This document shows, in pieces, positions 1 to 64,000 of a stretch of 64,000 bases of DNA. The stretch is from assembly GCA_003020945.1 (NCBI GenBank), contig PXRU01000020.1, positions 1 through 64,000 of the forward strand, given 5' to 3'. Each line of letters begins with the position of its first letter. Position 1 is the first letter of the stretch. The position numbers and the translations under genes are program-made. This DNA is from Halobacteriales archaeon QS_6_71_20. Its GTDB lineage: Archaea > Halobacteriota > Halobacteria > Halobacteriales > Haloferacaceae. Below the pieces are notes generated by a model. The model was not told the DNA's origin, ran no database searches, and was given only the letters and a program-made list of their open reading frames with translations.

Positions 1-16
1 GGCGACTGAGGTCGAC

Positions 17-622
17 CTACCCGCCGGTCGCCCCCATCAGGTCGAACAGCTCCTCGCGGAACCGCTCGGGGTCCAGCGCCGCGGCGATCGCCGACTCCGT
101 CTCCGCGTCGGGCGCCTCCCGAACCGCGGTCGGATACGCGCCGCCGACGAGGAGGTACGCGCGGTCGACCGGGACGACCGCCGCACAGCCGCGGGCGCGG
201 ACACCGACACCGTCGAGACGACACAGCGCCTCGTAGCCCGCGATCCGGGCGTCGTCGCCGAGCCCGAGCACGGCCCCGGGTCCGGTCGCGCCCTCCGCGC
301 GCCGGACGCCCTCGAAGCCGCGCTCCGCGAGCGTCTCCGCGAAGCCGGCGTGGGCCCGGTCGGCGACCAGTCGGGTGAGCGAGTCGGAGGTGGGCGTCGA
401 CGGCGACAGCGCGAGCCGACTGGCGACGAAGAAACGCCAGGGCCGGTCGAGGTCGGTCGCCTCGCGGATCCGCTCGCGGAGCTCGACGTCCTCGAACACG
501 ACCGTCGCCGCCTCGACCGTGACGACCGCCGCGTCGAAGGCGGTGTGCGCGCGGCGCTCGCGCTCGCGCCAGCCGCTCGCGGAGAGCGACTCGGTCGGGA
601 GCGACGGGAACCGGGCCGACAT
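17..622 (-). CDS. Conserved haloarchaeal hypothetical protein
   Basis: Function unknown. The predicted protein has 201 residues, is acidic and has no signal peptide or membrane segment. It starts MSARFPSLP, and a longer upstream reading would run antisense through tfe, so the ATG at 622 is preferred. It is divergent to tfe, and the roughly 140 bases between them must hold both promoters. The middle (residues about 90-150) is rich in Ala and Gly, and no catalytic motif is visible. A position next to tfe suggests a conserved neighbourhood, but this gives no function. Confidence 0.75.
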   Translation of the reverse strand: MSARFPSLPTESLSASGWRERERRAHTAFDAAVVTVEAATVVFEDVELRERIREATDLDRPWRFFVASRLALSPSTPTSDSLTRLVADRAHAGFAETLAERGFEGVRRAEGATGPGAVLGLGDDARIAGYEALCRLDGVGVRARGCAAVVPVDRAYLLVGGAYPTAVREAPDAETESAIAAALDPERFREELFDLMGATGG

Positions 623-727
623 GCGGTGTGTCCGACTGTGGATGGCGACCGAGTTAACTCCCCGTGAGGCGGTGACACGGAGCGCGAGCGGGTCGCCGGG
701 GCGGCCGCGGCGACCCGACGAGTCGGA

Positions 728-740
728 GACTTTAACCGAT
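728..740 (+). promoter_or_regulatory. Likely TATA-type promoter of tfe
   Basis: A short A/T-rich run (ctttaacc) in very GC-rich DNA lies about 27-30 bases upstream of the tfe ATG. That is the expected distance for a leaderless haloarchaeal transcript beginning at or next to the start codon. No Shine-Dalgarno sequence is visible before the ATG. Inferred from position and composition only. Confidence 0.45.
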
Positions 741-761
741 ATCCTCCCCCACATCGGACAA

Positions 762-1298
762 ATGGCTTTTGAGGACCTGCTGGAGGACCCCGTTATCCAG
801 AAGTACCTCCACGAGCTCGTCGGTCCGACCGGGATGCCAGTCGCCGCGGCGCCGCCGGACGGCGAGGTGACCGACGAGGAGCTCGCCGAGGAGATGGGAC
901 TGGAGCTGAACGACGTGCGCCGCGCGCTGTTCATCCTCTACGAGAACGACCTGGCGTCGTACCGCCGTGTGCGCGACGAGGACTCGGGGTGGCTCACCTA
1001 CCTGTGGACGTTCCACTACGAGAACATCCCCGAGAACCTGGAGGAGGAGATGCACCGCCTGCTGGAGGGGCTGGAGAAGCGTCGCTCCTACGAGTCCGAC
1101 CACCAGTTCTACCTCTGTGAGGTGGACTCCATCCGCTTCGAGTTCGAGGAGGCGATGGAGTTCGGCTTCGAGTGTCCCGAGTGCGGCTCCCCGCTTGAGT
1201 CGATGGAGAACTCCCGGCTCGTCGAGGCGATGGAGTGGCGCCTCGACCAGCTCCGCGAGGAGCTCAACGTCGACCGCGAGATCGAGGCGGAAGCGTAG
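762..1298 (+). CDS. tfe: Transcription initiation factor E (TFE alpha)
   Basis: 178 residues. TFE is the archaeal counterpart of TFIIE-alpha; it stabilises the open promoter complex with TBP, TFB and RNA polymerase. Residues about 5-90 form the winged-helix region (MAFEDLLEDP, then EEMGLELNDVRRALFILYEN). Residues about 115-150 hold a reduced zinc-ribbon-like segment with one clear CPECGS knuckle and an isolated earlier Cys (YLCEVDS). The C-terminus is an acidic helix. The start follows a TATA-like box at the leaderless distance. The DUF2110 gene starts at the base right after the tfe stop, so the two are almost certainly cotranscribed. Confidence 0.95.
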   Translation: MAFEDLLEDPVIQKYLHELVGPTGMPVAAAPPDGEVTDEELAEEMGLELNDVRRALFILYENDLASYRRVRDEDSGWLTYLWTFHYENIPENLEEEMHRLLEGLEKRRSYESDHQFYLCEVDSIRFEFEEAMEFGFECPECGSPLESMENSRLVEAMEWRLDQLREELNVDREIEAEA

Positions 1299-1970
1299 AT
1301 GGTCGTCCTCGCGACCAAGTGTTACATCGGGGGGGAGGCCCGCGAGCGCGCGCTCGACGGCATGACGTCGCTCGTCGCCGACGAGATCGGCGAACTCGAC
1401 GTCGAGTGGGAGGTGGGCGTCCGCCGCGACGACTTCGTCTCCGTCACCGTCTCCGGCGCCGACGAGACGGTCGCCCGCAACGCCCTCCGCGAGCGGTGGG
1501 GGGAGGTGACCGACCACTTCACCGACGGCGAGACGTACGTCGGCACGCTCGACGCCTGGGACGAGGACGGGTTCGTCCTCGACGCCGGCACGGAGATCCG
1601 GATCGACGCCGACGGCCTCGGGCTCGGCGCCGGCTCGCCGTCGCAGGTGCGCGACCGCTTCGGGATCGTCCAGCACCTCCCCATGCGCTTCGTCCACGAC
1701 GCGGACGGGGGCCACCGCCTCGCCGACGAGGAGGTCGACCGACTGTACGACTGGACGCGCGGCACGGGGCGCGTGAACGCCAACTCCGCCACCCGCGCGG
1801 GGGTGCGCGCCACCGTCAATCGGGCGGGCCACGCGAACGATATCGTCACCGTCGAGCGCCTCGGCCTGCTGGAACAGAGCGTCGTCTGCCGAGAGGACAC
1901 GGACGCGCCCGGCCTGCTCGCGTCCATCGGCGGCTACCTCCCCGCCGAGCTGAAGGCCGTCATCCCGTAA
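1299..1970 (+). CDS. DUF2110 family protein
   Basis: 223 residues, opening MVVLATKCYIGGEARERALD. It matches the haloarchaeal DUF2110 family commonly found just downstream of tfe. The biochemical role is not established, though pairing with a transcription factor suggests a part in transcription or RNA biology. Residues about 75-115 look like a small beta-barrel (GTLDAWDEDGFVLDAG). The C-terminal half has a basic, helical look. There is no gap to the tfe stop, so translation is probably coupled. The downstream lipoprotein gene begins 7 bases later on the same strand. Confidence 0.85.
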   Translation: MVVLATKCYIGGEARERALDGMTSLVADEIGELDVEWEVGVRRDDFVSVTVSGADETVARNALRERWGEVTDHFTDGETYVGTLDAWDEDGFVLDAGTEIRIDADGLGLGAGSPSQVRDRFGIVQHLPMRFVHDADGGHRLADEEVDRLYDWTRGTGRVNANSATRAGVRATVNRAGHANDIVTVERLGLLEQSVVCREDTDAPGLLASIGGYLPAELKAVIP

Positions 1971-1977
1971 CCCCACC

Positions 1978-2796
1978 ATGACGAGGCGAAGACGGCTCCT
2001 CGCGTTCGCCGCGGTCGCGGCGATGCTCGCGCTGTCGGGGTGTACGGGGCTGTTGGGCGGCGGCTCCGTCTCCGACGACCGGCTCGACGCCGAACCCCCG
2101 GGCGGCGAGTACGCGTGGAACGACAGCGTCGAGTCGGAGCTCGACGCCCGGATCACCGTCCACGACGACGCCACCTTCTCGGCGGTGTACGCGGTCGACG
2201 GCGACCGGATCGAGCTGTACCGCCGCGACGGCCTCGGGGGACAGAATCCCCTCGATGTCCGGGCGGTGCGCTACCGCTACCCCAACGGGACGGTGATCAC
2301 CGGCACCGAACTCCGCGAGCGGGGCGCCGTCGAGCAGACGCGCGACGAGGTGCGGATCGAGCTGCCCGGCGAGGGCGACGTCGAGGGCGATCGCGTGGCG
2401 TTCTCCGCGGAGTCGACGCCGAAGCGCTTCTCGCTGCCGACGTACGTGGAGGGGTCCTACGAGGTCGTGTTGCCGCCGAACCGCCGCGCCTCCCTCCCGG
2501 TGTTCGGCGACGTGAACCCGAACGGGGCGACCACCGCCGTCGACGACCGCGACCGCCTGCACGTCAGTTGGGACGGGGTGGAAAGCGACTCCGTGATCGT
2601 CCAGTTCTACCTCCCGCAGGACATCCGGATCTTCGGAGGGGTACTCGCCCTGCTGCTGGTCGCCGGCGGCGGCGGCCTGCTGTACTACCGCCGGCAGATC
2701 GACCGGCTGCGGGAGCGACGCGAGGAGATGGGGCTCGACGTCGACACCGACACGGACGACCTCGGCGACGACGGGCCGCCGCCGGGGATGGGCTGA
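1978..2796 (+). CDS. DUF5803 family lipoprotein with C-terminal membrane anchor
   Basis: 272 residues. The N-terminus has basic residues, a hydrophobic stretch and a lipobox-like LALSGCTG (Cys near residue 21), so it is probably exported and lipid-anchored. Residues about 40-210 are an extracellular, beta-rich acidic region. Residues about 217-236 (FGGVLALLLVAGGGG) form a transmembrane helix, followed by a short, highly charged tail. Order and content match the haloarchaeal DUF5803 family that follows DUF2110. No enzyme motif is seen. It is probably the third gene of the tfe operon. Confidence 0.8.
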   Translation: MTRRRRLLAFAAVAAMLALSGCTGLLGGGSVSDDRLDAEPPGGEYAWNDSVESELDARITVHDDATFSAVYAVDGDRIELYRRDGLGGQNPLDVRAVRYRYPNGTVITGTELRERGAVEQTRDEVRIELPGEGDVEGDRVAFSAESTPKRFSLPTYVEGSYEVVLPPNRRASLPVFGDVNPNGATTAVDDRDRLHVSWDGVESDSVIVQFYLPQDIRIFGGVLALLLVAGGGGLLYYRRQIDRLRERREEMGLDVDTDTDDLGDDGPPPGMG

Positions 2797-2845
2797 CGGG
2801 CGCCGAACCGACGCCCCTTTTCGCCGCGGCGCCCACCGTCGGACG

Positions 2846-3577
2846 ATGACCGCGGACACGCCGCCGGACGTGCCGGACGTGCCGGGCGACGCCGACCTCC
2901 CGCCGCTGGCGCTGGATATCGACGGAACGCTGACGACGCCGGAGGGCGCCGTCGACCCGCGCGCGCTGCGCGTCCTCCCCGAGTGGCCCGCCCCGGTCGT
3001 GCTGGCGACCGGGAAGGCGTTCCCGTACCCGGTGGCGCTGTGTCACTTCGCGGGGATCCCCGAGCGCGTCGTCGCGGAGAACGGCGGCGTCGTCTGCGTG
3101 GACGAGACGGTCCGGGTCGAGGGCGAAGCCGACCGCGTCGCGGCGGCGGTCGAGGCCGTCCGCGAGCGCGGCGGCGACCTGGGCTGGGGGGCCGCCGACA
3201 CGGTGAACCGCTGGCGCGAGACGGAGGTCGCCGCGCGTCTCACCGCCGACGAGGCGCTGCTGCGGGCGGTCGCCGCGGAGTTCGACCTGCGGTTCCTCGA
3301 CACGGGGTACGCCTACCACCTGACCGACCCCGACGTGAGCAAGGGGCGGGCGCTCGGGGAGGCGGCGGCGGTGCTCGATCGCGACCCCGAGGCGTTCGTC
3401 GCCGTCGGCGACTCGATGAACGACGCCTCAACGTTCGAGACGGTCGGCGAGAGCTACGCGGTCGCGAACGCCGACGACGCCGCGCGGGCGGCGGCCGACG
3501 CGGTCGTCGACGCGGGGTACATGGACGGGACGCTGTCGGTGCTTGCCGACCTGGTCGCGCGCGCCGACGGCGGGTGA
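2846..3577 (+). CDS. pgp: Phosphoglycolate phosphatase (archaeal HAD type)
   Basis: 243 residues. It hydrolyses 2-phosphoglycolate to glycolate and phosphate in the archaeal subfamily (TA0175-like HAD-IIB). HAD motif I is LALDIDGTLT (residues about 26-35), motif II is VVLATGKAFP, the motif III lysine is in the DVSKGRAL region, and motif IV is VAVGDSMNDASTF. The cap domain lies between motifs II and III. The N-terminal extension of about 20 residues is Pro/Asp-rich and not part of the fold. It starts 49 bases after DUF5803. Family assignment is firm; the exact substrate follows from the family. Confidence 0.85.
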   Translation: MTADTPPDVPDVPGDADLPPLALDIDGTLTTPEGAVDPRALRVLPEWPAPVVLATGKAFPYPVALCHFAGIPERVVAENGGVVCVDETVRVEGEADRVAAAVEAVRERGGDLGWGAADTVNRWRETEVAARLTADEALLRAVAAEFDLRFLDTGYAYHLTDPDVSKGRALGEAAAVLDRDPEAFVAVGDSMNDASTFETVGESYAVANADDAARAAADAVVDAGYMDGTLSVLADLVARADGG

Positions 3578-3595
3578 GCGGCGGGACGGGGAAGG

Positions 3596-3793
3596 CTACG
3601 CGCTGGTGCTGTCGTGGTTCGGGTCCTCGAACGGAACGAACGAGCCGTTGATGTCCCACTCGTGGATACAGTAGACGCCGCCGACCGCGTCGCCGTCGGC
3701 GACGATCCAACTCCCGGTCGTTTCGTCGAACCGCTCCTCCCGGCCGCACCGCTCGCAGGTCCGCTCGGTCGGGTGACGGATCCGGACTGGCAT
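3596..3793 (-). CDS. Small HEWD family zinc protein
   Basis: 65 residues. It carries a CERCGRE zinc knuckle (residues about 13-19), a later Cys-His pair (YCIHEWDINGSF) and the HEWD signature that names this haloarchaeal family. It is probably a one-zinc domain of unknown role. The ATG at 3793 is chosen because the longer reading to 3898 has no conserved residues before MPVRIRHP. It is convergent with phosphoglycolate phosphatase and divergent from the methyltransferase. Confidence 0.7.
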   Translation of the reverse strand: MPVRIRHPTERTCERCGREERFDETTGSWIVADGDAVGGVYCIHEWDINGSFVPFEDPNHDSTSA

Positions 3794-3963
3794 GTGCAGT
3801 GCGGGGCGGCCCGCGAACTTAATCCCGTCGGGCGGTGCGGTCGCCGCGCCGTCGCGTCGACGCCGACGGCCCGGGGACGCCGCCACGGGTCCGGGCACGC
3901 CGCCGCTCGCTCCCGATCGGGCGTCGGGAAGGGTTTAGCAGGGCGGGACCGAACCGGCCGACG

Positions 3964-4518
3964 ATGGGACATCACACTTTCGACGTGGATCGGGCCGACG
4001 CGCTGGAGGACCCGGGCCGCTTCCGGTACTGCTCGGCCGAGGAGCTGATCGCGGCGCTCGCGGCCTCCCCGGACGCGGTCGTCGCCGACCTCGGCTCCGG
4101 AACGGGCTTTTACACCGACGCCGTCGCGCCCCACGTCGGCACCTGTTACGCGGTCGACGTGCAGTCGGCGATGCACGACCTGTACCGCGAGAAGGGGCTC
4201 CCGGCGAACGTCGAGACGCTGACGGCCGGCGTCGGGGATCTCCCCCTCGCGGACGACGCGCTCGACGCGGCCTTCTCGACGATGACGTACCACGAGTACG
4301 CGGGCGAGGCGGCGCTTGCCGAACTCGCGCGCGTCGTCCGCCCGGGCGGCCGCGTCGTCACCGTCGACTGGAGCCGTCACGCCGCCGGCGACGCAGGGCC
4401 GCCGACCGCGGAGCGGTTCGGCGTCGGTGACGCCGCGACGGCGTTCGCGGACGCCGGCTTCGCCGTCGAGCGCGCGGCGACGCGCCGGGAGACGTTCGTC
4501 TGCGTCGCGCGGCGCTGA
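3964..4518 (+). CDS. Class I SAM-dependent methyltransferase
   Basis: 184 residues. It is a single Rossmann-fold methyltransferase of the UbiE/Methyltransf_11 type. Motif I is VVADLGSGTGFY (residues about 41-52), the acidic end of strand 2 is CYAVDVQ, motif IV is in DAAFSTMTYHE, and the post-motif is RVVRPGGRVVTVDWS. The ATG at 3964 sits 20-30 bases after an A/T-rich stretch, and upstream in-frame sequence looks non-coding. The substrate cannot be inferred. It is a single-gene transcript before a lower-GC patch. Confidence 0.85.
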   Translation: MGHHTFDVDRADALEDPGRFRYCSAEELIAALAASPDAVVADLGSGTGFYTDAVAPHVGTCYAVDVQSAMHDLYREKGLPANVETLTAGVGDLPLADDALDAAFSTMTYHEYAGEAALAELARVVRPGGRVVTVDWSRHAAGDAGPPTAERFGVGDAATAFADAGFAVERAATRRETFVCVARR

Positions 4519-4767
4519 GGCCCGAACGAGCCGAATCGACGGATTACCTGTCGGGGAATCTCGACGCGAGCGAAGCAAGCGAAAGCAATGAAGGCAACGC
4601 GGCGTACTATCGCTGCACACCACGCGCACCAAGCGCGGGCAACTAAGTCTCTCCAACGAGCATCGTCACGCTGTCTGTGCGACTAGGCGAAGCTCTTTGA
4701 CCGCCGCTCGTGTACAGAACGTATAAGCGAGACTAGGTCGTCGAACGGGGGCAATTCCGCTCGAATA

Positions 4768-5386
4768 ATGACGACTGGGGACGTACTCGGAGGTGAACCC
4801 CGGATCGAGGGCACCCGGATCGGTGTGCTGTTGCTGTACGAGCGCATCGAGGGGCGTGGCCTGCAACCGCAGACGGTCGCCGACCGCCACGATCTCGACG
4901 TGGCGGATGTCTACCGGGCGCTGGCGTACTACCACGACTAACCCCCGCGAGATGGAGGAGGTCAGGCGGCGGCGCGAGGCGGCGATCGAGGAGTTCAGCG
5001 AGAGTATCGCCCGCCCTGAGGGAGTGTCGCCCGAGCGACGGCAGCGGAGCGCAGGTGGGCGTTCCTCCTCGATGAGAACATGGAGCCGAAGTAAGCGACT
5101 TCCTGCGGAAGGAAGGATACGATGCCGTTCACGTGCAGGATGTGCTATCGAAGGGAGCCAAGGATACGTCCGATGTCCTTCCGTATGCGGTGGACAACGA
5201 CCTAATCTTCTCATCTCCGACGTGAACGACTTCTCGGGCGTCTCGCCGTCCGACCACGAAGGGATGATGCTGCTTCACGACCAGCGTCACTCGGCGTACG
5301 CCGTGGCGAACGCCGTTCTGGATGTGATCGATGCGTACTGCTCTCGCGACCAGTTCTCCGAAGAAGTGCTCGACAGCTGGCTGTAG
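4768..5386 (+). pseudogene. Decayed DUF433 antitoxin / DUF5615 PIN-like toxin pair
   Basis: Remains of a toxin-antitoxin module spread over three frames. Frame 1 from the ATG at 4768 reads a DUF433 antitoxin (GGEPRIEGTRIGVLLLYE...ALAYYHD) and stops at 4939-4941. The natural continuation (NPREMEEVRRRREAA) is in frame 2. The DUF5615-type toxin then starts in frame 1 (FLLDENMEPK, stop at 5092), moves to frame 3 (VSDFLRKEGYDAVHVQ to about 5216), and ends in frame 2 (DVNDFSGVSPSD...SWL, stop at 5384-5386). At least three frameshifts make an active toxin unlikely, although the 57-residue antitoxin could still be made. Confidence 0.75.
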
Positions 5387-5511
5387 TCCTATAATCGGCC
5401 CAGAGGAAGTCACAGAACAGTTCACACACCGTCTCGCCTTCGTAGCGGGAACGGTTTAGATACAGCGAATATAGTGATCGATCAGGCGGAGAGCGTGTCT
5501 CTTAGAAAATT

Positions 5512-6174
5512 TCAAACTGGCAGGCGTTCAAGCGCCTGGTCGACTGAGATTTCTCGGAATTGCTGGAGTATCCAGTCGTCATCGGGACCAAATGATGGGA
5601 CACACGTCGTGGAGTCGCCGTGGAGCGACTCGACAGTCGTTTTGAACCAGTCATGTGCTGGCTGGCGTGGATGACGGATCGAAAAATCCACACTGCTTGG
5701 GTACCCGTCCGGAGCATACGTATAACAGTGGTCTATCCGCCGATGAGCACTCTGGAGGGTAAGATCAGCTACGTCCTGTGATGTTGGTGATATATCCGGA
5801 ACCAGGAGCGTCGTTATCGCCCGGTCATTGATCGCTCGCAGGAGCTGCTCTGCAGTAGGTTCGACACTGACGTTCTTGTGATCAGGATAGATGTCGAGCA
5901 TCCGGTAATCCGCCAGGTCGGCGGACGTCTGAAAGGTATAGTAGTCCGGATACTCGAAGAAATCCTCTCTACGTGTTTCTCTGAGATGATCATAGAACGC
6001 GGTGATACATGAAAGAATGAAGCTACCAGCGCCGAGCCCCTCACCCCCTGTCCCCATCACGACACCTAAGCGGTCTTCAGAGGTCACGGATGGCATCACC
6101 GTTTCTCGAGAGACGACATCCCCATCAACTCGATACTCGAACGAGGCACTCTCCAATTCTTGTGTTGTGTGCAT
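5512..6174 (-). CDS. Hypothetical protein in low-GC patch
   Basis: 220 residues, not recognised. No signal peptide, membrane helix or catalytic motif is obvious. A glycine-rich stretch (VVMGTGGEGLGAG, residues about 38-50) is followed by a Tyr/Phe-rich section (FFEYPDYYTFQTS). Its GC is clearly below that of the flanking genes, which suggests recent acquisition. A TATA-like run (gctatata on the coding strand) lies about 20 bases upstream of the ATG, so it may be expressed alone. It sits between the decayed toxin-antitoxin pair and the helicase gene. Confidence 0.6.
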   Translation of the reverse strand: MHTTQELESASFEYRVDGDVVSRETVMPSVTSEDRLGVVMGTGGEGLGAGSFILSCITAFYDHLRETRREDFFEYPDYYTFQTSADLADYRMLDIYPDHKNVSVEPTAEQLLRAINDRAITTLLVPDISPTSQDVADLTLQSAHRRIDHCYTYAPDGYPSSVDFSIRHPRQPAHDWFKTTVESLHGDSTTCVPSFGPDDDWILQQFREISVDQALERLPV

Positions 6175-6474
6175 CTATCACGGGTATATAGCATCAGTTA
6201 TCCTAAATACTTCGAGGAGGACTGGAACCAACTATCAGTACGCACAAGCTATCTAACGGCTGATTCATCTGACTATGGATGAAAACAGTTCCCTTGTGCA
6301 TCGTTCTATGACACCCTTGATCCACTTTATCCCAAGCCCGCCGCCGCGACGATGCCCGATAACCGCCGCAACGACGACGCCCGACACGGAATCGGGCGGG
6401 ACTGAAAGGGGCCGCGGGAGCTTTCGTGGTCGTATCCATCACCGCCGTCATCCCGCGGACGGAACCGACGGTGA
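6175..6474. other. Intergenic, low GC on its left side
   Basis: No gene is supported here. The left half is A/T-rich and carries the promoter of the leftward hypothetical gene. The right half returns to high GC ahead of the convergent-side end of the helicase gene. Open frames crossing this region are shadows of the helicase. No tRNA, terminal inverted repeat or att-like duplication was seen. Confidence 0.5.
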
Positions 6475-8919
6475 TCACTCCCGATCCGACCAGAAGCGCT
6501 CCAGCCCGAAGCGCAGCATGTCCGAGCTGACCGGGCGGAACTCCTCGCGCTCGTGTTCGGGCAGGTGCTCGCGGACGCCGTTCCACGACTCCCTGGCGTA
6601 CCGGGCGTCGACGAGACAGCGCACGCCGACCTCCTCGGGGCCGCGGATCACCCGGCCGATCGCCTGACGGGCCTTCCGCACCGCCGGCACGGTGAGGGCG
6701 GTCTCGAACCCCTCCCCGAACTCGCGGTCGTAGGCGGTCCGCACCGCCCGCGTCCGCGGCGACGACGTGTCGATGATCGGAACGCCACACACCGCCGCGG
6801 CCGCGAGGCGGTCGCCCTCGTAGTCGACGCCCTCCGTCAGGGTGCCGCGGATGCTCGTCACGAGCAGCTTCGCCTCGCCCTCGAAGAAATCGGCCTTCAG
6901 CGCCTCCGTCGCGGTGTCGTCGCTGGACTCGTCGAGCAGGACCGGCTTCTCCACCCGGGCGTCCGCCTCCAGTTCGCCGGCCATCCACTCCGCCTCGCCG
7001 TAGCTGGGCATCCCGACGAGGACGTTCCCCGGCGTCGTGGCGGCGACCTCCGAGACGGCGTCGACGTGCGCCCGGCGCGTCTGGTTGTCCTCGCCGGGGG
7101 CACCCCGGTTCGAATAGGTGAACTTCGGGACGTCGACCGCGAACGACGCGCGGTTCGCCTCGGGAAAGCCCAGGCCGTAGGTCCGCGTCTCGACCGGGCG
7201 GCCCCGGGACTCCAGGTAGTTGAGGCCCGTGACCTCCGCGAACACGTCAAGCGGCGCCAGCGTCGCCGACATGAGCACGCCGCCGCCGAACTCGGCGAGC
7301 CGCTCGCCGATGGTGTCGGCCGGCACGCAGTTGTGCAGCGCGAGCCGGGCGTTGTACGCGCGGCGCCACGACTCCGGCGCCTCCGTCCGGTCCCAGGTCC
7401 GCAGCAGCTCCAGCTCCCGGAAGTACGTCTCGTGGTCCCGGCGGTACCACTCGTTGAGCGTCCGTCCGACGCCGGGCGCGGCGCGCTGGCGGTCTCGCGA
7501 ACCCCCGCCGTTCGACGAGTCGGAGCCGTCTCCCCCTCCCCCGTCCGTCGCCTCGGCCTCGTCGAGGATTCGTGCGACGACGGCGCCCACCTGCTCGGCG
7601 CGCGCCCAGACCGCCTCGCCGTAGCCGGCTTCGCGTGCCCAGGCGGTGATCTCGTCCTCGCCGGGCACCTCGGGGTCGCGGAGGGGCAGCTCCTCGTCGC
7701 GCAGCTCCGTAAGGTCGTCGCGCCATCCGCGGCGCTCGGCGTCGAGGAACGCCTCGACGCGGCGGTCGATCTCCTCCCGGAGGTCGCGCACGAACTCCCG
7801 GAGCCGCTCCACCTCCTCCAGACTCACCTCCGCGTCGGCGAGCTCGCCGCGCACCAAGTCGGCGTCGGTGGTCCCCTCGGTCGTCTTCCCGGCGTTCTCG
7901 AACCGGACCGGCTGGATCACCCGCGTCAGCTCGCTTTCGGCGTCCCGGAGGCTCGCGTCCGCGACGCCGTCGGAGACGAGATCCCTGACGCGGGGCTCCA
8001 GCATGTGCGCCTCGTCACACACCACGAACGTCGAGTCGTCGACGAGCGCGCCGGTGAAGCCGCCGACGGTCGTCGGGTCGAACGCGTGGTAGTAGTTGGC
8101 GACGACGACCTCCGTCTCGGGCAGCAGCGCGCCCATCACCGAGTGCGGGCAGGTGCCGCGGCCCGCCGACAGTCGCACGAGCTCCTCGGCGTCGACGAAC
8201 CCCCGGTCCGTGAAGTCGAACGGCACCGCCTCCGCGGCGTCGCCCTCCTCGGGCAGGTCGTCGAGATACTGAGCGTAGAAGGGGCAGTACTCGACCCCCT
8301 CCCGGGTCGCGCTGCCCCCGTGTTCGGGCGTCTCCGGGAGGTAGGGAGTGGGCTCGCCGCCGGTCTCCAGGTAGTCGACGCCGTCGCCACCGGCGTCGGC
8401 GAAGCCGGTCTGTGCCCGGCGGGCCCCGTCGACGAGCGCGCCGGGGGTGGTCTCCCCGCCGTCGCCGACGAGGTTCCGGGTGCGCTCCCGTAGCCCCTCG
8501 CAGCGCTCGTACACGTTCTCCGCGTCGACCCCGCCCCTGTTCTCGCGGGCGTACGGACAGACATCGGCCTTCCCGACGAGCGTCAGCCCGGAGACGGGGC
8601 GCCAGTCGTCGGGCAGCGTCTCGTTGATCGTCCGGAGGTCCGACTCGAACTGGCGGAGCTGCTGTTTGACGCTCGTGAGGACGACCACGCGCTCGTAGTC
8701 GCTGTCGGGGTCCCGCACCAGGTCGATCCCGGCGGTGAGCGCCAGCATCGTCTTCCCGGTACCGCAAGCGCCTTCTAACGCGAGGAATCCATTTTTGCCG
8801 GCGACGGTCCGGGCGGCGTCGATGCCGTCCGCCTGGTCGGGGTACGGCTCGGCGTGCCCGAACACGGTTCGCCACGGCTCCTCGGTCGCCTCGCTCACGG
8901 TGGATTCGGTGGGTGCCAC
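6475..8919 (-). CDS. XPD/DinG-like Fe-S superfamily 2 DNA helicase
   Basis: About 814 residues from the GTG at 8919. Walker A is GACGTGKTM (residues about 50-58), the DEAH box is VVCDEAHML, and motif VI is QAIGRVIRG. Between them four cysteines (DVCPYA, YERCEG, EYCPFY, GTCPHS) fit the 4Fe-4S cluster of the XPD/Rad3/DinG group, which unwinds DNA 5' to 3'. It likely acts in repair. Start choice: an ATG at 9000 would overlap the upstream gene by 56 bases, the GTG at 8919 has a weak TATA-like element 25-30 bases upstream, and a second GTG at 8898 is also possible. A long Ser/Gly-rich insert (GGGGDGSDSSNGGGS) interrupts the middle domain. Confidence 0.85.
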   Translation of the reverse strand: MAPTESTVSEATEEPWRTVFGHAEPYPDQADGIDAARTVAGKNGFLALEGACGTGKTMLALTAGIDLVRDPDSDYERVVVLTSVKQQLRQFESDLRTINETLPDDWRPVSGLTLVGKADVCPYARENRGGVDAENVYERCEGLRERTRNLVGDGGETTPGALVDGARRAQTGFADAGGDGVDYLETGGEPTPYLPETPEHGGSATREGVEYCPFYAQYLDDLPEEGDAAEAVPFDFTDRGFVDAEELVRLSAGRGTCPHSVMGALLPETEVVVANYYHAFDPTTVGGFTGALVDDSTFVVCDEAHMLEPRVRDLVSDGVADASLRDAESELTRVIQPVRFENAGKTTEGTTDADLVRGELADAEVSLEEVERLREFVRDLREEIDRRVEAFLDAERRGWRDDLTELRDEELPLRDPEVPGEDEITAWAREAGYGEAVWARAEQVGAVVARILDEAEATDGGGGDGSDSSNGGGSRDRQRAAPGVGRTLNEWYRRDHETYFRELELLRTWDRTEAPESWRRAYNARLALHNCVPADTIGERLAEFGGGVLMSATLAPLDVFAEVTGLNYLESRGRPVETRTYGLGFPEANRASFAVDVPKFTYSNRGAPGEDNQTRRAHVDAVSEVAATTPGNVLVGMPSYGEAEWMAGELEADARVEKPVLLDESSDDTATEALKADFFEGEAKLLVTSIRGTLTEGVDYEGDRLAAAAVCGVPIIDTSSPRTRAVRTAYDREFGEGFETALTVPAVRKARQAIGRVIRGPEEVGVRCLVDARYARESWNGVREHLPEHEREEFRPVSSDMLRFGLERFWSDRE

Positions 8920-8944
8920 GGGTTTCAGTCCGTCGATGGGGCCG

Positions 8945-10360
8945 CTATCGTACCTGAACGTTCGCCCTCGCCCGGGGGGAGCGGCGTCGCGGGTCGGCAT
9001 CGTCGTCGCCGTCCTCGCCGGCGGCGTCGCGGTCGCCGACCGAGCGGAGCCTGTCGCGGTGGGCGGCCGCGGCGACGGCGGCGTCCCGGTTCACGCCGGC
9101 GTCGTCGGCGGTCGCCCGCAGGAGCCGTCCGACGGCCGCGGGCGGGAGGTCGCCGTCGTCGACCGCGGCGGTCATCTCGACGGCGACGCCCGCGACGACC
9201 GGGGCGGCCGCGGACGTCCCCGAGAGCGTCGTGCCGTCGTCGAGGCGTACGGTGCCGGCGGCCCGGACGTCGGTGTCGGTCGGCGAGTAGTCGGCGACCG
9301 CGCCGTCGGCGTCGACCGCGCCCACCGAGACCACGCCGGGGGTCGCCGGCGTCGCGTGCGCGCCGCCGCCCGGGGCCGTGTGAGCGAGCCGGTGGCGCGC
9401 CGCGAACAGGTCGACCGGCGCGTCGCCGTCGCCGGGGTCGCGGGCGTACACCGCGACGTAGTAGTCGCCGCCGGGGAGCGACGCGTCGATCGCCTCCGCG
9501 GTGCCGGCGTCGCGGGCCGACCGCGCGACCACCGGGTCGTCCGCGCCGGGCGTGTCGCGGTAGAGGTAGAGGTCGTAGTCGGCCGCCCCCGTCCAGTAGA
9601 GTCGCAGCGTGACGCGCCCCGAGATCGGTCCCTCGCCGAGTCGGTTCCCCTCGGTGCCGTTCCCGTCGAACGCCAGCCAGCCGGGCCCGTCGGCGCCGCC
9701 CCGCCAGTGGCGCCGCGCCGTGTTCCCGCCGGACGTGACGACGACGGCGCCGGCGTCGGCGGCGTCCTCGGCGGCGGCGGCGATCCGGGCGGCGCCGTCG
9801 GCGGTCCGCGGGTAGTAGCTGCCCGCGTCGACGATCACGTCGACGTCGTTGGCGACGAGCCACCGGATCGCCCGCTCGTACTGCCCGGGCGTCGGCTCGG
9901 CGCCGACGGTCGCGAGGTACAGCAACGCGTCTTCCGTCCGCTCGGCGACGACGCGCGCCACCGCGGCGTCGTGGTCGCCCGCGGGCCGGCCGACCGCCGG
10001 GGGATCGAGGCGACCGTCGGCGGCGACGCGGTGCCGGGCGGCGATACGGCCGTCGAGCGCCGCCGCGTCCGCGGCGCCGAACGCGCTTCCGATCACGCCG
10101 ACTCGAACGGTGTCGGGGCCGGTCTCCGCGCGGTCGCCGTCGGCCCGGTCGGATCCGTCGTCCCCGCGGACCGCCGGGTCGACCGCCGAGTCGGCGATCC
10201 CGACCGGCGCGCCGACCACTCCCGGGCCGGCGGCGTCCCGCGGCGGCGCGTCCGCCGAACGGGGACCCGGGGCGTCCCGGGCGTCGGTCACCGTCGCGCC
10301 GACGAGCCCGGCGGCGACGACCACGACGACGACGGCGAGCACGAGGGGCGGGCGCGACAC
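8945..10360 (-). CDS. Subtilisin-like (S8) protein with inserted beta-sandwich, probably degenerate
   Basis: 471 residues. An N-terminal hydrophobic segment (LVLAVVVVVVAAGLVG) anchors or exports it. The S8 features seen are the oxyanion Asn in VVTSGGNTA and the catalytic Ser block DGTTLSGTSAAAPVVAG. Where the catalytic Asp is expected the sequence reads VRVGVIGSAFG, with Gly instead of Asp, and the His block is only vaguely matched (PAGDHDAAVARV). About 75 residues between the Asn and Ser blocks (VTLRLYWTGAADYDLYLYRD...) resemble a PPC-type beta-sandwich. It may be a pseudo-protease. The start is 4 bases after the stop of the HTH regulator gene, so the two form an operon. Confidence 0.7.
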   Translation of the reverse strand: MSRPPLVLAVVVVVVAAGLVGATVTDARDAPGPRSADAPPRDAAGPGVVGAPVGIADSAVDPAVRGDDGSDRADGDRAETGPDTVRVGVIGSAFGAADAAALDGRIAARHRVAADGRLDPPAVGRPAGDHDAAVARVVAERTEDALLYLATVGAEPTPGQYERAIRWLVANDVDVIVDAGSYYPRTADGAARIAAAAEDAADAGAVVVTSGGNTARRHWRGGADGPGWLAFDGNGTEGNRLGEGPISGRVTLRLYWTGAADYDLYLYRDTPGADDPVVARSARDAGTAEAIDASLPGGDYYVAVYARDPGDGDAPVDLFAARHRLAHTAPGGGAHATPATPGVVSVGAVDADGAVADYSPTDTDVRAAGTVRLDDGTTLSGTSAAAPVVAGVAVEMTAAVDDGDLPPAAVGRLLRATADDAGVNRDAAVAAAAHRDRLRSVGDRDAAGEDGDDDADPRRRSPRARANVQVR

Positions 10361-10364
10361 CGTC

Positions 10365-11099
10365 TCACCGGCCGCGGAGGCGGTCGGCCGCGAGCACCGT
10401 CGCGAGCACGAGCAGGCCGCCCGCGAGGAACGCCATCCCGGGCGGGAGCACGCCCAACAGCGCCCCGCCGGCGTCCGTCGCGCTCGCCGCGTCGCCGACG
10501 CGCGGGGCGGTCCCCGGCTCCGACAGCGTCGCGGCGCCGGCGCCGAACAGCGCCTGGACGAGCAGGCTGGCCCCCGCGAGGACGGCGGCGGCGCCCAGCA
10601 GGCTCCGCAGCGAGTCGACCAGCGACGACCGCTCGTCGTCGCCGCCGACGGCGACGACCACCCGCTCGTCGGCGGGGCCGTACACCGTCATCTCGCGGCC
10701 CTTCACCGAGTACTCGGTGTCCGCGGCCTCGACCAGCTCCGCGTCGACGAGCTTCGAGACGTGGTGGCGGACGTTCTGTACGGAGGTGTCGGCGTGGTCG
10801 GCGAGCTCGGAGGCGGTGCGCGGCTCCTCGTGGACCGCCGAGAGGATCGACCGGGCGGTCCCCGGCGCGAGCGCGCCGATCAGATCGTCGGCGTCGTCGT
10901 CGTCGAGCCAGCAGACGCGCACGTCGTCCCCGTCGCCGGCGGCGTCCGAGTCGCCCGGCCCGACCGGCTCCGGGGGCGATCCCGCGGCGCCCGCGGCGTC
11001 GGCGGCCGCCGTCCCGCCGTCCGACCGCGGATCGGCGGCGTCGCCGGACGCGTCGTCGGCGTCGGAGTCGCCCGACCCCGGCGGGCGGGTTCCTGACAT
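10365..11099 (-). CDS. Membrane-anchored ArsR-like winged-helix regulator
   Basis: 244 residues. The first 60 are a low-complexity Ala/Asp/Gly tail. Residues about 75-140 form a winged helix (TARSILSAVHEEPRTASELA, VQNVRHHVSKLVDAEL). Two hydrophobic helices follow (SLLGAAAVLAGASLLVQALF and AFLAGGLLVLATVLAA), so the DNA-binding domain is cytoplasmic and tethered to the membrane. The chosen ATG is the first Met with coding character; a TTG at 11126 is the alternative. A tataaaa element lies only about 13 bases upstream of this ATG, which is too near for a leaderless start. The next gene is the S8-like protein. Confidence 0.75.
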   Translation of the reverse strand: MSGTRPPGSGDSDADDASGDAADPRSDGGTAAADAAGAAGSPPEPVGPGDSDAAGDGDDVRVCWLDDDDADDLIGALAPGTARSILSAVHEEPRTASELADHADTSVQNVRHHVSKLVDAELVEAADTEYSVKGREMTVYGPADERVVVAVGGDDERSSLVDSLRSLLGAAAVLAGASLLVQALFGAGAATLSEPGTAPRVGDAASATDAGGALLGVLPPGMAFLAGGLLVLATVLAADRLRGR

Positions 11100-11142
11100 G
11101 GGCTTCGGTTTTATACACACGACCAAAACTGTTCGGGCCCCG

Positions 11143-12480
11143 TCACGTCGGCGTCCGCTCGCCCGGCGGCGCGGGGAAGCGGCCGGCGAGGTACAGCAGG
11201 CTCGCCGCCAGCAGGAGCGCGGCTACGGCGGCCGCGAACAGGCGGAACACCCAGTCGAAGGCGATCCCGGCGTCGGTGAGCGCGCCGACGACGCCGGAGC
11301 CGTTCGCCTCCAGCAGCAGCGACGCGCCCGAGAACACGGCGTAGGCGCTGGCGCGGTCGGCCGCCGGCAGCGTCGCCAGCATGTACGTGTCGACGGCGGG
11401 GAACAGCGAGTGGGCGGCGTAGCCCAGCACCGCGGAGACGACGCCGAACGCCAGCAACGACCCCGAGAGCGTGAGCGCGACCAGCGAGAGGAGAAACAGC
11501 GCGTTGAGCGCCAGCAGGTACGGCACCTTCGGGAGGCTGTCGGCCAGTCGCCCCCCGAGCCAGAACGCGGGGACGCCGGCCGCGAACGCGACGGTGAGCA
11601 GGAGGTTCGCGTTCGACGCCGACAGTCCCTCCGAGATCAGGTAGCTCACGTAGAAGTTGAACACGCCCTGCCAGGCGAACCCGGCGACGGCGACCAGCGA
11701 CATCCCCGCGAGGACGGTCCGCCAGTGGGACAGCGCCGCGCGGAAGTCGCGGCCCCCGTCGACGGGATCTGCCGTCGGATCGTCGCCGACCTCCGTCTCG
11801 GGGTCGGCATCCGCCGCGTCGCCGGTGTCGTGGGGGTCGGCATCCGCCACGTCGCCGGTGTCGTGGGGGTCGGCGCCTCCCCCGCTCCCGCCGTCGGCGA
11901 CGACGCCGTCCGCGTTCCGGGGGCCGATCCCGCCGCGGCGCCGCAGTACGGCGACCAGCACGGCGGTGAGCGCGAGCGCGCCGACGGACAGCCCCACGAA
12001 GACGACGCGCCAGTCGCCGGCCCGGGCGATGGCGACGACTACGAGCGTCGGCGCGACGACGCCGGCGACCTGGCTCGCGGTGCCGTGGACGCCGACGGCC
12101 CGGCCGGTCGTGTCGGGATACAGCAGCCCGATCAGCGGGATCGAGGCGACGAAGTAGCCGCCGGAGGCGAGTCCGACGGCGAAGGCGCCGGCCCGCAGCG
12201 CCCCCAGCGAGTCGGCGGTGGCGGTGAACGCCGCCGAAAGCGAGAGCGCGACGCCAGTCGCGAGGACGACCCGCTCGCGGCGCACCTTCGTGAGCACCCA
12301 CCCGACCGGGATGCGCGGCGCGGCGGTGCCGACCCACACGAGCGTGGTGACGGAGCCGACCGCCGCCGCCGAGATGCCCAGTTCCTGCTGGAACTCGGGG
12401 ACGAGGGGGGCGAACGCGACCCGGCCGAAGTTGACCAGGAAGACGAGCCCGCAGAGGGTGGTGAACAGACGACGTGTCAC
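11143..12480 (-). CDS. Major facilitator superfamily transporter
   Basis: 445 residues with about 12 hydrophobic helices. It starts MTRRLFTTLCGLVFLVNFGR, and the helix 2-3 loop has the MFS-type pattern WVLTKVRRERV. Substrate unknown. The central cytoplasmic loop between helices 6 and 7 is long, highly acidic and contains an 11-residue tandem repeat (ADPHDTGDVAD, ADPHDTGDAAD) encoded by a 33-base duplication near 11818-11883. The gene ends 44 bases before the regulator gene start, on the same strand. Confidence 0.85.
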   Translation of the reverse strand: MTRRLFTTLCGLVFLVNFGRVAFAPLVPEFQQELGISAAAVGSVTTLVWVGTAAPRIPVGWVLTKVRRERVVLATGVALSLSAAFTATADSLGALRAGAFAVGLASGGYFVASIPLIGLLYPDTTGRAVGVHGTASQVAGVVAPTLVVVAIARAGDWRVVFVGLSVGALALTAVLVAVLRRRGGIGPRNADGVVADGGSGGGADPHDTGDVADADPHDTGDAADADPETEVGDDPTADPVDGGRDFRAALSHWRTVLAGMSLVAVAGFAWQGVFNFYVSYLISEGLSASNANLLLTVAFAAGVPAFWLGGRLADSLPKVPYLLALNALFLLSLVALTLSGSLLAFGVVSAVLGYAAHSLFPAVDTYMLATLPAADRASAYAVFSGASLLLEANGSGVVGALTDAGIAFDWVFRLFAAAVAALLLAASLLYLAGRFPAPPGERTPT

Positions 12481-12635
12481 GTGGCGGGTCGGAGGTGGGT
12501 CGCCCGGAGGCTCAAGCGTTGTGGAATCGGCGGACCGGTCCGGGGTGGGCCGCCCGCCGGTCCCCGTACCGAGGCCCCCGAGCGCGGATCCATCACGCTC
12601 AAATCCCGACCCGACGAACGCGGCGACGACTCACC

Positions 12636-13700
12636 GTGCGCGTCCTCGACTACCTCGAACTCTCCTCGCGGCTCGACCGCGCGGGCATCGGCACCGCCCA
12701 CGACCAGCAGGTCGCGGCGCTGGAGCGCGCCCGCGCGGCCGGCGCCGACGTCGAGGTGGTCACCTCGCCGTGGCCCGACGGCGACGCGCTCGGAGGCCTG
12801 TACGCGGGACTTCGCGGCCGCGGCGTCCTCGCCGACGTCGACGTGGTCCACCTGAACCTCATCGGCCCGGCCAGCGTCGCGCTCGCGCGGTACGCGCGCC
12901 GCACCGACACCCCGCTGGTGCTCCACTGCCACGTCACGAGCGAGGACTTCCGCGAGAGCTTTCGCGGGTCCGACGCCGTCGCGCCGGCGCTGCGGCGCTA
13001 CCTCCGCTGGTTCTACTCGCAGGCCGACCTCGTCGTCACCCCCTCCGAGTACACCCGCCGCCAGCTCCTCGACTACCCGGTCGACGCCCCCGTGCGGGCG
13101 CTGTCGAACGGCGTCGACCACGACTCCGTCGCGGGTCACGAGTCCCTCCGGAAGCCGTACCGCGACCGGTTCGACCTCGACGGCGTCGTGATGTTCGCGG
13201 TCGGCTCCGTCTTCGAGCGGAAGGGGCTCACCGACTTCTGTGCGGTCGCCGAGCGGACCGACCACGAGTTCGCGTGGTTCGGCACCGTCGACTCCGGGCC
13301 GCAGGCCTCGCCGACGGTGCGGCGGCTGACGGGCGACCCCCCAGACAACGTCACCTTCACCGGCTGGGTCGACGACAAGCCCGGCGCGTTCGGCGCCGGC
13401 GACGTGTTCTTCTTCCCGACGAAAGAGGAGAACCAGGGGATCGTCGTGCTGGAGGCGATGGCCTGCGGGAGGCCGTGCGTCCTCCGCGACATTCCGGTGT
13501 TCCGGGAGTACTTCGAGGACGGTCACGACTGCCTGCTGTGTTCCTCCCGCGAGGAGTTCGTCGCGGCGCTGGAGCGGCTGGCCGACGACCCCGACCTCAG
13601 GCGCCGGCTCGGGGAGAACGGCCGGGAGACGGCCGCCGAGCACTCGCTGGAGCGCGTCGGCGAGGAGCTGGTGGCGACGTACGAGGAGCTGGTCGGGTAG
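12636..13700 (+). CDS. Glycosyltransferase family 4 (GT-B)
   Basis: 354 residues from a GTG start at VRVLDYLELS; no in-frame ATG gives a sensible N-terminus. It is a GT-B fold enzyme that transfers a sugar from an activated donor. The C-terminal Rossmann half has FAVGSVFERKGLTDF and the GT4 donor-site block KEENQGIVVLEAMACGRP, with the glutamate of E-x7-E. The upstream element VVHLNLIGPASV belongs to the acceptor domain. It is followed 90 bases later by a second GT4 enzyme in the same direction, which suggests a shared product such as a membrane glycolipid or surface glycan. Substrates are not determinable. Confidence 0.85.
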   Translation: MRVLDYLELSSRLDRAGIGTAHDQQVAALERARAAGADVEVVTSPWPDGDALGGLYAGLRGRGVLADVDVVHLNLIGPASVALARYARRTDTPLVLHCHVTSEDFRESFRGSDAVAPALRRYLRWFYSQADLVVTPSEYTRRQLLDYPVDAPVRALSNGVDHDSVAGHESLRKPYRDRFDLDGVVMFAVGSVFERKGLTDFCAVAERTDHEFAWFGTVDSGPQASPTVRRLTGDPPDNVTFTGWVDDKPGAFGAGDVFFFPTKEENQGIVVLEAMACGRPCVLRDIPVFREYFEDGHDCLLCSSREEFVAALERLADDPDLRRRLGENGRETAAEHSLERVGEELVATYEELVG

Positions 13701-13790
13701 CCGCCGGCCGGCCGCGACGGGCGAGGAGCCGCCGACAACCGGATCGCCGAGACGCAAGGCATTACCGGTGGCCCTCGGAACGGCCGACGG

Positions 13791-14912
13791 ATGCAGACCG
13801 TCGCCGCGTTCACCGACACGTACCTCCCCACGGTGAACGGAGTCACCTACACCCTGCAGTCGTGGCGCGAGCGGTGGGAAGCCCGCGGCGGCCGCATGGA
13901 CGTGGTGTTCCCCGGCGCGCCCGACCACGACCCCGCCGACGGCGAGCACACGACCCGCAGCGTCGGCTTCCCCTTCTACGACGGCTTCCGGATGGGGCTG
14001 CCCGGCGTGCCCGACGCCGTCCGCGACGTCGACGTGGTCCACGCCCACACCCCGTTCGCGCTCGGGCTCTCCGGCCTCTACCTCTCGCGGCAGGTCGACG
14101 CGCCGCTGGTCGCCTCCTACCACACGCCGACCGCCGAGTACGCCGACTACCTCGCGGCCGGCCCCGTGGCGGCCGTCGTCGAGGGCGCCGCCCGACGCTA
14201 CGAGCGCCGATACCTGAATGCCGCCGACGCGGTGGTCGTGCCGAGCGGTCCCGCCGGCGACCACCTCCGGAACATCGGCGTCCGCTCGCGGGTGGAGGTC
14301 GTCCCCAACGGCGTCGACACGGCGTTCTTCAGCCGGCCGGACGACGACGAGGTCGCCGCCTTCCGCGCGAGGTACGACCTCCCGGAGCCGGAGGAGGGCC
14401 CCCTCGTCGGCTACACCGGGCGACACGGCTTCGAGAAGGAACTCGACGAGATCCCGCCCGCCGTCGCCGCCGCCGACGCCGACGCGACGCTCGTGTTCGG
14501 CGGCGACGGTCCCGCGCGGGAGACGACGGCGGCCGCCTGCGACGCCCACGACGTCGACGCCCGGTTCCTCGGCTTCCTCCCGCGCGAGGAGCTCCCGGCC
14601 TTCTACTCGTGTCTCGACGCGTTCGTGTTCCCCTCGCCCGTCGAGACGCAGGGGCTCGTCGCGCTGGAGGCGAACGCCTGCGGCACGCCCGTCGTCGGCG
14701 TCAACGCCGGCGCGCTCGCGGACACGGTCATCGAGGGCGAGACCGGCTACCGCTACCCCCGCGGCGACACCGCCGGCTTCGCCGCGGCGCTCGACCGGAC
14801 GCTCGCGGAGCGGGCGACGCTCTCGCGGCTGTGTCTCGACCGGCGCGAGCGGACGAGCGTCGACCACGCGGTCCGGCGGCTCGCCGAGGTGTACGACCGG
14901 GTCACCGCGTGA
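13791..14912 (+). CDS. Glycosyltransferase family 4 (GT-B)
   Basis: 373 residues. The N-terminal domain opens MQTVAAFTDTYLPTVNGV, the glycine/valine loop pattern typical of GT4 enzymes related to diacylglycerol glucosyl/mannosyltransferases. HAHTPFALG and SYHTP follow. The donor half has EVVPNGVD, VGYTGRHGFEKELD, and the E-x7-E region SPVETQGLVALEANACG. The resemblance to lipid glycosyltransferases and the pairing with the previous gene favour glycolipid synthesis, but this is inferred. The ATG follows an intergenic gap of 90 bases. Confidence 0.88.
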   Translation: MQTVAAFTDTYLPTVNGVTYTLQSWRERWEARGGRMDVVFPGAPDHDPADGEHTTRSVGFPFYDGFRMGLPGVPDAVRDVDVVHAHTPFALGLSGLYLSRQVDAPLVASYHTPTAEYADYLAAGPVAAVVEGAARRYERRYLNAADAVVVPSGPAGDHLRNIGVRSRVEVVPNGVDTAFFSRPDDDEVAAFRARYDLPEPEEGPLVGYTGRHGFEKELDEIPPAVAAADADATLVFGGDGPARETTAAACDAHDVDARFLGFLPREELPAFYSCLDAFVFPSPVETQGLVALEANACGTPVVGVNAGALADTVIEGETGYRYPRGDTAGFAAALDRTLAERATLSRLCLDRRERTSVDHAVRRLAEVYDRVTA

Positions 14913-14954
14913 GCCTCCCGGTCGGTCGGCGGCCGGCCGCCCGCGCCGCGTCGC

Positions 14955-15161
14955 CTACTCGTCCAGCAGGCCCATCTCCTCGGCCGCGAGGTCGGCGATG
15001 CGGTCGGCCAGCTCCGGCTCGACGCCGGCGACCTCCGCTCCGTCGTGGCGAGTCTCGTTGTGGCGGTCGAGCAGCCCGGCGAGCTCCGACAGCGGGACCC
15101 GGGTTCGGGTGTCACACTCCTCGCAGACGATCGGTACGGTCGGGTCGTCGTCGCCGGTCAT
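14955..15161 (-). CDS. Small zinc-binding haloarchaeal protein
   Basis: 68 residues. CEECDT (residues about 13-18) and a downstream HNETRH provide a probable Cys2-His2 zinc site; the rest is an acidic helix ending EEMGLLDE. Role unknown. It is convergent with the glycosyltransferase gene and lies about 85 bases downstream of the broken cetZ-like gene, on the same strand as it. Confidence 0.65.
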   Translation of the reverse strand: MTGDDDPTVPIVCEECDTRTRVPLSELAGLLDRHNETRHDGAEVAGVEPELADRIADLAAEEMGLLDE

Positions 15162-15245
15162 GCCATCGGATCCCGTCGGCGCCGGCGTAAACGGGTCGGT
15201 TCGGCGACACCGACGCCGGGCTCGCCGACCGCACGGCTCGGCGGC

Positions 15246-16360
15246 TCACCCGAGCCGCGTCGGGTCGGCCGACTCCTCAATCGCCGCGAGGCGGTCGCTG
15301 TCGCCGACGCCGGTCAGCAGGACCGTCACCCGGAACGCCTCCGCCCGCGGGTCGGGGAGGTCGCCCCACCGGATCTCCGGCACCCCGGTCTCCTCCTCGA
15401 TGAGCGTCCGCGCGCGTTCGAGTCCCCGGCGACTCAGCCACGCCGGGGGGCCGTGGAAGACGACGACCGCGCGCGCGGCGCTGGCGGTGTCACAGGGCAG
15501 ACTGAGCCGGTGGGTGACTGCCTTGCGGGCGGTGTTCGTGGCGACCGACACCGCCTCCCCCTCGTCGACGTCCGGCCCGTCCGCGCCGGCGACGCGGTCG
15601 AGCAGCCCCCCGACGACCCCCTCGCGACGGCCGTTCTCCACCGCTGTGCCGGCGGCTCCGACCGCCGAGACGCCGCCGGCGCCGAAGGTGTTGGTCAGCT
15701 CGCTCGCGTCGAGCAGCCGCTCGGGCACCGGGTCGGCCGCCTCGCCGGCGGCGAACACCTCGCCCAGTCGCGTCGCGAGTTCGGCGTCGAGGCGGTCCCG
15801 GGCGCCGGCGTACGGCGCGCCGCTGCGGCGCCACACGTCGAGGTCGGCCAGCAGGAGGTCGTCGCAGGCGGCCGACAGCGCCCGCGCCGCGGCCGCCGCG
15901 TTCGACGCCAGCGGGCGGTCGGGGGCGTCCGCGTTCCCCGGCTCGGTCTCCCGGTCGGCGTCGCTCACGCCGGGCGCGCCGGCACCGCGGCGACCCCGGT
16001 TCGGGCCGTCGCCGGCGGCGGCATCGTCGTCGTCACGCTCCTCGGTGCCGGGAAGGACCCCAATGGCGTACGTCGGCGTCCCGGTCGTCCGCCCGAGCAG
16101 GTCCGCGACCGCGGGGGCGACGCCCGCGCCGGTGCCGCCGCCCAGCGCGGCGGCGACGAGCGTGGCGTCGACGCGACCCACGGGGAGCGGAGGTGGCGGC
16201 GCTCCCCGTCGATCCGCGTCAGCGACGAGAGGTCGCCGGCGTCGGTGTCGACCGCGACCGCCTCGCCGACGTACTCCGCGTCGCGGTCGGCGTCGTCCGC
16301 GGCCAGCGCGTCCGCCAGCGCGCACCCGCCCCGGCCGACGCCGACGACTCCGAGGTTCAT
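15246..16360 (-). pseudogene. Disrupted CetZ-family tubulin/FtsZ paralogue
   Basis: CetZ proteins are haloarchaeal tubulin-superfamily GTPases that control cell shape. The 5' part from the ATG at 16360 reads MNLGVVGVGRGGCALADALA and runs to about LTRIDGERRHL. The family continuation appears in another frame: VGRVDATLVAAALGGGTGAG, with the tubulin signature, then LLADLDVWRRSG, ELTNTFGAGGVSAVG, RLSLPCDTASAARAVVVFHG and WLSRRGLERARTLIEE, with the stop at 15246. At the junction near 16180-16195 about 40 residues expected in the family are missing and the frame shifts. The GTP-binding loop survives, but no full-length protein can be made. Confidence 0.75.
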
Positions 16361-16449
16361 GTCTCGGGAGCCAGCCCGCTGGGTGATAACCGTGGCGGAG
16401 GCGGCGCCCTCGGGGAAAGTCGTATGCCCGACGCGGCCCTCCGGTCCCC

Positions 16450-16938
16450 ATGGTCGAACTCGTCTCCGTCGCGGCCGTCGCCGAGAACGGCGTCATCGGC
16501 GACGACGGCGAACTCCCGTGGCCGTCGATCCCCGCCGACAAGCGGCAGTACCGCGAGCGCATCGCCGACGACCCGGTGATCCTCGGCCGCCTGACGTTCG
16601 AGTCCATGCGCGACGACCTCCCCGGCTCCGCACAGGTCGTCCTCTCGCGGAGCCGCGATGCCTTCGACGTCGAGACGGCACACCACGCCGCCGACGTCGA
16701 CGAGGCGGTGGAGGTCGCGGAGTCGCTGGACGCCGACGCCGCGTACGTCATCGGCGGCGGCGGGATCTACGAGCAGTTCCAGCCGCACGTCGACCGGATG
16801 GTGCTGAGCCGCGTCCACGACGAGTACGAGGGCGACACCCGCTACCCGGAGTGGGACGAGGCCGACTGGACGCTCGCGGCGTCGACGGAGTACGACCGGT
16901 TCACCCTGAAGGAGTGGATCCGCGACGACGCGGCGTGA
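16450..16938 (+). CDS. folA: Dihydrofolate reductase
   Basis: 162 residues, the usual length. It reduces dihydrofolate with NADPH. Seen: [20 protein letters not shown] at the N-terminus, the [16 protein letters not shown] active-site loop, [12 protein letters not shown], and [14 protein letters not shown], the NADPH-binding Gly-rich motif. The acidic surface is typical of haloarchaeal DHFR. It is divergent from the cetZ-like gene with about 90 bases between. The following membrane protein gene starts 73 bases later. Confidence 0.93.
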
Positions 16939-17011
16939 GCGGCGGGACATCCGGCGCACTCGGTCGACGACGGGGCGCGTCGCTTTGGAAACCGATAGGT
17001 AGGAGCCGTCC

Positions 17012-17497
17012 GTGAGTCGACCCGTGATCCCGCTACAGTCGACCGGTTCGGTCGCGGTGCCGCTGCTGTTCCTCGTCGGCGTCGTCGCCGGCGTGTTCGC
17101 GACGCTCGCGATGGACCTCGTGATGGGCCGCATCGACGAGGGCGAGACGCCGCCGCGGATCGCGAGCGGCGTGTTGACCGACACCCACCCGGACAAGTCG
17201 CCCGAGCGTCTCGCGTCGGTCGTCCACTACGTCGCCGGTATGCTCACCGGGCCGCTGTTCGTCTGGATCCTGCTCGCGGTCGGCGGACTGCTCGGGACGG
17301 GACTGTTCGCGGCCGCGGTCGCGGGCGTCCTGCTGTACCCGCTGATGGTGGGTTTCTTCGCGCTGGTGGTGCTCCCGCGCTCGCGGGGGCTGTCCCGGCA
17401 GCGCCTCGCGCGGATCCGCCGGGCGTGGGCGATCGAGGCGGTCGCGTATCTCCTCGTGCTCGTCCCGGTGGTCGCCGTCGCCGCGTCGGCGCTGTGA
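17012..17497 (+). CDS. Haloarchaeal four-helix membrane protein
   Basis: 161 residues, function unknown. About four transmembrane helices are seen: VPLLFLVGVVAGVFATLAMD, LTGPLFVWILLAVGGLLG, LFAAAVAGVLLYPLMVGFFA, and VAYLLVLVPVVAVAASAL. A conserved-looking charged loop (GRIDEGETPPRIASGV...DKSPERLASVVHY) lies between helices 1 and 2. The GTG start at 17012 gives a short lead (SRPVIPLQSTG). It lies downstream of folA, but shared function is not implied. Confidence 0.65.
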   Translation: MSRPVIPLQSTGSVAVPLLFLVGVVAGVFATLAMDLVMGRIDEGETPPRIASGVLTDTHPDKSPERLASVVHYVAGMLTGPLFVWILLAVGGLLGTGLFAAAVAGVLLYPLMVGFFALVVLPRSRGLSRQRLARIRRAWAIEAVAYLLVLVPVVAVAASAL

Positions 17498-17547
17498 CCG
17501 ACTGACGCCGCCCGAACCGTTTTCACGGCCACCGCCGTCTCGTCGCC

Positions 17548-17907
17548 GTGTTCCGTCGCGTCCGCGAGACCGCGCCCGCCGGGCTCGTCCCGGCGGCGTG
17601 GGCGTTCGCGATCGCCGGCCACCTCGGCCTCGTCGGCGAGCGCCCCGTGCTGATCGCTCACGTCGTGATGGTCGTCCTGCTCGTCGCCTTCGTCGTCCTC
17701 TCGTGGGGCGACATGCGCCGGGGAGTCCTCCGGGCGTGGCGGCTCGTGATCCTGGCGGGGATCCCCGTGACGCTCGCCGGCGTCGGCGCCTACCTCGCCG
17801 CCCTCGCCGTCGGCACCGCGCCGTCGGCGTCGTCGCGGATCGCCGGCCTGGCGCTCGTCGGCGTCGGGCAGACCGTCGGCATCGTCGACGCCGCGGCTCG
17901 GTACTGA
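17548..17907 (+). CDS. Small membrane protein
   Basis: 119 residues from a GTG start. Three to four hydrophobic helices: LVPAAWAFAIAGHLGLVG, VLIAHVVMVVLLVAFVVL, LVILAGIPVTLAGVGAYLA, and IAGLALVGVGQTVGIVD. Not recognised as a named family. It sits 50 bases after the previous membrane protein gene and is probably cotranscribed with it. Confidence 0.55.
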   Translation: MFRRVRETAPAGLVPAAWAFAIAGHLGLVGERPVLIAHVVMVVLLVAFVVLSWGDMRRGVLRAWRLVILAGIPVTLAGVGAYLAALAVGTAPSASSRIAGLALVGVGQTVGIVDAAARY

Positions 17908-17969
17908 GCCGGGTGCGGTAGGCGCGGCAGGGCGCGGCACGGCACCACACAGCCGCACGATCGCGTGAA

Positions 17970-18058
17970 CGAACGGGGGCGGATTCGAACCGCCGAGGCC
18001 GTCATCTCAGGCCGCCCACCGCGAGGGTGGGTGCTCTGCCGGGCTGAGCGACCCGTTC
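17970..18058 (-). tRNA. Class II tRNA-like gene, anticodon uncertain (no U33)
   Basis: 88 bases on the minus strand plus a G at the discriminator position. The acceptor stem GAACGGG/CCCGTTC pairs perfectly. The D arm is GCTC-AGCCCGGCA-GAGC with A14, G15, G18, G19 and A21 in place. The T arm is GGCGG-TTCGAAT-CCGCC. A 20-base variable region with a GGCC/GGCC stem puts it in the Ser/Leu class. The anticodon stem CCCAC/GTGGG encloses CCTCGCG, so position 33 is C rather than U and the formal anticodon would be UCG, which does not fit a class II tRNA. It may be a degenerate tRNA-Ser, an unusual tRNA, or a tRNA-like RNA. Confidence 0.6.
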
Positions 18059-18078
18059 AGGTGGGTTCGTCCCACCTG
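18058..18078 (-). promoter_or_regulatory. Perfect hairpin abutting the tRNA-like 5' end
   Basis: An 8-bp perfect inverted repeat with a 5-base loop (CAGGTGGG...CCCACCTG) ends at the first base of the tRNA-like gene. Its GGTGGG and CCCACC segments match those of the anticodon stem, so alternative pairing between leader and tRNA body is possible. It could be a 5' leader structure or a processing signal. Confidence 0.5.
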
Positions 18079-18185
18079 CGGATGGCGGGGACTCACGCTT
18101 CGTTATGTACCGAGTAGCGCCGAACACGTCGCCGAGGGGATCGGTTCGCTGTCGGTTAGCGACGCGGTAGGGTCGATCGGACCCG

Positions 18186-19610
18186 TCAGTCGCCCGTTTC
18201 GGGGCGGTACTCCCGGCTGATCGCCTTCCAGCGGTTCGAGCGGAACCGGCGGAAGTTGACCGCCATCGGCACGACCGACTCCGCCACCAGCGCGAGCAGG
18301 AGGCCGCCGACGCCCAGCGCCGGCCAGACGGTGCCGAGCCACGCCAGCGGGAGCGCCGCGAGGTACGCGCCCGCGAGCGTCGAGAGGAACGGCACTCGGG
18401 TGTCGCCGGCGCCCCGGAGCGCGCCCGTCACGGAGCCGTCGACGCCCAACGCGACCGCACTGACGGCCGCGACGCGGACGAAGTCGGCCGACAGCGTCCG
18501 GTCGGCGGCGGAGTCGACGAACACGCCCGCGACCGGGTCCGCGAACGCGAACACGACGGCTCCGGCGGCGAGATACACCACCAGCGACAGGCGGGTGATC
18601 CCCTCGCCGTACGCCTCCGCCTCCGCCTCGGCGCCGCGGCCCAGTTCCTGCCCGACGAGCGTGGAGCCGGCGATGGAAAAGCCCCACGAGAAGCTGCCCA
18701 GCAGCGCGCGCACCTGTCGGCCGACGCCGACGGCCGCGACCGCGACCGGGCCGAACGTCGCCGCGATCGAAAGCAGCGGGAACACCACCAGCCCCTGTGC
18801 GGCCCGGCGCGCGATCAGCGGCGCGGACACTTCGCCGATCTGTCGCAGCAGGTCGACATCGAGAAGCGGGCGCTCCAGCGTCAGCGGCACGGGGCTGGCG
18901 CCGCGCCCGCGGAGGTAGTTCCGGCCGGTCATCCCCCACGCGAACACGACCGTCACCAGCGCCGTCGCCAGCGCGGTGCCGAGGGCGGCGCCGGCGACGC
19001 CCATGTCGAAGCCGAGGACGAACGTCGCCGACAGCCCGATGTTGGCGACCGCGCCGCCCGCGCGGATCGCCATCGGCGTCACCGTGTCGCTCACGCCCGC
19101 GTACGTCCGGCTGGCGATCAGGTTGAGGAACTCGAACAGCAGACCGGGCGCGACGACCGCGAGGTAGGTGGCGCCGCGACCGACGCTCGCGGGGTCGTCG
19201 CCGAGCAGCGCGACCAGCGGCTCGGCCGCCAGCGCGAACAGCGCGACCGTCGGCACCGCGAGCGCCAGCGCCAGCGCCACGCTGAGCCGGACGACCGCCG
19301 CCGCGCGGTCGACCTCGCCGCCGCCGTAGTTCTGGGAGACGAGCGCGACCGTCCCGCCCGCCAGCCCGATCGCGAGGAACTTCGCGACCATCCAGAAGGC
19401 GTTCGCCAGCGTCAGCCCGGCGACGGCCGTCGGCCCGACGACCAGCCCCACCAGCGCCAGGTCGACCGTCCGCTTGGACATGATCGCGAAGCCGGTGACG
19501 ACGCGGGGCCACGCCAGGTCGACGGTCGCGTGGAGGCGCCGCTCGTCGATGACGCCCGCGCCCGCGAGCGCGCTCGCCAGCGACCGCCCGGCGCGACGGA
19601 GCCGCGACAC
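18186..19610 (-). CDS. MATE family multidrug/organic cation exporter
   Basis: 474 residues with about 12 transmembrane helices in two six-helix halves, as expected for MATE/NorM antiporters that export drugs or organic cations in exchange for Na+ or H+. Family features include AWPRVVTGFAIMSKRTVDLAL at the start of helix 1 and VSQNYGGGEVDRAAA. The second-half equivalents are VGRQVRALLGSFSWGFSIAG and TLVGQELGRGAEAEA. The start MSRLRRAGR gives the usual cytoplasmic lead. Substrate unknown. The gene begins about 70 bases past a zone of gene fragments. Confidence 0.88.
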   Translation of the reverse strand: MSRLRRAGRSLASALAGAGVIDERRLHATVDLAWPRVVTGFAIMSKRTVDLALVGLVVGPTAVAGLTLANAFWMVAKFLAIGLAGGTVALVSQNYGGGEVDRAAAVVRLSVALALALAVPTVALFALAAEPLVALLGDDPASVGRGATYLAVVAPGLLFEFLNLIASRTYAGVSDTVTPMAIRAGGAVANIGLSATFVLGFDMGVAGAALGTALATALVTVVFAWGMTGRNYLRGRGASPVPLTLERPLLDVDLLRQIGEVSAPLIARRAAQGLVVFPLLSIAATFGPVAVAAVGVGRQVRALLGSFSWGFSIAGSTLVGQELGRGAEAEAEAYGEGITRLSLVVYLAAGAVVFAFADPVAGVFVDSAADRTLSADFVRVAAVSAVALGVDGSVTGALRGAGDTRVPFLSTLAGAYLAALPLAWLGTVWPALGVGGLLLALVAESVVPMAVNFRRFRSNRWKAISREYRPETGD

Positions 19611-19678
19611 GTCCCAAGCGAGCGGCCGCCCGGGCTAATCGGTTGCGCTCACCCGCGCGGGCTGCCGGCGGCGGCCGG

Positions 19679-19915
19679 TCACGCGATCAACAGGCCGGCC
19701 ACCGTCCCCGTCGTGAGCACCGTCAGGGCGTCCGCAGTCGGGCCGCTCCACCCTTCGTCGTCGACGACGAACCGGCCGAGCGGGCGGCCGGACCCGCCCC
19801 ACGACGGGAGCAGCTCCACCCTCGCGTCGAGGCCGAACAGCCGGGCGACGGCGGCGTGGGCCGCCTCGTGGGGGAGGACGGCGATTCCGACGAGGAGGCG
19901 GACGAGACGGGACAC
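19679..19915 (-). CDS. Short HExxH protein, probable truncated membrane metalloprotease
   Basis: 78 residues. LPHEAAHAAVARLFG (residues about 14-28) contains HEAAH, the zinc motif of M50-like and related membrane metallopeptidases. A complete enzyme would need further membrane helices and a third ligand; this frame ends at VAGLLIA with only two short hydrophobic segments. It therefore looks like the N-terminal stub of a longer protein, although a natural short protein cannot be excluded. It lies next to a broken KaiC-like fragment. Confidence 0.5.
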   Translation of the reverse strand: MSRLVRLLVGIAVLPHEAAHAAVARLFGLDARVELLPSWGGSGRPLGRFVVDDEGWSGPTADALTVLTTGTVAGLLIA

Positions 19916-19993
19916 GGCGGCGGTAGGCGGTCGGCGGGGAAAGGAGTTGCCCGCGGGGCGACGCGATCGGGGCTCGTTCCACGGCGGCGGCGT

Positions 19994-20326
19994 CGAGCCG
20001 CTGGAGCGTCAGCGTTCGCGAGTCGCCGTCGGGCGACTTTAGGGTCGCGCCGGGCAAGATGTGGAAGCCGATCACGTCGAGTCGCCCGTCGTCGAGCGCG
20101 AACGGGAATGCCCCGAAGGGGTCGCGCACGTCGTCGAGCGTCTGCTCGATCGTGACGTACAGGCAGTCCTCGCCGACGGTCACCCCGGCGTCGAGGAACT
20201 GCACGCTCAGCGCCGACTTCCCCGAGCTCGGACCGCCGCGGGCCGACACCGCCTGCCTGCGGGGGAAATCCACCGCGGAGCATCCGGTCGAGGACGTCGA
20301 CGCCGACGCTCGCCGGATCGTCGTGT
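19994..20326 (-). pseudogene. KaiC/RecA-like ATPase fragment, frameshifted
   Basis: The first part (THDDPASVGVDVLDRMLRGG, read in one frame) is the N-terminal signature of KaiC-like ATPases. About position 20262 the reading moves to another frame, which gives the Walker A ARGGPSSGKSALSV, then VTIEQTLDDVRDPFGAFP and TLKSPDGDSRTLTLQRLDA. After about 20000 the similarity stops and the frame becomes arginine-rich, non-coding sequence. Walker B and the rest of the ATPase are absent. Limits are approximate. A recognisable relative at 38195 is intact. Confidence 0.65.
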
Positions 20327-20531
20327 GTTATCGTGCACCGAACGGACGCGGACCGAGTTAACGATACCCCTACTGGCACCGACGGTGCGGTCGGTCGGTG
20401 CCGGGGTCGCCGGCGTCGGGGTACGCAACGCCGGGACGTGACACGCTACGCTTCGGCGCCGCCGGCTCGACGCCGGGACGCGCCGCGCCGGCGTGCCGGG
20501 GTTGAAGTGTGCGGACGGCGTCGGCCGGGGT

Positions 20532-21440
20532 ATGCAGATCGGCTCGCGTCGCTGTCTCCTCAACCCAAACAGCGGCACCGTCGACCACGCCGACCGCGTC
20601 CGGCGGGCGATGGACGCCCGCGGCTTCGAGGTCGTGGAGACCGAGGACGCCGCCCACACCGAGGCGCTGGCGCGGGAGGCCGGCGAGGCGGGCGCGTCGC
20701 CGCTTGCCGTCTGCGGCGGCGACGGGACGATCAACGACGCGCTCCGGGGACTCGCCCGCGCGGACGCGCTGGGCGAGGTGACGCTCTCGGTGCTCCCGGC
20801 GGGGACCGTGAACCTCCTGGCGGAGCGGCTCGGCATCGGGTCGCTGGAGGACGGGATCGCCCTGTCGGACACCGGCGAGCGGCGCGCGGTCGACGTGGGG
20901 GTCGCCGAGGTCGGCGGCGACGGCCCGGGGGAGCCGTTCCTCGTCTCCTGTATCGCCGGGCTCCCGGCCGACGCCAGCATCGGGACCTCCGACGACCTGA
21001 AGGAGCGGTTCGGCACGCTCGCGTTCCTGGTGAGCGGCGCCCGCGAGACGGTGGCGTTCGACGGCCTCGACATCCGGGTCGACGCCCCCGGGGAGTCGTG
21101 GGTCGGCGAGGCGACGTGCGTGCTCGTGGGCAACGCCCGGAAGTTCGTCGAGGAGGGGGGGCAGGCCGACATGGAGGACGGCCGGTTCGACGTGGTCGTC
21201 GCCGAGGCGATGCCGGCGCCCGACCTCGCGGTGGAGGCGGCGATCCACCGCCTGCTCGGGGAGGGGACCGACGGCGTCACGCACTTCCGCGCGTCGGAGT
21301 TACACGTCGCGAGCGTCGACGGGCCGATCACGTTCAGCCGCGACGGCGAGACGGCCACCCACGAGCGACTCGACCTCCGCGTGCTACCCCGTCGCCTCGA
21401 CGTGCGTGTCGGCGAGGGCTACGAGCCGCACCCGGAGTAA
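20532..21440 (+). CDS. Diacylglycerol kinase catalytic-domain (YegS/BmrU-like) lipid kinase
   Basis: 302 residues. The N-terminal domain has the family order: LLNPNSGTV, then AVCGGDGTINDALRGL, the nucleotide-binding GGDGT motif, then LPAGTVNLLAERLG. The C-terminal beta domain includes FLVSCIAGLPADAS and CVLVGNARKF. Such proteins phosphorylate diacylglycerol-type or other lipid alcohols; the archaeal substrate is unknown. Start chosen at MQIGSRRCLLNP because the 13 residues before it (MPGLKCADG...) are not family-like. Confidence 0.85.
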   Translation: MQIGSRRCLLNPNSGTVDHADRVRRAMDARGFEVVETEDAAHTEALAREAGEAGASPLAVCGGDGTINDALRGLARADALGEVTLSVLPAGTVNLLAERLGIGSLEDGIALSDTGERRAVDVGVAEVGGDGPGEPFLVSCIAGLPADASIGTSDDLKERFGTLAFLVSGARETVAFDGLDIRVDAPGESWVGEATCVLVGNARKFVEEGGQADMEDGRFDVVVAEAMPAPDLAVEAAIHRLLGEGTDGVTHFRASELHVASVDGPITFSRDGETATHERLDLRVLPRRLDVRVGEGYEPHPE

Positions 21441-21538
21441 CCGCCGGGGATCCGGCGTCGGCGCAGTCCGGCGGGTCAGTTCGTCGACCTTTGTTCAGAA
21501 ACGAGAGTTTTGATATTTACAGTACAACGAGATAATAT

Positions 21539-21736
21539 ATGAGCAAGGCAAACACAGCATCGATGTTCTACGCACGGGTCGAGATGAATGAAGCCTCTAT
21601 TGAACCGGACGTACAATGGAAGACTGAGGCAGAGGCACTGAACGGTGATCGTTTCATCACGCCCTCGTCATCTCATGTCGGATTCGCGAATATCATGAAC
21701 GGACGAACATTTATTCACGCGAAAAATAGCGTTTGA
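21539..21736 (+). CDS. Small hypothetical protein in low-GC patch
   Basis: 65 residues, not recognised; no signal peptide or membrane segment. The DNA is far lower in GC than the neighbours. A TATA-like gatattta lies 20-27 bases upstream of the ATG, consistent with a leaderless transcript, and a perfect hairpin overlaps the stop codon. Together they support a small independent transcription unit, but codon evidence is thin at this length. Confidence 0.4.
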   Translation: MSKANTASMFYARVEMNEASIEPDVQWKTEAEALNGDRFITPSSSHVGFANIMNGRTFIHAKNSV

Positions 21737-21754
21737 GGTCGAAGCGACCTCAAA
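21732..21754 (+). terminator. Perfect 10-bp hairpin over a stop codon
   Basis: TTTGAGGTCG, a 3-base loop, then CGACCTCAAA. The left arm covers the TGA stop of the small low-GC gene. It may act as a transcript-end or mRNA-stability structure; archaeal termination usually needs a U-tract, which is not obvious here. Confidence 0.45.
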
Positions 21755-21923
21755 ACCTGCCACAGAGACAATGAGATTAATACCAACGGAGCGAATATCT
21801 GCCCGCATCATAAAGTGCTGTGGTCGGACCAGCCGCAGGGAAGCGCAACGCTTGTCGACCGGACAAAACTCCGTTCTGAGGAGTTCCATACCATCAATCC
21901 GTACGCATGGCTAAATCTGAATT

Positions 21924-22391
21924 ATGAGAAACAGAAGAAAGTTTCTAGTAGATCTTTCAGTATCCCTCTGTCTTCTATCCGGATGTGCAACCGTAGCTGA
22001 GCCGAATAGGGAATTCGCGATAGAATCGATACTGCTGAGAAACAAGTCCAGAGACCGCAGAGAATTCGACGTGAACCTGTCGGCCGATGGCGATACGGTT
22101 TATTCGGAAAAGCTGGTCGCTGAGAGTGCGGAGTGGGAGGATCAAGAGCTGGTGAAGGCCGGAGGAGCACAGATAGATCGGAGCTTCTCGGAGCAGAGAA
22201 ACTACGCGGTGAGGTTCGAAAACGAGACGGAAGACGAATTCACAGCCTCCGATGTCGAGCTGATCGGGAACGGAGACTGTGTGCGGATCGGCGGAGTCGT
22301 CGAACCCGATGGCTCCTTCGTGTTCTCGTATGCCTTCTACGAGAGCGAAGCGTGTGAGCGTTCATCGCCACGCGAGCGTGAACGCCGGTAG
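21924..22391 (+). CDS. Tat-type lipoprotein, hypothetical
   Basis: 155 residues. The N-terminus MRNRRKFLVDLSVSLCLLSGC has twin arginines, a hydrophobic stretch and a lipobox Cys near residue 21, so it is likely exported folded and lipid-anchored. The mature part is a beta-rich domain of about 125 residues (EFDVNLSADGDTVYSEKL, NYAVRFENETEDEF). No known catalytic motif. Low-to-moderate GC compared with flanking genes. It lies downstream of a low-GC stretch with no other clear gene. Confidence 0.7.
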   Translation: MRNRRKFLVDLSVSLCLLSGCATVAEPNREFAIESILLRNKSRDRREFDVNLSADGDTVYSEKLVAESAEWEDQELVKAGGAQIDRSFSEQRNYAVRFENETEDEFTASDVELIGNGDCVRIGGVVEPDGSFVFSYAFYESEACERSSPRERERR

Positions 22392-22550
22392 CTACGCGCG
22401 TCCCCCGCATACAGCACTGGTATAGAAACGCGATGACACTTCGACCGCGGACTCCACACGTGACACTTCGAACGGTGTTTCCGCAGACGACGCCCGGCAC
22501 GCGGATTTAGCCGAGGTGGCTCCCAAGACGGATTCCACTGGCCCGACGCG

Positions 22551-22685
22551 ATGCCCGCCGACTCCGCCCACGCGGCCTACGACGAGGACCTCCTCCGAGC
22601 GGCGGGCGCGACTGACCCTGACCTCTCGCGGTACAACCTCACCGAGGGTCGACCCCGAGTACGTCCGCAAGTGACTCCGACCTGA
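22551..22685 (+). pseudogene. Short coding remnant
   Basis: A 44-codon frame (MPADSAHAAYDEDLLRAAG, then DPDLSRYNLTEG) has strong haloarchaeal composition but ends abruptly. It looks like a fragment of a larger protein rather than a complete gene. It is the only coding-like piece in the region 22392-23010. That stretch otherwise holds the probable promoter of the surface protein (TATA-like sequence not clearly placed) and nothing else recognisable. Confidence 0.3.
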
Positions 22686-23010
22686 CGGGACGATTCAGGC
22701 AAGCGAACAGCAACGGGTTCCAATCCGTGTGCTCGTTCGAACGATCGATCCAGTGTTCTGCGGAAACCGGACTGTAGCTGGGATCGACTGCGAACGAACA
22801 GTAATGACCGTTCTCGCGGGGAGTGCTAACAGAACATGTTACCGTGTAACCTTCGTCAGTGCTCCATCGCTTCCACTTCCGGTCACGTCTCGGCGCCCGG
22901 CGCAACAACAGCCGGTAACGAGTCGGTCGGCGACCGGACGCACACGAGTCGGCTCACGCGAGCACTCGGCGGAGAACGGGTCGTGCCGTCGGCCGGAACC
23001 GGTGAGGTGT

Positions 23011-26000
23011 ATGTCTGATCGTCGGAGTCGCCGGCGTGCGGTCTCGATGAGGCTGCTGGTCGGACTGATCGCGTTGGCGATGGTCACGAGTCCGATCGCC
23101 GTCGGCATCGGCACGGCGGTGCCGCAGGCCGGTCCCGGCACACAGCCGAAGGCGGACTCGACAGCCGGCTCCGCCGCGGTCCCGACCACGGACGCGACTG
23201 CCGCCTCCCCCGCGTCGCCGAGCGTGCTGACGGCCACGGACCCGAGCGGCTTCAGCGGGAGCGCCGCGGTTCAGGAGTCGCGCCGCGACGCCGCCGAGCA
23301 GGGCGCCGAGGCGGGCGCACAGTTGGCGCGGGAGCAGGGTGCCACGGTCACGGAGGCGCAGGTCGCGGCCGCCACGGAGGCGGCCGTCGCCGCCGTAGAA
23401 CGGGAACAGGGGGCGCAGCTCGACCAGGTCCGGCGTGCGGCCCGCGGCGCGGCGCACGGCGCGCTCCTGCAGTCACAGTCGGTCAACGCGACCCAGATCC
23501 GGGCGGCCGTCTCGGGGAGCACTCGCGGCGCGCTCAGTCAGGCTCAGTCGGCGAACGTGACCCAGATACAGGGCGCGGCGTACGGCGCCGCCCACGGGGC
23601 GATCGCGCGGAGCCAGCGTGCCTCGGCGACGCGGGTCCAGCGGGCGGCGGCGGGCGCCGCCTCCGGTGCCGCACGGGGCGCCGCGAAACGGGGGGTCGCG
23701 GACGTGTCGAAGATACAGGAGGCCGCCCAGGGCGGCGCGTACGGCGCGCTCGACCGGGCGGGCGAGCCCGAGAAGGTCCACGGCGCGGCCAGCGGCGGTG
23801 CGGAGGGCGCGCTCGAACGGGTACAGCGGGCGAACGTGAAGCAGGTGCAGGTGGCGGCGCTGGGCGGCGCGAAGGGCGCGATCTCCCAGAGCCAGCAGGC
23901 GACCGTCAAACAGGTGCGGGCGGCGGCGTACGGCGGCACGGCCGGCGCGATCTCTCAGAGTCAGACGGCGACGGTCAAACAGATACAGACCGCCGCCGCG
24001 GCCGCGTCCTCCGGCGCGCTCTCAGGGAGTCAGTCGGCGAGCGTCACACAGATCCAGTCGTCGGCCAGGGGCGCGGGTGAGGGAGTTCTCGGACAGGTGA
24101 CGCAGGTCCAGATCGTCAACATCGTGCAGATACAGATCTCCGTCCAGGTCGCGGCCGCCGACACCACCGAGGAGGCGGTCGAGGACGAGGAGGATCGGCC
24201 GTACGTGATCTTCAAGAAGGGGAAGGACAGCGGGAAGAGCAAGTACTCCGCGTCCGACGACCGCGACCGGGACGGCCTCTCCGACGACCGGGAGCGTCTC
24301 ATCAGCACCGACCCCGAGGACGTCGACACCGACGGCGACGGCCTCAACGACGGGACGGAGGTGTTCGTCGAGGGGACGGAGCCGCGCGACAGCGACACCG
24401 ACGACGACGGCCTCGACGACGGGGACGAGCGGGAGCTCGGAACCGACCCGACCGACCCGGACACCGACCGTGACGGCGTCGAGGACGGGGAGGAGGTCGA
24501 CGACGGGTCCGACCCGCTGGACCCGAACGACCCGAGCGAGACCGACGGCGACGGCGACGGACTGACGCGCGGCGAGGAGCGAGAGCTCGGGACCGATCCC
24601 GACGACCCGGACACCGACGGCGACGACCTCGACGACGGCACCGAGGTCGGGTCGTACGGCTCGAACCCGCTCGCCAGCGACACCGACGGCGACGGCCTCG
24701 ACGACGGCGCCGAGGTCGACCGCGGGACCGACCCCACCGACCCGGACACCGACGGCGACGGCATCACCGACGCCGCGGAGCGGGACCGCGGGACGGACCC
24801 GACCGACCCCGACGACCCCGCGCCGCCGGACCCCGACGGCGACGGACTGGGGACGGCACAGGAGGACCGGATCGGGACCGACCCGGAGGACGCCGACACC
24901 GACGGCGACGGCCTCGACGACGGTATCGAGGTGACGGAGACGTTCACCGACCCGACCGCCCCGGACACCGACGGCGACGGTCTCGACGACGGCGAGGAGG
25001 TCGAGGACGGCTCCGACCCGCTCGACATCGACGACCCGACCCCGATCGACGCGGACGACGACGGACTCGACGACGAGACCGAGGAGTCGATCGGAACGAA
25101 CGCCAGCGACCCCGACACCGACGGCGACGGGGCCCTCGACGGGGTCGAGGTCGACGACGGGACGGACCCGACCGACCCCGACGACCCGCCGCGGATCCGG
25201 TCGCTCGGGGTCGAGACGAGCTGCGAGAACCTCTCGGTCGCCAACCCGAACGACGTCCCGGTCTCGGTGACCGTCGACGGACCGAACGGGACCGAGACGG
25301 TCGGCGTCGCCGCCGGCGAGACCCGGCGGGTGGCGGCGGCGACGGGCGAGTACACCCTCTCGGCGGCCACCGGCGACGGGACGGCGGTCCCGCTGGGCGG
25401 CGAGAACGAGTCCGAGCTCGCCGTCACCGTCGCGGAGTGTCCGGCGGCTCCGGCGAGCCTCACGGTGATCGAGCGCGAGCGGAACGTCTCGGTCACGAAC
25501 CCGGGCGACGCTCCCGTCACCGTCACCGCGACCGGCGACGAGGGCGCGGTCGAGACCGAGACGCTCCCCGCGAACGAGACCACGACGCTCTCGCTCGCGC
25601 CCGGGAGCTACACCCTCACGGCCGCGACGGAGGAGGGGGACGCCGTGCCGCTCAACGGCGAGCCGGCGGTGAACGTCTCTGTCGCGTCGCCGCGGGAGGA
25701 GGCGAGCCTCGACGCGTCGGCCGACGGCGCCACGCTCACCGTCACGAACCCGTCCGAGCTGAACGTCACGGCGACGCTGGAGAACGGGACGGCGACCGTC
25801 GAGTCGTTCGACGTCGCCGCCGGCGAGACGGCGACCGTCACCGACCTGGCGCCGGGGAACTACAGCCTGACCGCCGACGCCGAGGGGAACGCGACGGTCC
25901 TGATCGACGGCGACGAGGCGTTTACCTTCACCGTCGAGAACGACACGCAGCCGCCCGAGGAGCCGGACTCGGTGACCGCGACCGTCGATAACGGGTCGCT

Positions 26001-27780
26001 GACCGTCGAGAACCCCAACGACGCCGGGGTCACCGTCACCGCGACGAACGAGACGGGGCGGAACCGCTCGGTGTCGGTCCCCGCCGACGGGACCGAGACG
26101 GCGACGGATCTGGCTCCCGGGAACTGGACCGCGACGGCGACCGCCGAGGACGGTCGGTCCGTCCCCGTAAACGGTAACGACTCGTTCGAGTTCACCGTCG
26201 GACCGACCGAGGGTGACGACGACGCGGACGACAACGACACCGAGGAGAACGGCACGTCGGGAGACGCCGCTCCGGGCGAGATCGACTCCTGTACGACGAT
26301 CAACGAGTCCGGAACGTACGAGCTGACCGACGACGTCGAGTCGTCCGCCGACGGGGTCTGTATCCACGTCCGCGCGAGCGACGTCGTGCTCGACGGAAAC
26401 GGCAACAGCGTGGTCGGGACCGGCGCGCCGGACTCGATCGGTCTCCTCGTGTACAATGGGACCGTCGACGGGTTCAACGACGCGGAGCCGCTCACGAACG
26501 TCACCGTCCGTGACGTCGAGGTCGCCGACTGGGACCAGGGCGTCCGGGCCGGTCCGGCCGCGGGTAGCTCCGGGCCGAGGGTCCGGCTGCTCGACGTGTC
26601 CGTGCGGAACGCCGCCGGCGTCTCCCTGTACGGGACGGACGACAGCGTTCTCCGGAACGTGAACGTCACCGGCGGCGAGTCCGGCCTGTACCTGTGGGAG
26701 GCCTCCAACGTGACCGCGGAGAGTCTGACGGTCACCGACACCACGGACGTCGGGGTGTTCCTCGCGCAGAACGTGCGGGACAGCCGCCTCTCGGACGTCG
26801 AGATCGTCGACAACGACGGGGGCGGGATCTACTTCAACACCGAGGCCTCCGGCAACGTCGTCACCGGCGCGACCGTCGAGGGCAACGACGAGTACGGCGT
26901 CCAGTTCTCCGACTCGGCTGAGAACCTGGTCGGACAGTCCGTCATCACGGGAACGGACGGTCCGGCCGTCGTGGCCGATCCCTCCGGGGGCGACCGCCTG
27001 GAGGACGTGACGGTCCGCGACGATAGCGTCGCGCTCGAGGTCCGCTCCGACGGCGGACTCGGCCTCTCGAACGTTTCGTTGAGCCGGAACGTCACCGTCT
27101 CGACGCCCGAGGCCGGCTCCGTGGTCGAGTTCGAGGGCGACTCCGGCGCGCCGATGCGGCTGGGGACCGTCGAGGTGTCCGAGATAGCCGCCGAGTCGCC
27201 CGGCGACCCGCTCGGCGACCGGGCGGTCACCGTCGCCAACGCCGATTCGGCGGTCGAGGCGACGTTCGAGGTGCCCCCGGTGGACGACGACACGCGGGCG
27301 CGGCTGTTCAGGGTCGCCGGCGACGACGGTTGGACACCCGTCGAGGGGACGGCCGGACCGACGCCGACGGTCATGCTCTCCGGCACCGAGACGGTGGCGC
27401 CGTTCGGCGTTCCGGCGGAGAACGGGACGACTCCGACGGGGACGCCGACCGAGACCCCGACGGAGGAATCCAACGAGACTTCGACGACAACGGAGACCGA
27501 AACCTCGACCGGGACGCCGACCGAGACTCCGCCGGAGGAACCCAACGAGACCTCGACGGAGGAACCCAACGAGAGCTCGACGACAACCGAGGTCGAAACC
27601 TCGACGGGGACGCCGTCGGAGACCTCAACGACAACGGAGACCGACACCGAGGCCGCGACGGAGTCGCCGTCTCCGGCGATCGAGTCCGTCGCCGGCGACG
27701 GAACGGACACGGTCGTCCTGGGGGCGCCGCTCTCGGTCCTCGGACTGGCCGGCGTGCTGTTCGTTCGGACCCGGGACTGA
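23011..27780 (+). CDS. Giant modular cell-surface protein
   Basis: 1589 residues. A basic lead and signal helix ([20 protein letters not shown]) export it. Residues about 95-360 carry roughly nine 23-residue repeats of the type [20 protein letters not shown]. Residues about 415-727 hold about 13 thrombospondin type 3-like Ca-binding repeats ([10 protein letters not shown]). Residues about 728-1085 are four beta-sandwich repeats of about 80 residues. Residues about 1094-1400 form a right-handed beta-helix of the NosD/pectate-lyase type ([17 protein letters not shown]...). A Thr/Glu-rich stalk with TPTETPTEE-like repeats leads to a C-terminal membrane helix ([19 protein letters not shown]). No PGF-CTERM signal is seen. 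It is probably a surface adhesin or stalk. ATG preferred over the long upstream frame, whose composition is non-coding. Confidence 0.85.
23458..24100 (+). repeat. Tandem 69-bp coding repeats (23 residues each)
   Basis: About nine direct repeats, most 69 bp, with the pattern GA-hydrophobic-x-x-Q-S-Q-x-A-x-V-x-Q-I-Q-x-A-A-x-G-x. One copy is 78 bp and one is 63 bp. The repeats are diverged at DNA level, so this is not a recent array. Ala/Gln-rich helices with a fixed period suggest a coiled or stacked rod. Confidence 0.8.
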
Positions 27781-27849
27781 CGCCGCCTCCCTCGGCGACG
27801 GGCGGGTCGGGCGGTCGCCGCCGTCGAGCGTCGCGCCGTCGGCGCCCGA

Positions 27850-29205
27850 TCAGGTGACGCCGGCGCCGTGCTCATCGTACTCGCGGTGTGCGTCCGCCTC
27901 GACGACCGCGCGGACGGTCTCGACCACGTTCCACACGTCCTCGTAGCGGGTGTACAGCGGCGCCGGACAGACCCGGACGACGTTCGGCGGCCGGAAGTCG
28001 ACGACCACGCCGCGGTCGCGCAGCGCCTCGCTCAGGCGGTACCCCTCGGGGTGTTCGATCGCGACGTGGCCGCCGCGACGGTCGTGCTCGCGGGGCGTCC
28101 CCACCGAGAAGTCGTCGCCGAGGCGCCCGTCCACGAGCGCGATCAGGTAGTCGGTGAGCGCGAGCGACTTCTCGCGCACCGCCTCGATGCCGGCCGCCCG
28201 GATCAGCTCCGTCGCGCCCTCGATCGGCGCCGAGGAGAGCATCGGGACGGTGCCGATCTGCCAGGCGCCCGCGGAGTCGGCCGGAGTGTAGGTGTGGCAC
28301 ATCTCGAACTGCGTCTCCTTCTCGTGGCCCCACCAGCCCGCGAGCGCCGGCGTCGTCCCGTGGTGGCGCTCGTGAACGTACAGCCCCGCGGTGGCGCCCG
28401 GGCCGGCGTTGAGGTACTTGTACGAGCACCACACCGCGAAGTCGGCGCCGGCGGGGACCCCCTTCTCCGTCCTGCCGCCCGCGCTCCGGAGGTCGTGCGG
28501 CACCACACCGACGGAGTGGGCGCAGTCGAACCCCGCGAGCGCGCCGTGGTCGTGAGCCGCCGCGACGATCCGGTCGACGTCGAGCAACTGGCCCGACCGG
28601 TACAGCACCGCGGGCATGAACACGATCCCCACGTCGTCGCGCTCGCGCAGCGTCGCCTCGATGTCGGCCTCGTCGATCGTCCGGCCGTCGCGCGACTCGA
28701 CGGCGACGAGCTTCGCGTCGGGGTCGATCCCCCGCTGACGGAACTGCGCGCGGATCGCGTAGTGGTCGGTCGGGAAGTCGAGGTCGTTCACCAGCACCGC
28801 GGGCGCCTCGGCGTCCGGGTCCGGCCCCGCGGGGGTGCCGGGGAGCGTGTCGAGGAACGTGCCGATCAGGGTGTGGACGTTGACCGTGGTCGAGTTGGCG
28901 ACGACCACCTCCGACCCGCGGGCGCCCACCAGCGGCGCGAGCAGGTCGCCGAGGCGCTCGCCGTAGGTGAACCAGTCGGGGTCGGCGGCCTCCCAGCCGC
29001 GGATGGCGAGGTCCCGCCACTCCTCGATCACCCGCTCCAGCGCCGCGAGGGCGGCGTCGGAGGCCAGCCCCAGCGAGTTGCCGTCCATGTAGCGCTCGCC
29101 CCCCGGCACCGAGAAGCGGTCGCGGTACTCGCGGAGGGGATCGGCGGCGTCGCGCTCGCGGGCGGCCTCGCGGGTGAGCGCGGCGTCGGCGTCCGTGTCC
29201 GTCAT
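27850..29205 (-). CDS. kynU: Kynureninase
   Basis: 451 residues, normal length. A PLP enzyme that cleaves kynurenine to anthranilate and alanine in tryptophan catabolism. Family landmarks: RYMDGNSLGL near the N-terminus, VVVANSTTVNVHTLIGTF, DFPTDHYAI, GFDCAHSVGVVPHDL (PLP-binding Asp), and WCSYKYLNAGPGATAGLYVH, which carries the Schiff-base Lys. The C-terminal VDFRPPNVVRVCPAPLY is also typical. It lies 134 bases downstream of an MFS transporter gene, but a shared substrate is not shown. No other kynurenine-pathway gene is in the window. Confidence 0.93.
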   Translation of the reverse strand: MTDTDADAALTREAARERDAADPLREYRDRFSVPGGERYMDGNSLGLASDAALAALERVIEEWRDLAIRGWEAADPDWFTYGERLGDLLAPLVGARGSEVVVANSTTVNVHTLIGTFLDTLPGTPAGPDPDAEAPAVLVNDLDFPTDHYAIRAQFRQRGIDPDAKLVAVESRDGRTIDEADIEATLRERDDVGIVFMPAVLYRSGQLLDVDRIVAAAHDHGALAGFDCAHSVGVVPHDLRSAGGRTEKGVPAGADFAVWCSYKYLNAGPGATAGLYVHERHHGTTPALAGWWGHEKETQFEMCHTYTPADSAGAWQIGTVPMLSSAPIEGATELIRAAGIEAVREKSLALTDYLIALVDGRLGDDFSVGTPREHDRRGGHVAIEHPEGYRLSEALRDRGVVVDFRPPNVVRVCPAPLYTRYEDVWNVVETVRAVVEADAHREYDEHGAGVT

Positions 29206-29338
29206 GGGTCGGCGTTCGCCCGCGGGGAGTTAGGCGTTCGCCTCTCCGGGACCGGCCACGCCGCGCAGCCCCGGCCGCGACCGCGAGTCCCGGGGGGTCG
29301 CCGGCGGCAGACGACCGCGCCGCTCGGTCCCTCCTCGG

Positions 29339-30682
29339 TCAGTCGTCGCCCGCCGTCGGCGCCGGACCGGTCGCCGAGCCGGCGCCGCGCTCGGCCACCG
29401 CGATGAGTGCGCCGCCAGCGACGACGACGCCCGCGGCGACCGCGAGCGAGACGCTCCGCACCGCGGCGTCGTAGCCGAGCGGGTCGGTCAGGAGGCCCAC
29501 GACCGCGCCCATCGCGACGGGCGCGCCCGTCGAGCCGACGCGGCCGACCGACTCGCCGAGGCTGACCAGCCCGCCGCGCAGTTCGTCGGCCGCGAGGCCG
29601 GTGATCGCCGAGCGGTACAGCGTCAACGAGACGGCGAAGCCCGCGCCGACGGGCACTCCGGCGGCCAGCGCGACCGGCACCGACGGCGCGAGCGCGAGGC
29701 CGGCCAGCCCCGCCGCGCCGACGACCAGCGCCGCGAACGTGGGGAGCGGGCGGCCGAACCGGGCGGTGAGCCGTCCCGCCTGCGTTGTCGCGGCGGCGCT
29801 GGAGACGGACGCGACCGCGACCAGCGCCCCCGCGGCGCCCGGCGACCCGCCCAACAGCCGTACGACCACGATCGAGTTGTAGGTGAGGAACGCGAACCAC
29901 AGGAAGCCGGGTATCGCCCGGCCAAGCAGCGTCGCGGCGACCCGCGGCCGCGACGCCAGCGCCAGCAGCGCGCGCACGCCGCCGGGCGACTCCTCGTCGG
30001 CGTCCGTCGCCCCGTCGTCGGCCGGCGGTTCGTCCCCGCCGGCGGACTCCTCGTCGTCGAGGTCCGCAGACTCCTCGAACAGCAGCCACACGACCGCGGC
30101 GACGGGCAGGGCCGCGGCGTACAGCGCGAACGGGAACTGCCACGCGACCGCGACGAGCAGCCCCGCGAGGAACGGGAACACCGTCAGCGAGACGCCGACG
30201 ACGGTGAAGCGCACGCCCTGGGCGGTCGACTCGCGGGCGCCCGAGAACAGGTCGCCGGTCGCCGTGATCAGGATCGGCCCGATCCCGGTATAGCCGACGC
30301 CCTGGAGCAGTCGCAGCGCCAGCGCGACCCGGAAGTCGGTCGTCAGCGTCAGCGCGACCCGGAAGTCGGTCGTCAGCGTCAGCGCGACGCCCGCGAGGCC
30401 GAACAGGGCCAGCCCCGCCGACAGCACCGGCTTCCGGCCGTAGCGGTCGGCGAGCACGCCCGACAGGGGGATACAGACGATCCCCGGCGCGGTGAACGCC
30501 GACAGCAGCAGCGCCACCTCCGTCGCGGAGACGCCGTACGGCCCCGCCAGCGACTCGACCACCGGCGACACCACCGACGCGCCCATCGGCGAGATGAGCG
30601 ACGCCAGCAACAGCAGGCGGAAGTCCCGGTCCGCGAGCACGTCCGCGTCCGCGCCCACGAGGCTTCGCAGCGAGAGCGACAC
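29339..30682 (-). CDS. Major facilitator superfamily transporter
   Basis: 447 residues from a GTG start (VSLSLRSLVGADADVLADRD). Twelve helices; the helix 2-3 loop has the MFS motif GVLADRYGRKPVL. A loop of about 35 Asp/Glu-rich residues separates the halves. The segment after helix 3 contains a duplicated decapeptide, VALTLTTDFR twice in a row, caused by an exact 30-bp duplication. This adds ten residues to the helix 4 region and might affect folding. Substrate unknown. The GTG is preferred because all upstream in-frame sequence is non-coding in character. Confidence 0.82.
   Translation of the reverse strand: MSLSLRSLVGADADVLADRDFRLLLLASLISPMGASVVSPVVESLAGPYGVSATEVALLLSAFTAPGIVCIPLSGVLADRYGRKPVLSAGLALFGLAGVALTLTTDFRVALTLTTDFRVALALRLLQGVGYTGIGPILITATGDLFSGARESTAQGVRFTVVGVSLTVFPFLAGLLVAVAWQFPFALYAAALPVAAVVWLLFEESADLDDEESAGGDEPPADDGATDADEESPGGVRALLALASRPRVAATLLGRAIPGFLWFAFLTYNSIVVVRLLGGSPGAAGALVAVASVSSAAATTQAGRLTARFGRPLPTFAALVVGAAGLAGLALAPSVPVALAAGVPVGAGFAVSLTLYRSAITGLAADELRGGLVSLGESVGRVGSTGAPVAMGAVVGLLTDPLGYDAAVRSVSLAVAAGVVVAGGALIAVAERGAGSATGPAPTAGDD
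30321..30388. repeat. Exact 30-bp tandem duplication inside the MFS gene
   Basis: Two identical 30-bp units (30321-30350 and 30351-30380), followed by 8 bases of a third. The repeat is in frame and inserts ten residues next to a transmembrane helix. Identity without divergence indicates a very recent event or an assembly error. Confidence 0.9.
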
Positions 30683-30863
30683 GGTCGCGCTGGGGCGGGC
30701 CCGGGCAAGAGCGACACGGTTGCCGACGGCTCGCTCGTCGGCGAGGGCGACCTCGGAGCGACGCCGAACCGTGTGACTGCTCCGACCGTTCGCGGGTCGC
30801 GTCGTGGTCACGACGTCCGCGGATCGCGGTGGGTTCATACCGTCCGCGGTCGACGGGGCGCGC

Positions 30864-31877
30864 ATGCCCGACGCCGACCCCTCCCCCGAACCGGCGGGGG
30901 CGGCCGACGACCCGCTCGCCGGCCTCGACCCCGAACTGCGCGCCGTCGTCGCCGACATCGAGGCGCTCGGGGTGCCGCCGTGGCACGCCCTCTCGGTGGA
31001 GAGCGCCCGCCGGATCGAGGACGAACTGTTCGACTCGGACACGGACCTGCCGGTCGCCTCCACGCTCGATCTGGCTATCGACGGCCCGGACGGCGACGAC
31101 CTGCCGCTGCGGATCTACCGCCCGGAGGGGACCCCCGCGCCGACGCTGGTGTTCCTCCACGGCGGCGGCTGGTGTCTCGGCACGCTCGACTCCGCGGACG
31201 ACCTTGCCCGCCGGCTCTGCCAGCGGGTCGGCGCCGTCGTCGTCTCCGTCGACTACCGGCTCGCGCCCGAACACCCGTTCCCCGCGGCAGTCGACGACGC
31301 GGTCCGCGCGCTGCAATGGAGCCGCGAGTACGCCCCCGAGTTCGGCGGGAACGGCGTCGTCGGCGTCGCCGGCTCCTCGGCCGGCGGAACCCTCGCGGCC
31401 GCCGCGTCGCTGGCGCGCCCGGGCGGGGAGACCCCGGCCGTCCAGACGCTGTTGTACCCCGTCACCGACCGCGACTTCGGAACCGACTCCTACGAGGCCA
31501 ACGCCGACGGCCCGCTGCTGACGCGGGCGGACATGCGTCGCTTCTGGCGGGAGTACCTCCGCTCGGACGTGGACGCGGCGAACCCGCACGCCGCGCCGCT
31601 TCGCGCCCGGGAGGCGACCCTCGCGGCGACGGCGCCGGCGGTCGTCGTCACCGCCGGGCGCGACCCGCTGCGCGACGACGGGGCCGCCTACGCCGCCCGG
31701 CTCGCGGACGCCGGCGTCGACGTCGACCACCTCGACTACGAGGGGATGTGTCACGGCTTCTGCTCGCTGGCCGACGAGGTCGCCGCGGCGGACGCCGCGT
31801 TCGACGACCTCGCGGCGGCGACCCGGGAGCGCCTGGCGGCCGCGGGCGCCGACTCGGGAGCGCCTGACGGCTCGTGA
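30864..31877 (+). CDS. Alpha/beta hydrolase, HSL-type esterase/lipase
   Basis: 337 residues. Hormone-sensitive-lipase family (bacterial family IV) esterase. The oxyanion motif is FLHGGGWCLG (residues about 95-104), the nucleophile is in GVAGSSAGGTLA (GSSAG), the catalytic Asp is in VTAGRDPLRDDG and the His in GMCHGFCSLA. Start chosen at MPDADPSPE; the longer frame from 30804 adds a Gly/Ala lead without family similarity. It acts on short-chain esters; the natural substrate is unknown. Divergent from the MFS gene. Confidence 0.88.
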   Translation: MPDADPSPEPAGAADDPLAGLDPELRAVVADIEALGVPPWHALSVESARRIEDELFDSDTDLPVASTLDLAIDGPDGDDLPLRIYRPEGTPAPTLVFLHGGGWCLGTLDSADDLARRLCQRVGAVVVSVDYRLAPEHPFPAAVDDAVRALQWSREYAPEFGGNGVVGVAGSSAGGTLAAAASLARPGGETPAVQTLLYPVTDRDFGTDSYEANADGPLLTRADMRRFWREYLRSDVDAANPHAAPLRAREATLAATAPAVVVTAGRDPLRDDGAAYAARLADAGVDVDHLDYEGMCHGFCSLADEVAAADAAFDDLAAATRERLAAAGADSGAPDGS

Positions 31878-31953
31878 GCCGACGGCGGCGCGGTGACCGA
31901 TGGCAGTGCAGTGGCCGACAGCGACCCGGTGATCGACGGCGACCGATCCGCCG

Positions 31954-33012
31954 TCAGTCCCGTCCCGACAGGCGCTCGTAGGCCGCCCACGACGCGTCCT
32001 CGGCGGGCGGGGCGACCCGCTCGCCGTCGACGAACACGCCCGACCCGTCCCGGACCTCGCCGGCGACCCCGACGGGGGTGTCGCGCGCCTCCAGCGCCCC
32101 GACGACCCTGTCGACCGCCGCCGGATCGACCGCAAGCAGCAGCGTCCCCGAGGTGGTGCACGCCCACGGGTCGACGTCCAACGCCGCACACGTCGCCAGC
32201 GCGGCGTCGTCGCGGGGGACGGCGGCGGCGTCCACGTCGATCCGGACGTCCGCGGCCGCGGCCGTCTCACACAGCGCGCCGCGGAGGCCGCCCTCGGTGG
32301 CGTCGTGCATCGCCGTGACGCCGGCGTCCGCGTCGTCGGCCGTCTCCCGTCCCGCCGCCGCCGCCACGAGCGCGTCGCGCACGACGCTCGTCTCCTCGAT
32401 CAGGTCCGCGGCGGCGGCGACGGTCGCCCCGTCGAGCCCCCGCTCGGCGAGCGCGTCGGGGAACAGCGAGGCGAACACGCCCGCCGTCTCGATCCCCGGC
32501 CCCCGCGTGACGAGCAGGCGGTCGCCCGGGCGTGCGCCGTCGGGCCGGACCACGTCGTCGTGGTCGCCGACGCCGAGCACGGTCGCCGCGCCCACCCACG
32601 GGAACGACGCCCCGGGGTAGCGCGCGGTGTGGCCCGTCGGCACCGCGACGCCGAGCGCGTCGCACTCGGCGGCCACGGCCCCCCAGAACGCGGCGAACGC
32701 CTCGTCGCTCGCGTCGCCGGGCAGCGCGAACGAGGGGCAGAAGTGGGTGGGGACGAGCCCGGAGACGGCCACGTCGCTGAGGGCGAACGAGAGGGCGAAC
32801 CGGCCGGCGCGCTCGGGGTCTAACCCCGGCAGCCACGAGAGGGGGTCGGTCGCGCACACGACCGCGCGGCCGGCGACGTCGAGGACGCCGAAGTCGACGC
32901 CGTGGGCGGGGCCGAGTCGGATGTCGGCGCGGTCGGCGCCGACGGCGGGGCGGACGACCGACTCGAACGCGGTGCGGTCGAGTTTCCCCCGACGGGGGGT
33001 GTCGTCGCTCAT
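31954..33012 (-). CDS. AIR synthase-related (PurM/HypE/ThiL-like) protein
   Basis: 352 residues with the two-domain PurM fold: an N-terminal alpha/beta domain (VVCATDPLSWLPGLDPERAG, where the Asp binds Mg-ATP) and a C-terminal domain with GDRLLVTRGPGIETAG and TAMHDATEGGLRGALCE. The latter resembles the HypE/SelD-type DATEGG block. The substrate is unknown; it is not PurM itself, which is recognisable by other motifs. It is convergent with the esterase gene and 36 bases upstream of the FG-GAP gene on the same strand. Confidence 0.82.
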   Translation of the reverse strand: MSDDTPRRGKLDRTAFESVVRPAVGADRADIRLGPAHGVDFGVLDVAGRAVVCATDPLSWLPGLDPERAGRFALSFALSDVAVSGLVPTHFCPSFALPGDASDEAFAAFWGAVAAECDALGVAVPTGHTARYPGASFPWVGAATVLGVGDHDDVVRPDGARPGDRLLVTRGPGIETAGVFASLFPDALAERGLDGATVAAAADLIEETSVVRDALVAAAAGRETADDADAGVTAMHDATEGGLRGALCETAAAADVRIDVDAAAVPRDDAALATCAALDVDPWACTTSGTLLLAVDPAAVDRVVGALEARDTPVGVAGEVRDGSGVFVDGERVAPPAEDASWAAYERLSGRD

Positions 33013-33048
33013 ACCCGGCGTTCCGGCGCCCCGCCCTAAGCGGTTGTG

Positions 33049-34557
33049 TCAGAACCGCGGCGCCATCGGATGCGACACGTCGTGTTCGGTCCGGGCGGCC
33101 GGGCGCTCCAGCGTCGCCTCGCGGCCGTCGGGCCAGCGGACCTCCACCCGCTCGGGGCGCTCGTCGCCGAGCCCGAAGTGGGCGACCGGCTCCATCTGAC
33201 AGAGGTAGCCCGAGCCGGCACACACCGCCTTCGTCCGCGTCCGCGACGCGGTCTCGACGGAGACGGCCGCCCCCCGGGCCGGGGCGCCGTACTGCGTCGT
33301 CGGGCGCACGCGGATCCAGTCGTTGTCGGCGGCGCCGTCGACGCCGTACAGCCCGAGCGGCTGGGCTGCGAGTTCGCCGTGGACGACCAGTAGTTCGAGC
33401 GCGCCGTCGCCGTCGAAGTCGGCGACCGCCGCGCCCGTGCCGAGCCCGCGCGACTCCGTCGCCGCGCCCGGGTCGACGGCGGTCCAGCCGTCGGCCCCGC
33501 GGCGGAACAGGCGGTTCTCCGCGCCCAGCACGTTACAGAACAGCTCCTCGCGGCCGTCGTTGTCGAAGTCGGCGGCCACGACCGTCCGCGTGCGGGTCGG
33601 CTCCGCGAACGCCGCCGGCGCCGTGTCGACGAACGGGCGGCCGTCGTCGCCCGCGCCGGTGCGGTCGCTGCCGGCCGGCGTCGGTCCCGCGACGGCGGCG
33701 CCACCCTCGGCCGCCGTGCCCGCGCCGATGCTCGCACCGGCGCCGCCGGGCACGGTCGCGCCGCCGGCGGAGGCGTCGGCCGCCGGCCGGGAGAACAGCC
33801 GGTTCGACGCCTCCCAGCTCCCGACCGCGAGGTCGCCGTCGGCGACGGTGACGCCGCGGGCGTTCGTGTCGGGGTCGGCCACGCCCACGTCGGCCGCCAC
33901 CTCGCGGAAGTGGCCGGACTCGTTGCGGAACAGCCTGTTGGGACCCCGCTCGACGCCGACGAACAGGTCCATCCGGTCGCTCACGAGCGGGCCGGCGTAC
34001 AGCGAGCGCGCGCCGGCCTCCATGTCGAGCCCGACGGCGGCGGCCATGTCGGAGAGCTGGCCGTCGTCGCCCAGCTCGTAGAAGCGGGAGGGAGTGCCGT
34101 AGCAGGCGACGAACACGCCGTAGCGGCCGGTGCCGTAGCGGTCGAGCGCGGCGACCGAGCGGCCGGCGCGGAAGTTGCCGCGGTCGGCGTTGACGCCGAG
34201 GCCGAACAGGTCGCGCCAGCGCACCTCGGGGTGGTCCGGGCGGACCTCGACGGGGTCGAGCAGCAGGTCGGTGTCGCGGCTCTCTCCCTCGTAGGTGTCG
34301 GTGTTGTGGACGTACAGCTCCTCGGCGCCGTCGGCGTCGAGGTCGGCGGCGGCGACGCCGATGGCGTGGCGACCCTCGTCGGCGACGGCCGGCGTCGCCG
34401 CGTCGCGGAGGGCGCCGTCGTTCCACGTCAGCAGGCGGTTCTCCGGCCCGTAGCCGGTCACGAGCGCACAGGGGCCGTCGACGCCGGGCGTGACGGCGAC
34501 CCCGTACCCGCGGTGGGGCGTGTCGTCCGCGAGCGAGTCGGACCGGTCCGCGAACAC
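33049..34557 (-). CDS. FG-GAP/VCBS repeat protein with C-terminal ASPIC/UnbV domain
   Basis: 502 residues from a GTG start (VFADRSDSLADDTPHRGYG). Beta-propeller-like repeats include VVAADFDNDGREELFCNVLG and AAVADFDGDGALELLVVHG, which are Ca-binding FG-GAP-type motifs. The C-terminal ASPIC/UnbV domain spans about residues 400-495 (NDWIRVRPTTQYGAPARGA, VEVRWPDGREATLERP). No signal peptide is seen, so it may be cytoplasmic or exported by an unclear route. A cttgtacc element about 25 bases upstream supports the GTG start. A Gly/Ala-rich linker divides the propeller. Divergent from the Gly/Met-rich gene. Confidence 0.8.
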   Translation of the reverse strand: MFADRSDSLADDTPHRGYGVAVTPGVDGPCALVTGYGPENRLLTWNDGALRDAATPAVADEGRHAIGVAAADLDADGAEELYVHNTDTYEGESRDTDLLLDPVEVRPDHPEVRWRDLFGLGVNADRGNFRAGRSVAALDRYGTGRYGVFVACYGTPSRFYELGDDGQLSDMAAAVGLDMEAGARSLYAGPLVSDRMDLFVGVERGPNRLFRNESGHFREVAADVGVADPDTNARGVTVADGDLAVGSWEASNRLFSRPAADASAGGATVPGGAGASIGAGTAAEGGAAVAGPTPAGSDRTGAGDDGRPFVDTAPAAFAEPTRTRTVVAADFDNDGREELFCNVLGAENRLFRRGADGWTAVDPGAATESRGLGTGAAVADFDGDGALELLVVHGELAAQPLGLYGVDGAADNDWIRVRPTTQYGAPARGAAVSVETASRTRTKAVCAGSGYLCQMEPVAHFGLGDERPERVEVRWPDGREATLERPAARTEHDVSHPMAPRF

Positions 34558-34646
34558 GACCCCCCCTCGGTGTCCGGGGTACAAGAGCGCTCGGTTCCGC
34601 CCTCCGAGGAACAACCCTTTTCGGCGGCGGGACCGAACCGCGAGCC

Positions 34647-35048
34647 ATGGCAGACGATGACGCAAGCGAGTCCGGCGAGGAAGCCGAGAGCGGCGACGAC
34701 GGGGAGGAGAAGTCGTTCCGGGAGCGCGTCGAGGAGATCCGCGAGCGGCGCGAACAGGAGCGCGAGGAGGGCGAGGGCGGCGCGCCCTCCCCCGAGGAAA
34801 TGATGGGCGGCGGCGGCCCCGGCGGCATGGGCGGCGGCGGCAACCCCTTCGCGCAGATGATGGGCGGCATGATGGGTGGCGGCGGCCCCGGCGCGATGGG
34901 CGGCGGTCCCGGCGGCATGGGTCCCGGCGCCAAGGAGGAGTCGGTCGGCAACGAGGAGCTGGTGCGGGAGGTGCGACAGCTCCGCGACGAGGTCCGCGAC
35001 GCGACGCGACAGCTCCAGCGGATCGCGCAGGCGCTGGAGGACGACTGA
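34647..35048 (+). CDS. Gly/Met-rich haloarchaeal protein with C-terminal helix
   Basis: 133 residues in three sections: an acidic/basic helical lead (FRERVEEIRERREQEREEGE), a Gly/Met/Pro-rich centre of about 55 residues (MMGGGGPGGMGGGGNPFAQM), and a heptad-like C-terminal helix (VREVRQLRDEVRDATRQLQR). Function unknown. The layout suggests an oligomerising protein with a flexible linker. It is divergent from the FG-GAP gene with about 90 bases between. Confidence 0.75.
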   Translation: MADDDASESGEEAESGDDGEEKSFRERVEEIRERREQEREEGEGGAPSPEEMMGGGGPGGMGGGGNPFAQMMGGMMGGGGPGAMGGGPGGMGPGAKEESVGNEELVREVRQLRDEVRDATRQLQRIAQALEDD

Positions 35049-35222
35049 GGCGACGCGGGCGGCTCGGTTCTCGCGCGGTTGCATTGTACGCCAGACGAGC
35101 CTCGCGGCCGCCGACGCGCTCCGTCACTGGTCCGGCGAACTCCGGCATCCCGTCAGCCAGAAATCGTACTCCTCGATCCCGTGGTGTGGGTAGTCGAACC
35201 GAAACACGGTATTCGAGTACGT

Positions 35223-36137
35223 ATGCGTCGATTCAACTCGCCCGCGAGGGGGTTACTCGGTGCTACTGCCAGCTTCCAGCGAGACCCAACAGAAACCGAT
35301 CCGGACACGCTGGTCAATGCTGTGAACAACGCTATCGACCGAGAGCAAACACTCCAGTCACGGGGTGAGGCGGCCGATTCAGTACTGGACAGTGTTTCCC
35401 TTCCAGCGGCTCTTACGGTCTCGGAACGTGAATCCCTTCCACAGCCGCTTCCCTTGGGTACGAACACCCGTGTTGGAATCACTGTCGCGAACGCTGGTGA
35501 CGAACCCGCAACGGCGGTGGAATTGACAGTCGACGCTTCAGGTGGCGTCTCGGTGGATGGGGGACCCGAACAACTCGGTTCGATCGACGGAGGCGATCAA
35601 GTTACGACCGAGCTCGGCTTCGCGGTCCGGTCGCCCGGTACAGCTACGCTCGAATTCACAGCCTCCGGGGACAATGTCTCGCAGTCAAACGCAACAGTCT
35701 CTGTGGCCGTGGTCGGGAAGGGCGAACTAGTGGACACCATCGTCGAAGATCTTGAACGCCTCCGGTCTGTGCTTGGCTCACTGGATACGCGGCTGGCTCG
35801 TCCACTCAAGAAGAAACTCGATACGGCAGAGCGAAATCTTGATAATGCCCGTCGATTCATCGGCCGTGGCCGGGGGAAACAAGCGAATACGCAACTCACC
35901 GCAGCTACCCGTGTGCTCGGGGCGTTTCTGAATGCGGTCGAAGCCCGTTCAGGCGACGCCAGTTCTCAATCGAGTGGGGGCAATTCGAGTGGCGGGAATG
36001 GAAACGGCTCCGACGGGACGAATCCGGGCGATGGAAATCGCCTCCCCAGTGATACTGCAACTGCCCTTGATAGCCAAGCAACTTCGTTGATCGACCACCT
36101 CTCAGTAGCGATAGATGCACGAATCGAGTCGTCTTAA
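35223..36137 (+). CDS. CARDB-like surface domain protein, possibly N-terminally truncated
   Basis: 304 residues. Residues about 75-165 are a beta-sandwich of CARDB type (NTRVGITVANAGDEPATAVE, TATLEFTASGDNVSQSNA). An alpha-helical segment follows (LRSVLGSLDTRLARPLKKKL, LTAATRVLGAFLNAVEA) and then a Ser/Gly/Asn-rich tail. No signal peptide precedes the domain, which is unusual for this class and suggests loss of the 5' end. GC is low. The ATG at 35223 is the first likely start. Confidence 0.6.
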   Translation: MRRFNSPARGLLGATASFQRDPTETDPDTLVNAVNNAIDREQTLQSRGEAADSVLDSVSLPAALTVSERESLPQPLPLGTNTRVGITVANAGDEPATAVELTVDASGGVSVDGGPEQLGSIDGGDQVTTELGFAVRSPGTATLEFTASGDNVSQSNATVSVAVVGKGELVDTIVEDLERLRSVLGSLDTRLARPLKKKLDTAERNLDNARRFIGRGRGKQANTQLTAATRVLGAFLNAVEARSGDASSQSSGGNSSGGNGNGSDGTNPGDGNRLPSDTATALDSQATSLIDHLSVAIDARIESS

Positions 36138-36218
36138 CCACCGAGCGGCCAACATGTAAGGCCACTTGGCCAGTAGCACCGTTGATTATTTCTTATCGTA
36201 CGTAAGAATACAATCAAA

Positions 36219-36566
36219 GTGATCGCATCTCGAATAGTTGCACTCGGCGGTGTGTTATTACTGGTGATACTGGCTGGTGTCTCCGTCCTCGCTCGTCGCC
36301 GTCGGACTGAACTTGTCGAGGCGCTCGGTGAGACGGAGTTTCGGGTTGTAACAGCGAGTATCTTTCTGAGCGGATTGTGTGGTATTCTCGGAACGGTCAT
36401 GTTGGCCGCCTTCTTCGAAGGGATACTCGATGGACCTATGCTGGGGCAGCCGGTGAGTTCCATTTCGTTCAGACTATTCACACTCATGACGGTTGGACTG
36501 GGAAGCGGTCTAGTCGTCGGAATTATCGGAATGGTCCGTCGGGCGCGGTGTTCGTCACAGTCGTGA
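36219..36566 (+). CDS. Small three-helix membrane protein
   Basis: 115 residues from a GTG start. Three hydrophobic helices: IVALGGVLLLVILAGVSVLA, FLSGLCGILGTVMLAAFFEG, and TVGLGSGLVVGIIGMV. No known family. Part of a low-GC run of genes. It ends 7 bases before the next small membrane protein gene, so the pair is probably one transcript. Confidence 0.55.
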   Translation: MIASRIVALGGVLLLVILAGVSVLARRRRTELVEALGETEFRVVTASIFLSGLCGILGTVMLAAFFEGILDGPMLGQPVSSISFRLFTLMTVGLGSGLVVGIIGMVRRARCSSQS

Positions 36567-36573
36567 GTTGATC

Positions 36574-36807
36574 ATGCCCGAACGAACCGGTGACACTGAC
36601 TCGGGTGCAACAACGAATAGCGCCGCTAGTCTCCTCGTCTTACTTCTCATCACGGGTGGGTTCATCGGAGTCGCCCTTACCGGCTGGCGTGGCCGAGCTC
36701 GATTTCTCGAACCGCTGGGTGTTTCGATCGACGCGAACCTCTGGTTCGGTATCAGCATCGCGTCGATCGTGGTCGGTACCCTCGTCGTCGTCGTTTTCGA
36801 GCGGTGA
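36574..36807 (+). CDS. Small two-helix membrane protein
   Basis: 77 residues starting MPERTGDTDS. Two membrane helices: ASLLVLLLITGGFIGVALTG and FGISIASIVVGTLVVVVF. Unknown function. It is the last gene of a low-GC block before tRNA-Arg; the ATG is preferred over a TTG two codons earlier. Confidence 0.5.
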   Translation: MPERTGDTDSGATTNSAASLLVLLLITGGFIGVALTGWRGRARFLEPLGVSIDANLWFGISIASIVVGTLVVVVFER

Positions 36808-36993
36808 CCGATCTGGGGATCGCGGGATCGTACGCTCGGTTCTACGCTGCGGTGTGGTCGGCTATACGCGAACTCCGGACAGACGCACGGTCGTTCGGGA
36901 TCGTTCGATAGACGGATTCCACATTCGACAATCACAGTTGGCAGATAAGCAACCCGCTCACGTCTATCGGATCCGGACCGTTCGGGAAGCGAA

Positions 36994-37068
36994 TGGGCGC
37001 TGCAGGATTTGAACCCGCGACAGCTTGGTCCGAAGCCAAGTACTCTGTCCAGGCTGAGCTAAGCGCCC
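36994..37068 (-). tRNA. tRNA-Arg (anticodon UCG)
   Basis: A standard class I tRNA on the minus strand. Acceptor GGGCGCT/AGCGCCC; D arm GCTC...GAGT; anticodon stem CTTGG/CCAAG with loop CTTCGGA (U33, anticodon TCG, reading CGA); T arm GCGGG-TTCAAAT-CCTGC; discriminator A. No CCA is encoded. The low-GC block lies on its 3' side. Confidence 0.93.
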
Positions 37069-37194
37069 TCGCCCACCAGTATCGCACTGTGCCGCATAAG
37101 TCCCGCGCTTTCACGCCGTCGGCACGCTCGCCCGACCGGCCGGACCGCTTCCGTCCCGCGTGGTTTATCACCGGTCGCGCGGTGGGCGAGGACG

Positions 37195-38040
37195 ATGGAG
37201 GCGACACGGTCGCTCGGCGGGTATCTCGAGCTCGCCCGCGTCGGCAACGCCGTCGCCGCGGGGCTGCTCACCGTCGTCGGCTCGTTCGTCGCGGGCGGCC
37301 TCGACTCCCCGACGGCCGTCGCGCTCGCGGTGACGGCGACCGCGGCCGCGACCGCCGCCGGCAACGCGATCAACGACTACTTCGACCGCGAGATCGACAC
37401 GGTGAACCGGCCCGACCGGCCGATCCCGAGCGGTCGCGTTCCGGCGCGCTCGGCGGCGGCGTACGCGGCGGCGCTGTTCGCCGTCGCCACGGCGGCCGCG
37501 GCGTCGCTGCCGCCGCTGGCGCTCGGGATCGCCGTCGTGAACCTGCTGGCGCTTCTGGCGTACACACAGTTGTTCAAGGGGTTGCCCGCGGTCGGCAACG
37601 TCGTCGTGGCGTCACTCACCGGGTCGACGTTCCTGTTCGGCGCGGCCGCCGTCGGCCGGATCGCGCCGCCGACGTGGACGCTGTTCGGGCTGGCGGCGAC
37701 GGCGACGTTCGCCCGCGAGGTGGTGAAAGACGTCGAGGACGTCGCGGGCGACCGCGACGAGGGGCTTCGGACGCTCCCGATCGTGGTCGGCGAGCGGCCG
37801 GCACTGGCGGCCGCGACCGTCGCGATGGCGGCGGCGACGGCCGCGAGCGCGATGCCGTACCTCGCCGGCACGTTCGGACTCGCGTACCTCGCGGTGGTCG
37901 TGCCGGCGGACGCGACGATGCTGGGCGCGACCGTCTGGGGCTTCCGGAACCCGGCGAGAGCACAGCGATGGATCAAACGCGGCACGTTCCTCGCGGCGCT
38001 GGCGTTCGTCGCCGGCCGGGCCGCGATCGTGCTCGGATGA
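37195..38040 (+). CDS. Digeranylgeranylglyceryl phosphate synthase (UbiA family)
   Basis: 281 residues with about nine membrane helices. It adds the second geranylgeranyl chain to geranylgeranylglyceryl phosphate, a core step in archaeal ether-lipid synthesis. The two Asp-rich motifs are AGNAINDYFDREIDTVNRPD (residues about 61-80) and REVVKDVEDVAGDRDEGLRT (about 175-195). It opens EATRSLGGYLELARVGNAVA. It starts about 125 bases after tRNA-Arg, divergent to it. Assignment follows the archaeal UbiA clade with the NDYFDREID motif. Confidence 0.9.
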   Translation: MEATRSLGGYLELARVGNAVAAGLLTVVGSFVAGGLDSPTAVALAVTATAAATAAGNAINDYFDREIDTVNRPDRPIPSGRVPARSAAAYAAALFAVATAAAASLPPLALGIAVVNLLALLAYTQLFKGLPAVGNVVVASLTGSTFLFGAAAVGRIAPPTWTLFGLAATATFAREVVKDVEDVAGDRDEGLRTLPIVVGERPALAAATVAMAAATAASAMPYLAGTFGLAYLAVVVPADATMLGATVWGFRNPARAQRWIKRGTFLAALAFVAGRAAIVLG

Positions 38041-38194
38041 GGGGGAGTCCGTCGCCGCGTCGGCCGACCAAACATAAAGAATAATACCCACTCACAGCAA
38101 GACACCGGTAGTCGAATGACTCCCGGCGAGACGGAGCGACGACCGAGTCCGCGAGACCGCCCCGTCCGCGCCGAGTCGGCCGTGGAGGCTGCGC

Positions 38195-38803
38195 ATGTAT
38201 GAAGTCGACGCGCTAGACGGCGAGATCGAACCCGGGTCGAACGTGCTCGTCACCGGGCCGTCGCTGAGCGGCAAGCGCGAGCTGTCGCTGGACGTGCTCG
38301 CGGGGGGCACCCGCAACGGCGAGGGCGCGATCGTCGTGACGACCAAGGACTCCGCCGACCGGATCCTCTCGCAGTTCGAGAAGCGAACGGGCTACGAGGG
38401 GCGCCCGGTCGCGATCGTCGACACGGTCACCCGCCAGCAGGGCGTCGGCGACGCGCCCGACAGCGACCGCATCAAGTACACCTCCTCCCCGGTCGACATG
38501 ACCGGCATCGGGATCAAGCTCTCGGAGTTCCTGGAGACGTTCTACCGCGACCGCGGCATCCGACAGAACCGGGTGATGGTCCACTCGCTGTCGACGCTGC
38601 TGATGTACTCCGACCTGCAGACGGTGTTCCGCTTCCTCCACGTGTTCACCGGACGGATCCAGAGCGTCGACGGGCTGGGAGTGTACTGTATCGACTCGAC
38701 GGCCCACGACGACCAGACGATGAACACGTTGAAACAGCTGTTCGACGGGATCGTCGAGACCGAGGAGGGCGAGGATCCCACGGTCCGGCTGGTGAACGCC
38801 TGA
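38195..38803 (+). CDS. RecA/RAD55-like haloarchaeal ATPase (KaiC superfamily)
   Basis: 202 residues. Walker A is VTGPSLSGKRELSL (residues about 18-31); Walker B is probably the MVHSLSTLLMYSD segment, with no strong acidic pair. The family member is shorter than full KaiC and lacks a second ATPase domain. Such haloarchaeal proteins are often tied to sensory or regulatory proteins; the role here is not shown. The start is set by the first Met with family-like residues (MYEVDALDGEIEPGS). It stands alone between the lipid enzyme and the CoA-binding protein. Confidence 0.8.
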   Translation: MYEVDALDGEIEPGSNVLVTGPSLSGKRELSLDVLAGGTRNGEGAIVVTTKDSADRILSQFEKRTGYEGRPVAIVDTVTRQQGVGDAPDSDRIKYTSSPVDMTGIGIKLSEFLETFYRDRGIRQNRVMVHSLSTLLMYSDLQTVFRFLHVFTGRIQSVDGLGVYCIDSTAHDDQTMNTLKQLFDGIVETEEGEDPTVRLVNA

Positions 38804-38921
38804 GCGTCGCCGACGGCGTTGCTGTCGCCGTCATCGCCGACACCCCCACGCGCGTCCCGTCCACCGTCCGACCGCGGAACCGGCGGGAACGCTTTTGCCC
38901 CGCGACGGTCGAATTTGAGTC

Positions 38922-39344
38922 GTGCCAGCGAGCGACGACGACGGCCTGCGCGAGCTGCTGTCGATGGACCCGGTCGCGGTCGTCGGCTGTTCGAGCACGC
39001 CGGGCAAGGCCGCCCACGACGTCCCCGAGTACCTCCAGCGACACGGCTACGAGGTGATCCCCGTGAACCCCTACGCCGGCGAGGTGCTCGGGCGCGAGGC
39101 GTACGACTCGCTCGCCGACGTCGAGGAGGCGGTCGAGCTGGTCGACGTGTTCCGGCCCAGCGGGGAGGTGCCGGAGATCGTCGACGAGGTGCTCGCGCGC
39201 CGCGAGGACCGGGGCGATGTCGAGGGGCTGTGGCTCCAGCTCGGCATCGCCGACGACGGGGCGCTGGCCCGCGCCGACGACGCCGGCCTGGCGACCACGC
39301 AGGACCGCTGTATGAAGGTCGAACACGGCCGACTGCTCGACTGA
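38922..39344 (+). CDS. CoA-binding domain protein (CoA_binding_2)
   Basis: 140 residues from a GTG start. The single Rossmann-like domain has VAVVGCSSTPGKAAHDVPEY (nucleotide loop), GYEVIPVNPYAGEVLG, VFRPSGEVPEIVDEVL, LWLQLGI and the C-terminal TTQDRCMKVEHGRL. The last holds the conserved Cys and is near-diagnostic of the YccU-like family. It binds CoA; metabolic role unknown. Confidence 0.88.
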   Translation: MPASDDDGLRELLSMDPVAVVGCSSTPGKAAHDVPEYLQRHGYEVIPVNPYAGEVLGREAYDSLADVEEAVELVDVFRPSGEVPEIVDEVLARREDRGDVEGLWLQLGIADDGALARADDAGLATTQDRCMKVEHGRLLD

Positions 39345-39422
39345 CGGACGGCTCACACACCCGGTGTCGGCGTTCGGTCCACGGCGCAAAGCTCAGGACG
39401 CGACGCCGCCCTTCCGGCCGTC

Positions 39423-39713
39423 TCACGACGATTCTCCCTCGGTGCTACGGTCCGGCCGGCCCCCGCCTTCGGGGTCGCCGTAGTGTTCCTGTCCGACAGA
39501 CCCTTCGTCGACGAACGTGACGAGCGTGTCGTGGAGTTCCGCGGCCGATTCGAACTCGTCGACGTCGGTCCGCTCCAGTACCGACGCGACCGTGGTGTCC
39601 TCGCCGTCGGGCGCCTCCAGCGTCTCGTCGCCGACGCTTCCGATGACGGTCTCCCGGTCGACCGGGTACGACAGGCGTCGCTCGAACTCCGCCCGCGCCT
39701 CGGAGAGTCGCAT
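39423..39713 (-). CDS. DUF5789-like haloarchaeal protein
   Basis: 96 residues starting MRLSEARAEFERRLSYPVDR. Acidic with two short helix-loop segments (VIGSVGDETLEAPDGEDTTV, FESAAELHDTLVTFVDEG). Resembles the DUF5789 group by length and order of motifs; the match is from memory of the family pattern. ATG at 39713 is preferred to the upstream ATG at 39866 because only the shorter form has family-like residues. Convergent with the CoA-binding protein gene and divergent from menD. Confidence 0.55.
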   Translation of the reverse strand: MRLSEARAEFERRLSYPVDRETVIGSVGDETLEAPDGEDTTVASVLERTDVDEFESAAELHDTLVTFVDEGSVGQEHYGDPEGGGRPDRSTEGESS

Positions 39714-39946
39714 GCGGGATCGACCACCTGCGGCCTGAAGTGTCTGGTTTCGGGGTACGTTCCGGTTGGCTTCGCCGACGGACATCGAGGCCAGCGTCGT
39801 CACGCGACCGTCGCCCCGTCGAACGTGACGGCGGCGACGAACCGCTCCGGGTCGAGCGAGCGACAACGGACTGGCGATCGACGGGCGGCGACGGGAGCGC
39901 GGCCGCGGGACACGTCGTTTATGCGCCCCCCGGTCGAACGCCGCCC

Positions 39947-41568
39947 ATGACCGACCGCGCGCCGAACCGGAACACGCTGTGGGGTCGCGTCGTCGCCGAC
40001 GAGCTGGCCGCGGCCGGCGTCGACGCCGTCTGCGTCACCCCCGGCTCGCGCTCGACGCCCCTGACCGTCGCGTTCGCCGAGCACCCCGACGTCCGCGTCC
40101 GCTCGCACCTCGACGAGCGCTCCTCGGCCTTCTTCGCGCTCGGCCGCGCCCGCCGGACGGGCGCGGTGACGCCGCTGGTGTGCACCTCGGGCACGGCGGC
40201 CGCCAACTTCCACCCCGCCGTGATGGAGGCGAGCCAGTCGCGCGTGCCGTTGCTGCTGCTCACCGCCGACCGCCCGCCGGAGCTGCGGGACTCGGGGGCG
40301 AACCAGACCGTCGACCAGGAGAAGCTGTACGGCGACGCCGTCCGCTGGTACAGGGACCTCCCCGAGCCGGAGGCCGACGACCGGAAGCTGCGCTCGCTGC
40401 GGACCGACCTCGCGCGCGCCGTCTCGACCGCCGAGGGCACCCCGTCGGGGCCGGTCCACCTGAACGTCCCGTTCCGCAAGCCGCTGGAGCCCATTACGGT
40501 CGAGGGCGACGTGCCCGCCGATCTCCCGAGCGAGGCCGCCGAGGGGCGCGACGGCGCGTTCGTCTCGACAACGGCTGGCCACCCGATGCCCGACGACCGC
40601 GACCTGCGGCGACTCGCGCGGGCGCTCGCGGTCGAGCGCGGCCTGATCGTCGCCGGCCCCGCCGACCCGCCCGGCCCGGACCACGAGGCGGTGACGGCGC
40701 TCTCGCACGCGACCGGCTTCCCCCTGCTCGCGGACCCGCTCTCGGGACTGCGGTTCGGCTCGCCGACGCGGGTCGCGCCCGTCCTCGGCGGCTACGACGG
40801 GGTGCTCGCCGGCGGTGCCCCCGACGGGTGGCCGGAGCCGGAGGTCGTCCTCCGGTTCGGCGCCTCCCCCACCTCGAAGCCGCTGCGGCGATACCTCGCG
40901 GGCACCGCGACCGCTGGACGGCCGCCGAGGCGGCCCACTGGGACGCCGTCGAGGCGGAGGACCGCTTCTTCGAGGGGCGCGTGCTCGCGGACGTGGCCGA
41001 GCTCGCGCCGGAGCCGTCGACGGTGTTCGTCTCCAACTCGATGCCCGTCCGCGACGCCGACCGCTTCGCCGCCCCCGCCGCGACGGGGCTGACGATGCTC
41101 GGCAACCGCGGCGCCTCCGGCATCGACGGCATCGTCTCGACGGCGCTGGGGGCGGGGTCGGCGACGGCCGACGACCTGACGCTGGTGACCGGGGACCTGG
41201 CGTACTACCACGACATGAACGGCCTGCTCGCGCTGGAACGGTGCGACGTGGACGCGACGGTCGTCCTCGTCGACAACGACGGCGGCGGCATCTTCCACAT
41301 GCTCCCGATCGAGGCGTTCGACCCGCCGTTCACGGCGCAGTTCAGGACGCCCCACGGGCTCGACTTCGAGCCGACCGGCGAGCTGTACGACCTGTCGTTC
41401 GCCCGCGTCGGCGGCGACGACCGCGAGGGGTTCCGCGAGCTGTACCGGGAGAGCGTCGCGAGCGAGGGGACGCAGGTGATCGCGGTCGACAGCGACGCCG
41501 AGGCCAGCCACCGGGTGCGCGAGGAGCTCGCCGAGACGGTGGCCGAGCGCGTGGCGGCCATCGAGTAG
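39947..41568 (+). pseudogene. menD: menD with internal deletion and frameshift
   Basis: MenD makes SEPHCHC from isochorismate and 2-oxoglutarate with ThDP. Frame 2 from the ATG reads the N-terminal half (NTLWGRVVADELAAAGVDAV, CVTPGSRSTPLTVAFAEHPD, LVCTSGTAAANFHPAVMEAS, FGASPTSKPLRRYLAG). Near 40900-40915 the family continuation changes to frame 1 ([64 protein letters not shown], the ThDP/Mg site). About 40-45 residues usual in the family are missing at the junction. As written, no complete MenD can be made. No menF is visible upstream. Confidence 0.85.
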
Positions 41569-41727
41569 CGGGTCGCGAACCCGACTCCGGGCAGCGGGTC
41601 ACGGGTCGCGGGCCGACCGTCCGTCCGGGACTCCCCGCGAACCGACCGCGACCGGCGGGACCGCCGCGGTGCCGCCGCCCGGAGCCAGTCCGGGTAGCTA
41701 TTTGGGGCCGCCCGCTGGGGATCGGGT

Positions 41728-42660
41728 ATGAGCGACACCGAGCCCGTCTCGGCGATCTTCGACCCCGACCGGTGGGAGCCGGTCGAGGGTAGCGACGCGT
41801 TCGACGACGTCACCTATCACCGCGCGGTCGACTCCCCGACCGTCCGGATCGCGTTCGACCGCCCGGAGACGCGCAACGCGTTCCGCCCCGGCACCGTCGA
41901 CGAGCTGTACGCCGCCCTCGACGACGCCCGCAAGCGGGCCGACGTGGGCTGCGTCCTCCTCACCGGCAACGGCCCGTCCCCGAAGGACGGCGGCTGGGCG
42001 TTCTGCTCGGGCGGCGACCAGTCCGTCCGCGGCGACTCCGGCTACGAGTACCGCGACGACGACGAGGCCGACGAGTCCGACGACGAACTCGTGCGCGAGG
42101 CGAAGGCCGGCCGGCTCCACGTCCTCGAAGTCCAGCGCCTCGTCCGGTTCATGCCCAAGCCCGTCGTCGCCGTCGTGCCGGGCTGGGCCGTCGGCGGAGG
42201 CCACTCCCTGCACGTGGTCTGTGACCTCACACTCGCGAGCGACGAGCACGCGAAGTTCCTCCAGACGGACCCCGACGTGGCCAGCTTCGACGGCGGCTTC
42301 GGCTCCGCGTACCTCGCCAAGCAGGTGGGCCAGAAGAAGGCCCGCGAGGTGTTCTTCCGCGGGAAGACGTACTCCGCCGAGGAGGCCGTCGACATGGGGA
42401 TGGCCAACGAGGCGGTCCCCCACGAGGACCTGGAGGACGTCGCCCTAGAGTGGGCCGACGAGATGACGAGCAAGTCGCCGACGGCGATGCGAATGCTGAA
42501 GTTCGCGTTCAACATGACCGATGACGGGATGGTCGGCCAGCAGGTGTTCGCCGGCGAGGCCACGCGGCTGGCGTACATGACCCCGGAGGCACAGGAGGGC
42601 CGCGACGCGTTCCTGGAGGGGCGGGAGCCGGACTTCTCCGGGCATCCCTGGCACTACTAA
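41728..42660 (+). CDS. menB: 1,4-dihydroxy-2-naphthoyl-CoA synthase
   Basis: 310 residues, a crotonase-fold enzyme that closes o-succinylbenzoyl-CoA to DHNA-CoA. Family features are RPETRNAFRPGTVDELYAAL, the oxyanion segment FCSGGDQSVRG, GWAVGGGHSLHVVCDLTLAS, and TDPDVASFDGGFGSAYLA, with the catalytic Asp/Tyr region. The C-terminal FSGHPWHY is typical of MenB. The gene sits between menD and menA, matching a haloarchaeal menaquinone cluster. The start MSDTEPVSAIFDPDRW is about 27 bases after a TATA-like run. Confidence 0.93.
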   Translation: MSDTEPVSAIFDPDRWEPVEGSDAFDDVTYHRAVDSPTVRIAFDRPETRNAFRPGTVDELYAALDDARKRADVGCVLLTGNGPSPKDGGWAFCSGGDQSVRGDSGYEYRDDDEADESDDELVREAKAGRLHVLEVQRLVRFMPKPVVAVVPGWAVGGGHSLHVVCDLTLASDEHAKFLQTDPDVASFDGGFGSAYLAKQVGQKKAREVFFRGKTYSAEEAVDMGMANEAVPHEDLEDVALEWADEMTSKSPTAMRMLKFAFNMTDDGMVGQQVFAGEATRLAYMTPEAQEGRDAFLEGREPDFSGHPWHY

Positions 42661-42728
42661 AACGAACCGCTTTTCGCGGGGTCCTCCTCGCTCGCGCGGC
42701 TGTCAGATTCGAAGAATCCGACTGCTAA

Positions 42729-42751
42729 TCAGAATCGCAAAGCGATTCTGA
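42729..42751. terminator. Perfect hairpin between convergent menB and CMD genes
   Basis: A 10-bp perfect inverted repeat (TCAGAATCGC, 3-base loop, GCGATTCTGA) lies in a locally A/T-rich intergenic stretch about 70 bases past the menB stop and about 80 bases before the stop of the opposite-strand gene. Its location between two gene ends suggests a bidirectional transcript-end structure. Confidence 0.55.
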
Positions 42752-42834
42752 TGATGATCAAAAGGCCGCTCGCTCGGGCTCCGCCCTCGCTCGCGGTACA
42801 ACTGCTGGTGCTCTCCACACCGCCGCCGCGACAG

Positions 42835-43380
42835 CTACTCCCGCGGGTCCCAGCCCGCGAACTCGTCGTCGTCCTCCAGTCCCACGTCGAGGGCGTCGAG
42901 TACGCCTGCAAGCGACGTGTAACCGTTCGCCAGCGACGCGACGCCGACGGCCGTCGACTCGTCGCGGGCGGCGACGAACTCGTCGTGGAGCGCGTCGTCG
43001 ACCTCGCGCCCGAGCGCGGCGTGGGCGTACCGCAGGAGCAGCGCCTCCCCGTCGTCGAAGGCGTCGAAGTCGCCGCCGGCTATCGCCGCCATCTCCGCCT
43101 CGGCGACCCCCGCGTCGCGGCCGATCCGGACGTGCTGGTGCCACTCGTACCGGGAGCGGTTCTCCGCGGCGGACAGCAGGATCACGAGTTCCCGCTCGCG
43201 CTCGTTCAGGCCGCTGGAGGCCCACAGCGACGAGAGGAACGCGCGGGTGCCCGCCAACACCTCGGGGTTGTTGCCGAGGGCGGCGTAGACGTTCACGGGC
43301 CTGCCCTGTAGCTTCGAGACGACCAGGTCGCGGTACTCCTCGGGCAGGTCCTCCGGGTCGACGTACGGAACGCGGGCCAT
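42835..43380 (-). CDS. Carboxymuconolactone decarboxylase family protein
   Basis: 181 residues of the CMD/AhpD-like helical fold (GLNERERELVILLSAAENRS, YEWHQHVRIGRDAGVAEAEM). The redox Cys pair of AhpD peroxidases is absent; the sequence there reads NRSRYEWHQH, so it is a decarboxylase-type or structural relative rather than a peroxidase. Function unassigned. Convergent with menB, it lies within the menaquinone cluster but is not known to take part. Confidence 0.8.
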   Translation of the reverse strand: MARVPYVDPEDLPEEYRDLVVSKLQGRPVNVYAALGNNPEVLAGTRAFLSSLWASSGLNERERELVILLSAAENRSRYEWHQHVRIGRDAGVAEAEMAAIAGGDFDAFDDGEALLLRYAHAALGREVDDALHDEFVAARDESTAVGVASLANGYTSLAGVLDALDVGLEDDDEFAGWDPRE

Positions 43381-43423
43381 ACGGGGTCGACTCGCGGACG
43401 GGACCTATAGCTCCCGCCGTCGA

Positions 43424-43672
43424 GTGACGAGACGGCGTGTCGGCCGCTCGGAACACCTGTCTGCCGCCGCCGCCGAGGAGATACAGCGCCGCCACGACGA
43501 GAGCAGCGACCCCGACGGCCCACGCGGCCCCCGGGAGACGGCCCTCCAAGACAGCGGCCGGTTCGCCGGACCGGAGCAGCAGGACCGACAGCCGGATCGA
43601 CAGGAGGGCGACGCCTCGGCGGACCGTTCGCCGTAGCGCGGCGTCCGTCGTCGTCGCCTTCGACGGCGACAC
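43424..43672 (-). CDS. Possible small membrane protein, end uncertain
   Basis: From a GTG at 43672 the frame reads VSPSKATTTDAALRRTVRRG, then two hydrophobic helices (GVALLSIRLSVLLL and AAWAVGVAALVVAALYLL) and GGGGRQVFRAADTP. This has real coding character in an otherwise empty interval between the CMD and menA genes. The frame does not stop here but runs on into the CMD gene region in a different frame, so the true 3' end is unclear and a frameshift is possible. Right limit set from the GTG; left limit is approximate. Confidence 0.35.
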
Positions 43673-43736
43673 GGCACGGAGCGGTGGCGACCGGGAAGCC
43701 CACCCTTCAATGTCCCGGCCGCCCCAGTCTCCGACA

Positions 43737-44684
43737 ATGAGCACGGAGACGAGCCAGGCGGACATCTCCAGGCGACGCGCGTGGCTGATCGCCGCGCGCC
43801 CGCAGACGATGCCGGCGGCGCTGGCGCCCGTCCTCGTCGGGACCGGCCTCGCCGTCCGCGACGGCGTGTTCGCGCCCCTGCCGGCGCTGGTGGCGCTGGT
43901 GGGCGCGGCGCTGATCCAGGTCGGGACGAACTTCGCGAACGACTACTACGACGCCGTTCGGGGCGCCGACACCGCCGACCGGGAGGGGTTCACCCGGGTG
44001 ACGGCCGGCGGGATCATCGAGCCCGCGGCGGTGAAGCGCGCGATGTGGCTCACCTTCCTCGCGGCGGTCCTCGTCGGCGGCTACCTCGTCGCCGTCGCGG
44101 GGCTGCCGATCCTGGTCGTCGGCCTCGTCTCCGTGGCGCTGGGCGTCGCCTACACCGGCGGCCCGTACCCGCTGGCGTACCACGGCCTCGGCGACGTGTT
44201 CGTGTTCGCCTTCTTCGGCGTCGTCGCGGTCGCGGGCACCTACTACGTCCAGGCGGCCGCGCGGCTGGGCGTCGACTTGCTCGCGTTCGTCCCGCGCGCG
44301 GAACTGGTGCCGCCGGCGGCGGTCGTCGCCTCGCTCCCGGTCGCGGCCATCGCGACGAACATCCTCGTCGTCAACAACCTCCGGGACCGCGAGGAGGACG
44401 CCGAGACGGGGAAGAACACCCTCGCCGTCCGCTTCGGCTACGGCTTCTCGCGGGCGCAGTTCGTGCTCCTGCTCGGGATGGCGTACGCGATCCCGCCGGT
44501 GTTTCTCGCGTCGACCGGCGACGCGACGACGCTGCTGCCCCTGCTGACGCTCCCGCTGGCGCTGCCGCTGACGCGGACGGTGCTAACGGAGACGCGCGGC
44601 GAGGTGCTGAACCCGGCGCTGGAGCGGTGCGGGAAGCTGCACGCCGCGTTCGCGGCGCTGTTCGCGCTCGGGCTGGCGCTGTGA
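43737..44684 (+). CDS. menA: 1,4-dihydroxy-2-naphthoate polyprenyltransferase
   Basis: 315 residues, a UbiA-fold membrane enzyme with about nine helices. It joins DHNA to a polyprenyl chain to make demethylmenaquinone. Asp-rich motifs: [20 protein letters not shown] (residues about 60-80) and [20 protein letters not shown] (about 205-224). The N-terminus [20 protein letters not shown] is typical of MenA. Its stop overlaps the GTG start of menC by four bases, so they are translationally coupled. Confidence 0.92.
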
Positions 44685-45635
44685 CGGTCGTCGCGCTCCG
44701 CCCGTTCGCGCTCGACCTCCCCGCGCCGCTGTCGACGGCCGCCGGCGACATAGAGGCCCGCGAGGGACTGCTCGTCCGCGTCGACCTCGGCGACACGTCT
44801 GGCGTCGGCGAGGCGACGCCGCTGCCGGGGTGGACGGAGTCGCCGGCCGACTGTCGGGCGGCGCTGGAGCGCGCCCGCGACGGGGGACCCCTCCCGGGCC
44901 CGGACGCGCCCGCCGCCCGCCACGCCGTCACGCTCGCGTACCGGGACGCGTTCGCGCGACGGCGCGGCGAGGCGGTCGCCGGGAGCCTCGCCCTCGGCAA
45001 GGCGGCGGCGTCGGTCCCCGCGAACGCGACCGTCGGCGACGGCGACGGGACGGCGACGGTCGCGGCCGCGGAGTCGGCGGTCGCGGCCGGCTACCGGACG
45101 CTGAAGCTGAAGGTGGGCGCCCGCGACCTCGCGGCCGACGTCGACCGGGTGCGCGCGGTCGCCGAGGCGGTCGGCGGGCGGGGGGCTCGTCGAGTACGTC
45201 GAGCAGCCGCTCGCAGCGGGGGATCTGGCGGGCCACGCGTCGCTCCGGGGCGTCGGCGCCCCCGTCGCGCTGGACGAGTCGCTGACGCGGTACGGCGTCG
45301 GCGACGTGCTCGCGGCCGGGGCGGCGGACGCGCTCGTCCTGAAGCCGATGGCGCTGGGCGGCCCCTCGCGGGCGCTCGCGGCCGGCCGGGCCGCCGCGGC
45401 CGCCGGCGTCGACGCCGTCGTCACCACGACGGTCGACGCGGCGGTCGCACGCGCCGGCGCGGTCCACGTCGCCGCGGCGCTGCCGGACGGGGGTGAGCGC
45501 GCCCACGGCCTCGCGACCGCCGACCTGCTGGCGACGGATCTCGTCGACGACCCGGTCCCCGTCACGGACGGGCGGGTCGCGGTGCCGACGGAGGTGGGGC
45601 TTGCCGGCGGAGCGTTCGACGAACTCCTCCGATGA
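44681..45635 (+). pseudogene. menC: menC (o-succinylbenzoate synthase) with internal deletion and frameshift
   Basis: Enolase-superfamily enzyme that dehydrates SHCHC to o-succinylbenzoate. The first frame ([20 protein letters not shown]) runs through VGEATPLPGWTESP and YRTLKLKVGARDLAADVDRV, with the catalytic KxK. Near 45180 the family continuation jumps to frame 3: GLVEYVEQPLAAGDLAGHAS, APVALDESLTRYG, ADALVLKPMALGG, down to the stop at 45635. About 25-30 residues normally between these parts, including the VDANGAW block with a Mg-ligand Asp, are absent. No functional enzyme can be made as written. Confidence 0.8.
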
Positions 45636-45682
45636 GGGACGGACGACGGGAGATCGGACGAGACTGACGGGGAGCGGTCGAC

Positions 45683-46222
45683 TCAGCCCTCGACGACCTC
45701 GACGACGCCCTTCATGCCGAGGTTCCGGTGGGGCGTACAGTAGTATCGCGTAACGCCCGGCTCGGAGAAATCCCGGGAGAACGTCGCCCCCTCGGAGGCG
45801 TAGTACTCGCTCTCGAAGCCGCCGTCCTCGTCGACGACGTTGTGACGGCTGCCCGCCCCGGTCCACTCCCACACGACCGTCGTGTCGGGGGAGACCCGGA
45901 CGGCCGCGGGGCCGAACCCGTAGCCGCTGTCGCCGACGCCGACCGCGACCGTCACCTCGGCCTCGCCGGCGCGGTCGGCGACCGAGCCGTCGAACCCGGT
46001 GGCGTCCGAGAGGTAGCCGCCGTAGGGCTCGTCTCCGCTTCCGCCGCCGTCGTCGCCGCTTCCGTTCTCGTTGTCACCGCTACCGCCGTCGCTGCTTCCG
46101 CCGCTGCCGCCGACACAGCCGGCCAGCGACGCCGCGAGGCCGCCGCCCGCGGTCGCGAGGAGTCGCCTACGCGTGAGAACCCGGCTGCCGGGGCGTCCGT
46201 CGGGGGGTGTCGGATCGCTCAT
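45683..46222 (-). CDS. Halocyanin (blue copper) Tat lipoprotein
   Basis: 179 residues. The lead LTRRRLLATAGGGLAASLAG has the Tat RR and is followed by a lipobox Cys (LAGCVGG). A Gly/Ser/Asp linker precedes a plastocyanin-type domain with copper ligands His (SRHNVV), Cys and His (YYCTPHRN) and Met (LGMKGVVEV). It is a membrane-tethered electron carrier on the outer face. It lies convergent to menC, in the middle of quinone-related genes, fitting a role in respiratory electron transfer. ATG at 46222; the upstream extension lacks signal-like residues. Confidence 0.92.
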   Translation of the reverse strand: MSDPTPPDGRPGSRVLTRRRLLATAGGGLAASLAGCVGGSGGSSDGGSGDNENGSGDDGGGSGDEPYGGYLSDATGFDGSVADRAGEAEVTVAVGVGDSGYGFGPAAVRVSPDTTVVWEWTGAGSRHNVVDEDGGFESEYYASEGATFSRDFSEPGVTRYYCTPHRNLGMKGVVEVVEG

Positions 46223-46350
46223 ACCAGTACAAGGGACGGCCGGGGCTTGACCGCTCCGACTCGGCTCCGCCCGCCGGCGATCACGGCGGCGCGGCCCGTC
46301 CGATCGGCCGGAAAAGACTTTACTCGCGACCGGCCGTGCGGCTCGGTAGT

Positions 46351-47940
46351 ATGACGAACCTCGCCACACACGTCGGTTCGACCGCGGAGCAGCGGCCGTC
46401 GGGGACGGCCATCTCGTTCGAGGGGACCGAGGTGACGTACCGCGAGCTGTGGGGTCGGACCGGGGCGTTCGCCGCCGGCCTCGCCGACGCCGGCGTCGAC
46501 ACCGGCGGGCGGGTGGGGATCTACCTGCCCAACGTCCCGCAGTTCGTCGTCGGCTTCCACGGGACCCTGCGGGCGGGCGGGGTGGTCGTCCCGATGAACC
46601 CCCAGTACAAGCCCCGGGAGATCGAGCACATGCTCGCCGACTCCGGCGCCGAGGTTGTCGTGACGCTGCCGAAGCTGGCCCCGCAGGTGGCCGAGGTCCG
46701 CGACGACACCGACGTCCACACCGTCGTCACGGTGGGCGAGGCCGTCGAGGGGACCGTCTCCTTCGAGGAGTTCTGCGGCGAGCCCGGCTACGACACCGTC
46801 GAGCGCGCGGACGACGACGTCGCCTGTCAGCCGTACACCTCCGGGACGACCGGGACGCCGAAGGGGGTGTTGCTCACCCACGACAACCTCGCGTCGAACG
46901 CGGAGATGGCCGACGCCACGTATCCGGGCGGGATACGGACGGACGACAGACAGCTCGGCGTGCTCCCGCTGTTCCACATCTACGGCATGACGGTCGTGAT
47001 GAACGCGACGCTGTTCGGCGGCGGCGCCTACTACCCGCTGCCCGCGTGGGACGTCCGGGAGGCGCTCGACCTCATCGAGTCCGCGGAGCTGACGCTGATG
47101 CACGGCGTCCCCGCGATGTACAACGACGTGATCAACCAGCCCGACGCCGCCAATCGCGACCTCTCATCGCTGCGCCTGTGTGGCGTCGGCGGCTCCGGCA
47201 TCCCCGCGGAGGTGCTCCACACCTTCGAGGAGCTGTACGACGTGCAGGTGTTCGAGGGGTACGGGCTGACCGAGACGAGTCCGGTCACCCACTTCAACAC
47301 GTCCGGCGACCGCCGCGTCGGCTCCATCGGAAAGACCCTCCCGGGCGTCGAGTCGACGGTCGTCGACGACGACTTCGCGGAGGTCGCGCCCGTCGAGGAG
47401 GGGCCCATCGACGAGGAGAGCGAGGCGTCGAAGGCGCCTCGGGACGACGGCGAAGCCGTCGCACTGGACGACGTGACCGGCGAGGTCGTGGTCTGCGGGC
47501 CGAACGTGATGAAGGGGTACCACGACCGCCCGGAGGCGAACGGGGCGGCGTTCACCGAGGTCGACGGGAAGCGCTGGTTCCACACCGGCGACGTCGGCTA
47601 TCACGACGCCGATGGCTACTTCTACATCGTCGACCGCGAGAAGCACACGATCAACACTGCGGGCTACAACGTCTACCCGCGGGAGGTCGAGGAGCTGTTG
47701 TTCGAGCACGAGGTCGTCGCCGACGCCGCGGTCGTCGGCGTCCCGGACGACCGCCGGGGGGAGACCGTGAAGGCGTTCGTCGTCCCCAAGCCCGGGGGCG
47801 ACGCGACGCCGGAGGCGATCAAGCGGTACTGCCTCGACAGCCTCGCGGAGTACAAACACCCCCGCGAGGTGGAGTTCGTCGACGAACTGCCGCGGACGAC
47901 GACCGGCAAGGTCCGGAAGTTCGAGCTTCGCGGGGAGTGA
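46351..47940 (+). CDS. Acyl-CoA synthetase (fatty-acid/AMP-forming ligase)
   Basis: 529 residues of the ANL superfamily. It activates a carboxylate with ATP to an acyl-AMP and then an acyl-CoA. Seen: P-loop YTSGTTGTPKGVLLTHDN (residues about 168-185), the VFEGYGLTETSPVTH motif, and the C-terminal PRTTTGKVRKFELRG with the catalytic Lys. A charged insert of about 25 residues (EEGPIDEESEASKAPRDDGE) is between the two. It lies where a menE might sit, but the overall pattern matches long-chain acyl-CoA ligases, so an OSB-CoA ligase role is only a possibility. Confidence 0.85.
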   Translation: MTNLATHVGSTAEQRPSGTAISFEGTEVTYRELWGRTGAFAAGLADAGVDTGGRVGIYLPNVPQFVVGFHGTLRAGGVVVPMNPQYKPREIEHMLADSGAEVVVTLPKLAPQVAEVRDDTDVHTVVTVGEAVEGTVSFEEFCGEPGYDTVERADDDVACQPYTSGTTGTPKGVLLTHDNLASNAEMADATYPGGIRTDDRQLGVLPLFHIYGMTVVMNATLFGGGAYYPLPAWDVREALDLIESAELTLMHGVPAMYNDVINQPDAANRDLSSLRLCGVGGSGIPAEVLHTFEELYDVQVFEGYGLTETSPVTHFNTSGDRRVGSIGKTLPGVESTVVDDDFAEVAPVEEGPIDEESEASKAPRDDGEAVALDDVTGEVVVCGPNVMKGYHDRPEANGAAFTEVDGKRWFHTGDVGYHDADGYFYIVDREKHTINTAGYNVYPREVEELLFEHEVVADAAVVGVPDDRRGETVKAFVVPKPGGDATPEAIKRYCLDSLAEYKHPREVEFVDELPRTTTGKVRKFELRGE

Positions 47941-48066
47941 GGCGAGTCTCGTGGGCGGCTCGGCGGCGTCTCACCGAGAGGCGCGAGCCGGAGTTCGAGG
48001 GGCGGCAGCGTCGACGCCGGCCGGGAGAGCGAAATGTAGAAGGGGGAGTCCCCGAACGGTGAAGCC

Positions 48067-48408
48067 ATGACCGAGTACACGGTGGAGTTCGTCGGCACCG
48101 GCGAGGAGATCGAGGTGTCCGACAAGCAGACGATCCTGAACGCGTGCATCGAGGCGGGCATCGCCCAGGAGTACTCCTGTCGCGTCGGGATGTGTCTGGC
48201 CTGTACCGCCGAGATCGTCGAGGGCGAGGTGGCCCAGCAGGCGGCCGTCGCCCGCGCGCTCACCGAGGAGGAGGCCGAGGACTACGCGCTGACGTGCATG
48301 GCGCGCGCGCAGTCGGACCTGAAGCTCGACCGCGGCAAGTACCCCCCGAGCATCGAGGACGACGCCGCCGCCGACGCCGACTCCGGAGCGGCGACCGGCG
48401 ACGACTGA
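48067..48408 (+). CDS. 2Fe-2S plant-type ferredoxin
   Basis: 113 residues. Cluster ligands are in EYSCRVGMCLACTAEIVEG (C-x4-C-x2-C) and the fourth in YALTCMARAQSDLKL. The N-terminal beta-grasp (YTVEFVGTGEEIEVSDKQT) is standard. The acidic tail of about 20 residues (EDDAAADADSGAATGDD) is typical for halophiles. It transfers single electrons to undefined partners. The start is about 27 bases after an A/T-rich element. Confidence 0.92.
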   Translation: MTEYTVEFVGTGEEIEVSDKQTILNACIEAGIAQEYSCRVGMCLACTAEIVEGEVAQQAAVARALTEEEAEDYALTCMARAQSDLKLDRGKYPPSIEDDAAADADSGAATGDD

Positions 48409-48501
48409 GCCGACGCGGAGGCGGCGGGCCGGCGACCCGGAGTCGAGTACCCCGCCCGGATGCGGGCCCGGCGCGGTCCCCCCGTCACGGTCGCTCGCGG
48501 C

Positions 48502-48816
48502 TCACTCCCGGGGCTCGAAGGCGTGGCGGACGACCTCGCTGTCGTCGTCCCACTCGAACTCGTCGTGGACCCGGTTCAGTCGCCGCTTGTACGCCGTCAG
48601 GTCCTCCGAGCCCTCGGCGCGGGCGTCCTCGTCGGTGAGATCGCCCAGCGTCCGGCGTTCGATTGCGGTGACCTCGAACGTCGTCCCGTCGACATCGAAG
48701 GTGTCCCCCTCCTCGGCGTAGGCGTGGCCGCGGTGCAGTTGCGTGACGCGGCCATCGGCGGCCAGCTCCCGGACGTGACCGTTCGGCAGGATCTCCGAGG
48801 CGTCGATGTGTGCCAT
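48502..48816 (-). CDS. ASCH domain protein
   Basis: 104 residues. The ASCH fold is recognised by VTQLHRGHAYAEEGDTFDVD and VTAIERRTLGDLTDEDARAE, then YKRRLNRVHDEFEWDDDSEV. ASCH domains bind RNA or act on nucleosides; the role in this family is not fixed. The ATG at 48816 gives the typical N-terminus MAHIDASEILPNGHVREL. It is divergent from the ferritin-like gene with about 60 bases between. Confidence 0.85.
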   Translation of the reverse strand: MAHIDASEILPNGHVRELAADGRVTQLHRGHAYAEEGDTFDVDGTTFEVTAIERRTLGDLTDEDARAEGSEDLTAYKRRLNRVHDEFEWDDDSEVVRHAFEPRE

Positions 48817-48877
48817 ACGCCGACGTTGGTGTTGCTCGGGGGAAAGCGTTACCGCCGGCGTCGACGACCGATCCCGC

Positions 48878-49519
48878 ATGGACGCCGAGCGTCTCCGGGG
48901 GACCGTCGAGTCGGCGAAGGCGACCGAGCTGGAGCGGCTCGGCTCGAACGGGCTCCTCGTCGCGGTGACCGACGCGACGCCGGAGCCGGCGGCGGTGCTG
49001 CGGGCGGCCGCCGACTCCGAGCACGCCGCCCGCACCACCTTCGCCGGGTGGGCTGACGACGCGGCCGACGCGGCCGCCCGGGAGCTGTTCGCGTGGCTGG
49101 CCGACCGGGAGCGCGACCATCGCGAGCGGGTGCTCGACTCCCTCGCGGCCCTCGGCGAGTCACACGACCCCGCCGACGGCGGCACGATGCACGAGTACCT
49201 CCGCGCCCGCGAGGGCCCCGTCGAGCGCGTCGCCGCCGGCACGGTCGGCCGCTGTCTCGTCAGCGAGCGGACCCACCGCCGGATCGTCTCCTTCTTCCTC
49301 GACGAGGGCGACGGGGCGCGCGCGGACCTCTTTCGCGACCTCCGGGCGGAGACCGGCGAGGAACTGGAGCGAGGGCTGGCCCTGCTGGACGACGCCTGCG
49401 ACGGCGAGGACGACTGGGAGCGCGCGCGGATGGTCGCCGAGTACGCGATCCGGGTCGCCTACGACGACTACGCCGACGCGCTGAAGCGGATGGGGATCGA
49501 CGTGACGCCGGCGTGTTGA
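48878..49519 (+). CDS. Ferritin-like/rubrerythrin-type haloarchaeal protein
   Basis: 213 residues, mostly alpha-helical. A four-helix bundle pattern is visible: AVLRAAADSEHAARTTFAGW, REHRERVLDSL-like, and EYAIRVAYDDYADALKRMGI. Several E/H pairs (DSEHAA, ERDHRE) could form a di-iron site, but the complete ExxH pattern is not clear. Some databases list this family as rubrerythrin or transcription antitermination protein; the function is unsettled. Start at MDAERLRGTVESAKATE. Confidence 0.65.
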   Translation: MDAERLRGTVESAKATELERLGSNGLLVAVTDATPEPAAVLRAAADSEHAARTTFAGWADDAADAAARELFAWLADRERDHRERVLDSLAALGESHDPADGGTMHEYLRAREGPVERVAAGTVGRCLVSERTHRRIVSFFLDEGDGARADLFRDLRAETGEELERGLALLDDACDGEDDWERARMVAEYAIRVAYDDYADALKRMGIDVTPAC

Positions 49520-49601
49520 GGCCGTCACCGTGGCCCCCGGCCGCCAGCCACGGCCGTCCGGCGATCCCGCGCTCCCGGACGCACCCGGGCGGGCAGCGGC
49601 C

Positions 49602-50273
49602 TCACAGCGTCGGGTCGGGCTGTTCGACGTGCGCCTCCCAGAACGCCGGCTGCAGGTACCGGGCGTACGCGCCCTCGTAGCCGCCGGCACGCGCCAGCGG
49701 TTCCAGGAGCCGGGCGAGCGGGCGGGTGAGCCGCGGGTCCGTCTCGGTGAACACCGTGTTGCCGTCGAGCCGGCGGGCGATCATCGCCCGCTGAAGCGGG
49801 TTCCCGGCGTCGCGCTCGGCGTCGTGGGCGAGCCCCGAGAGCGTCGGGAGCACGTACCGCAGTCGGCCGGGATCGTGGATCTCCGTCAGGACCGTCGCGA
49901 CCGCGTCCCCGGGCACGCCGAAGGTGTGGCGCCGGCCGGTCTCGACGACGACGGTGTCGCCGGCGCCCGCGCGGCGCCGCCGACCGTCGACGGAGAAGAC
50001 GACCTCCCCCGACCGGACCGAGAACCGTTCGAGGCTCCGCTCGTGGTAGTGCTCGGGCGGCCCGTCGTAGCCGGGACCGAACACGCTGAGCGTCCGGTCT
50101 ACGTCCGCCTCCGACGACGGGAGCGGGACGCCCCACACCGGTCGCGTCGGATGTGAGGTGATCGGCCCGGTCCGGTCGGCGATCAGCTCGCCGAGGTCGC
50201 CCTCGGGGTCCACCTCGAACCCCGTCCCGGGCATCGGGTCGCCGTCCGCGTCGAGGGTCCGTCCGGTGATCAT
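49602..50273 (-). CDS. Cupin domain protein
   Basis: 223 residues. The conserved cupin barrel is at residues about 65-125: GPPEHYHERSLERFSVRSGE (metal-ligand motif 1 with two His and a Glu) and AGAGDTVVVETGRRHTFGVP (motif 2 with His). C-terminal helices follow (LARLLEPLARAGGYEGAYAR). Substrate unknown. ATG at 50273 (MITGRTLDADGDPMPGTG); the longer frame has an Arg-rich non-coding lead. Convergent with the ferritin-like gene and divergent from pyrB. Confidence 0.82.
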   Translation of the reverse strand: MITGRTLDADGDPMPGTGFEVDPEGDLGELIADRTGPITSHPTRPVWGVPLPSSEADVDRTLSVFGPGYDGPPEHYHERSLERFSVRSGEVVFSVDGRRRRAGAGDTVVVETGRRHTFGVPGDAVATVLTEIHDPGRLRYVLPTLSGLAHDAERDAGNPLQRAMIARRLDGNTVFTETDPRLTRPLARLLEPLARAGGYEGAYARYLQPAFWEAHVEQPDPTL

Positions 50274-50616
50274 GTCGCGACCGATCCCACGGCTCGGGCG
50301 GGCAAAAGGGTGGCTCCGGTCCCGCCTCGCCCCGCTCCGGCCGAACCCGGATGGGCGGCGACGGGCGCGGAGGGAGGGCGGCGGCATCGGGCAGATCCGG
50401 CCCGTCGAGTCCGTGAGCGCTCCGGGGGCGTCCGAGGACGGCGCGCTCGGGGGCGGCGACCCCCGCGGCCCCGAACCCCGCCGCTGGGGGTCGACCCGCC
50501 GCTTCGAATCTCGAAACTGGGGCGACGGCGGCGTACATCTCCGTGTAAAACCGCGTGCAAGCGGCGGTATCTCGGAGCCGAGCGATTGAAGACGCGCGAC
50601 GACGCCTCACCGAGTG

Positions 50617-51570
50617 ATGCGACACGACCACCTCCTCTCGGCGGGCCAGCTCACCCGGGGGGACATCGAGGCCGTACTCGACCGGGCGGCCGAACTCGCC
50701 GGGCGGCCGGGGCTCGTCGGCGACCGGCACGCCGACCGCCTGCTCGCGCTGTGTTTCTTCGAGCCCAGCACGCGCACCAAGATGTCGTTCGACGCCGCGA
50801 TGAAGCGGCTCGGCGGCGACACCGTCGACATGGGCCCCGTCGAGTCGTCGTCGGTGAAGAAGGGGGAGTCGCTGGCCGACACGGTCCGCGTCATCGAGGG
50901 GTACGCCGACGGGATCGTCCTCAGACACCCCAGCGAGGGCGCCGCGAGGCTCGCCTCCCAGTTCGTCGACGTCCCCGTGGTCAACGCCGGCGACGGCGCC
51001 GGCCAACACCCCAGCCAGACCCTGCTGGACCTGTACACGATCCGCGAACGGGCCGGCCTCGACGACCTCACCGTCGGGGTCATGGGCGACCTGAAGTACG
51101 GGCGGACGGTCCACTCGCTGGCGTCGGCGCTGACGAACTTCGACGCGCGGATGCACTTCGTCAGCCCGGAGTCGCTGCGGCTCCCCCGCGGCGTGCGGTT
51201 CGACCTCCACGACGCCGGCGCCAGGCTCCGCGAGCACACGGAGCTGGACGAGGTGCTGCCGGAGCTCGACGTGCTGTACGTCACGCGGATCCAGCGCGAG
51301 CGCTTTCCCGACGAGAACGAGTACCAGCAGGTCGCCGGCCAGTACCGGATCGACGCCGGGACGCTGGAGCGCGCCCGCGACGACCTCACGGTGATGCACC
51401 CGCTCCCGCGCGTCGACGAGATCGCCCCGGACGTCGACGAGACGGAGCACGCGGCCTACTTCGCGCAGGCGCACAACGGCGTTCCCGTCCGGATGGCGCT
51501 GCTGGACGAACTGCTGGGCGCGGACGGCGACGACGACGCCGCCGCGGCCGACGGGGGTGAGCCGCGATGA
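50617..51570 (+). CDS. pyrB: Aspartate carbamoyltransferase, catalytic subunit
   Basis: 317 residues. It condenses carbamoyl phosphate and aspartate in pyrimidine synthesis. CP-binding [20 protein letters not shown] (residues about 43-62); [40 protein letters not shown]; and the Asp-binding side with [10 protein letters not shown] and [11 protein letters not shown]. An alternative GTG three bases earlier gives one more residue. Its stop overlaps the pyrI start, so catalytic and regulatory subunits are made together for the ATCase complex. Confidence 0.96.
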
Positions 51571-52037
51571 GCGACGCGCCCGACCGGGAGCTACGCGTCT
51601 CGAAGATCCGCGACGGCACCGTGATCGACCACATCGCCGGCGGGCAGGCGCTGAACGTGCTGGCGGTGCTGGGCATCGACGGGAGCGAGGGCGTCGGCGT
51701 CTCCATCGGCATGAACGTCCCCTCGGACAAGCTGGGCACCAAGGACGTGGTGAAGGTGGAGGACCGCGAGCTGAGCCAGGGGGAGGTGGACGTGCTCTCC
51801 CTGCTGGCGCCGGAGGCGACCGTCAACATCGTCCGGGAGTTCGAGGTGGTCGAGAAGAAGCGCGTCGAGCGGCCCGACCGCGTCGTCGGGCTGCTCCGCT
51901 GTCCGAACCGCAACTGCATCACGAACGCCGACGAGCCCGTCGAGTCCGCCTTCGAGGTCGTCGACGACGGCGTCCGCTGTGAGTTCTGCGCCGGGATCGT
52001 CCGCGAGGACATCGGCGACCACCTCGCGGTCCACTGA
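51567..52037 (+). CDS. pyrI: Aspartate carbamoyltransferase, regulatory subunit
   Basis: 156 residues. The nucleotide-binding N-domain ([38 protein letters not shown]) is followed by the zinc domain with four Cys: [10 protein letters not shown]-like (LLRCPNRNC) and CEFCAGIV. It binds CTP/ATP and controls PyrB. Four-base ATGA overlap with pyrB. Confidence 0.95.
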
Positions 52038-52286
52038 GTCGGTCGCGTCGGCTCGGGTCGGCGTGCGTCCGGCCGCGTCGGATCGGAGGTGTCTGTCGAA
52101 CCGGACCGAGTCGGTTCTCCCGACCGCCGTTCGGTCCCGAGGGGCTCCGTGCTGCTCCCTCGGTCTCGTGAGGGCTCGGTACCGCTCGTGAGCGTCGGGG
52201 CGTTCTCCGGTCGGATCGGTTCCCTCCGGAGCGAGGAATATCACTCATAGCAGCCTTCATGCGCCGAAATACGGAAGGTACACGCG

Positions 52287-53495
52287 ATGGAAGACGACAC
52301 CGATGGACGGCGGATGTCGCGGACGAGACGGCGCTTCCTTCTCACGGGCGCGGCCGCCGGCGTGACCGGGCTGGCCGGCTGTTCCGGCGGGAACGGGAGC
52401 GCGGAGAACGACGCCGGGTCCGGCCTCGACGAAGGCGGAGACGGCACCGACGGCGGCGACGACGGGCAGGTCGACCCGATGCTCACGGACGCCTCGGAGT
52501 TCGAGTACGCGAACCCCGGTTGGGAGGAGCACAACTATCTGCTGACGGCCGTCGCGAAGAACGACTACTTCCAGGGCAGCACGACGGACCTGGAGAACAT
52601 GCGGAACCGCGACGTCGACGAGGTCGCCCACGGCGACCCGCCGCGGGAACTGCCCGACGACGAGGACGAGTGGGTCGATCCGGACACGCTCGTGTTCGTC
52701 GACAAGCCCGGCGAGTCCGGCGAGGCGCAGTTCCGGGAGACCATCCGGCCGATGATGGACCGGATCGAGGAGACGACGGGCCGGTCGGTGGAGTGGCAGC
52801 CGGTCGACTCGAACGCGGCGTCCGTCGAGGCGCTCCGGTCGGGGCGCGCCCATCTGGGGAACGTCTCGACGGGAACGACGGCGTTCGCGGTCAACCTCGG
52901 CGGCGCCGTCCCGTTCGCCGATCCCGTCAGCCCCACGGGCCAGTTCGGCTACCGGCTGCTGGCGCTCACCCGGGCGGACGCACACGACATCCGGTCGGTC
53001 GAGGACTTCGCGCGCGACGGCGTCGACGTCGCTCACTCCGAGCCGGCGTCGAACTCCGGCCACCAGGCGCCGTCGGCGCTGTTCGACCAGTACTTCGACG
53101 TGACTCCCGAGGAGGACTACGAGGTCGACTTCTCCGGCGGCCACGACCAGACCGGCCGCGGGATCTTCGTCGGCGACTACGACGCCGGCCCGATCTGTAG
53201 CACGTGTCTGGACGACCTCATCGGGGCGAACGACGACATGAGCTACGACGATTTCAAGGTGGTGTGGGCCAGCAACCCGTTCCCGCCGGGCCCGGTCGTT
53301 CACCGCTACAACCTCCACCCGGACCTCGTCGAGGGGATCAAGGAGGCCTACATCGGAACCGACTGGACGGGAACCGACTACGCGGAACAGACCGGCGAGG
53401 GCGAGTACGTCCCGATCGACTACAGGACGGTCTTCCACGACATCATGGTCATCCAGCGGTACAACGGCGTCGAGTACGAGAGCGGGAACCTGTAA
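52287..53495 (+). CDS. phnD: PhnD-like phosphonate/phosphite ABC transporter binding protein
   Basis: 402 residues. Tat lipoprotein signal: RTRRRFLLTGAAAGVTGLAG then Cys (LAGCSGG), which places it on the outer face. The mature domain is a periplasmic-type binding fold of the phosphonate family (FRETIRPMMDRIEETTGRSV, VDSNAASVEALRSGRAHLGN, SGHQAPSALFDQYFDVTPEE, FVGDYDAGPICSTCLDDLIG). It captures the ligand for the following ABC transporter. The internal ATG at 52314 (MSRTRRRFLL) would also give a complete signal. First gene of a tight five-gene operon. Confidence 0.9.
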   Translation: MEDDTDGRRMSRTRRRFLLTGAAAGVTGLAGCSGGNGSAENDAGSGLDEGGDGTDGGDDGQVDPMLTDASEFEYANPGWEEHNYLLTAVAKNDYFQGSTTDLENMRNRDVDEVAHGDPPRELPDDEDEWVDPDTLVFVDKPGESGEAQFRETIRPMMDRIEETTGRSVEWQPVDSNAASVEALRSGRAHLGNVSTGTTAFAVNLGGAVPFADPVSPTGQFGYRLLALTRADAHDIRSVEDFARDGVDVAHSEPASNSGHQAPSALFDQYFDVTPEEDYEVDFSGGHDQTGRGIFVGDYDAGPICSTCLDDLIGANDDMSYDDFKVVWASNPFPPGPVVHRYNLHPDLVEGIKEAYIGTDWTGTDYAEQTGEGEYVPIDYRTVFHDIMVIQRYNGVEYESGNL

Positions 53496-53498
53496 CCG

Positions 53499-54335
53499 AT
53501 GCTCGAAACCGAGAACCTCGGGAAGACGTACCCGACCGGCGACGAGGCGCTTCGCGACGTCTCGGTCACGATCGACGGCCGCGAGGTCGTCGCGATGATC
53601 GGGCCCAGCGGGGCCGGCAAGAGCACCTTCGTCCGGTGTATCAACCGGCTGGTCGAGCCGACGACGGGACGCGTCCTCCTCGACGACCGCGAACTGACGG
53701 GGCTCGGCGAGGACGAGCTCCGGAACGCCCGTCGGGACATCGGGATGGTGTTTCAGGAGTACAACCTCATCGAGCGGCTCACGGTCATGGAGAACGTGCT
53801 GTCCGGCCGACTCGGATACGTCTCGAACTGGGCCGCGCTCCGCCGGAATTTCCCGCCCGAGGACGTGGAGCGAGCGTACGAGCTGCTGGACCTCGTCGGG
53901 CTCGACGACATGGAGGACAAGCGTGTCGACGAGCTCTCCGGCGGCCAGCGCCAGCGCGTCGGCATCGCCCGCGCGGTCGTCCAGGAGCCGAAGATCGTCC
54001 TCGCCGACGAGCCGACCTCCAGCCTCGATCCCGAGACCTCACGTGACGTGATGGAACTGCTGACCGACATCGCCGTCCGGCGCGACGTTCCGGTGTTAAT
54101 CAACATCCACGAGGTGGACCTGGCCGAGCAGTACGCCGATCGGATCCTGGGACTCCACGGCGGGGAGCTCGTCTTCGACGGCCCTGCGGCCGACCTCACC
54201 GAGGAATCGAAGGGCGTCATCTACCGCGGCGAGGAGCCACCGGAGTCGGCAACTGCGGTCGGAGGGGGCGAGCCGACCGACGTCGAGACGGCGGATCGCC
54301 GCGCCGACCGGGAGCCGCTGCCGGCGGAGGACTGA
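53499..54335 (+). CDS. phnC: PhnC-like phosphonate ABC transporter ATP-binding protein
   Basis: 278 residues. Walker [18 protein letters not shown] (residues about 34-50), the PhnC-type helical loop with [20 protein letters not shown], the signature [20 protein letters not shown], and Walker [21 protein letters not shown], with the H-loop [12 protein letters not shown]. It powers import with the two permeases that follow. A 4-base gap to phnD. The last 35 residues are an acidic tail not usual for PhnC. Confidence 0.95.
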
Positions 54336-54338
54336 CCG

Positions 54339-55157
54339 ATGGCGGCCGGTTCGAGCACGGCGAGCGATCGACGGACGTGGCGGCGACCGACGGCGTTCCG
54401 GAACCGCTACACGAAGTGGGCGGTGTACGGAGCCGTCCTCGCGCTCGTCGTCTGGTCGGTGGCGAGCCTGCGGATCACTCCCGGGCGGTTCCTCTCGGGG
54501 CTCGGGTACGGCTACGAGCTGATCGGGTCGATGCTGCCGCCCGAAACCGGCAGCGAGAGCGTCGCCAGGCTGGTAGATCGCATGATCGAGACGATCGCGA
54601 TGGCGATGGTCGCGACCGTCGCCGGGATCGTCATCAGCCTGCCGGTGGCGTTCGGCGCGGCGGGGAACCTCTCGCCGCGGCCGACGTACTACCTGAGCCG
54701 CGGGATCATCAGCGTCTCGCGCGCCATCGACGGGCTGATCGTCGCGATAATCGCCGTCATCGCGCTCGGGTTCGGCCCGCTCGCGGGGATCGTCGCGATC
54801 AGCTTCAAGACGATCGGGTTCTTCTCGAAGCTCTTCGCCGAGGACTTGGAGGACATCGACATGGGCGGCGTCGAGGCGGTCGAGGCGACCGGCGCGACCC
54901 GCTTTCAGAGCCTGGTGTACGGGGTCGTTCCGCAGGTCGTCCCGCGGTTCGCCGGGCTCGCGGTGTATCGCTGGGACATCAACATCCGGTCGTCAACGAT
55001 CGTCGGGATCGTGGGTGCCGGCGGGCTCGGCGTGCTCCTCCAGCGGTCGTACTCCCGCTACGAGTACGACTTCGTGGCCACGATCCTGATCGCCGTCATC
55101 GCGGTCGTGCTGGTCGCCGAGTTCGTCAGCGCGGTCGTCAGACGGAGGGTCCAGTGA
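54339..55157 (+). CDS. phnE: PhnE-like phosphonate ABC transporter permease
   Basis: 272 residues with about six membrane helices. The ABC coupling loop resembles EDIDMGGVEAVEATGATRFQ (EAA-like motif with Gly), and AVDGLIV-like helices (GIISVSRAIDGLIVAIIAVI) follow. The C-terminus has IVGIVGAGGLGVLLQRSYSR. It forms a channel with the next permease. The start is 3 bases after phnC. Confidence 0.92.
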   Translation: MAAGSSTASDRRTWRRPTAFRNRYTKWAVYGAVLALVVWSVASLRITPGRFLSGLGYGYELIGSMLPPETGSESVARLVDRMIETIAMAMVATVAGIVISLPVAFGAAGNLSPRPTYYLSRGIISVSRAIDGLIVAIIAVIALGFGPLAGIVAISFKTIGFFSKLFAEDLEDIDMGGVEAVEATGATRFQSLVYGVVPQVVPRFAGLAVYRWDINIRSSTIVGIVGAGGLGVLLQRSYSRYEYDFVATILIAVIAVVLVAEFVSAVVRRRVQ

Positions 55158-55945
55158 TGGCGGGGCGCGAGTGGGCCCGGTTCGACGCGCGGGAGCGCCT
55201 GTTCCGTCTCGCGAGCGTCGTCGTCGCCGCCGCGGTCGTGATCGGGTCGTGGGAGTGGCTCGATATGAGCCTCCGGTACGTGACCAGCGCGCCGCTCCAG
55301 GTCGGCGACCTGTTCGGGCGGATGTATCCGCCCGACTGGGGATACCTGCCGAACGCCGTCGGCCCGCTGGCGGAGACGATCCAGATCGCCGTCGTCGGAA
55401 CGATCGGCGCGGTTCTTTTGGCCGCACCCGTCGCCTACATCAGCGCCGAGAACACGACGCCCAACCGGGCGACGTACGCGCTGGGGAAGGTCATCGTCAC
55501 CGTCTCGCGGTCGGTCCACACGATCGTCTGGGCGCTGCTTTTCGTCGTGATGTTCGGTCCCGGCGCGCTCGCCGGAACCGTTGCGACCGCGGTCAGGTCG
55601 ATCGGGTTCGTGGCGAAGCTCCTGGGCGAGGAGATCGAAGAGATCGACTTCGGCCAGGTCGAGGGCGTCCGCGCGAGCGGCGCGAGCCCGTTTCAGCTAC
55701 TCGTGTACGGGATCGTGCCGCAGATCAAACCCGCCCTGGTCGGCGTCTCGGTGTACCGCTGGGACATCAACGTCCGCGCGGCGACGATCCTCGGGTTCGT
55801 CGGCGCCGGCGGGATCGGGGTCCAGCTGTTCCAGGCGATCGACTCGTTCGCCTGGCGGACGGTGTCCGCGCTGCTTTTCGCCATCCTGGCCGTCGTGCTG
55901 GTGAGCGAAGGCGTCTCCGCGTACGCGCGGAGGAAGGTGCGCTGA
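55157..55945 (+). CDS. phnE: Second PhnE-like permease
   Basis: 262 residues, a paralogue of the previous permease (about six helices). The coupling loop is EIDFGQVEGVRASGASPFQL and the C-terminal segment ILGFVGAGGIGVQLFQAIDS. The start ATG overlaps the stop of the first permease gene. Two unequal permeases imply a heterodimeric channel. Confidence 0.92.
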   Translation: MAGREWARFDARERLFRLASVVVAAAVVIGSWEWLDMSLRYVTSAPLQVGDLFGRMYPPDWGYLPNAVGPLAETIQIAVVGTIGAVLLAAPVAYISAENTTPNRATYALGKVIVTVSRSVHTIVWALLFVVMFGPGALAGTVATAVRSIGFVAKLLGEEIEEIDFGQVEGVRASGASPFQLLVYGIVPQIKPALVGVSVYRWDINVRAATILGFVGAGGIGVQLFQAIDSFAWRTVSALLFAILAVVLVSEGVSAYARRKVR

Positions 55946-55946
55946 G

Positions 55947-56687
55947 ATGGACCGCCGGACCGCTCGCGGCCCGACGACCGGCCGAGGTGCCGCCCCCGAC
56001 CGCGGCGAGCCGACCGACGCCGACGCTCCCGTCGTCCTCTTCGACATGGACGGCGTGATCGTCGAGGGACGCGGAACGGCCGACGCCGTCCACGACCGCG
56101 CGCTCGACGACGTGCTCGCGGCGCGCGAACTCGACCCGGACGACGACGTTCGCTCGGCGCTCTCGGGATACGAGTACACCGATACGTTCGTCGGGGCGGC
56201 CGAGGCGCTCGGCGTCGACCCCGCCGATCTGTTCGCCGAGCGCGAGCGCCGCAGCGCGCGCCGGAGCAACGAGCGCCTCGCGGCCGGCGCGCGCGGGGTC
56301 TACCCCGACGTGGACGCGCTCGACCGGATCGCCGACCACGCGACCGTGGGGCTCGTCAGCAACAACTACCACCCGACCGTCGAGTTCGTCGTCGACCACT
56401 TCGGGCTCGACGCGTTCGCGCTCGCCCGCGGCCGCGACCTCGGCGTCGAGGGGTTCCGCCGCCGGAAGCCGGAGCCGTACTACCTGAACGAGGCCCTCTC
56501 CGCGCTCGGCGCGAGCGACGGGCTCTACGTCGGCGACCGCCGGATGGACCTCCTCGCGGCCGAGCGCGCCGGACTCGACGGCGTGTTCCTCCGGCGCGAC
56601 CACAACGCCGGGAAGGACCTCGATGTCCCGTGTACTGCGGAAGTCGGGTCGCTGACGGCGCTGATCCCGCTGGTCGCCGACGGGTAG
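55947..56687 (+). CDS. HAD-superfamily phosphatase, end of phn operon
   Basis: 246 residues. HAD motif I VVLFDMDGVIVEG, motif II VGLVSNN, motif III Lys in FRRRKPEPYYL, motif IV LYVGDRRMDLLAAER. The N-terminal 25 residues are an unusual Arg/Gly/Thr lead. It starts 1 base after the permease stop, so it belongs to the operon. It may dephosphorylate a product of phosphonate or phosphate-ester uptake. A phosphonoacetaldehyde hydrolase-type Lys was not seen, so a true phosphonatase is not supported. Confidence 0.82.
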   Translation: MDRRTARGPTTGRGAAPDRGEPTDADAPVVLFDMDGVIVEGRGTADAVHDRALDDVLAARELDPDDDVRSALSGYEYTDTFVGAAEALGVDPADLFAERERRSARRSNERLAAGARGVYPDVDALDRIADHATVGLVSNNYHPTVEFVVDHFGLDAFALARGRDLGVEGFRRRKPEPYYLNEALSALGASDGLYVGDRRMDLLAAERAGLDGVFLRRDHNAGKDLDVPCTAEVGSLTALIPLVADG

Positions 56688-57002
56688 CCGCCCCGAGTCC
56701 GGGTTCCGGCTCCCCGGAACGACGCGGTGGGGATCGGCCTTCAGGAGCGATGAGGAGACGAACCGAACCGACACCGAGGTCGACCTCGACGCCTCGCCGG
56801 CGACCGAGACGAACCGACCGCCCGTGGGCACCCACGACACCGAGCGCGTTCCGGAGTGGCCGCCCGAGGAGATCGACCCCGCCCACGGCGACAGCGAGGA
56901 CCGCGACGAGGCCGACGGCCGACCGCCCGTGTCGCCGGCGGCACCGCGGATCTCGGCGCCGCGAGCGGAACCGATTAGTGCCAGCCACCGGAAGCGGGGG
57001 GT
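56688..57002 (+). other. Intergenic with an acidic coding-like remnant
   Basis: No complete gene is supported. One frame reads about 60 acidic haloarchaeal-type residues (SDEETNRTDTEVDLDASPAT ... RVPEWPPEEIDPAHGDSEDR) with no start and no natural end. It may be a remnant or a short protein with an undetected start. The right part carries the promoter of the 37-residue membrane protein gene. Confidence 0.3.
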
Positions 57003-57116
57003 ATGTCCGGAAAGACGAAACTGGTCGTGCTGTTCGGCGTCGTCGTGCTCCTGTACGTCCTCCTCGGCTCCGAGACGGAGCCAGTCGAGGTCGAAGTCGA
57101 GGACGACGACGAGTAG
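57003..57116 (+). CDS. 37-residue single-helix membrane protein
   Basis: A very short gene: a basic lead MSGKTK, one membrane helix (LVVLFGVVVLLYVLLG), and a strongly acidic tail (EPVEVEVEDDDE). The pattern recurs in haloarchaea as a small conserved protein; function unknown. It probably has a leaderless start. The stop is 80 bases before the next gene. Confidence 0.65.
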   Translation: MSGKTKLVVLFGVVVLLYVLLGSETEPVEVEVEDDDE

Positions 57117-57196
57117 CGGCCCGACCCTGCTCCCGGCGACGGCGGGGTGCCCCCGCCGTCCGAAACACGTACCCTCCCGAGCGGTCAACGCCCCGT

Positions 57197-58099
57197 ATGA
57201 CCGAGTACGGGGTCGTCACGCGCAACGCCGAGGAGGTGGAGTGGCCTGACTTCGACCGCGGCTTCTACGAGGTGAAGGACGTGACCGGGCGCTCGGCGGA
57301 GCCGCTCGCGACGGGCGTCAGCATGGTGTCGTGTTTCGGCGACAACGCCGCCGCGGAGGCGACGCCGGAGATCGTCCCGGTCAACGAGGCCGGCGAGCCC
57401 GCCACCCGCGACCGCGACTACTTCGACTGGGCGTACGTCTGTCCGACCCACGAGGAGTACCGCCGAGGGCTGCTGGAGATACTCGAGGACTGCGCGGCCG
57501 TCAACCCGGACGTGCGTCTCGACGACGTCGGATTCCCCCGGGAGGGGTACTGCCACTGCGACCGGTGCGAGCGGGCGTTCGCCGAGTGGACGGAGCGACG
57601 CTCCGCCGAGGAGGCGAGCGACGCGGGGGTGCGGGACGGCGACCACGACGACTGGACGGCGTGGCGCGCGTCGGTGATCACCGACTTCGTCGCCGAGGCG
57701 ACCGACCGGGTCCCCGGTCGCGTTTACCTCACCCTCTACCCGGACCCGTACCCGGGTCACCTGTACGAGCGCGCCGGCCTCGACCTGGAGGCGCTTTCCG
57801 AGCACGTCGACGAGTTCGTCGTCCCGCTGTACGACATCGACTACGGGACGACGTACTGGCTGGAGACGATCGCGAAGGGGTTCCGGAGCCGCCTCGCGGA
57901 TCTGCCCGTCGAGTTCTCGGTGGAGCTGTACGCCGTGAACGTCGACATCGACGACCTGAACCACGCCGCGGAGGTCGCGGCCGAGTACGGGAAGGACGTG
58001 TTCTTCGGCTACGACGCGAGCAACGCCGCGGCGGCGCTGCGGCGACGGAAGGCGGACGGGCGGGAGGGAAGAGAGTTCGGAGCGAGCGAGGCCGAGTGA
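57197..58099 (+). CDS. Conserved haloarchaeal protein, TIM-barrel-like
   Basis: 300 residues, function unknown. Repeating beta-strand/helix units resemble a glycosidase-type TIM barrel (FDWAYVCPTHEEYRRGLLEI, RLDDVGFPREGYCHCDRCER, GRVYLTLYPDPYPGHLYE, DEFVVPLYDIDYGTTYWL, VEFSVELYAVNVDIDDLN). A CHCDRC cluster in the middle could bind a metal. Late acidic residues may be catalytic. The tail after residue 285 is low-complexity (ADGREGREFGASEAE). Confidence 0.65.
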   Translation: MTEYGVVTRNAEEVEWPDFDRGFYEVKDVTGRSAEPLATGVSMVSCFGDNAAAEATPEIVPVNEAGEPATRDRDYFDWAYVCPTHEEYRRGLLEILEDCAAVNPDVRLDDVGFPREGYCHCDRCERAFAEWTERRSAEEASDAGVRDGDHDDWTAWRASVITDFVAEATDRVPGRVYLTLYPDPYPGHLYERAGLDLEALSEHVDEFVVPLYDIDYGTTYWLETIAKGFRSRLADLPVEFSVELYAVNVDIDDLNHAAEVAAEYGKDVFFGYDASNAAAALRRRKADGREGREFGASEAE

Positions 58100-58286
58100 A
58101 ACGAGGTCTCGAAGCGAGTGGGGAGCGAGGCGGCCCGCGAGCAGTACGAGGCCGAACGGCGGTGAGCGCTTGAGAGAGCGGCGGAGCAGTCCCTGTCGCT
58201 TCGCCCACCGAGCGACGGAGTCGACGCGACGCACGATCTCGGTCGAGCGAGTCGGTTCACCCCTCGGCCCCGGTCCCGGTTCGGGG

Positions 58287-58412
58287 CTACGACAGCGGCC
58301 CGTACGCGAACGCCCAGACGACGACGATCCCGAGCATCGTGATGAACCCCGCGACGCCGGCGAGGACGAGCAACATTCCGCCGGTCGCCTTCGTCTGCTC
58401 CTGATCGGCCAT
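58287..58412 (-). CDS. 41-residue membrane protein
   Basis: Opens MADQEQTKATGG, then one hydrophobic helix (LVLAGVAGFITMLGIVVVWA) and a short tail FAYGPLS. Typical size and shape for the small haloarchaeal membrane proteins of unknown role. ATG at 58412 gives a clean N-terminus; longer in-frame readings to 58637 are antisense to the next gene. Confidence 0.6.
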   Translation of the reverse strand: MADQEQTKATGGMLLVLAGVAGFITMLGIVVVWAFAYGPLS

Positions 58413-58509
58413 ACCGCCCAGAGGGCCCCGACCGTAATAGGTCCCGCGGCGCTCGGCTTTTGTGGGTCGCACCCTGACGCCCGGCGTGTCCGCGTCGCCG
58501 CCGCCGTCG

Positions 58510-58962
58510 ATGCTCCATCCGGAGGGCCGCACCGCCCCGTCCGAGGAGACCGGTCCGTGGCGGGCGCTCCTCCTCGGGGGGACCGTCGCGTGGCTCTGTC
58601 TGTTCGCGCTCGAACGGGAACTGCTCGCGGCCGGCACCTCCCCGTGGGCGCTGGTCCGGAGCGCGTACTCGCTGGTCGTCGCGCCCGCGGTGGCGGCGGC
58701 GCTGCTCCAGGACGCACGGGTCCGGGGCGACTCGGCCGTGGCGGTCGGCGACGCCGAAGCGAGGGCGGACCGAGCCGTCGACGGACCCGACGGGGGCGAT
58801 CCCGAAGCTATCGGCGGGGACGAATCACAGTCCGCTCCGGAGCGGCCCGACGGGGAGCGGTCGGGAATGGGTCGCGCGCGGTTCGGCTACGCGTTGGTCG
58901 CGCTGGCGTTCCCGCCGGTGTGTCTCGTCTACCTCCTCCACCAGCGGCGGATCGCGGCGTAG
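58510..58962 (+). CDS. Membrane protein with acidic loop
   Basis: 150 residues. Three hydrophobic helices: LLLGGTVAWLCLFALERELL, LVRSAYSLVVAPAVAAALLQ, and GYALVALAFPPVCLVYLL. A 55-residue acidic and glycine-rich loop separates helices 2 and 3. No known family. Start at MLHPEGRTAP, with the longer upstream frame judged spurious. Confidence 0.6.
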   Translation: MLHPEGRTAPSEETGPWRALLLGGTVAWLCLFALERELLAAGTSPWALVRSAYSLVVAPAVAAALLQDARVRGDSAVAVGDAEARADRAVDGPDGGDPEAIGGDESQSAPERPDGERSGMGRARFGYALVALAFPPVCLVYLLHQRRIAA

Positions 58963-59066
58963 ACCGGGAGGTCTGACAGGGCGGGTGCGCCGCGTCGGCC
59001 GACGTGCGCTCCCGACCGGGCCGCACCGACCGAACAATCATTACCGTCACCCGCAACCTCGACGGT

Positions 59067-59918
59067 GTGATAGACGAGACGGTGCGGCGGATCGAGGAGC
59101 TGGAGACACAGAGCGCGTCGCTGGTCGCGGTCGACGCGGCGGAGGCGCTCGCCGAACTCGCCGACCGGGAGTTCCGCAGCGTCGAGGCGTTCGACCGGGC
59201 GCTGGAGCGCAACAGCCGGGCGCTCCGGCAGGCCAACGAGTCGCACGCGCCGCTGCACACCACACAGCGGCGGATCCTCGAGGCGGTCGCCGAGTCGGAG
59301 ACGGACACGGTCGCCGGGCGCGCGGAGGCGCTGCGTTCGGCCGTCGAGGACGTCGTCCGGCGCGTCGAGACGAGCAAGGACCGGGCGGGCGAGCGGGCCG
59401 CCGAGCTGATCGACGACGGCGACGCCCTCCTGACCCACGAGAACTCCTCGACGGTGATGGCCGCGCTCGAACACGCGCTGGCGGACGGGACGGAGTTCGA
59501 CCTGTACGTCACCGAGTCGCGGCCGCGGTTCCTCGGCCGCCGGACGGCGCGTCGGCTCGCCGGCCGCGACGGCGTGGACGTGACACTCATCGTCGACAAC
59601 GCGGCCGGCCACGTCCTCGGGGAGTGCGACCGCGTGTTCGTCGGGATGAACTGCCTCATCGACGACACCGTCTACAACCGGATCGGGACGTACCAGATCG
59701 CCACCGCGGCCGCCGACAGCGACGTTCCCCTGACGGTCGTGGCCGCCTCCGCGAAGTTCGTCGGCGGCGAGTTCTCCTTCACTAACACCGACCGCGCCCC
59801 CTCTGAGGTGCTGCGCGAGCCCGCGGACGGGTTCGGCGCCGCCAACCCCGGCTACGACGCCACGCCGCTACGACTCGTGGACGCCATCGCCACCGAGGAC
59901 GACGTTATTAAGTTCTGA
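59067..59918 (+). CDS. eIF-2B alpha/beta/delta-like protein
   Basis: 283 residues from the GTG at 59067 (VIDETVRRIEELETQSASL). The family fold includes LLTHENSSTVMAALEHAL and VFVGMNCLIDDTVYNRIGTY, the latter with the conserved Asp. Archaeal ribose-1,5-bisphosphate isomerases of this family use a Cys in the first motif; here that position reads THENSST with no Cys. A regulatory or unknown role is therefore more likely than an isomerase. A catcatta-like element about 20-30 bases upstream fits the start. Confidence 0.75.
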   Translation: MIDETVRRIEELETQSASLVAVDAAEALAELADREFRSVEAFDRALERNSRALRQANESHAPLHTTQRRILEAVAESETDTVAGRAEALRSAVEDVVRRVETSKDRAGERAAELIDDGDALLTHENSSTVMAALEHALADGTEFDLYVTESRPRFLGRRTARRLAGRDGVDVTLIVDNAAGHVLGECDRVFVGMNCLIDDTVYNRIGTYQIATAAADSDVPLTVVAASAKFVGGEFSFTNTDRAPSEVLREPADGFGAANPGYDATPLRLVDAIATEDDVIKF

Positions 59919-59970
59919 GCCGCGACGCCGAAGGCGCGGAGTCTTTGGTCGTACCCGCGAACGCTATCAC

Positions 59971-61218
59971 ATGGACCTGTACGACCGGCTGTACGAGCTG
60001 TACGCCGAGTTCGACACCGGGACGCTGCGCGCGTACCGCGAGTTCGTCGACCTGTTCCCGCCGCTGGACTCGCGGGTCGCGCTCGACCGCTGGGACGAGG
60101 CGAACGCCGACCTGACCGAGCGCCGCGAGCGGATCGAGCGTGCGTTCGCCGACGGCGCGGCGCTCTCGGAAGTGGCCGCGATGGCCGACCGCGAGGCGGC
60201 GTTCACCGCCCTCGACCTCCACGGCCGGTACGGCCGCGCGCCCGACGCGCTCGTGCTCGACGTGGACGAGACGCTACGCTCGGCCGGCGACACGGACAAC
60301 GAGATCCCCCGCGAGACGCTGCACCTCCTCACCGAGTTCGCCGAGCGCGACGTGCCGCTGGTGATCTGCACCGGACAGACCCTGGAGAACGTGAAGGGGT
60401 TTCTCATCCAGGGGCTGGGCAACGAACTCGTCCACTCCGGCGACGTCTCCGTCGTCTACGAGGCCGGCGCGGGCGTGTTCACGCCCGGCAGCGGCGCCGA
60501 CACCAAGCGCCTGCTGTACGACGACCTCGACGACGAGGTTCGGGGCGTCGTCGACCACGTGCGCGACGGGGTGCTCCGGGCGGCGCCCGAGCGGGTCCGC
60601 CGCGGCTGTCACCTCCAGGGCAACGAGTTCAACGTCACGCTCAAGCCCAACTACGAGACCGGCAGCGACGACGCCGAGGCGGTCGTCGACGAGGCGATGG
60701 CGCACCTGCTGAGTCTGGTCGGCGACGCCGTCGGCGAGCGGACGGGCGTCGACGACGGGGCCGCCGCCGCCCGCGCGTTCTACGCCGACGCCGACCCGGA
60801 GATCGCGGGCGCGCTGGAGCGGGCCGGCGCGGACGTGCCCGACGCCGTCCCGCCGGCGGCGACGCCGCTGTTCGAGCGCCTGGAGGTGGCGCTGTACCGC
60901 GCCGACGCCGCCGAACTCGCCGCCGCCGACCTCGACAAGGCCGCCGGCGTGGAGGCGTCGCTGGACGTGCTCGGCGTCGAGGACCCGTTCGTCTGCGTGA
61001 TGGGCGACTCCAAGTCGGATCTGCGGGTGATGGAGTGGGCGGCCGACGCCGACGCCGGCGTCGCCGCCGCGCCCGAGCACGCCTCCGCGAGCGTGCTGGA
61101 CCACGTCCGCGCCACCGACGACCTCGTGTTCGCGCCCGGCGGCGCGGCCGACGTGCTCCGGACGATGTACGCGTGGCGGTGTCTGGCGGACCTGAACGGC
61201 GGGGGCGGGCGCGAGTGA
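59971..61218 (+). CDS. Haloarchaeal HAD hydrolase (HAD-IIB-like)
   Basis: 415 residues. The first 85 residues are helical (DLYDRLYELYAEFDTGTLRA). HAD motif I is ALVLDVDETLRSAG (residues about 93-106), motif II is VPLVICTGQTLENVKG, and motif IV is VCVMGDSKSDLRVMEWAADA. The cap region is large, with GCHLQGNEFNVTLKPNYE. It may act on a sugar phosphate. It follows the eIF-2B-like gene by 52 bases in the same direction. Confidence 0.75.
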   Translation: MDLYDRLYELYAEFDTGTLRAYREFVDLFPPLDSRVALDRWDEANADLTERRERIERAFADGAALSEVAAMADREAAFTALDLHGRYGRAPDALVLDVDETLRSAGDTDNEIPRETLHLLTEFAERDVPLVICTGQTLENVKGFLIQGLGNELVHSGDVSVVYEAGAGVFTPGSGADTKRLLYDDLDDEVRGVVDHVRDGVLRAAPERVRRGCHLQGNEFNVTLKPNYETGSDDAEAVVDEAMAHLLSLVGDAVGERTGVDDGAAAARAFYADADPEIAGALERAGADVPDAVPPAATPLFERLEVALYRADAAELAAADLDKAAGVEASLDVLGVEDPFVCVMGDSKSDLRVMEWAADADAGVAAAPEHASASVLDHVRATDDLVFAPGGAADVLRTMYAWRCLADLNGGGGRE

Positions 61219-61323
61219 GGACGGAGCGTCGGGCGGGGTCCGGGCGCTGGCGGCGAGCGACCGGTCTACAACCTTCGGGAACGGGACAGAAACGACTGTG
61301 CCGCGCCCGTACCAAGGGTCCGT

Positions 61324-61980
61324 ATGGTCCGTGCGGTCTGTTTCGACCTCGACGGGACGTTGTTCGACGACGAACAGTACGTCCGTGCCGGGCTCCGGGA
61401 GGCCGCACGGGCGCTCGAGGCCGAGACGGGACGCGATCTTCACGAGGAGTTCGTCGCCGCGTACTTCGACGACGGCGTTCGCGAGGGAACGTTCGACCAC
61501 GTCCTCGAGGCGGAGGGGCTGTCGACCGAACACGTCCCGACGCTCGTGACGGCGTATCACGACAGCGACGAACCGTTGACGCCGTATCCGGAGTCGAGAC
61601 CGGTCCTCGAGCGGCTGGCGACCGAACACGATCTCGGCCTGCTGACGGGCGGGCGGAACGGCCGGTCCAAGCTCGAGCGTCTGAGCCTCGCCGGGTACTT
61701 CGACGCCGTCGTCGTGACGGCCGACATGGGCGCGAGCAAACGCACGGCCGAGCCGTTTCGACGGCTCCTCGAAGAGCTGGACGCGGATCCGGAAGAAGCG
61801 GTGTACGTGGGCGACAGGCCGCCGCTCGACGTCGTCCAGCCGAACCGGCTGGGGATATACACCGTGCTGGTCACGACAGGGTTCAGGACGGCCGACCCGA
61901 CCTCCGCCGCCGAATCGCCGGACGCGACGATAGACCGCCTCGACGAGTTGCCCGATACCGTCGCGGCCCTCGGCGACTGA
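61324..61980 (+). CDS. HAD-IA hydrolase
   Basis: 218 residues. Motif I VRAVCFDLDGTLFDDEQYVR, motif II LGLLTGGRNGRSK, motif III Lys in MGASKRTAEPFRRL, motif IV VYVGDRPPLDVVQPNRLG. A small helical cap lies between motifs I and II. Substrate unknown. It and the next two genes form a block of surface-sugar or small-molecule modification enzymes at the right edge. Confidence 0.82.
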   Translation: MVRAVCFDLDGTLFDDEQYVRAGLREAARALEAETGRDLHEEFVAAYFDDGVREGTFDHVLEAEGLSTEHVPTLVTAYHDSDEPLTPYPESRPVLERLATEHDLGLLTGGRNGRSKLERLSLAGYFDAVVVTADMGASKRTAEPFRRLLEELDADPEEAVYVGDRPPLDVVQPNRLGIYTVLVTTGFRTADPTSAAESPDATIDRLDELPDTVAALGD

Positions 61981-62081
61981 GACCGCCGCTCGCGTCGGCG
62001 GGACCGTCGCCGGAACCGGTCGGCACCGGCCTGTAATCCTGTCGATGTTTTACCTCGGCCGAGGACGCTGTTCCCAGTCGT

Positions 62082-63089
62082 ATGGCCACAGTCATGGTTA
62101 CGGGCGTCGGCGGAACGGGACCGATCGCCACCGTCCGGTCGTTGCGCCGAACCACCGCACACGAGATCGTCGGTGTGGACATGGACCCCGAGGCGGCGGG
62201 CCTCCACATCGCCGACGAGGGGGCGGTCGTTCCGCGAGCCACGGCCGACGCCTGGCCCGAAGAGACGGCCGCCCGTGTTCGGGAGTTCGACGTCGACGCC
62301 CTGGTCCCCCTGGTAGACGAGGAACTCCCCCGACTGCCGGACCTCCGCCGTGCCCTGGACGAGCCGTTGCCGATCGTCGCTCCCCGCCCCGAGGCGGTCT
62401 CGCTCGCGCTCGACAAGTACCGGATATCGACGTTCCTGAGCGAGCGCGGCCTCGGGGTTCCGCGGACGCTCCTCGCGAGCGACCTCGACGCCCGGTCGTC
62501 GGTCCCCTTCCCGCTGATCGCGAAACCCCGTCGGGGTCGCGGCAGCCGCGACGTCGAGGTGCTGGACGCCCGCGACGACCTCGGACCCTATCTCGACGGG
62601 ACCGGTCAGTCGCCCGAGGAGGTCGTCCTTCAGGAGTACGTCGAGGGGACGGAGTACACGACCAGCATCGTGGCGACCCGCGACGACCGGCTCCTCGGTG
62701 TCGTTCCCAAGGAGGTCATCACGAAGGAGGGGAACACGATGCGCGGCGTCACCCGCGACGCGCCCGACGTGCGGGCCGCCTGCCGGCGGCTGTTCGAACA
62801 CCTCGCCCCCGCCGGCCCGATGAACGCCCAGCAGATCGTCTCGGCGGAGACCGGCGACGTCAACACCATCGAGATCAACCCGCGGTTCTCCTCGACGGCG
62901 TGTCTCACCGTCGCCGCCGGCGTCGACGAGATCGACCTGCTCGTCCGCGACGCGGTCGGCGAGTCCGTCGAGCCGGCGGACCCCTACGAGCGGGACCTAC
63001 ATCTCGTTCGGTACACCGACCAACTGTTCCTCCCGGAAGGGACGCTGGAGCGGCGTCACGACGATGAAGCCGTCCGGACGGACGACTGA
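62082..63089 (+). CDS. ATP-grasp ligase (carbamoyl-phosphate synthase-like)
   Basis: 335 residues. N-terminal Rossmann part MATVMVTGVGGTGPIATVRS; the ATP-grasp core has FPLIAKPRRGRGSRDVEV, VVLQEYVEGTEYTTSIVA, and the C-terminal metal site NTIEINPRFSSTACLTVAAG. Such proteins ligate an acid to an amine, and relatives occur in polysaccharide and sugar-modification clusters. Starts about 100 bases after the HAD gene. Confidence 0.83.
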   Translation: MATVMVTGVGGTGPIATVRSLRRTTAHEIVGVDMDPEAAGLHIADEGAVVPRATADAWPEETAARVREFDVDALVPLVDEELPRLPDLRRALDEPLPIVAPRPEAVSLALDKYRISTFLSERGLGVPRTLLASDLDARSSVPFPLIAKPRRGRGSRDVEVLDARDDLGPYLDGTGQSPEEVVLQEYVEGTEYTTSIVATRDDRLLGVVPKEVITKEGNTMRGVTRDAPDVRAACRRLFEHLAPAGPMNAQQIVSAETGDVNTIEINPRFSSTACLTVAAGVDEIDLLVRDAVGESVEPADPYERDLHLVRYTDQLFLPEGTLERRHDDEAVRTDD

Positions 63090-63173
63090 CTGGTCACCGC
63101 CGCGGCTCGGTCGAGAGGTATCCGGCGTGACTGAGTGACGGTGCGGTGTCGCGCGAGACCCGCCGGTCCCGCG

Positions 63174-63806
63174 CTATCTCGACACGCCGAACCCGTCCTC
63201 GAGGCACTCGGTGATCCGGATCAGTTGGAGCGCCTCGGCGTACTGCGAGTTCGCCTGCCGGCCGCGGAAGCGCGCGAGTCCCTTCATCGCCTCCGCCTCG
63301 AGATACTTCTTCGTGCGCTGGCTCTCGTGCGCCCGGATCGCCTCGATCTTCTGGTCGAGGATGTCGTACGGGAGCCTCGTGTAGAACTGGGGACTGAACG
63401 AGGAGCGCGTCGACGGTGACTCGAACGCGAGCACCTGATCGACGTTTCGGGTGGCCGCGATCGACGCGACCGCGGCGTTCCGGTGGTCCTGATGGGTGTC
63501 GTCCTCGGCGTGGATGTACGCGCGGTCGGCGCCGATGTCACGCACGTGCTCGTCGATCCGTTTCACGATCTCGCCGCCGGAGGGTACCTCCGTGTCCTCG
63601 TACCCCAGGAATCGGACATCGTCGACGTCGAGCGACCCGGCCGCGTCGGTCGCCTCCTCCTCGCGACGCGACCGATCGGAGAGCTCGCCGCCTCTCGTGA
63701 GAATCAGGAAGCGCACGGTGTGGCCCTGACTGCGATGGAGGGCGATCGCTCCCCCGACGCCGATCTCGATGTCGTCCGGGTGAGCCCCGATAGCGATGAC
63801 GTTCAT
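63174..63806 (-). CDS. PIG-L family deacetylase
   Basis: 210 residues. The zinc motif AHPDDIEIGVGGAIALHRSQ (AHPDD) is at the N-terminus, and HAEDDTHQDHRNAAVASI holds the later His pair (HxDH). Family members remove acetyl groups from N-acetylglucosamine or related sugars. Convergent with the ATP-grasp gene; a surface-sugar cluster probably continues past the window. ATG at 63806 gives MNVIAIGAHPDDIEI. Confidence 0.88.
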   Translation of the reverse strand: MNVIAIGAHPDDIEIGVGGAIALHRSQGHTVRFLILTRGGELSDRSRREEEATDAAGSLDVDDVRFLGYEDTEVPSGGEIVKRIDEHVRDIGADRAYIHAEDDTHQDHRNAAVASIAATRNVDQVLAFESPSTRSSFSPQFYTRLPYDILDQKIEAIRAHESQRTKKYLEAEAMKGLARFRGRQANSQYAEALQLIRITECLEDGFGVSR

Positions 63807-64000
63807 GGGTGTGTCTCCGGCGTCTCGAAGCGAATCCCCCGAACGGGTCCGCCCGGTCCCGGCGATGCCGTCCCGGCCGGGACCCGCTCGGCGGCTCACT
63901 TCGAGGCGGTCGTCCTTCCGTCGAAGTCGTGTCGTGCGAGTAACGTGGACGGCGGCGCTTAGTAACGAACCACCATACGTCGAGAAGCGTCCGCTTACGC

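Follow-up and report, generated by a model that had tools for sequence, protein, structure and literature searches.

The interrupted menD of Halobacteriales archaeon QS_6_71_20 as a probable unmarked gap in the genome assembly

In the draft genome of Halobacteriales archaeon QS_6_71_20, the menaquinone gene menD appears as two parts in different reading frames, with an internal segment missing where the parts meet. We infer, with a probability of nearly nine in ten, that this break is an unmarked gap of technical origin in the assembly and not a property of the organism, which most likely carries an intact menD. Codons and frame are lost at the same point, lesions of this type recur in this assembly only, and the DNA that is lost is biased toward high GC content.

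The two parts of menD and the segment between them

The window is the whole 64,000-nucleotide stretch analyzed here, taken from contig PXRU01000020.1. Within it, menD spans positions 39947 to 41568 of the forward strand and is split over two reading frames, the switch lying at about 40905. The N-terminal part (39947 to 40905, frame 2) comprises 319 to 320 amino acids from the ATG at 39947, ends with KPLRRYLAGT and contains the N-terminal TPP-binding (PYR, TPP_enzyme_N) domain (PF02776, 77 bits) together with the first portion of the middle domain; past the junction, this frame runs out of register until a stop at 41092. The C-terminal part (40906 to 41568, forward strand, +1 frame) reads DRWTAAEAAHWDA...AAIE, ends at 41568 and contains the end of the middle domain and the C-terminal TPP-binding (PP, TPP_enzyme_C) domain (PF02775, 23.7 bits, above its cutoff). 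The TIGR00173 profile aligned through its positions 2 to 298 at 39980 to 40903 (345 bits) and through its positions 345 to 434 at 40903 to 41160, about 46 profile positions being gone at a single point. There was no full-length, single-frame TIGR00173 equivalog match, and only the first of the two matches exceeded the cutoff. In its domain order and its place in the men cluster beside menB and menA, the gene resembles haloarchaeal menD (encoding SEPHCHC synthase, TIGR00173), including the Halobaculum orthologues; unlike them, it is short of 47 to 59 middle-domain residues and switches frame where these are missing.

Split alignments against same-genus genomes placed the deletion junction within 40903 to 40908 on the forward strand and narrowed it to 40905 to 40907, with no surplus base and an ambiguity of 2 to 3 nucleotides (microhomology). 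Relative to ten same-genus entries, 142 to 178 nucleotides were lost, in every case 3n+1. A preliminary description of this DNA had proposed that the menD halves lie in different frames and meet at 40900 to 40915, which the frame reading, TIGR00173 and the split alignment all confirmed, and that the segment is absent rather than merely frameshifted, in agreement with the extra nucleotides carried by all ten same-genus entries. The loss itself was thus correctly recognized, but the figure of about 40 residues was too low, alignment giving 47 to 59. The same description regarded the simultaneous loss of codons and frame as unexpected, a view that finds no support, since a single deletion of 3n+1 nucleotides produces both.

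The lost segment links LRRYLAG to RWTAAEAAHWDA and falls near the end of the middle domain, which separates the PYR domain from the PP domain. The rest of the assembly contained no copy of this segment. A second menD elsewhere in the genome, which had been suggested as worth looking for, was sought in the assembly and none was found; the one other TIGR00173 match, on contig C16, was weak (38 bits) and is consistent with another thiamine-diphosphate enzyme.

Both menD parts are open and conserved, with 86 to 89% amino acid identity to same-genus genes (86 to 88% for the C-terminal part), as would be expected if menD worked in its present form, either through ribosomal frameshifting or with its halves made as distinct polypeptides. 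Frameshifting, however, cannot bring back the 47 to 59 middle-domain residues that all relatives have kept, and we find such a working split gene scarcely conceivable. No RNA element was found at the break, the sole RNA match in the window being a tRNA.

We compared the break point with 90 menD loci, comprising the ten same-genus entries and 80 haloarchaeal loci from a genome-collection search, a few genomes being counted twice. In all 90, menD was uninterrupted in frame at this point, with 45 to 65 residues in the aligned segment. The length of the segment varies in a linker among relatives, but none lacked it, so that intact relatives naturally devoid of this segment, a finding that would have spoken against a lesion, did not turn up. 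Measured against a relative, dN was 0.074 for the N-terminal part and 0.086 for the C-terminal part, showing no excess of amino acid change, though a young lesion would look alike. As a point against a technical origin, the dN/dS ratio was higher for the C-terminal part (0.325) than for the N-terminal part (0.142), through a lower dS and not through a raised dN. The low dN of both parts fits an intact gene but is also compatible with a very young lesion.

menC and the other men genes

The gene for o-succinylbenzoate synthase, menC (44684 to 45635, forward strand), lies 4 kb downstream of menD and is broken in the same manner. We located it by tblastn with same-genus menC, and NCBIfam o-succinylbenzoate synthase models matched both of its parts. 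Its frame is split near 45175 to 45192, where about 30 residues are missing, including the RADANGAW region present in relatives; TIGR01927 aligned up to profile position 151 and resumed from position 184. The other men genes that were looked for are intact. The menB-like gene of the enoyl-CoA hydratase family (41728 to 42660, forward strand; PF00378) shows 92% amino acid identity to same-genus relatives, menA, encoding 1,4-dihydroxy-2-naphthoate prenyltransferase (43704 to 44684, forward strand), matched NF004751 with 370 bits as well as TIGR00751, and a menF-type isochorismate synthase gene is intact on another contig of the assembly. We also looked for the futalosine route, and all MqnC matches in the assembly were below the cutoff; these candidates were rejected, being consistent with a related radical-SAM enzyme.

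Two broken genes of one pathway invite the reading that the strain or population underwent a real and recent deletion of menD, in which replication slippage or end joining at the 2 to 3 nucleotides of microhomology removed about 150 nucleotides and inactivated the gene, a loss that cells might tolerate in culture or when cross-fed with quinone precursors. Besides the damage to menC, the seamless menD joint with its microhomology and an assembly that holds neither another menD nor an MqnC match over the cutoff agree with such an event. We nevertheless consider it unlikely, as menA, menB and the menF-type isochorismate synthase gene are still intact, menD is kept in every one of the 90 relatives' loci compared, neither menD half shows an excess of amino acid change, and unrelated core genes share the lesion, including the only topoisomerase VI subunit B and topoisomerase I genes of the assembly.

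Recurrence of the lesion in other genes

We scanned 1.2 of the 2.65 Mb of the assembly against reference genes of two good Halobaculum genomes, searching for the signature seen in menD, namely, a clean loss of sequence with a changed frame and well-conserved flanks. The reference gene set was filtered by GC3, since unfiltered open reading frames gave many false splits arising from antisense frames. Control genes were taken from loci of 80 haloarchaeal records and from two other Halobaculum genomes. Of the 313 genes placed in this assembly, 6 carried the lesion, with 41 to 154 nucleotides lost, against 0 of 573 control genes (Fisher P = 0.0019). With an identity under the threshold of the scan, menC is an additional case outside these six.

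Apart from menD, the affected genes are those for topoisomerase VI subunit B (top6B; contig C2, about 128381) and topoisomerase I (topA; contig C12, about 65769), a pcm-like gene (contig C8, about 33281), a large membrane-protein gene (contig C17, about 107466) and a thioredoxin-domain gene (contig C2, about 191766), each with a seamless loss and a change of frame; the last three names were read from the reference proteins and not from a family search. Family searches showed that the sole top6B and the sole topA of the assembly are both in pieces. That six or more further genes of the assembly share the lesion lay beyond what the preliminary description could see. In-frame losses of at least 10 residues were also commoner here than in the controls (14 of 310 versus 8 of 555; P = 0.011), a comparison that carries little weight because natural linker variation is mixed in.

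The lesion recurs here beyond menD and is absent from the control genes, which points to a loss of GC-rich DNA in the assembly or library rather than to a peculiarity of menD. A true loss of all affected genes in one cell, including its only top6B and topA, is hard to credit. It is very unlikely, in our view, that MenD and MenC function has really disappeared from this Halobaculum lineage by recent deletions at microhomologies, leaving it dependent on quinone precursors from its neighbors, or that small deletions targeted at GC-rich DNA are numerous in its genome and extend to core genes. The joints themselves, which are seamless with 0 to 4 nucleotides of microhomology, count against an artifact, since a simple de Bruijn assembler could not build such a joint unless some reads crossed it, and they could reflect real deletions.

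In the complete genome of Halobaculum litoreum DT92, we observed 10 one-base frameshifts in 160 kb among the checked genes, and its menC also looks shifted. These frameshifts look like uncorrected long-read indels, which the 85% completeness of that genome fits.

GC content, state of the assembly and meaning of the break

The lost segments, as found in relatives, had a mean GC content of 76.2%, compared to 69.9% for length-matched windows drawn at random from coding sequence, and only 0.0006 of the samples were as high. As DNA, they also formed more stable folds than randomly chosen coding windows (P = 0.0028), and the menD segment surpassed every one of the 150 windows sampled. Because GC content and fold stability are not independent, the two are treated here as a single line of evidence.

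With 32 contigs and 2.65 Mb, the assembly is a draft, estimated to be 93.9% complete with a contamination of 0, and genomes of the same genus measure 3.0 to 3.8 Mb. A fragmented draft of incomplete size with seamless joints might be expected if strains had been mixed in a metagenome-derived assembly and a minority deletion variant, or a chimeric path, had become the consensus. The contamination estimate of 0 speaks against such a mixture, as does the lack of an intact second version of the segment anywhere in the assembly, and we hold it to be extremely improbable. Internal runs of N in the assembly measure 13 to 206 nucleotides, and one that could be measured well holds 85 N where a relative has 178 nucleotides at 77% GC. 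Some of these runs may represent masking by the data holders rather than scaffold gaps. Contig C15 carries a far longer run of 1,956 N (positions 30518 to 32473), which could mark either a gap in the scaffold or sequence that was withheld.

Under the preferred reading of an unmarked assembly gap, about 150 nucleotides of menD, very rich in GC and strongly folding, would have dropped out at the library, sequencing or assembly stage, and the flanks would then have been fused to each other, no N being placed between them. A lost length of 3n+1 would have changed the frame at the same point. Candidate steps are amplification, with the polymerase skipping across a hairpin, and the joining of contig ends by a scaffolder or gap closer. 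Short-read assemblies are known to lose GC-rich coding sequence and thereby to yield false gene losses, with examples from vertebrates (PMC9516821). The present case resembles these in that core genes seem broken and GC-rich coding segments are missing from the assembly; it differs in that the vertebrate cases mostly concern 5' exons and marked gaps, whereas the segments missing here are internal to archaeal genes and their flanks are joined without N.

Menaquinone is the lipid electron carrier of haloarchaea, and menD of Haloferax volcanii has been assigned to its pathway (PMC8305020); a true loss of menD would therefore be costly and, if real, would mean that the pathway to the main respiratory quinone is interrupted in this haloarchaeon. 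As an unmarked gap, the menD case is of low biological interest but serves as a useful warning on quality: in about 2% of the genes checked, GC-rich coding sequence has dropped out of the assembly silently, with no N to mark the place. Apparent pathway gaps and pseudogenes deduced from this genome, a menaquinone auxotrophy for instance, would then be false, and the completeness of the genome would be understated.
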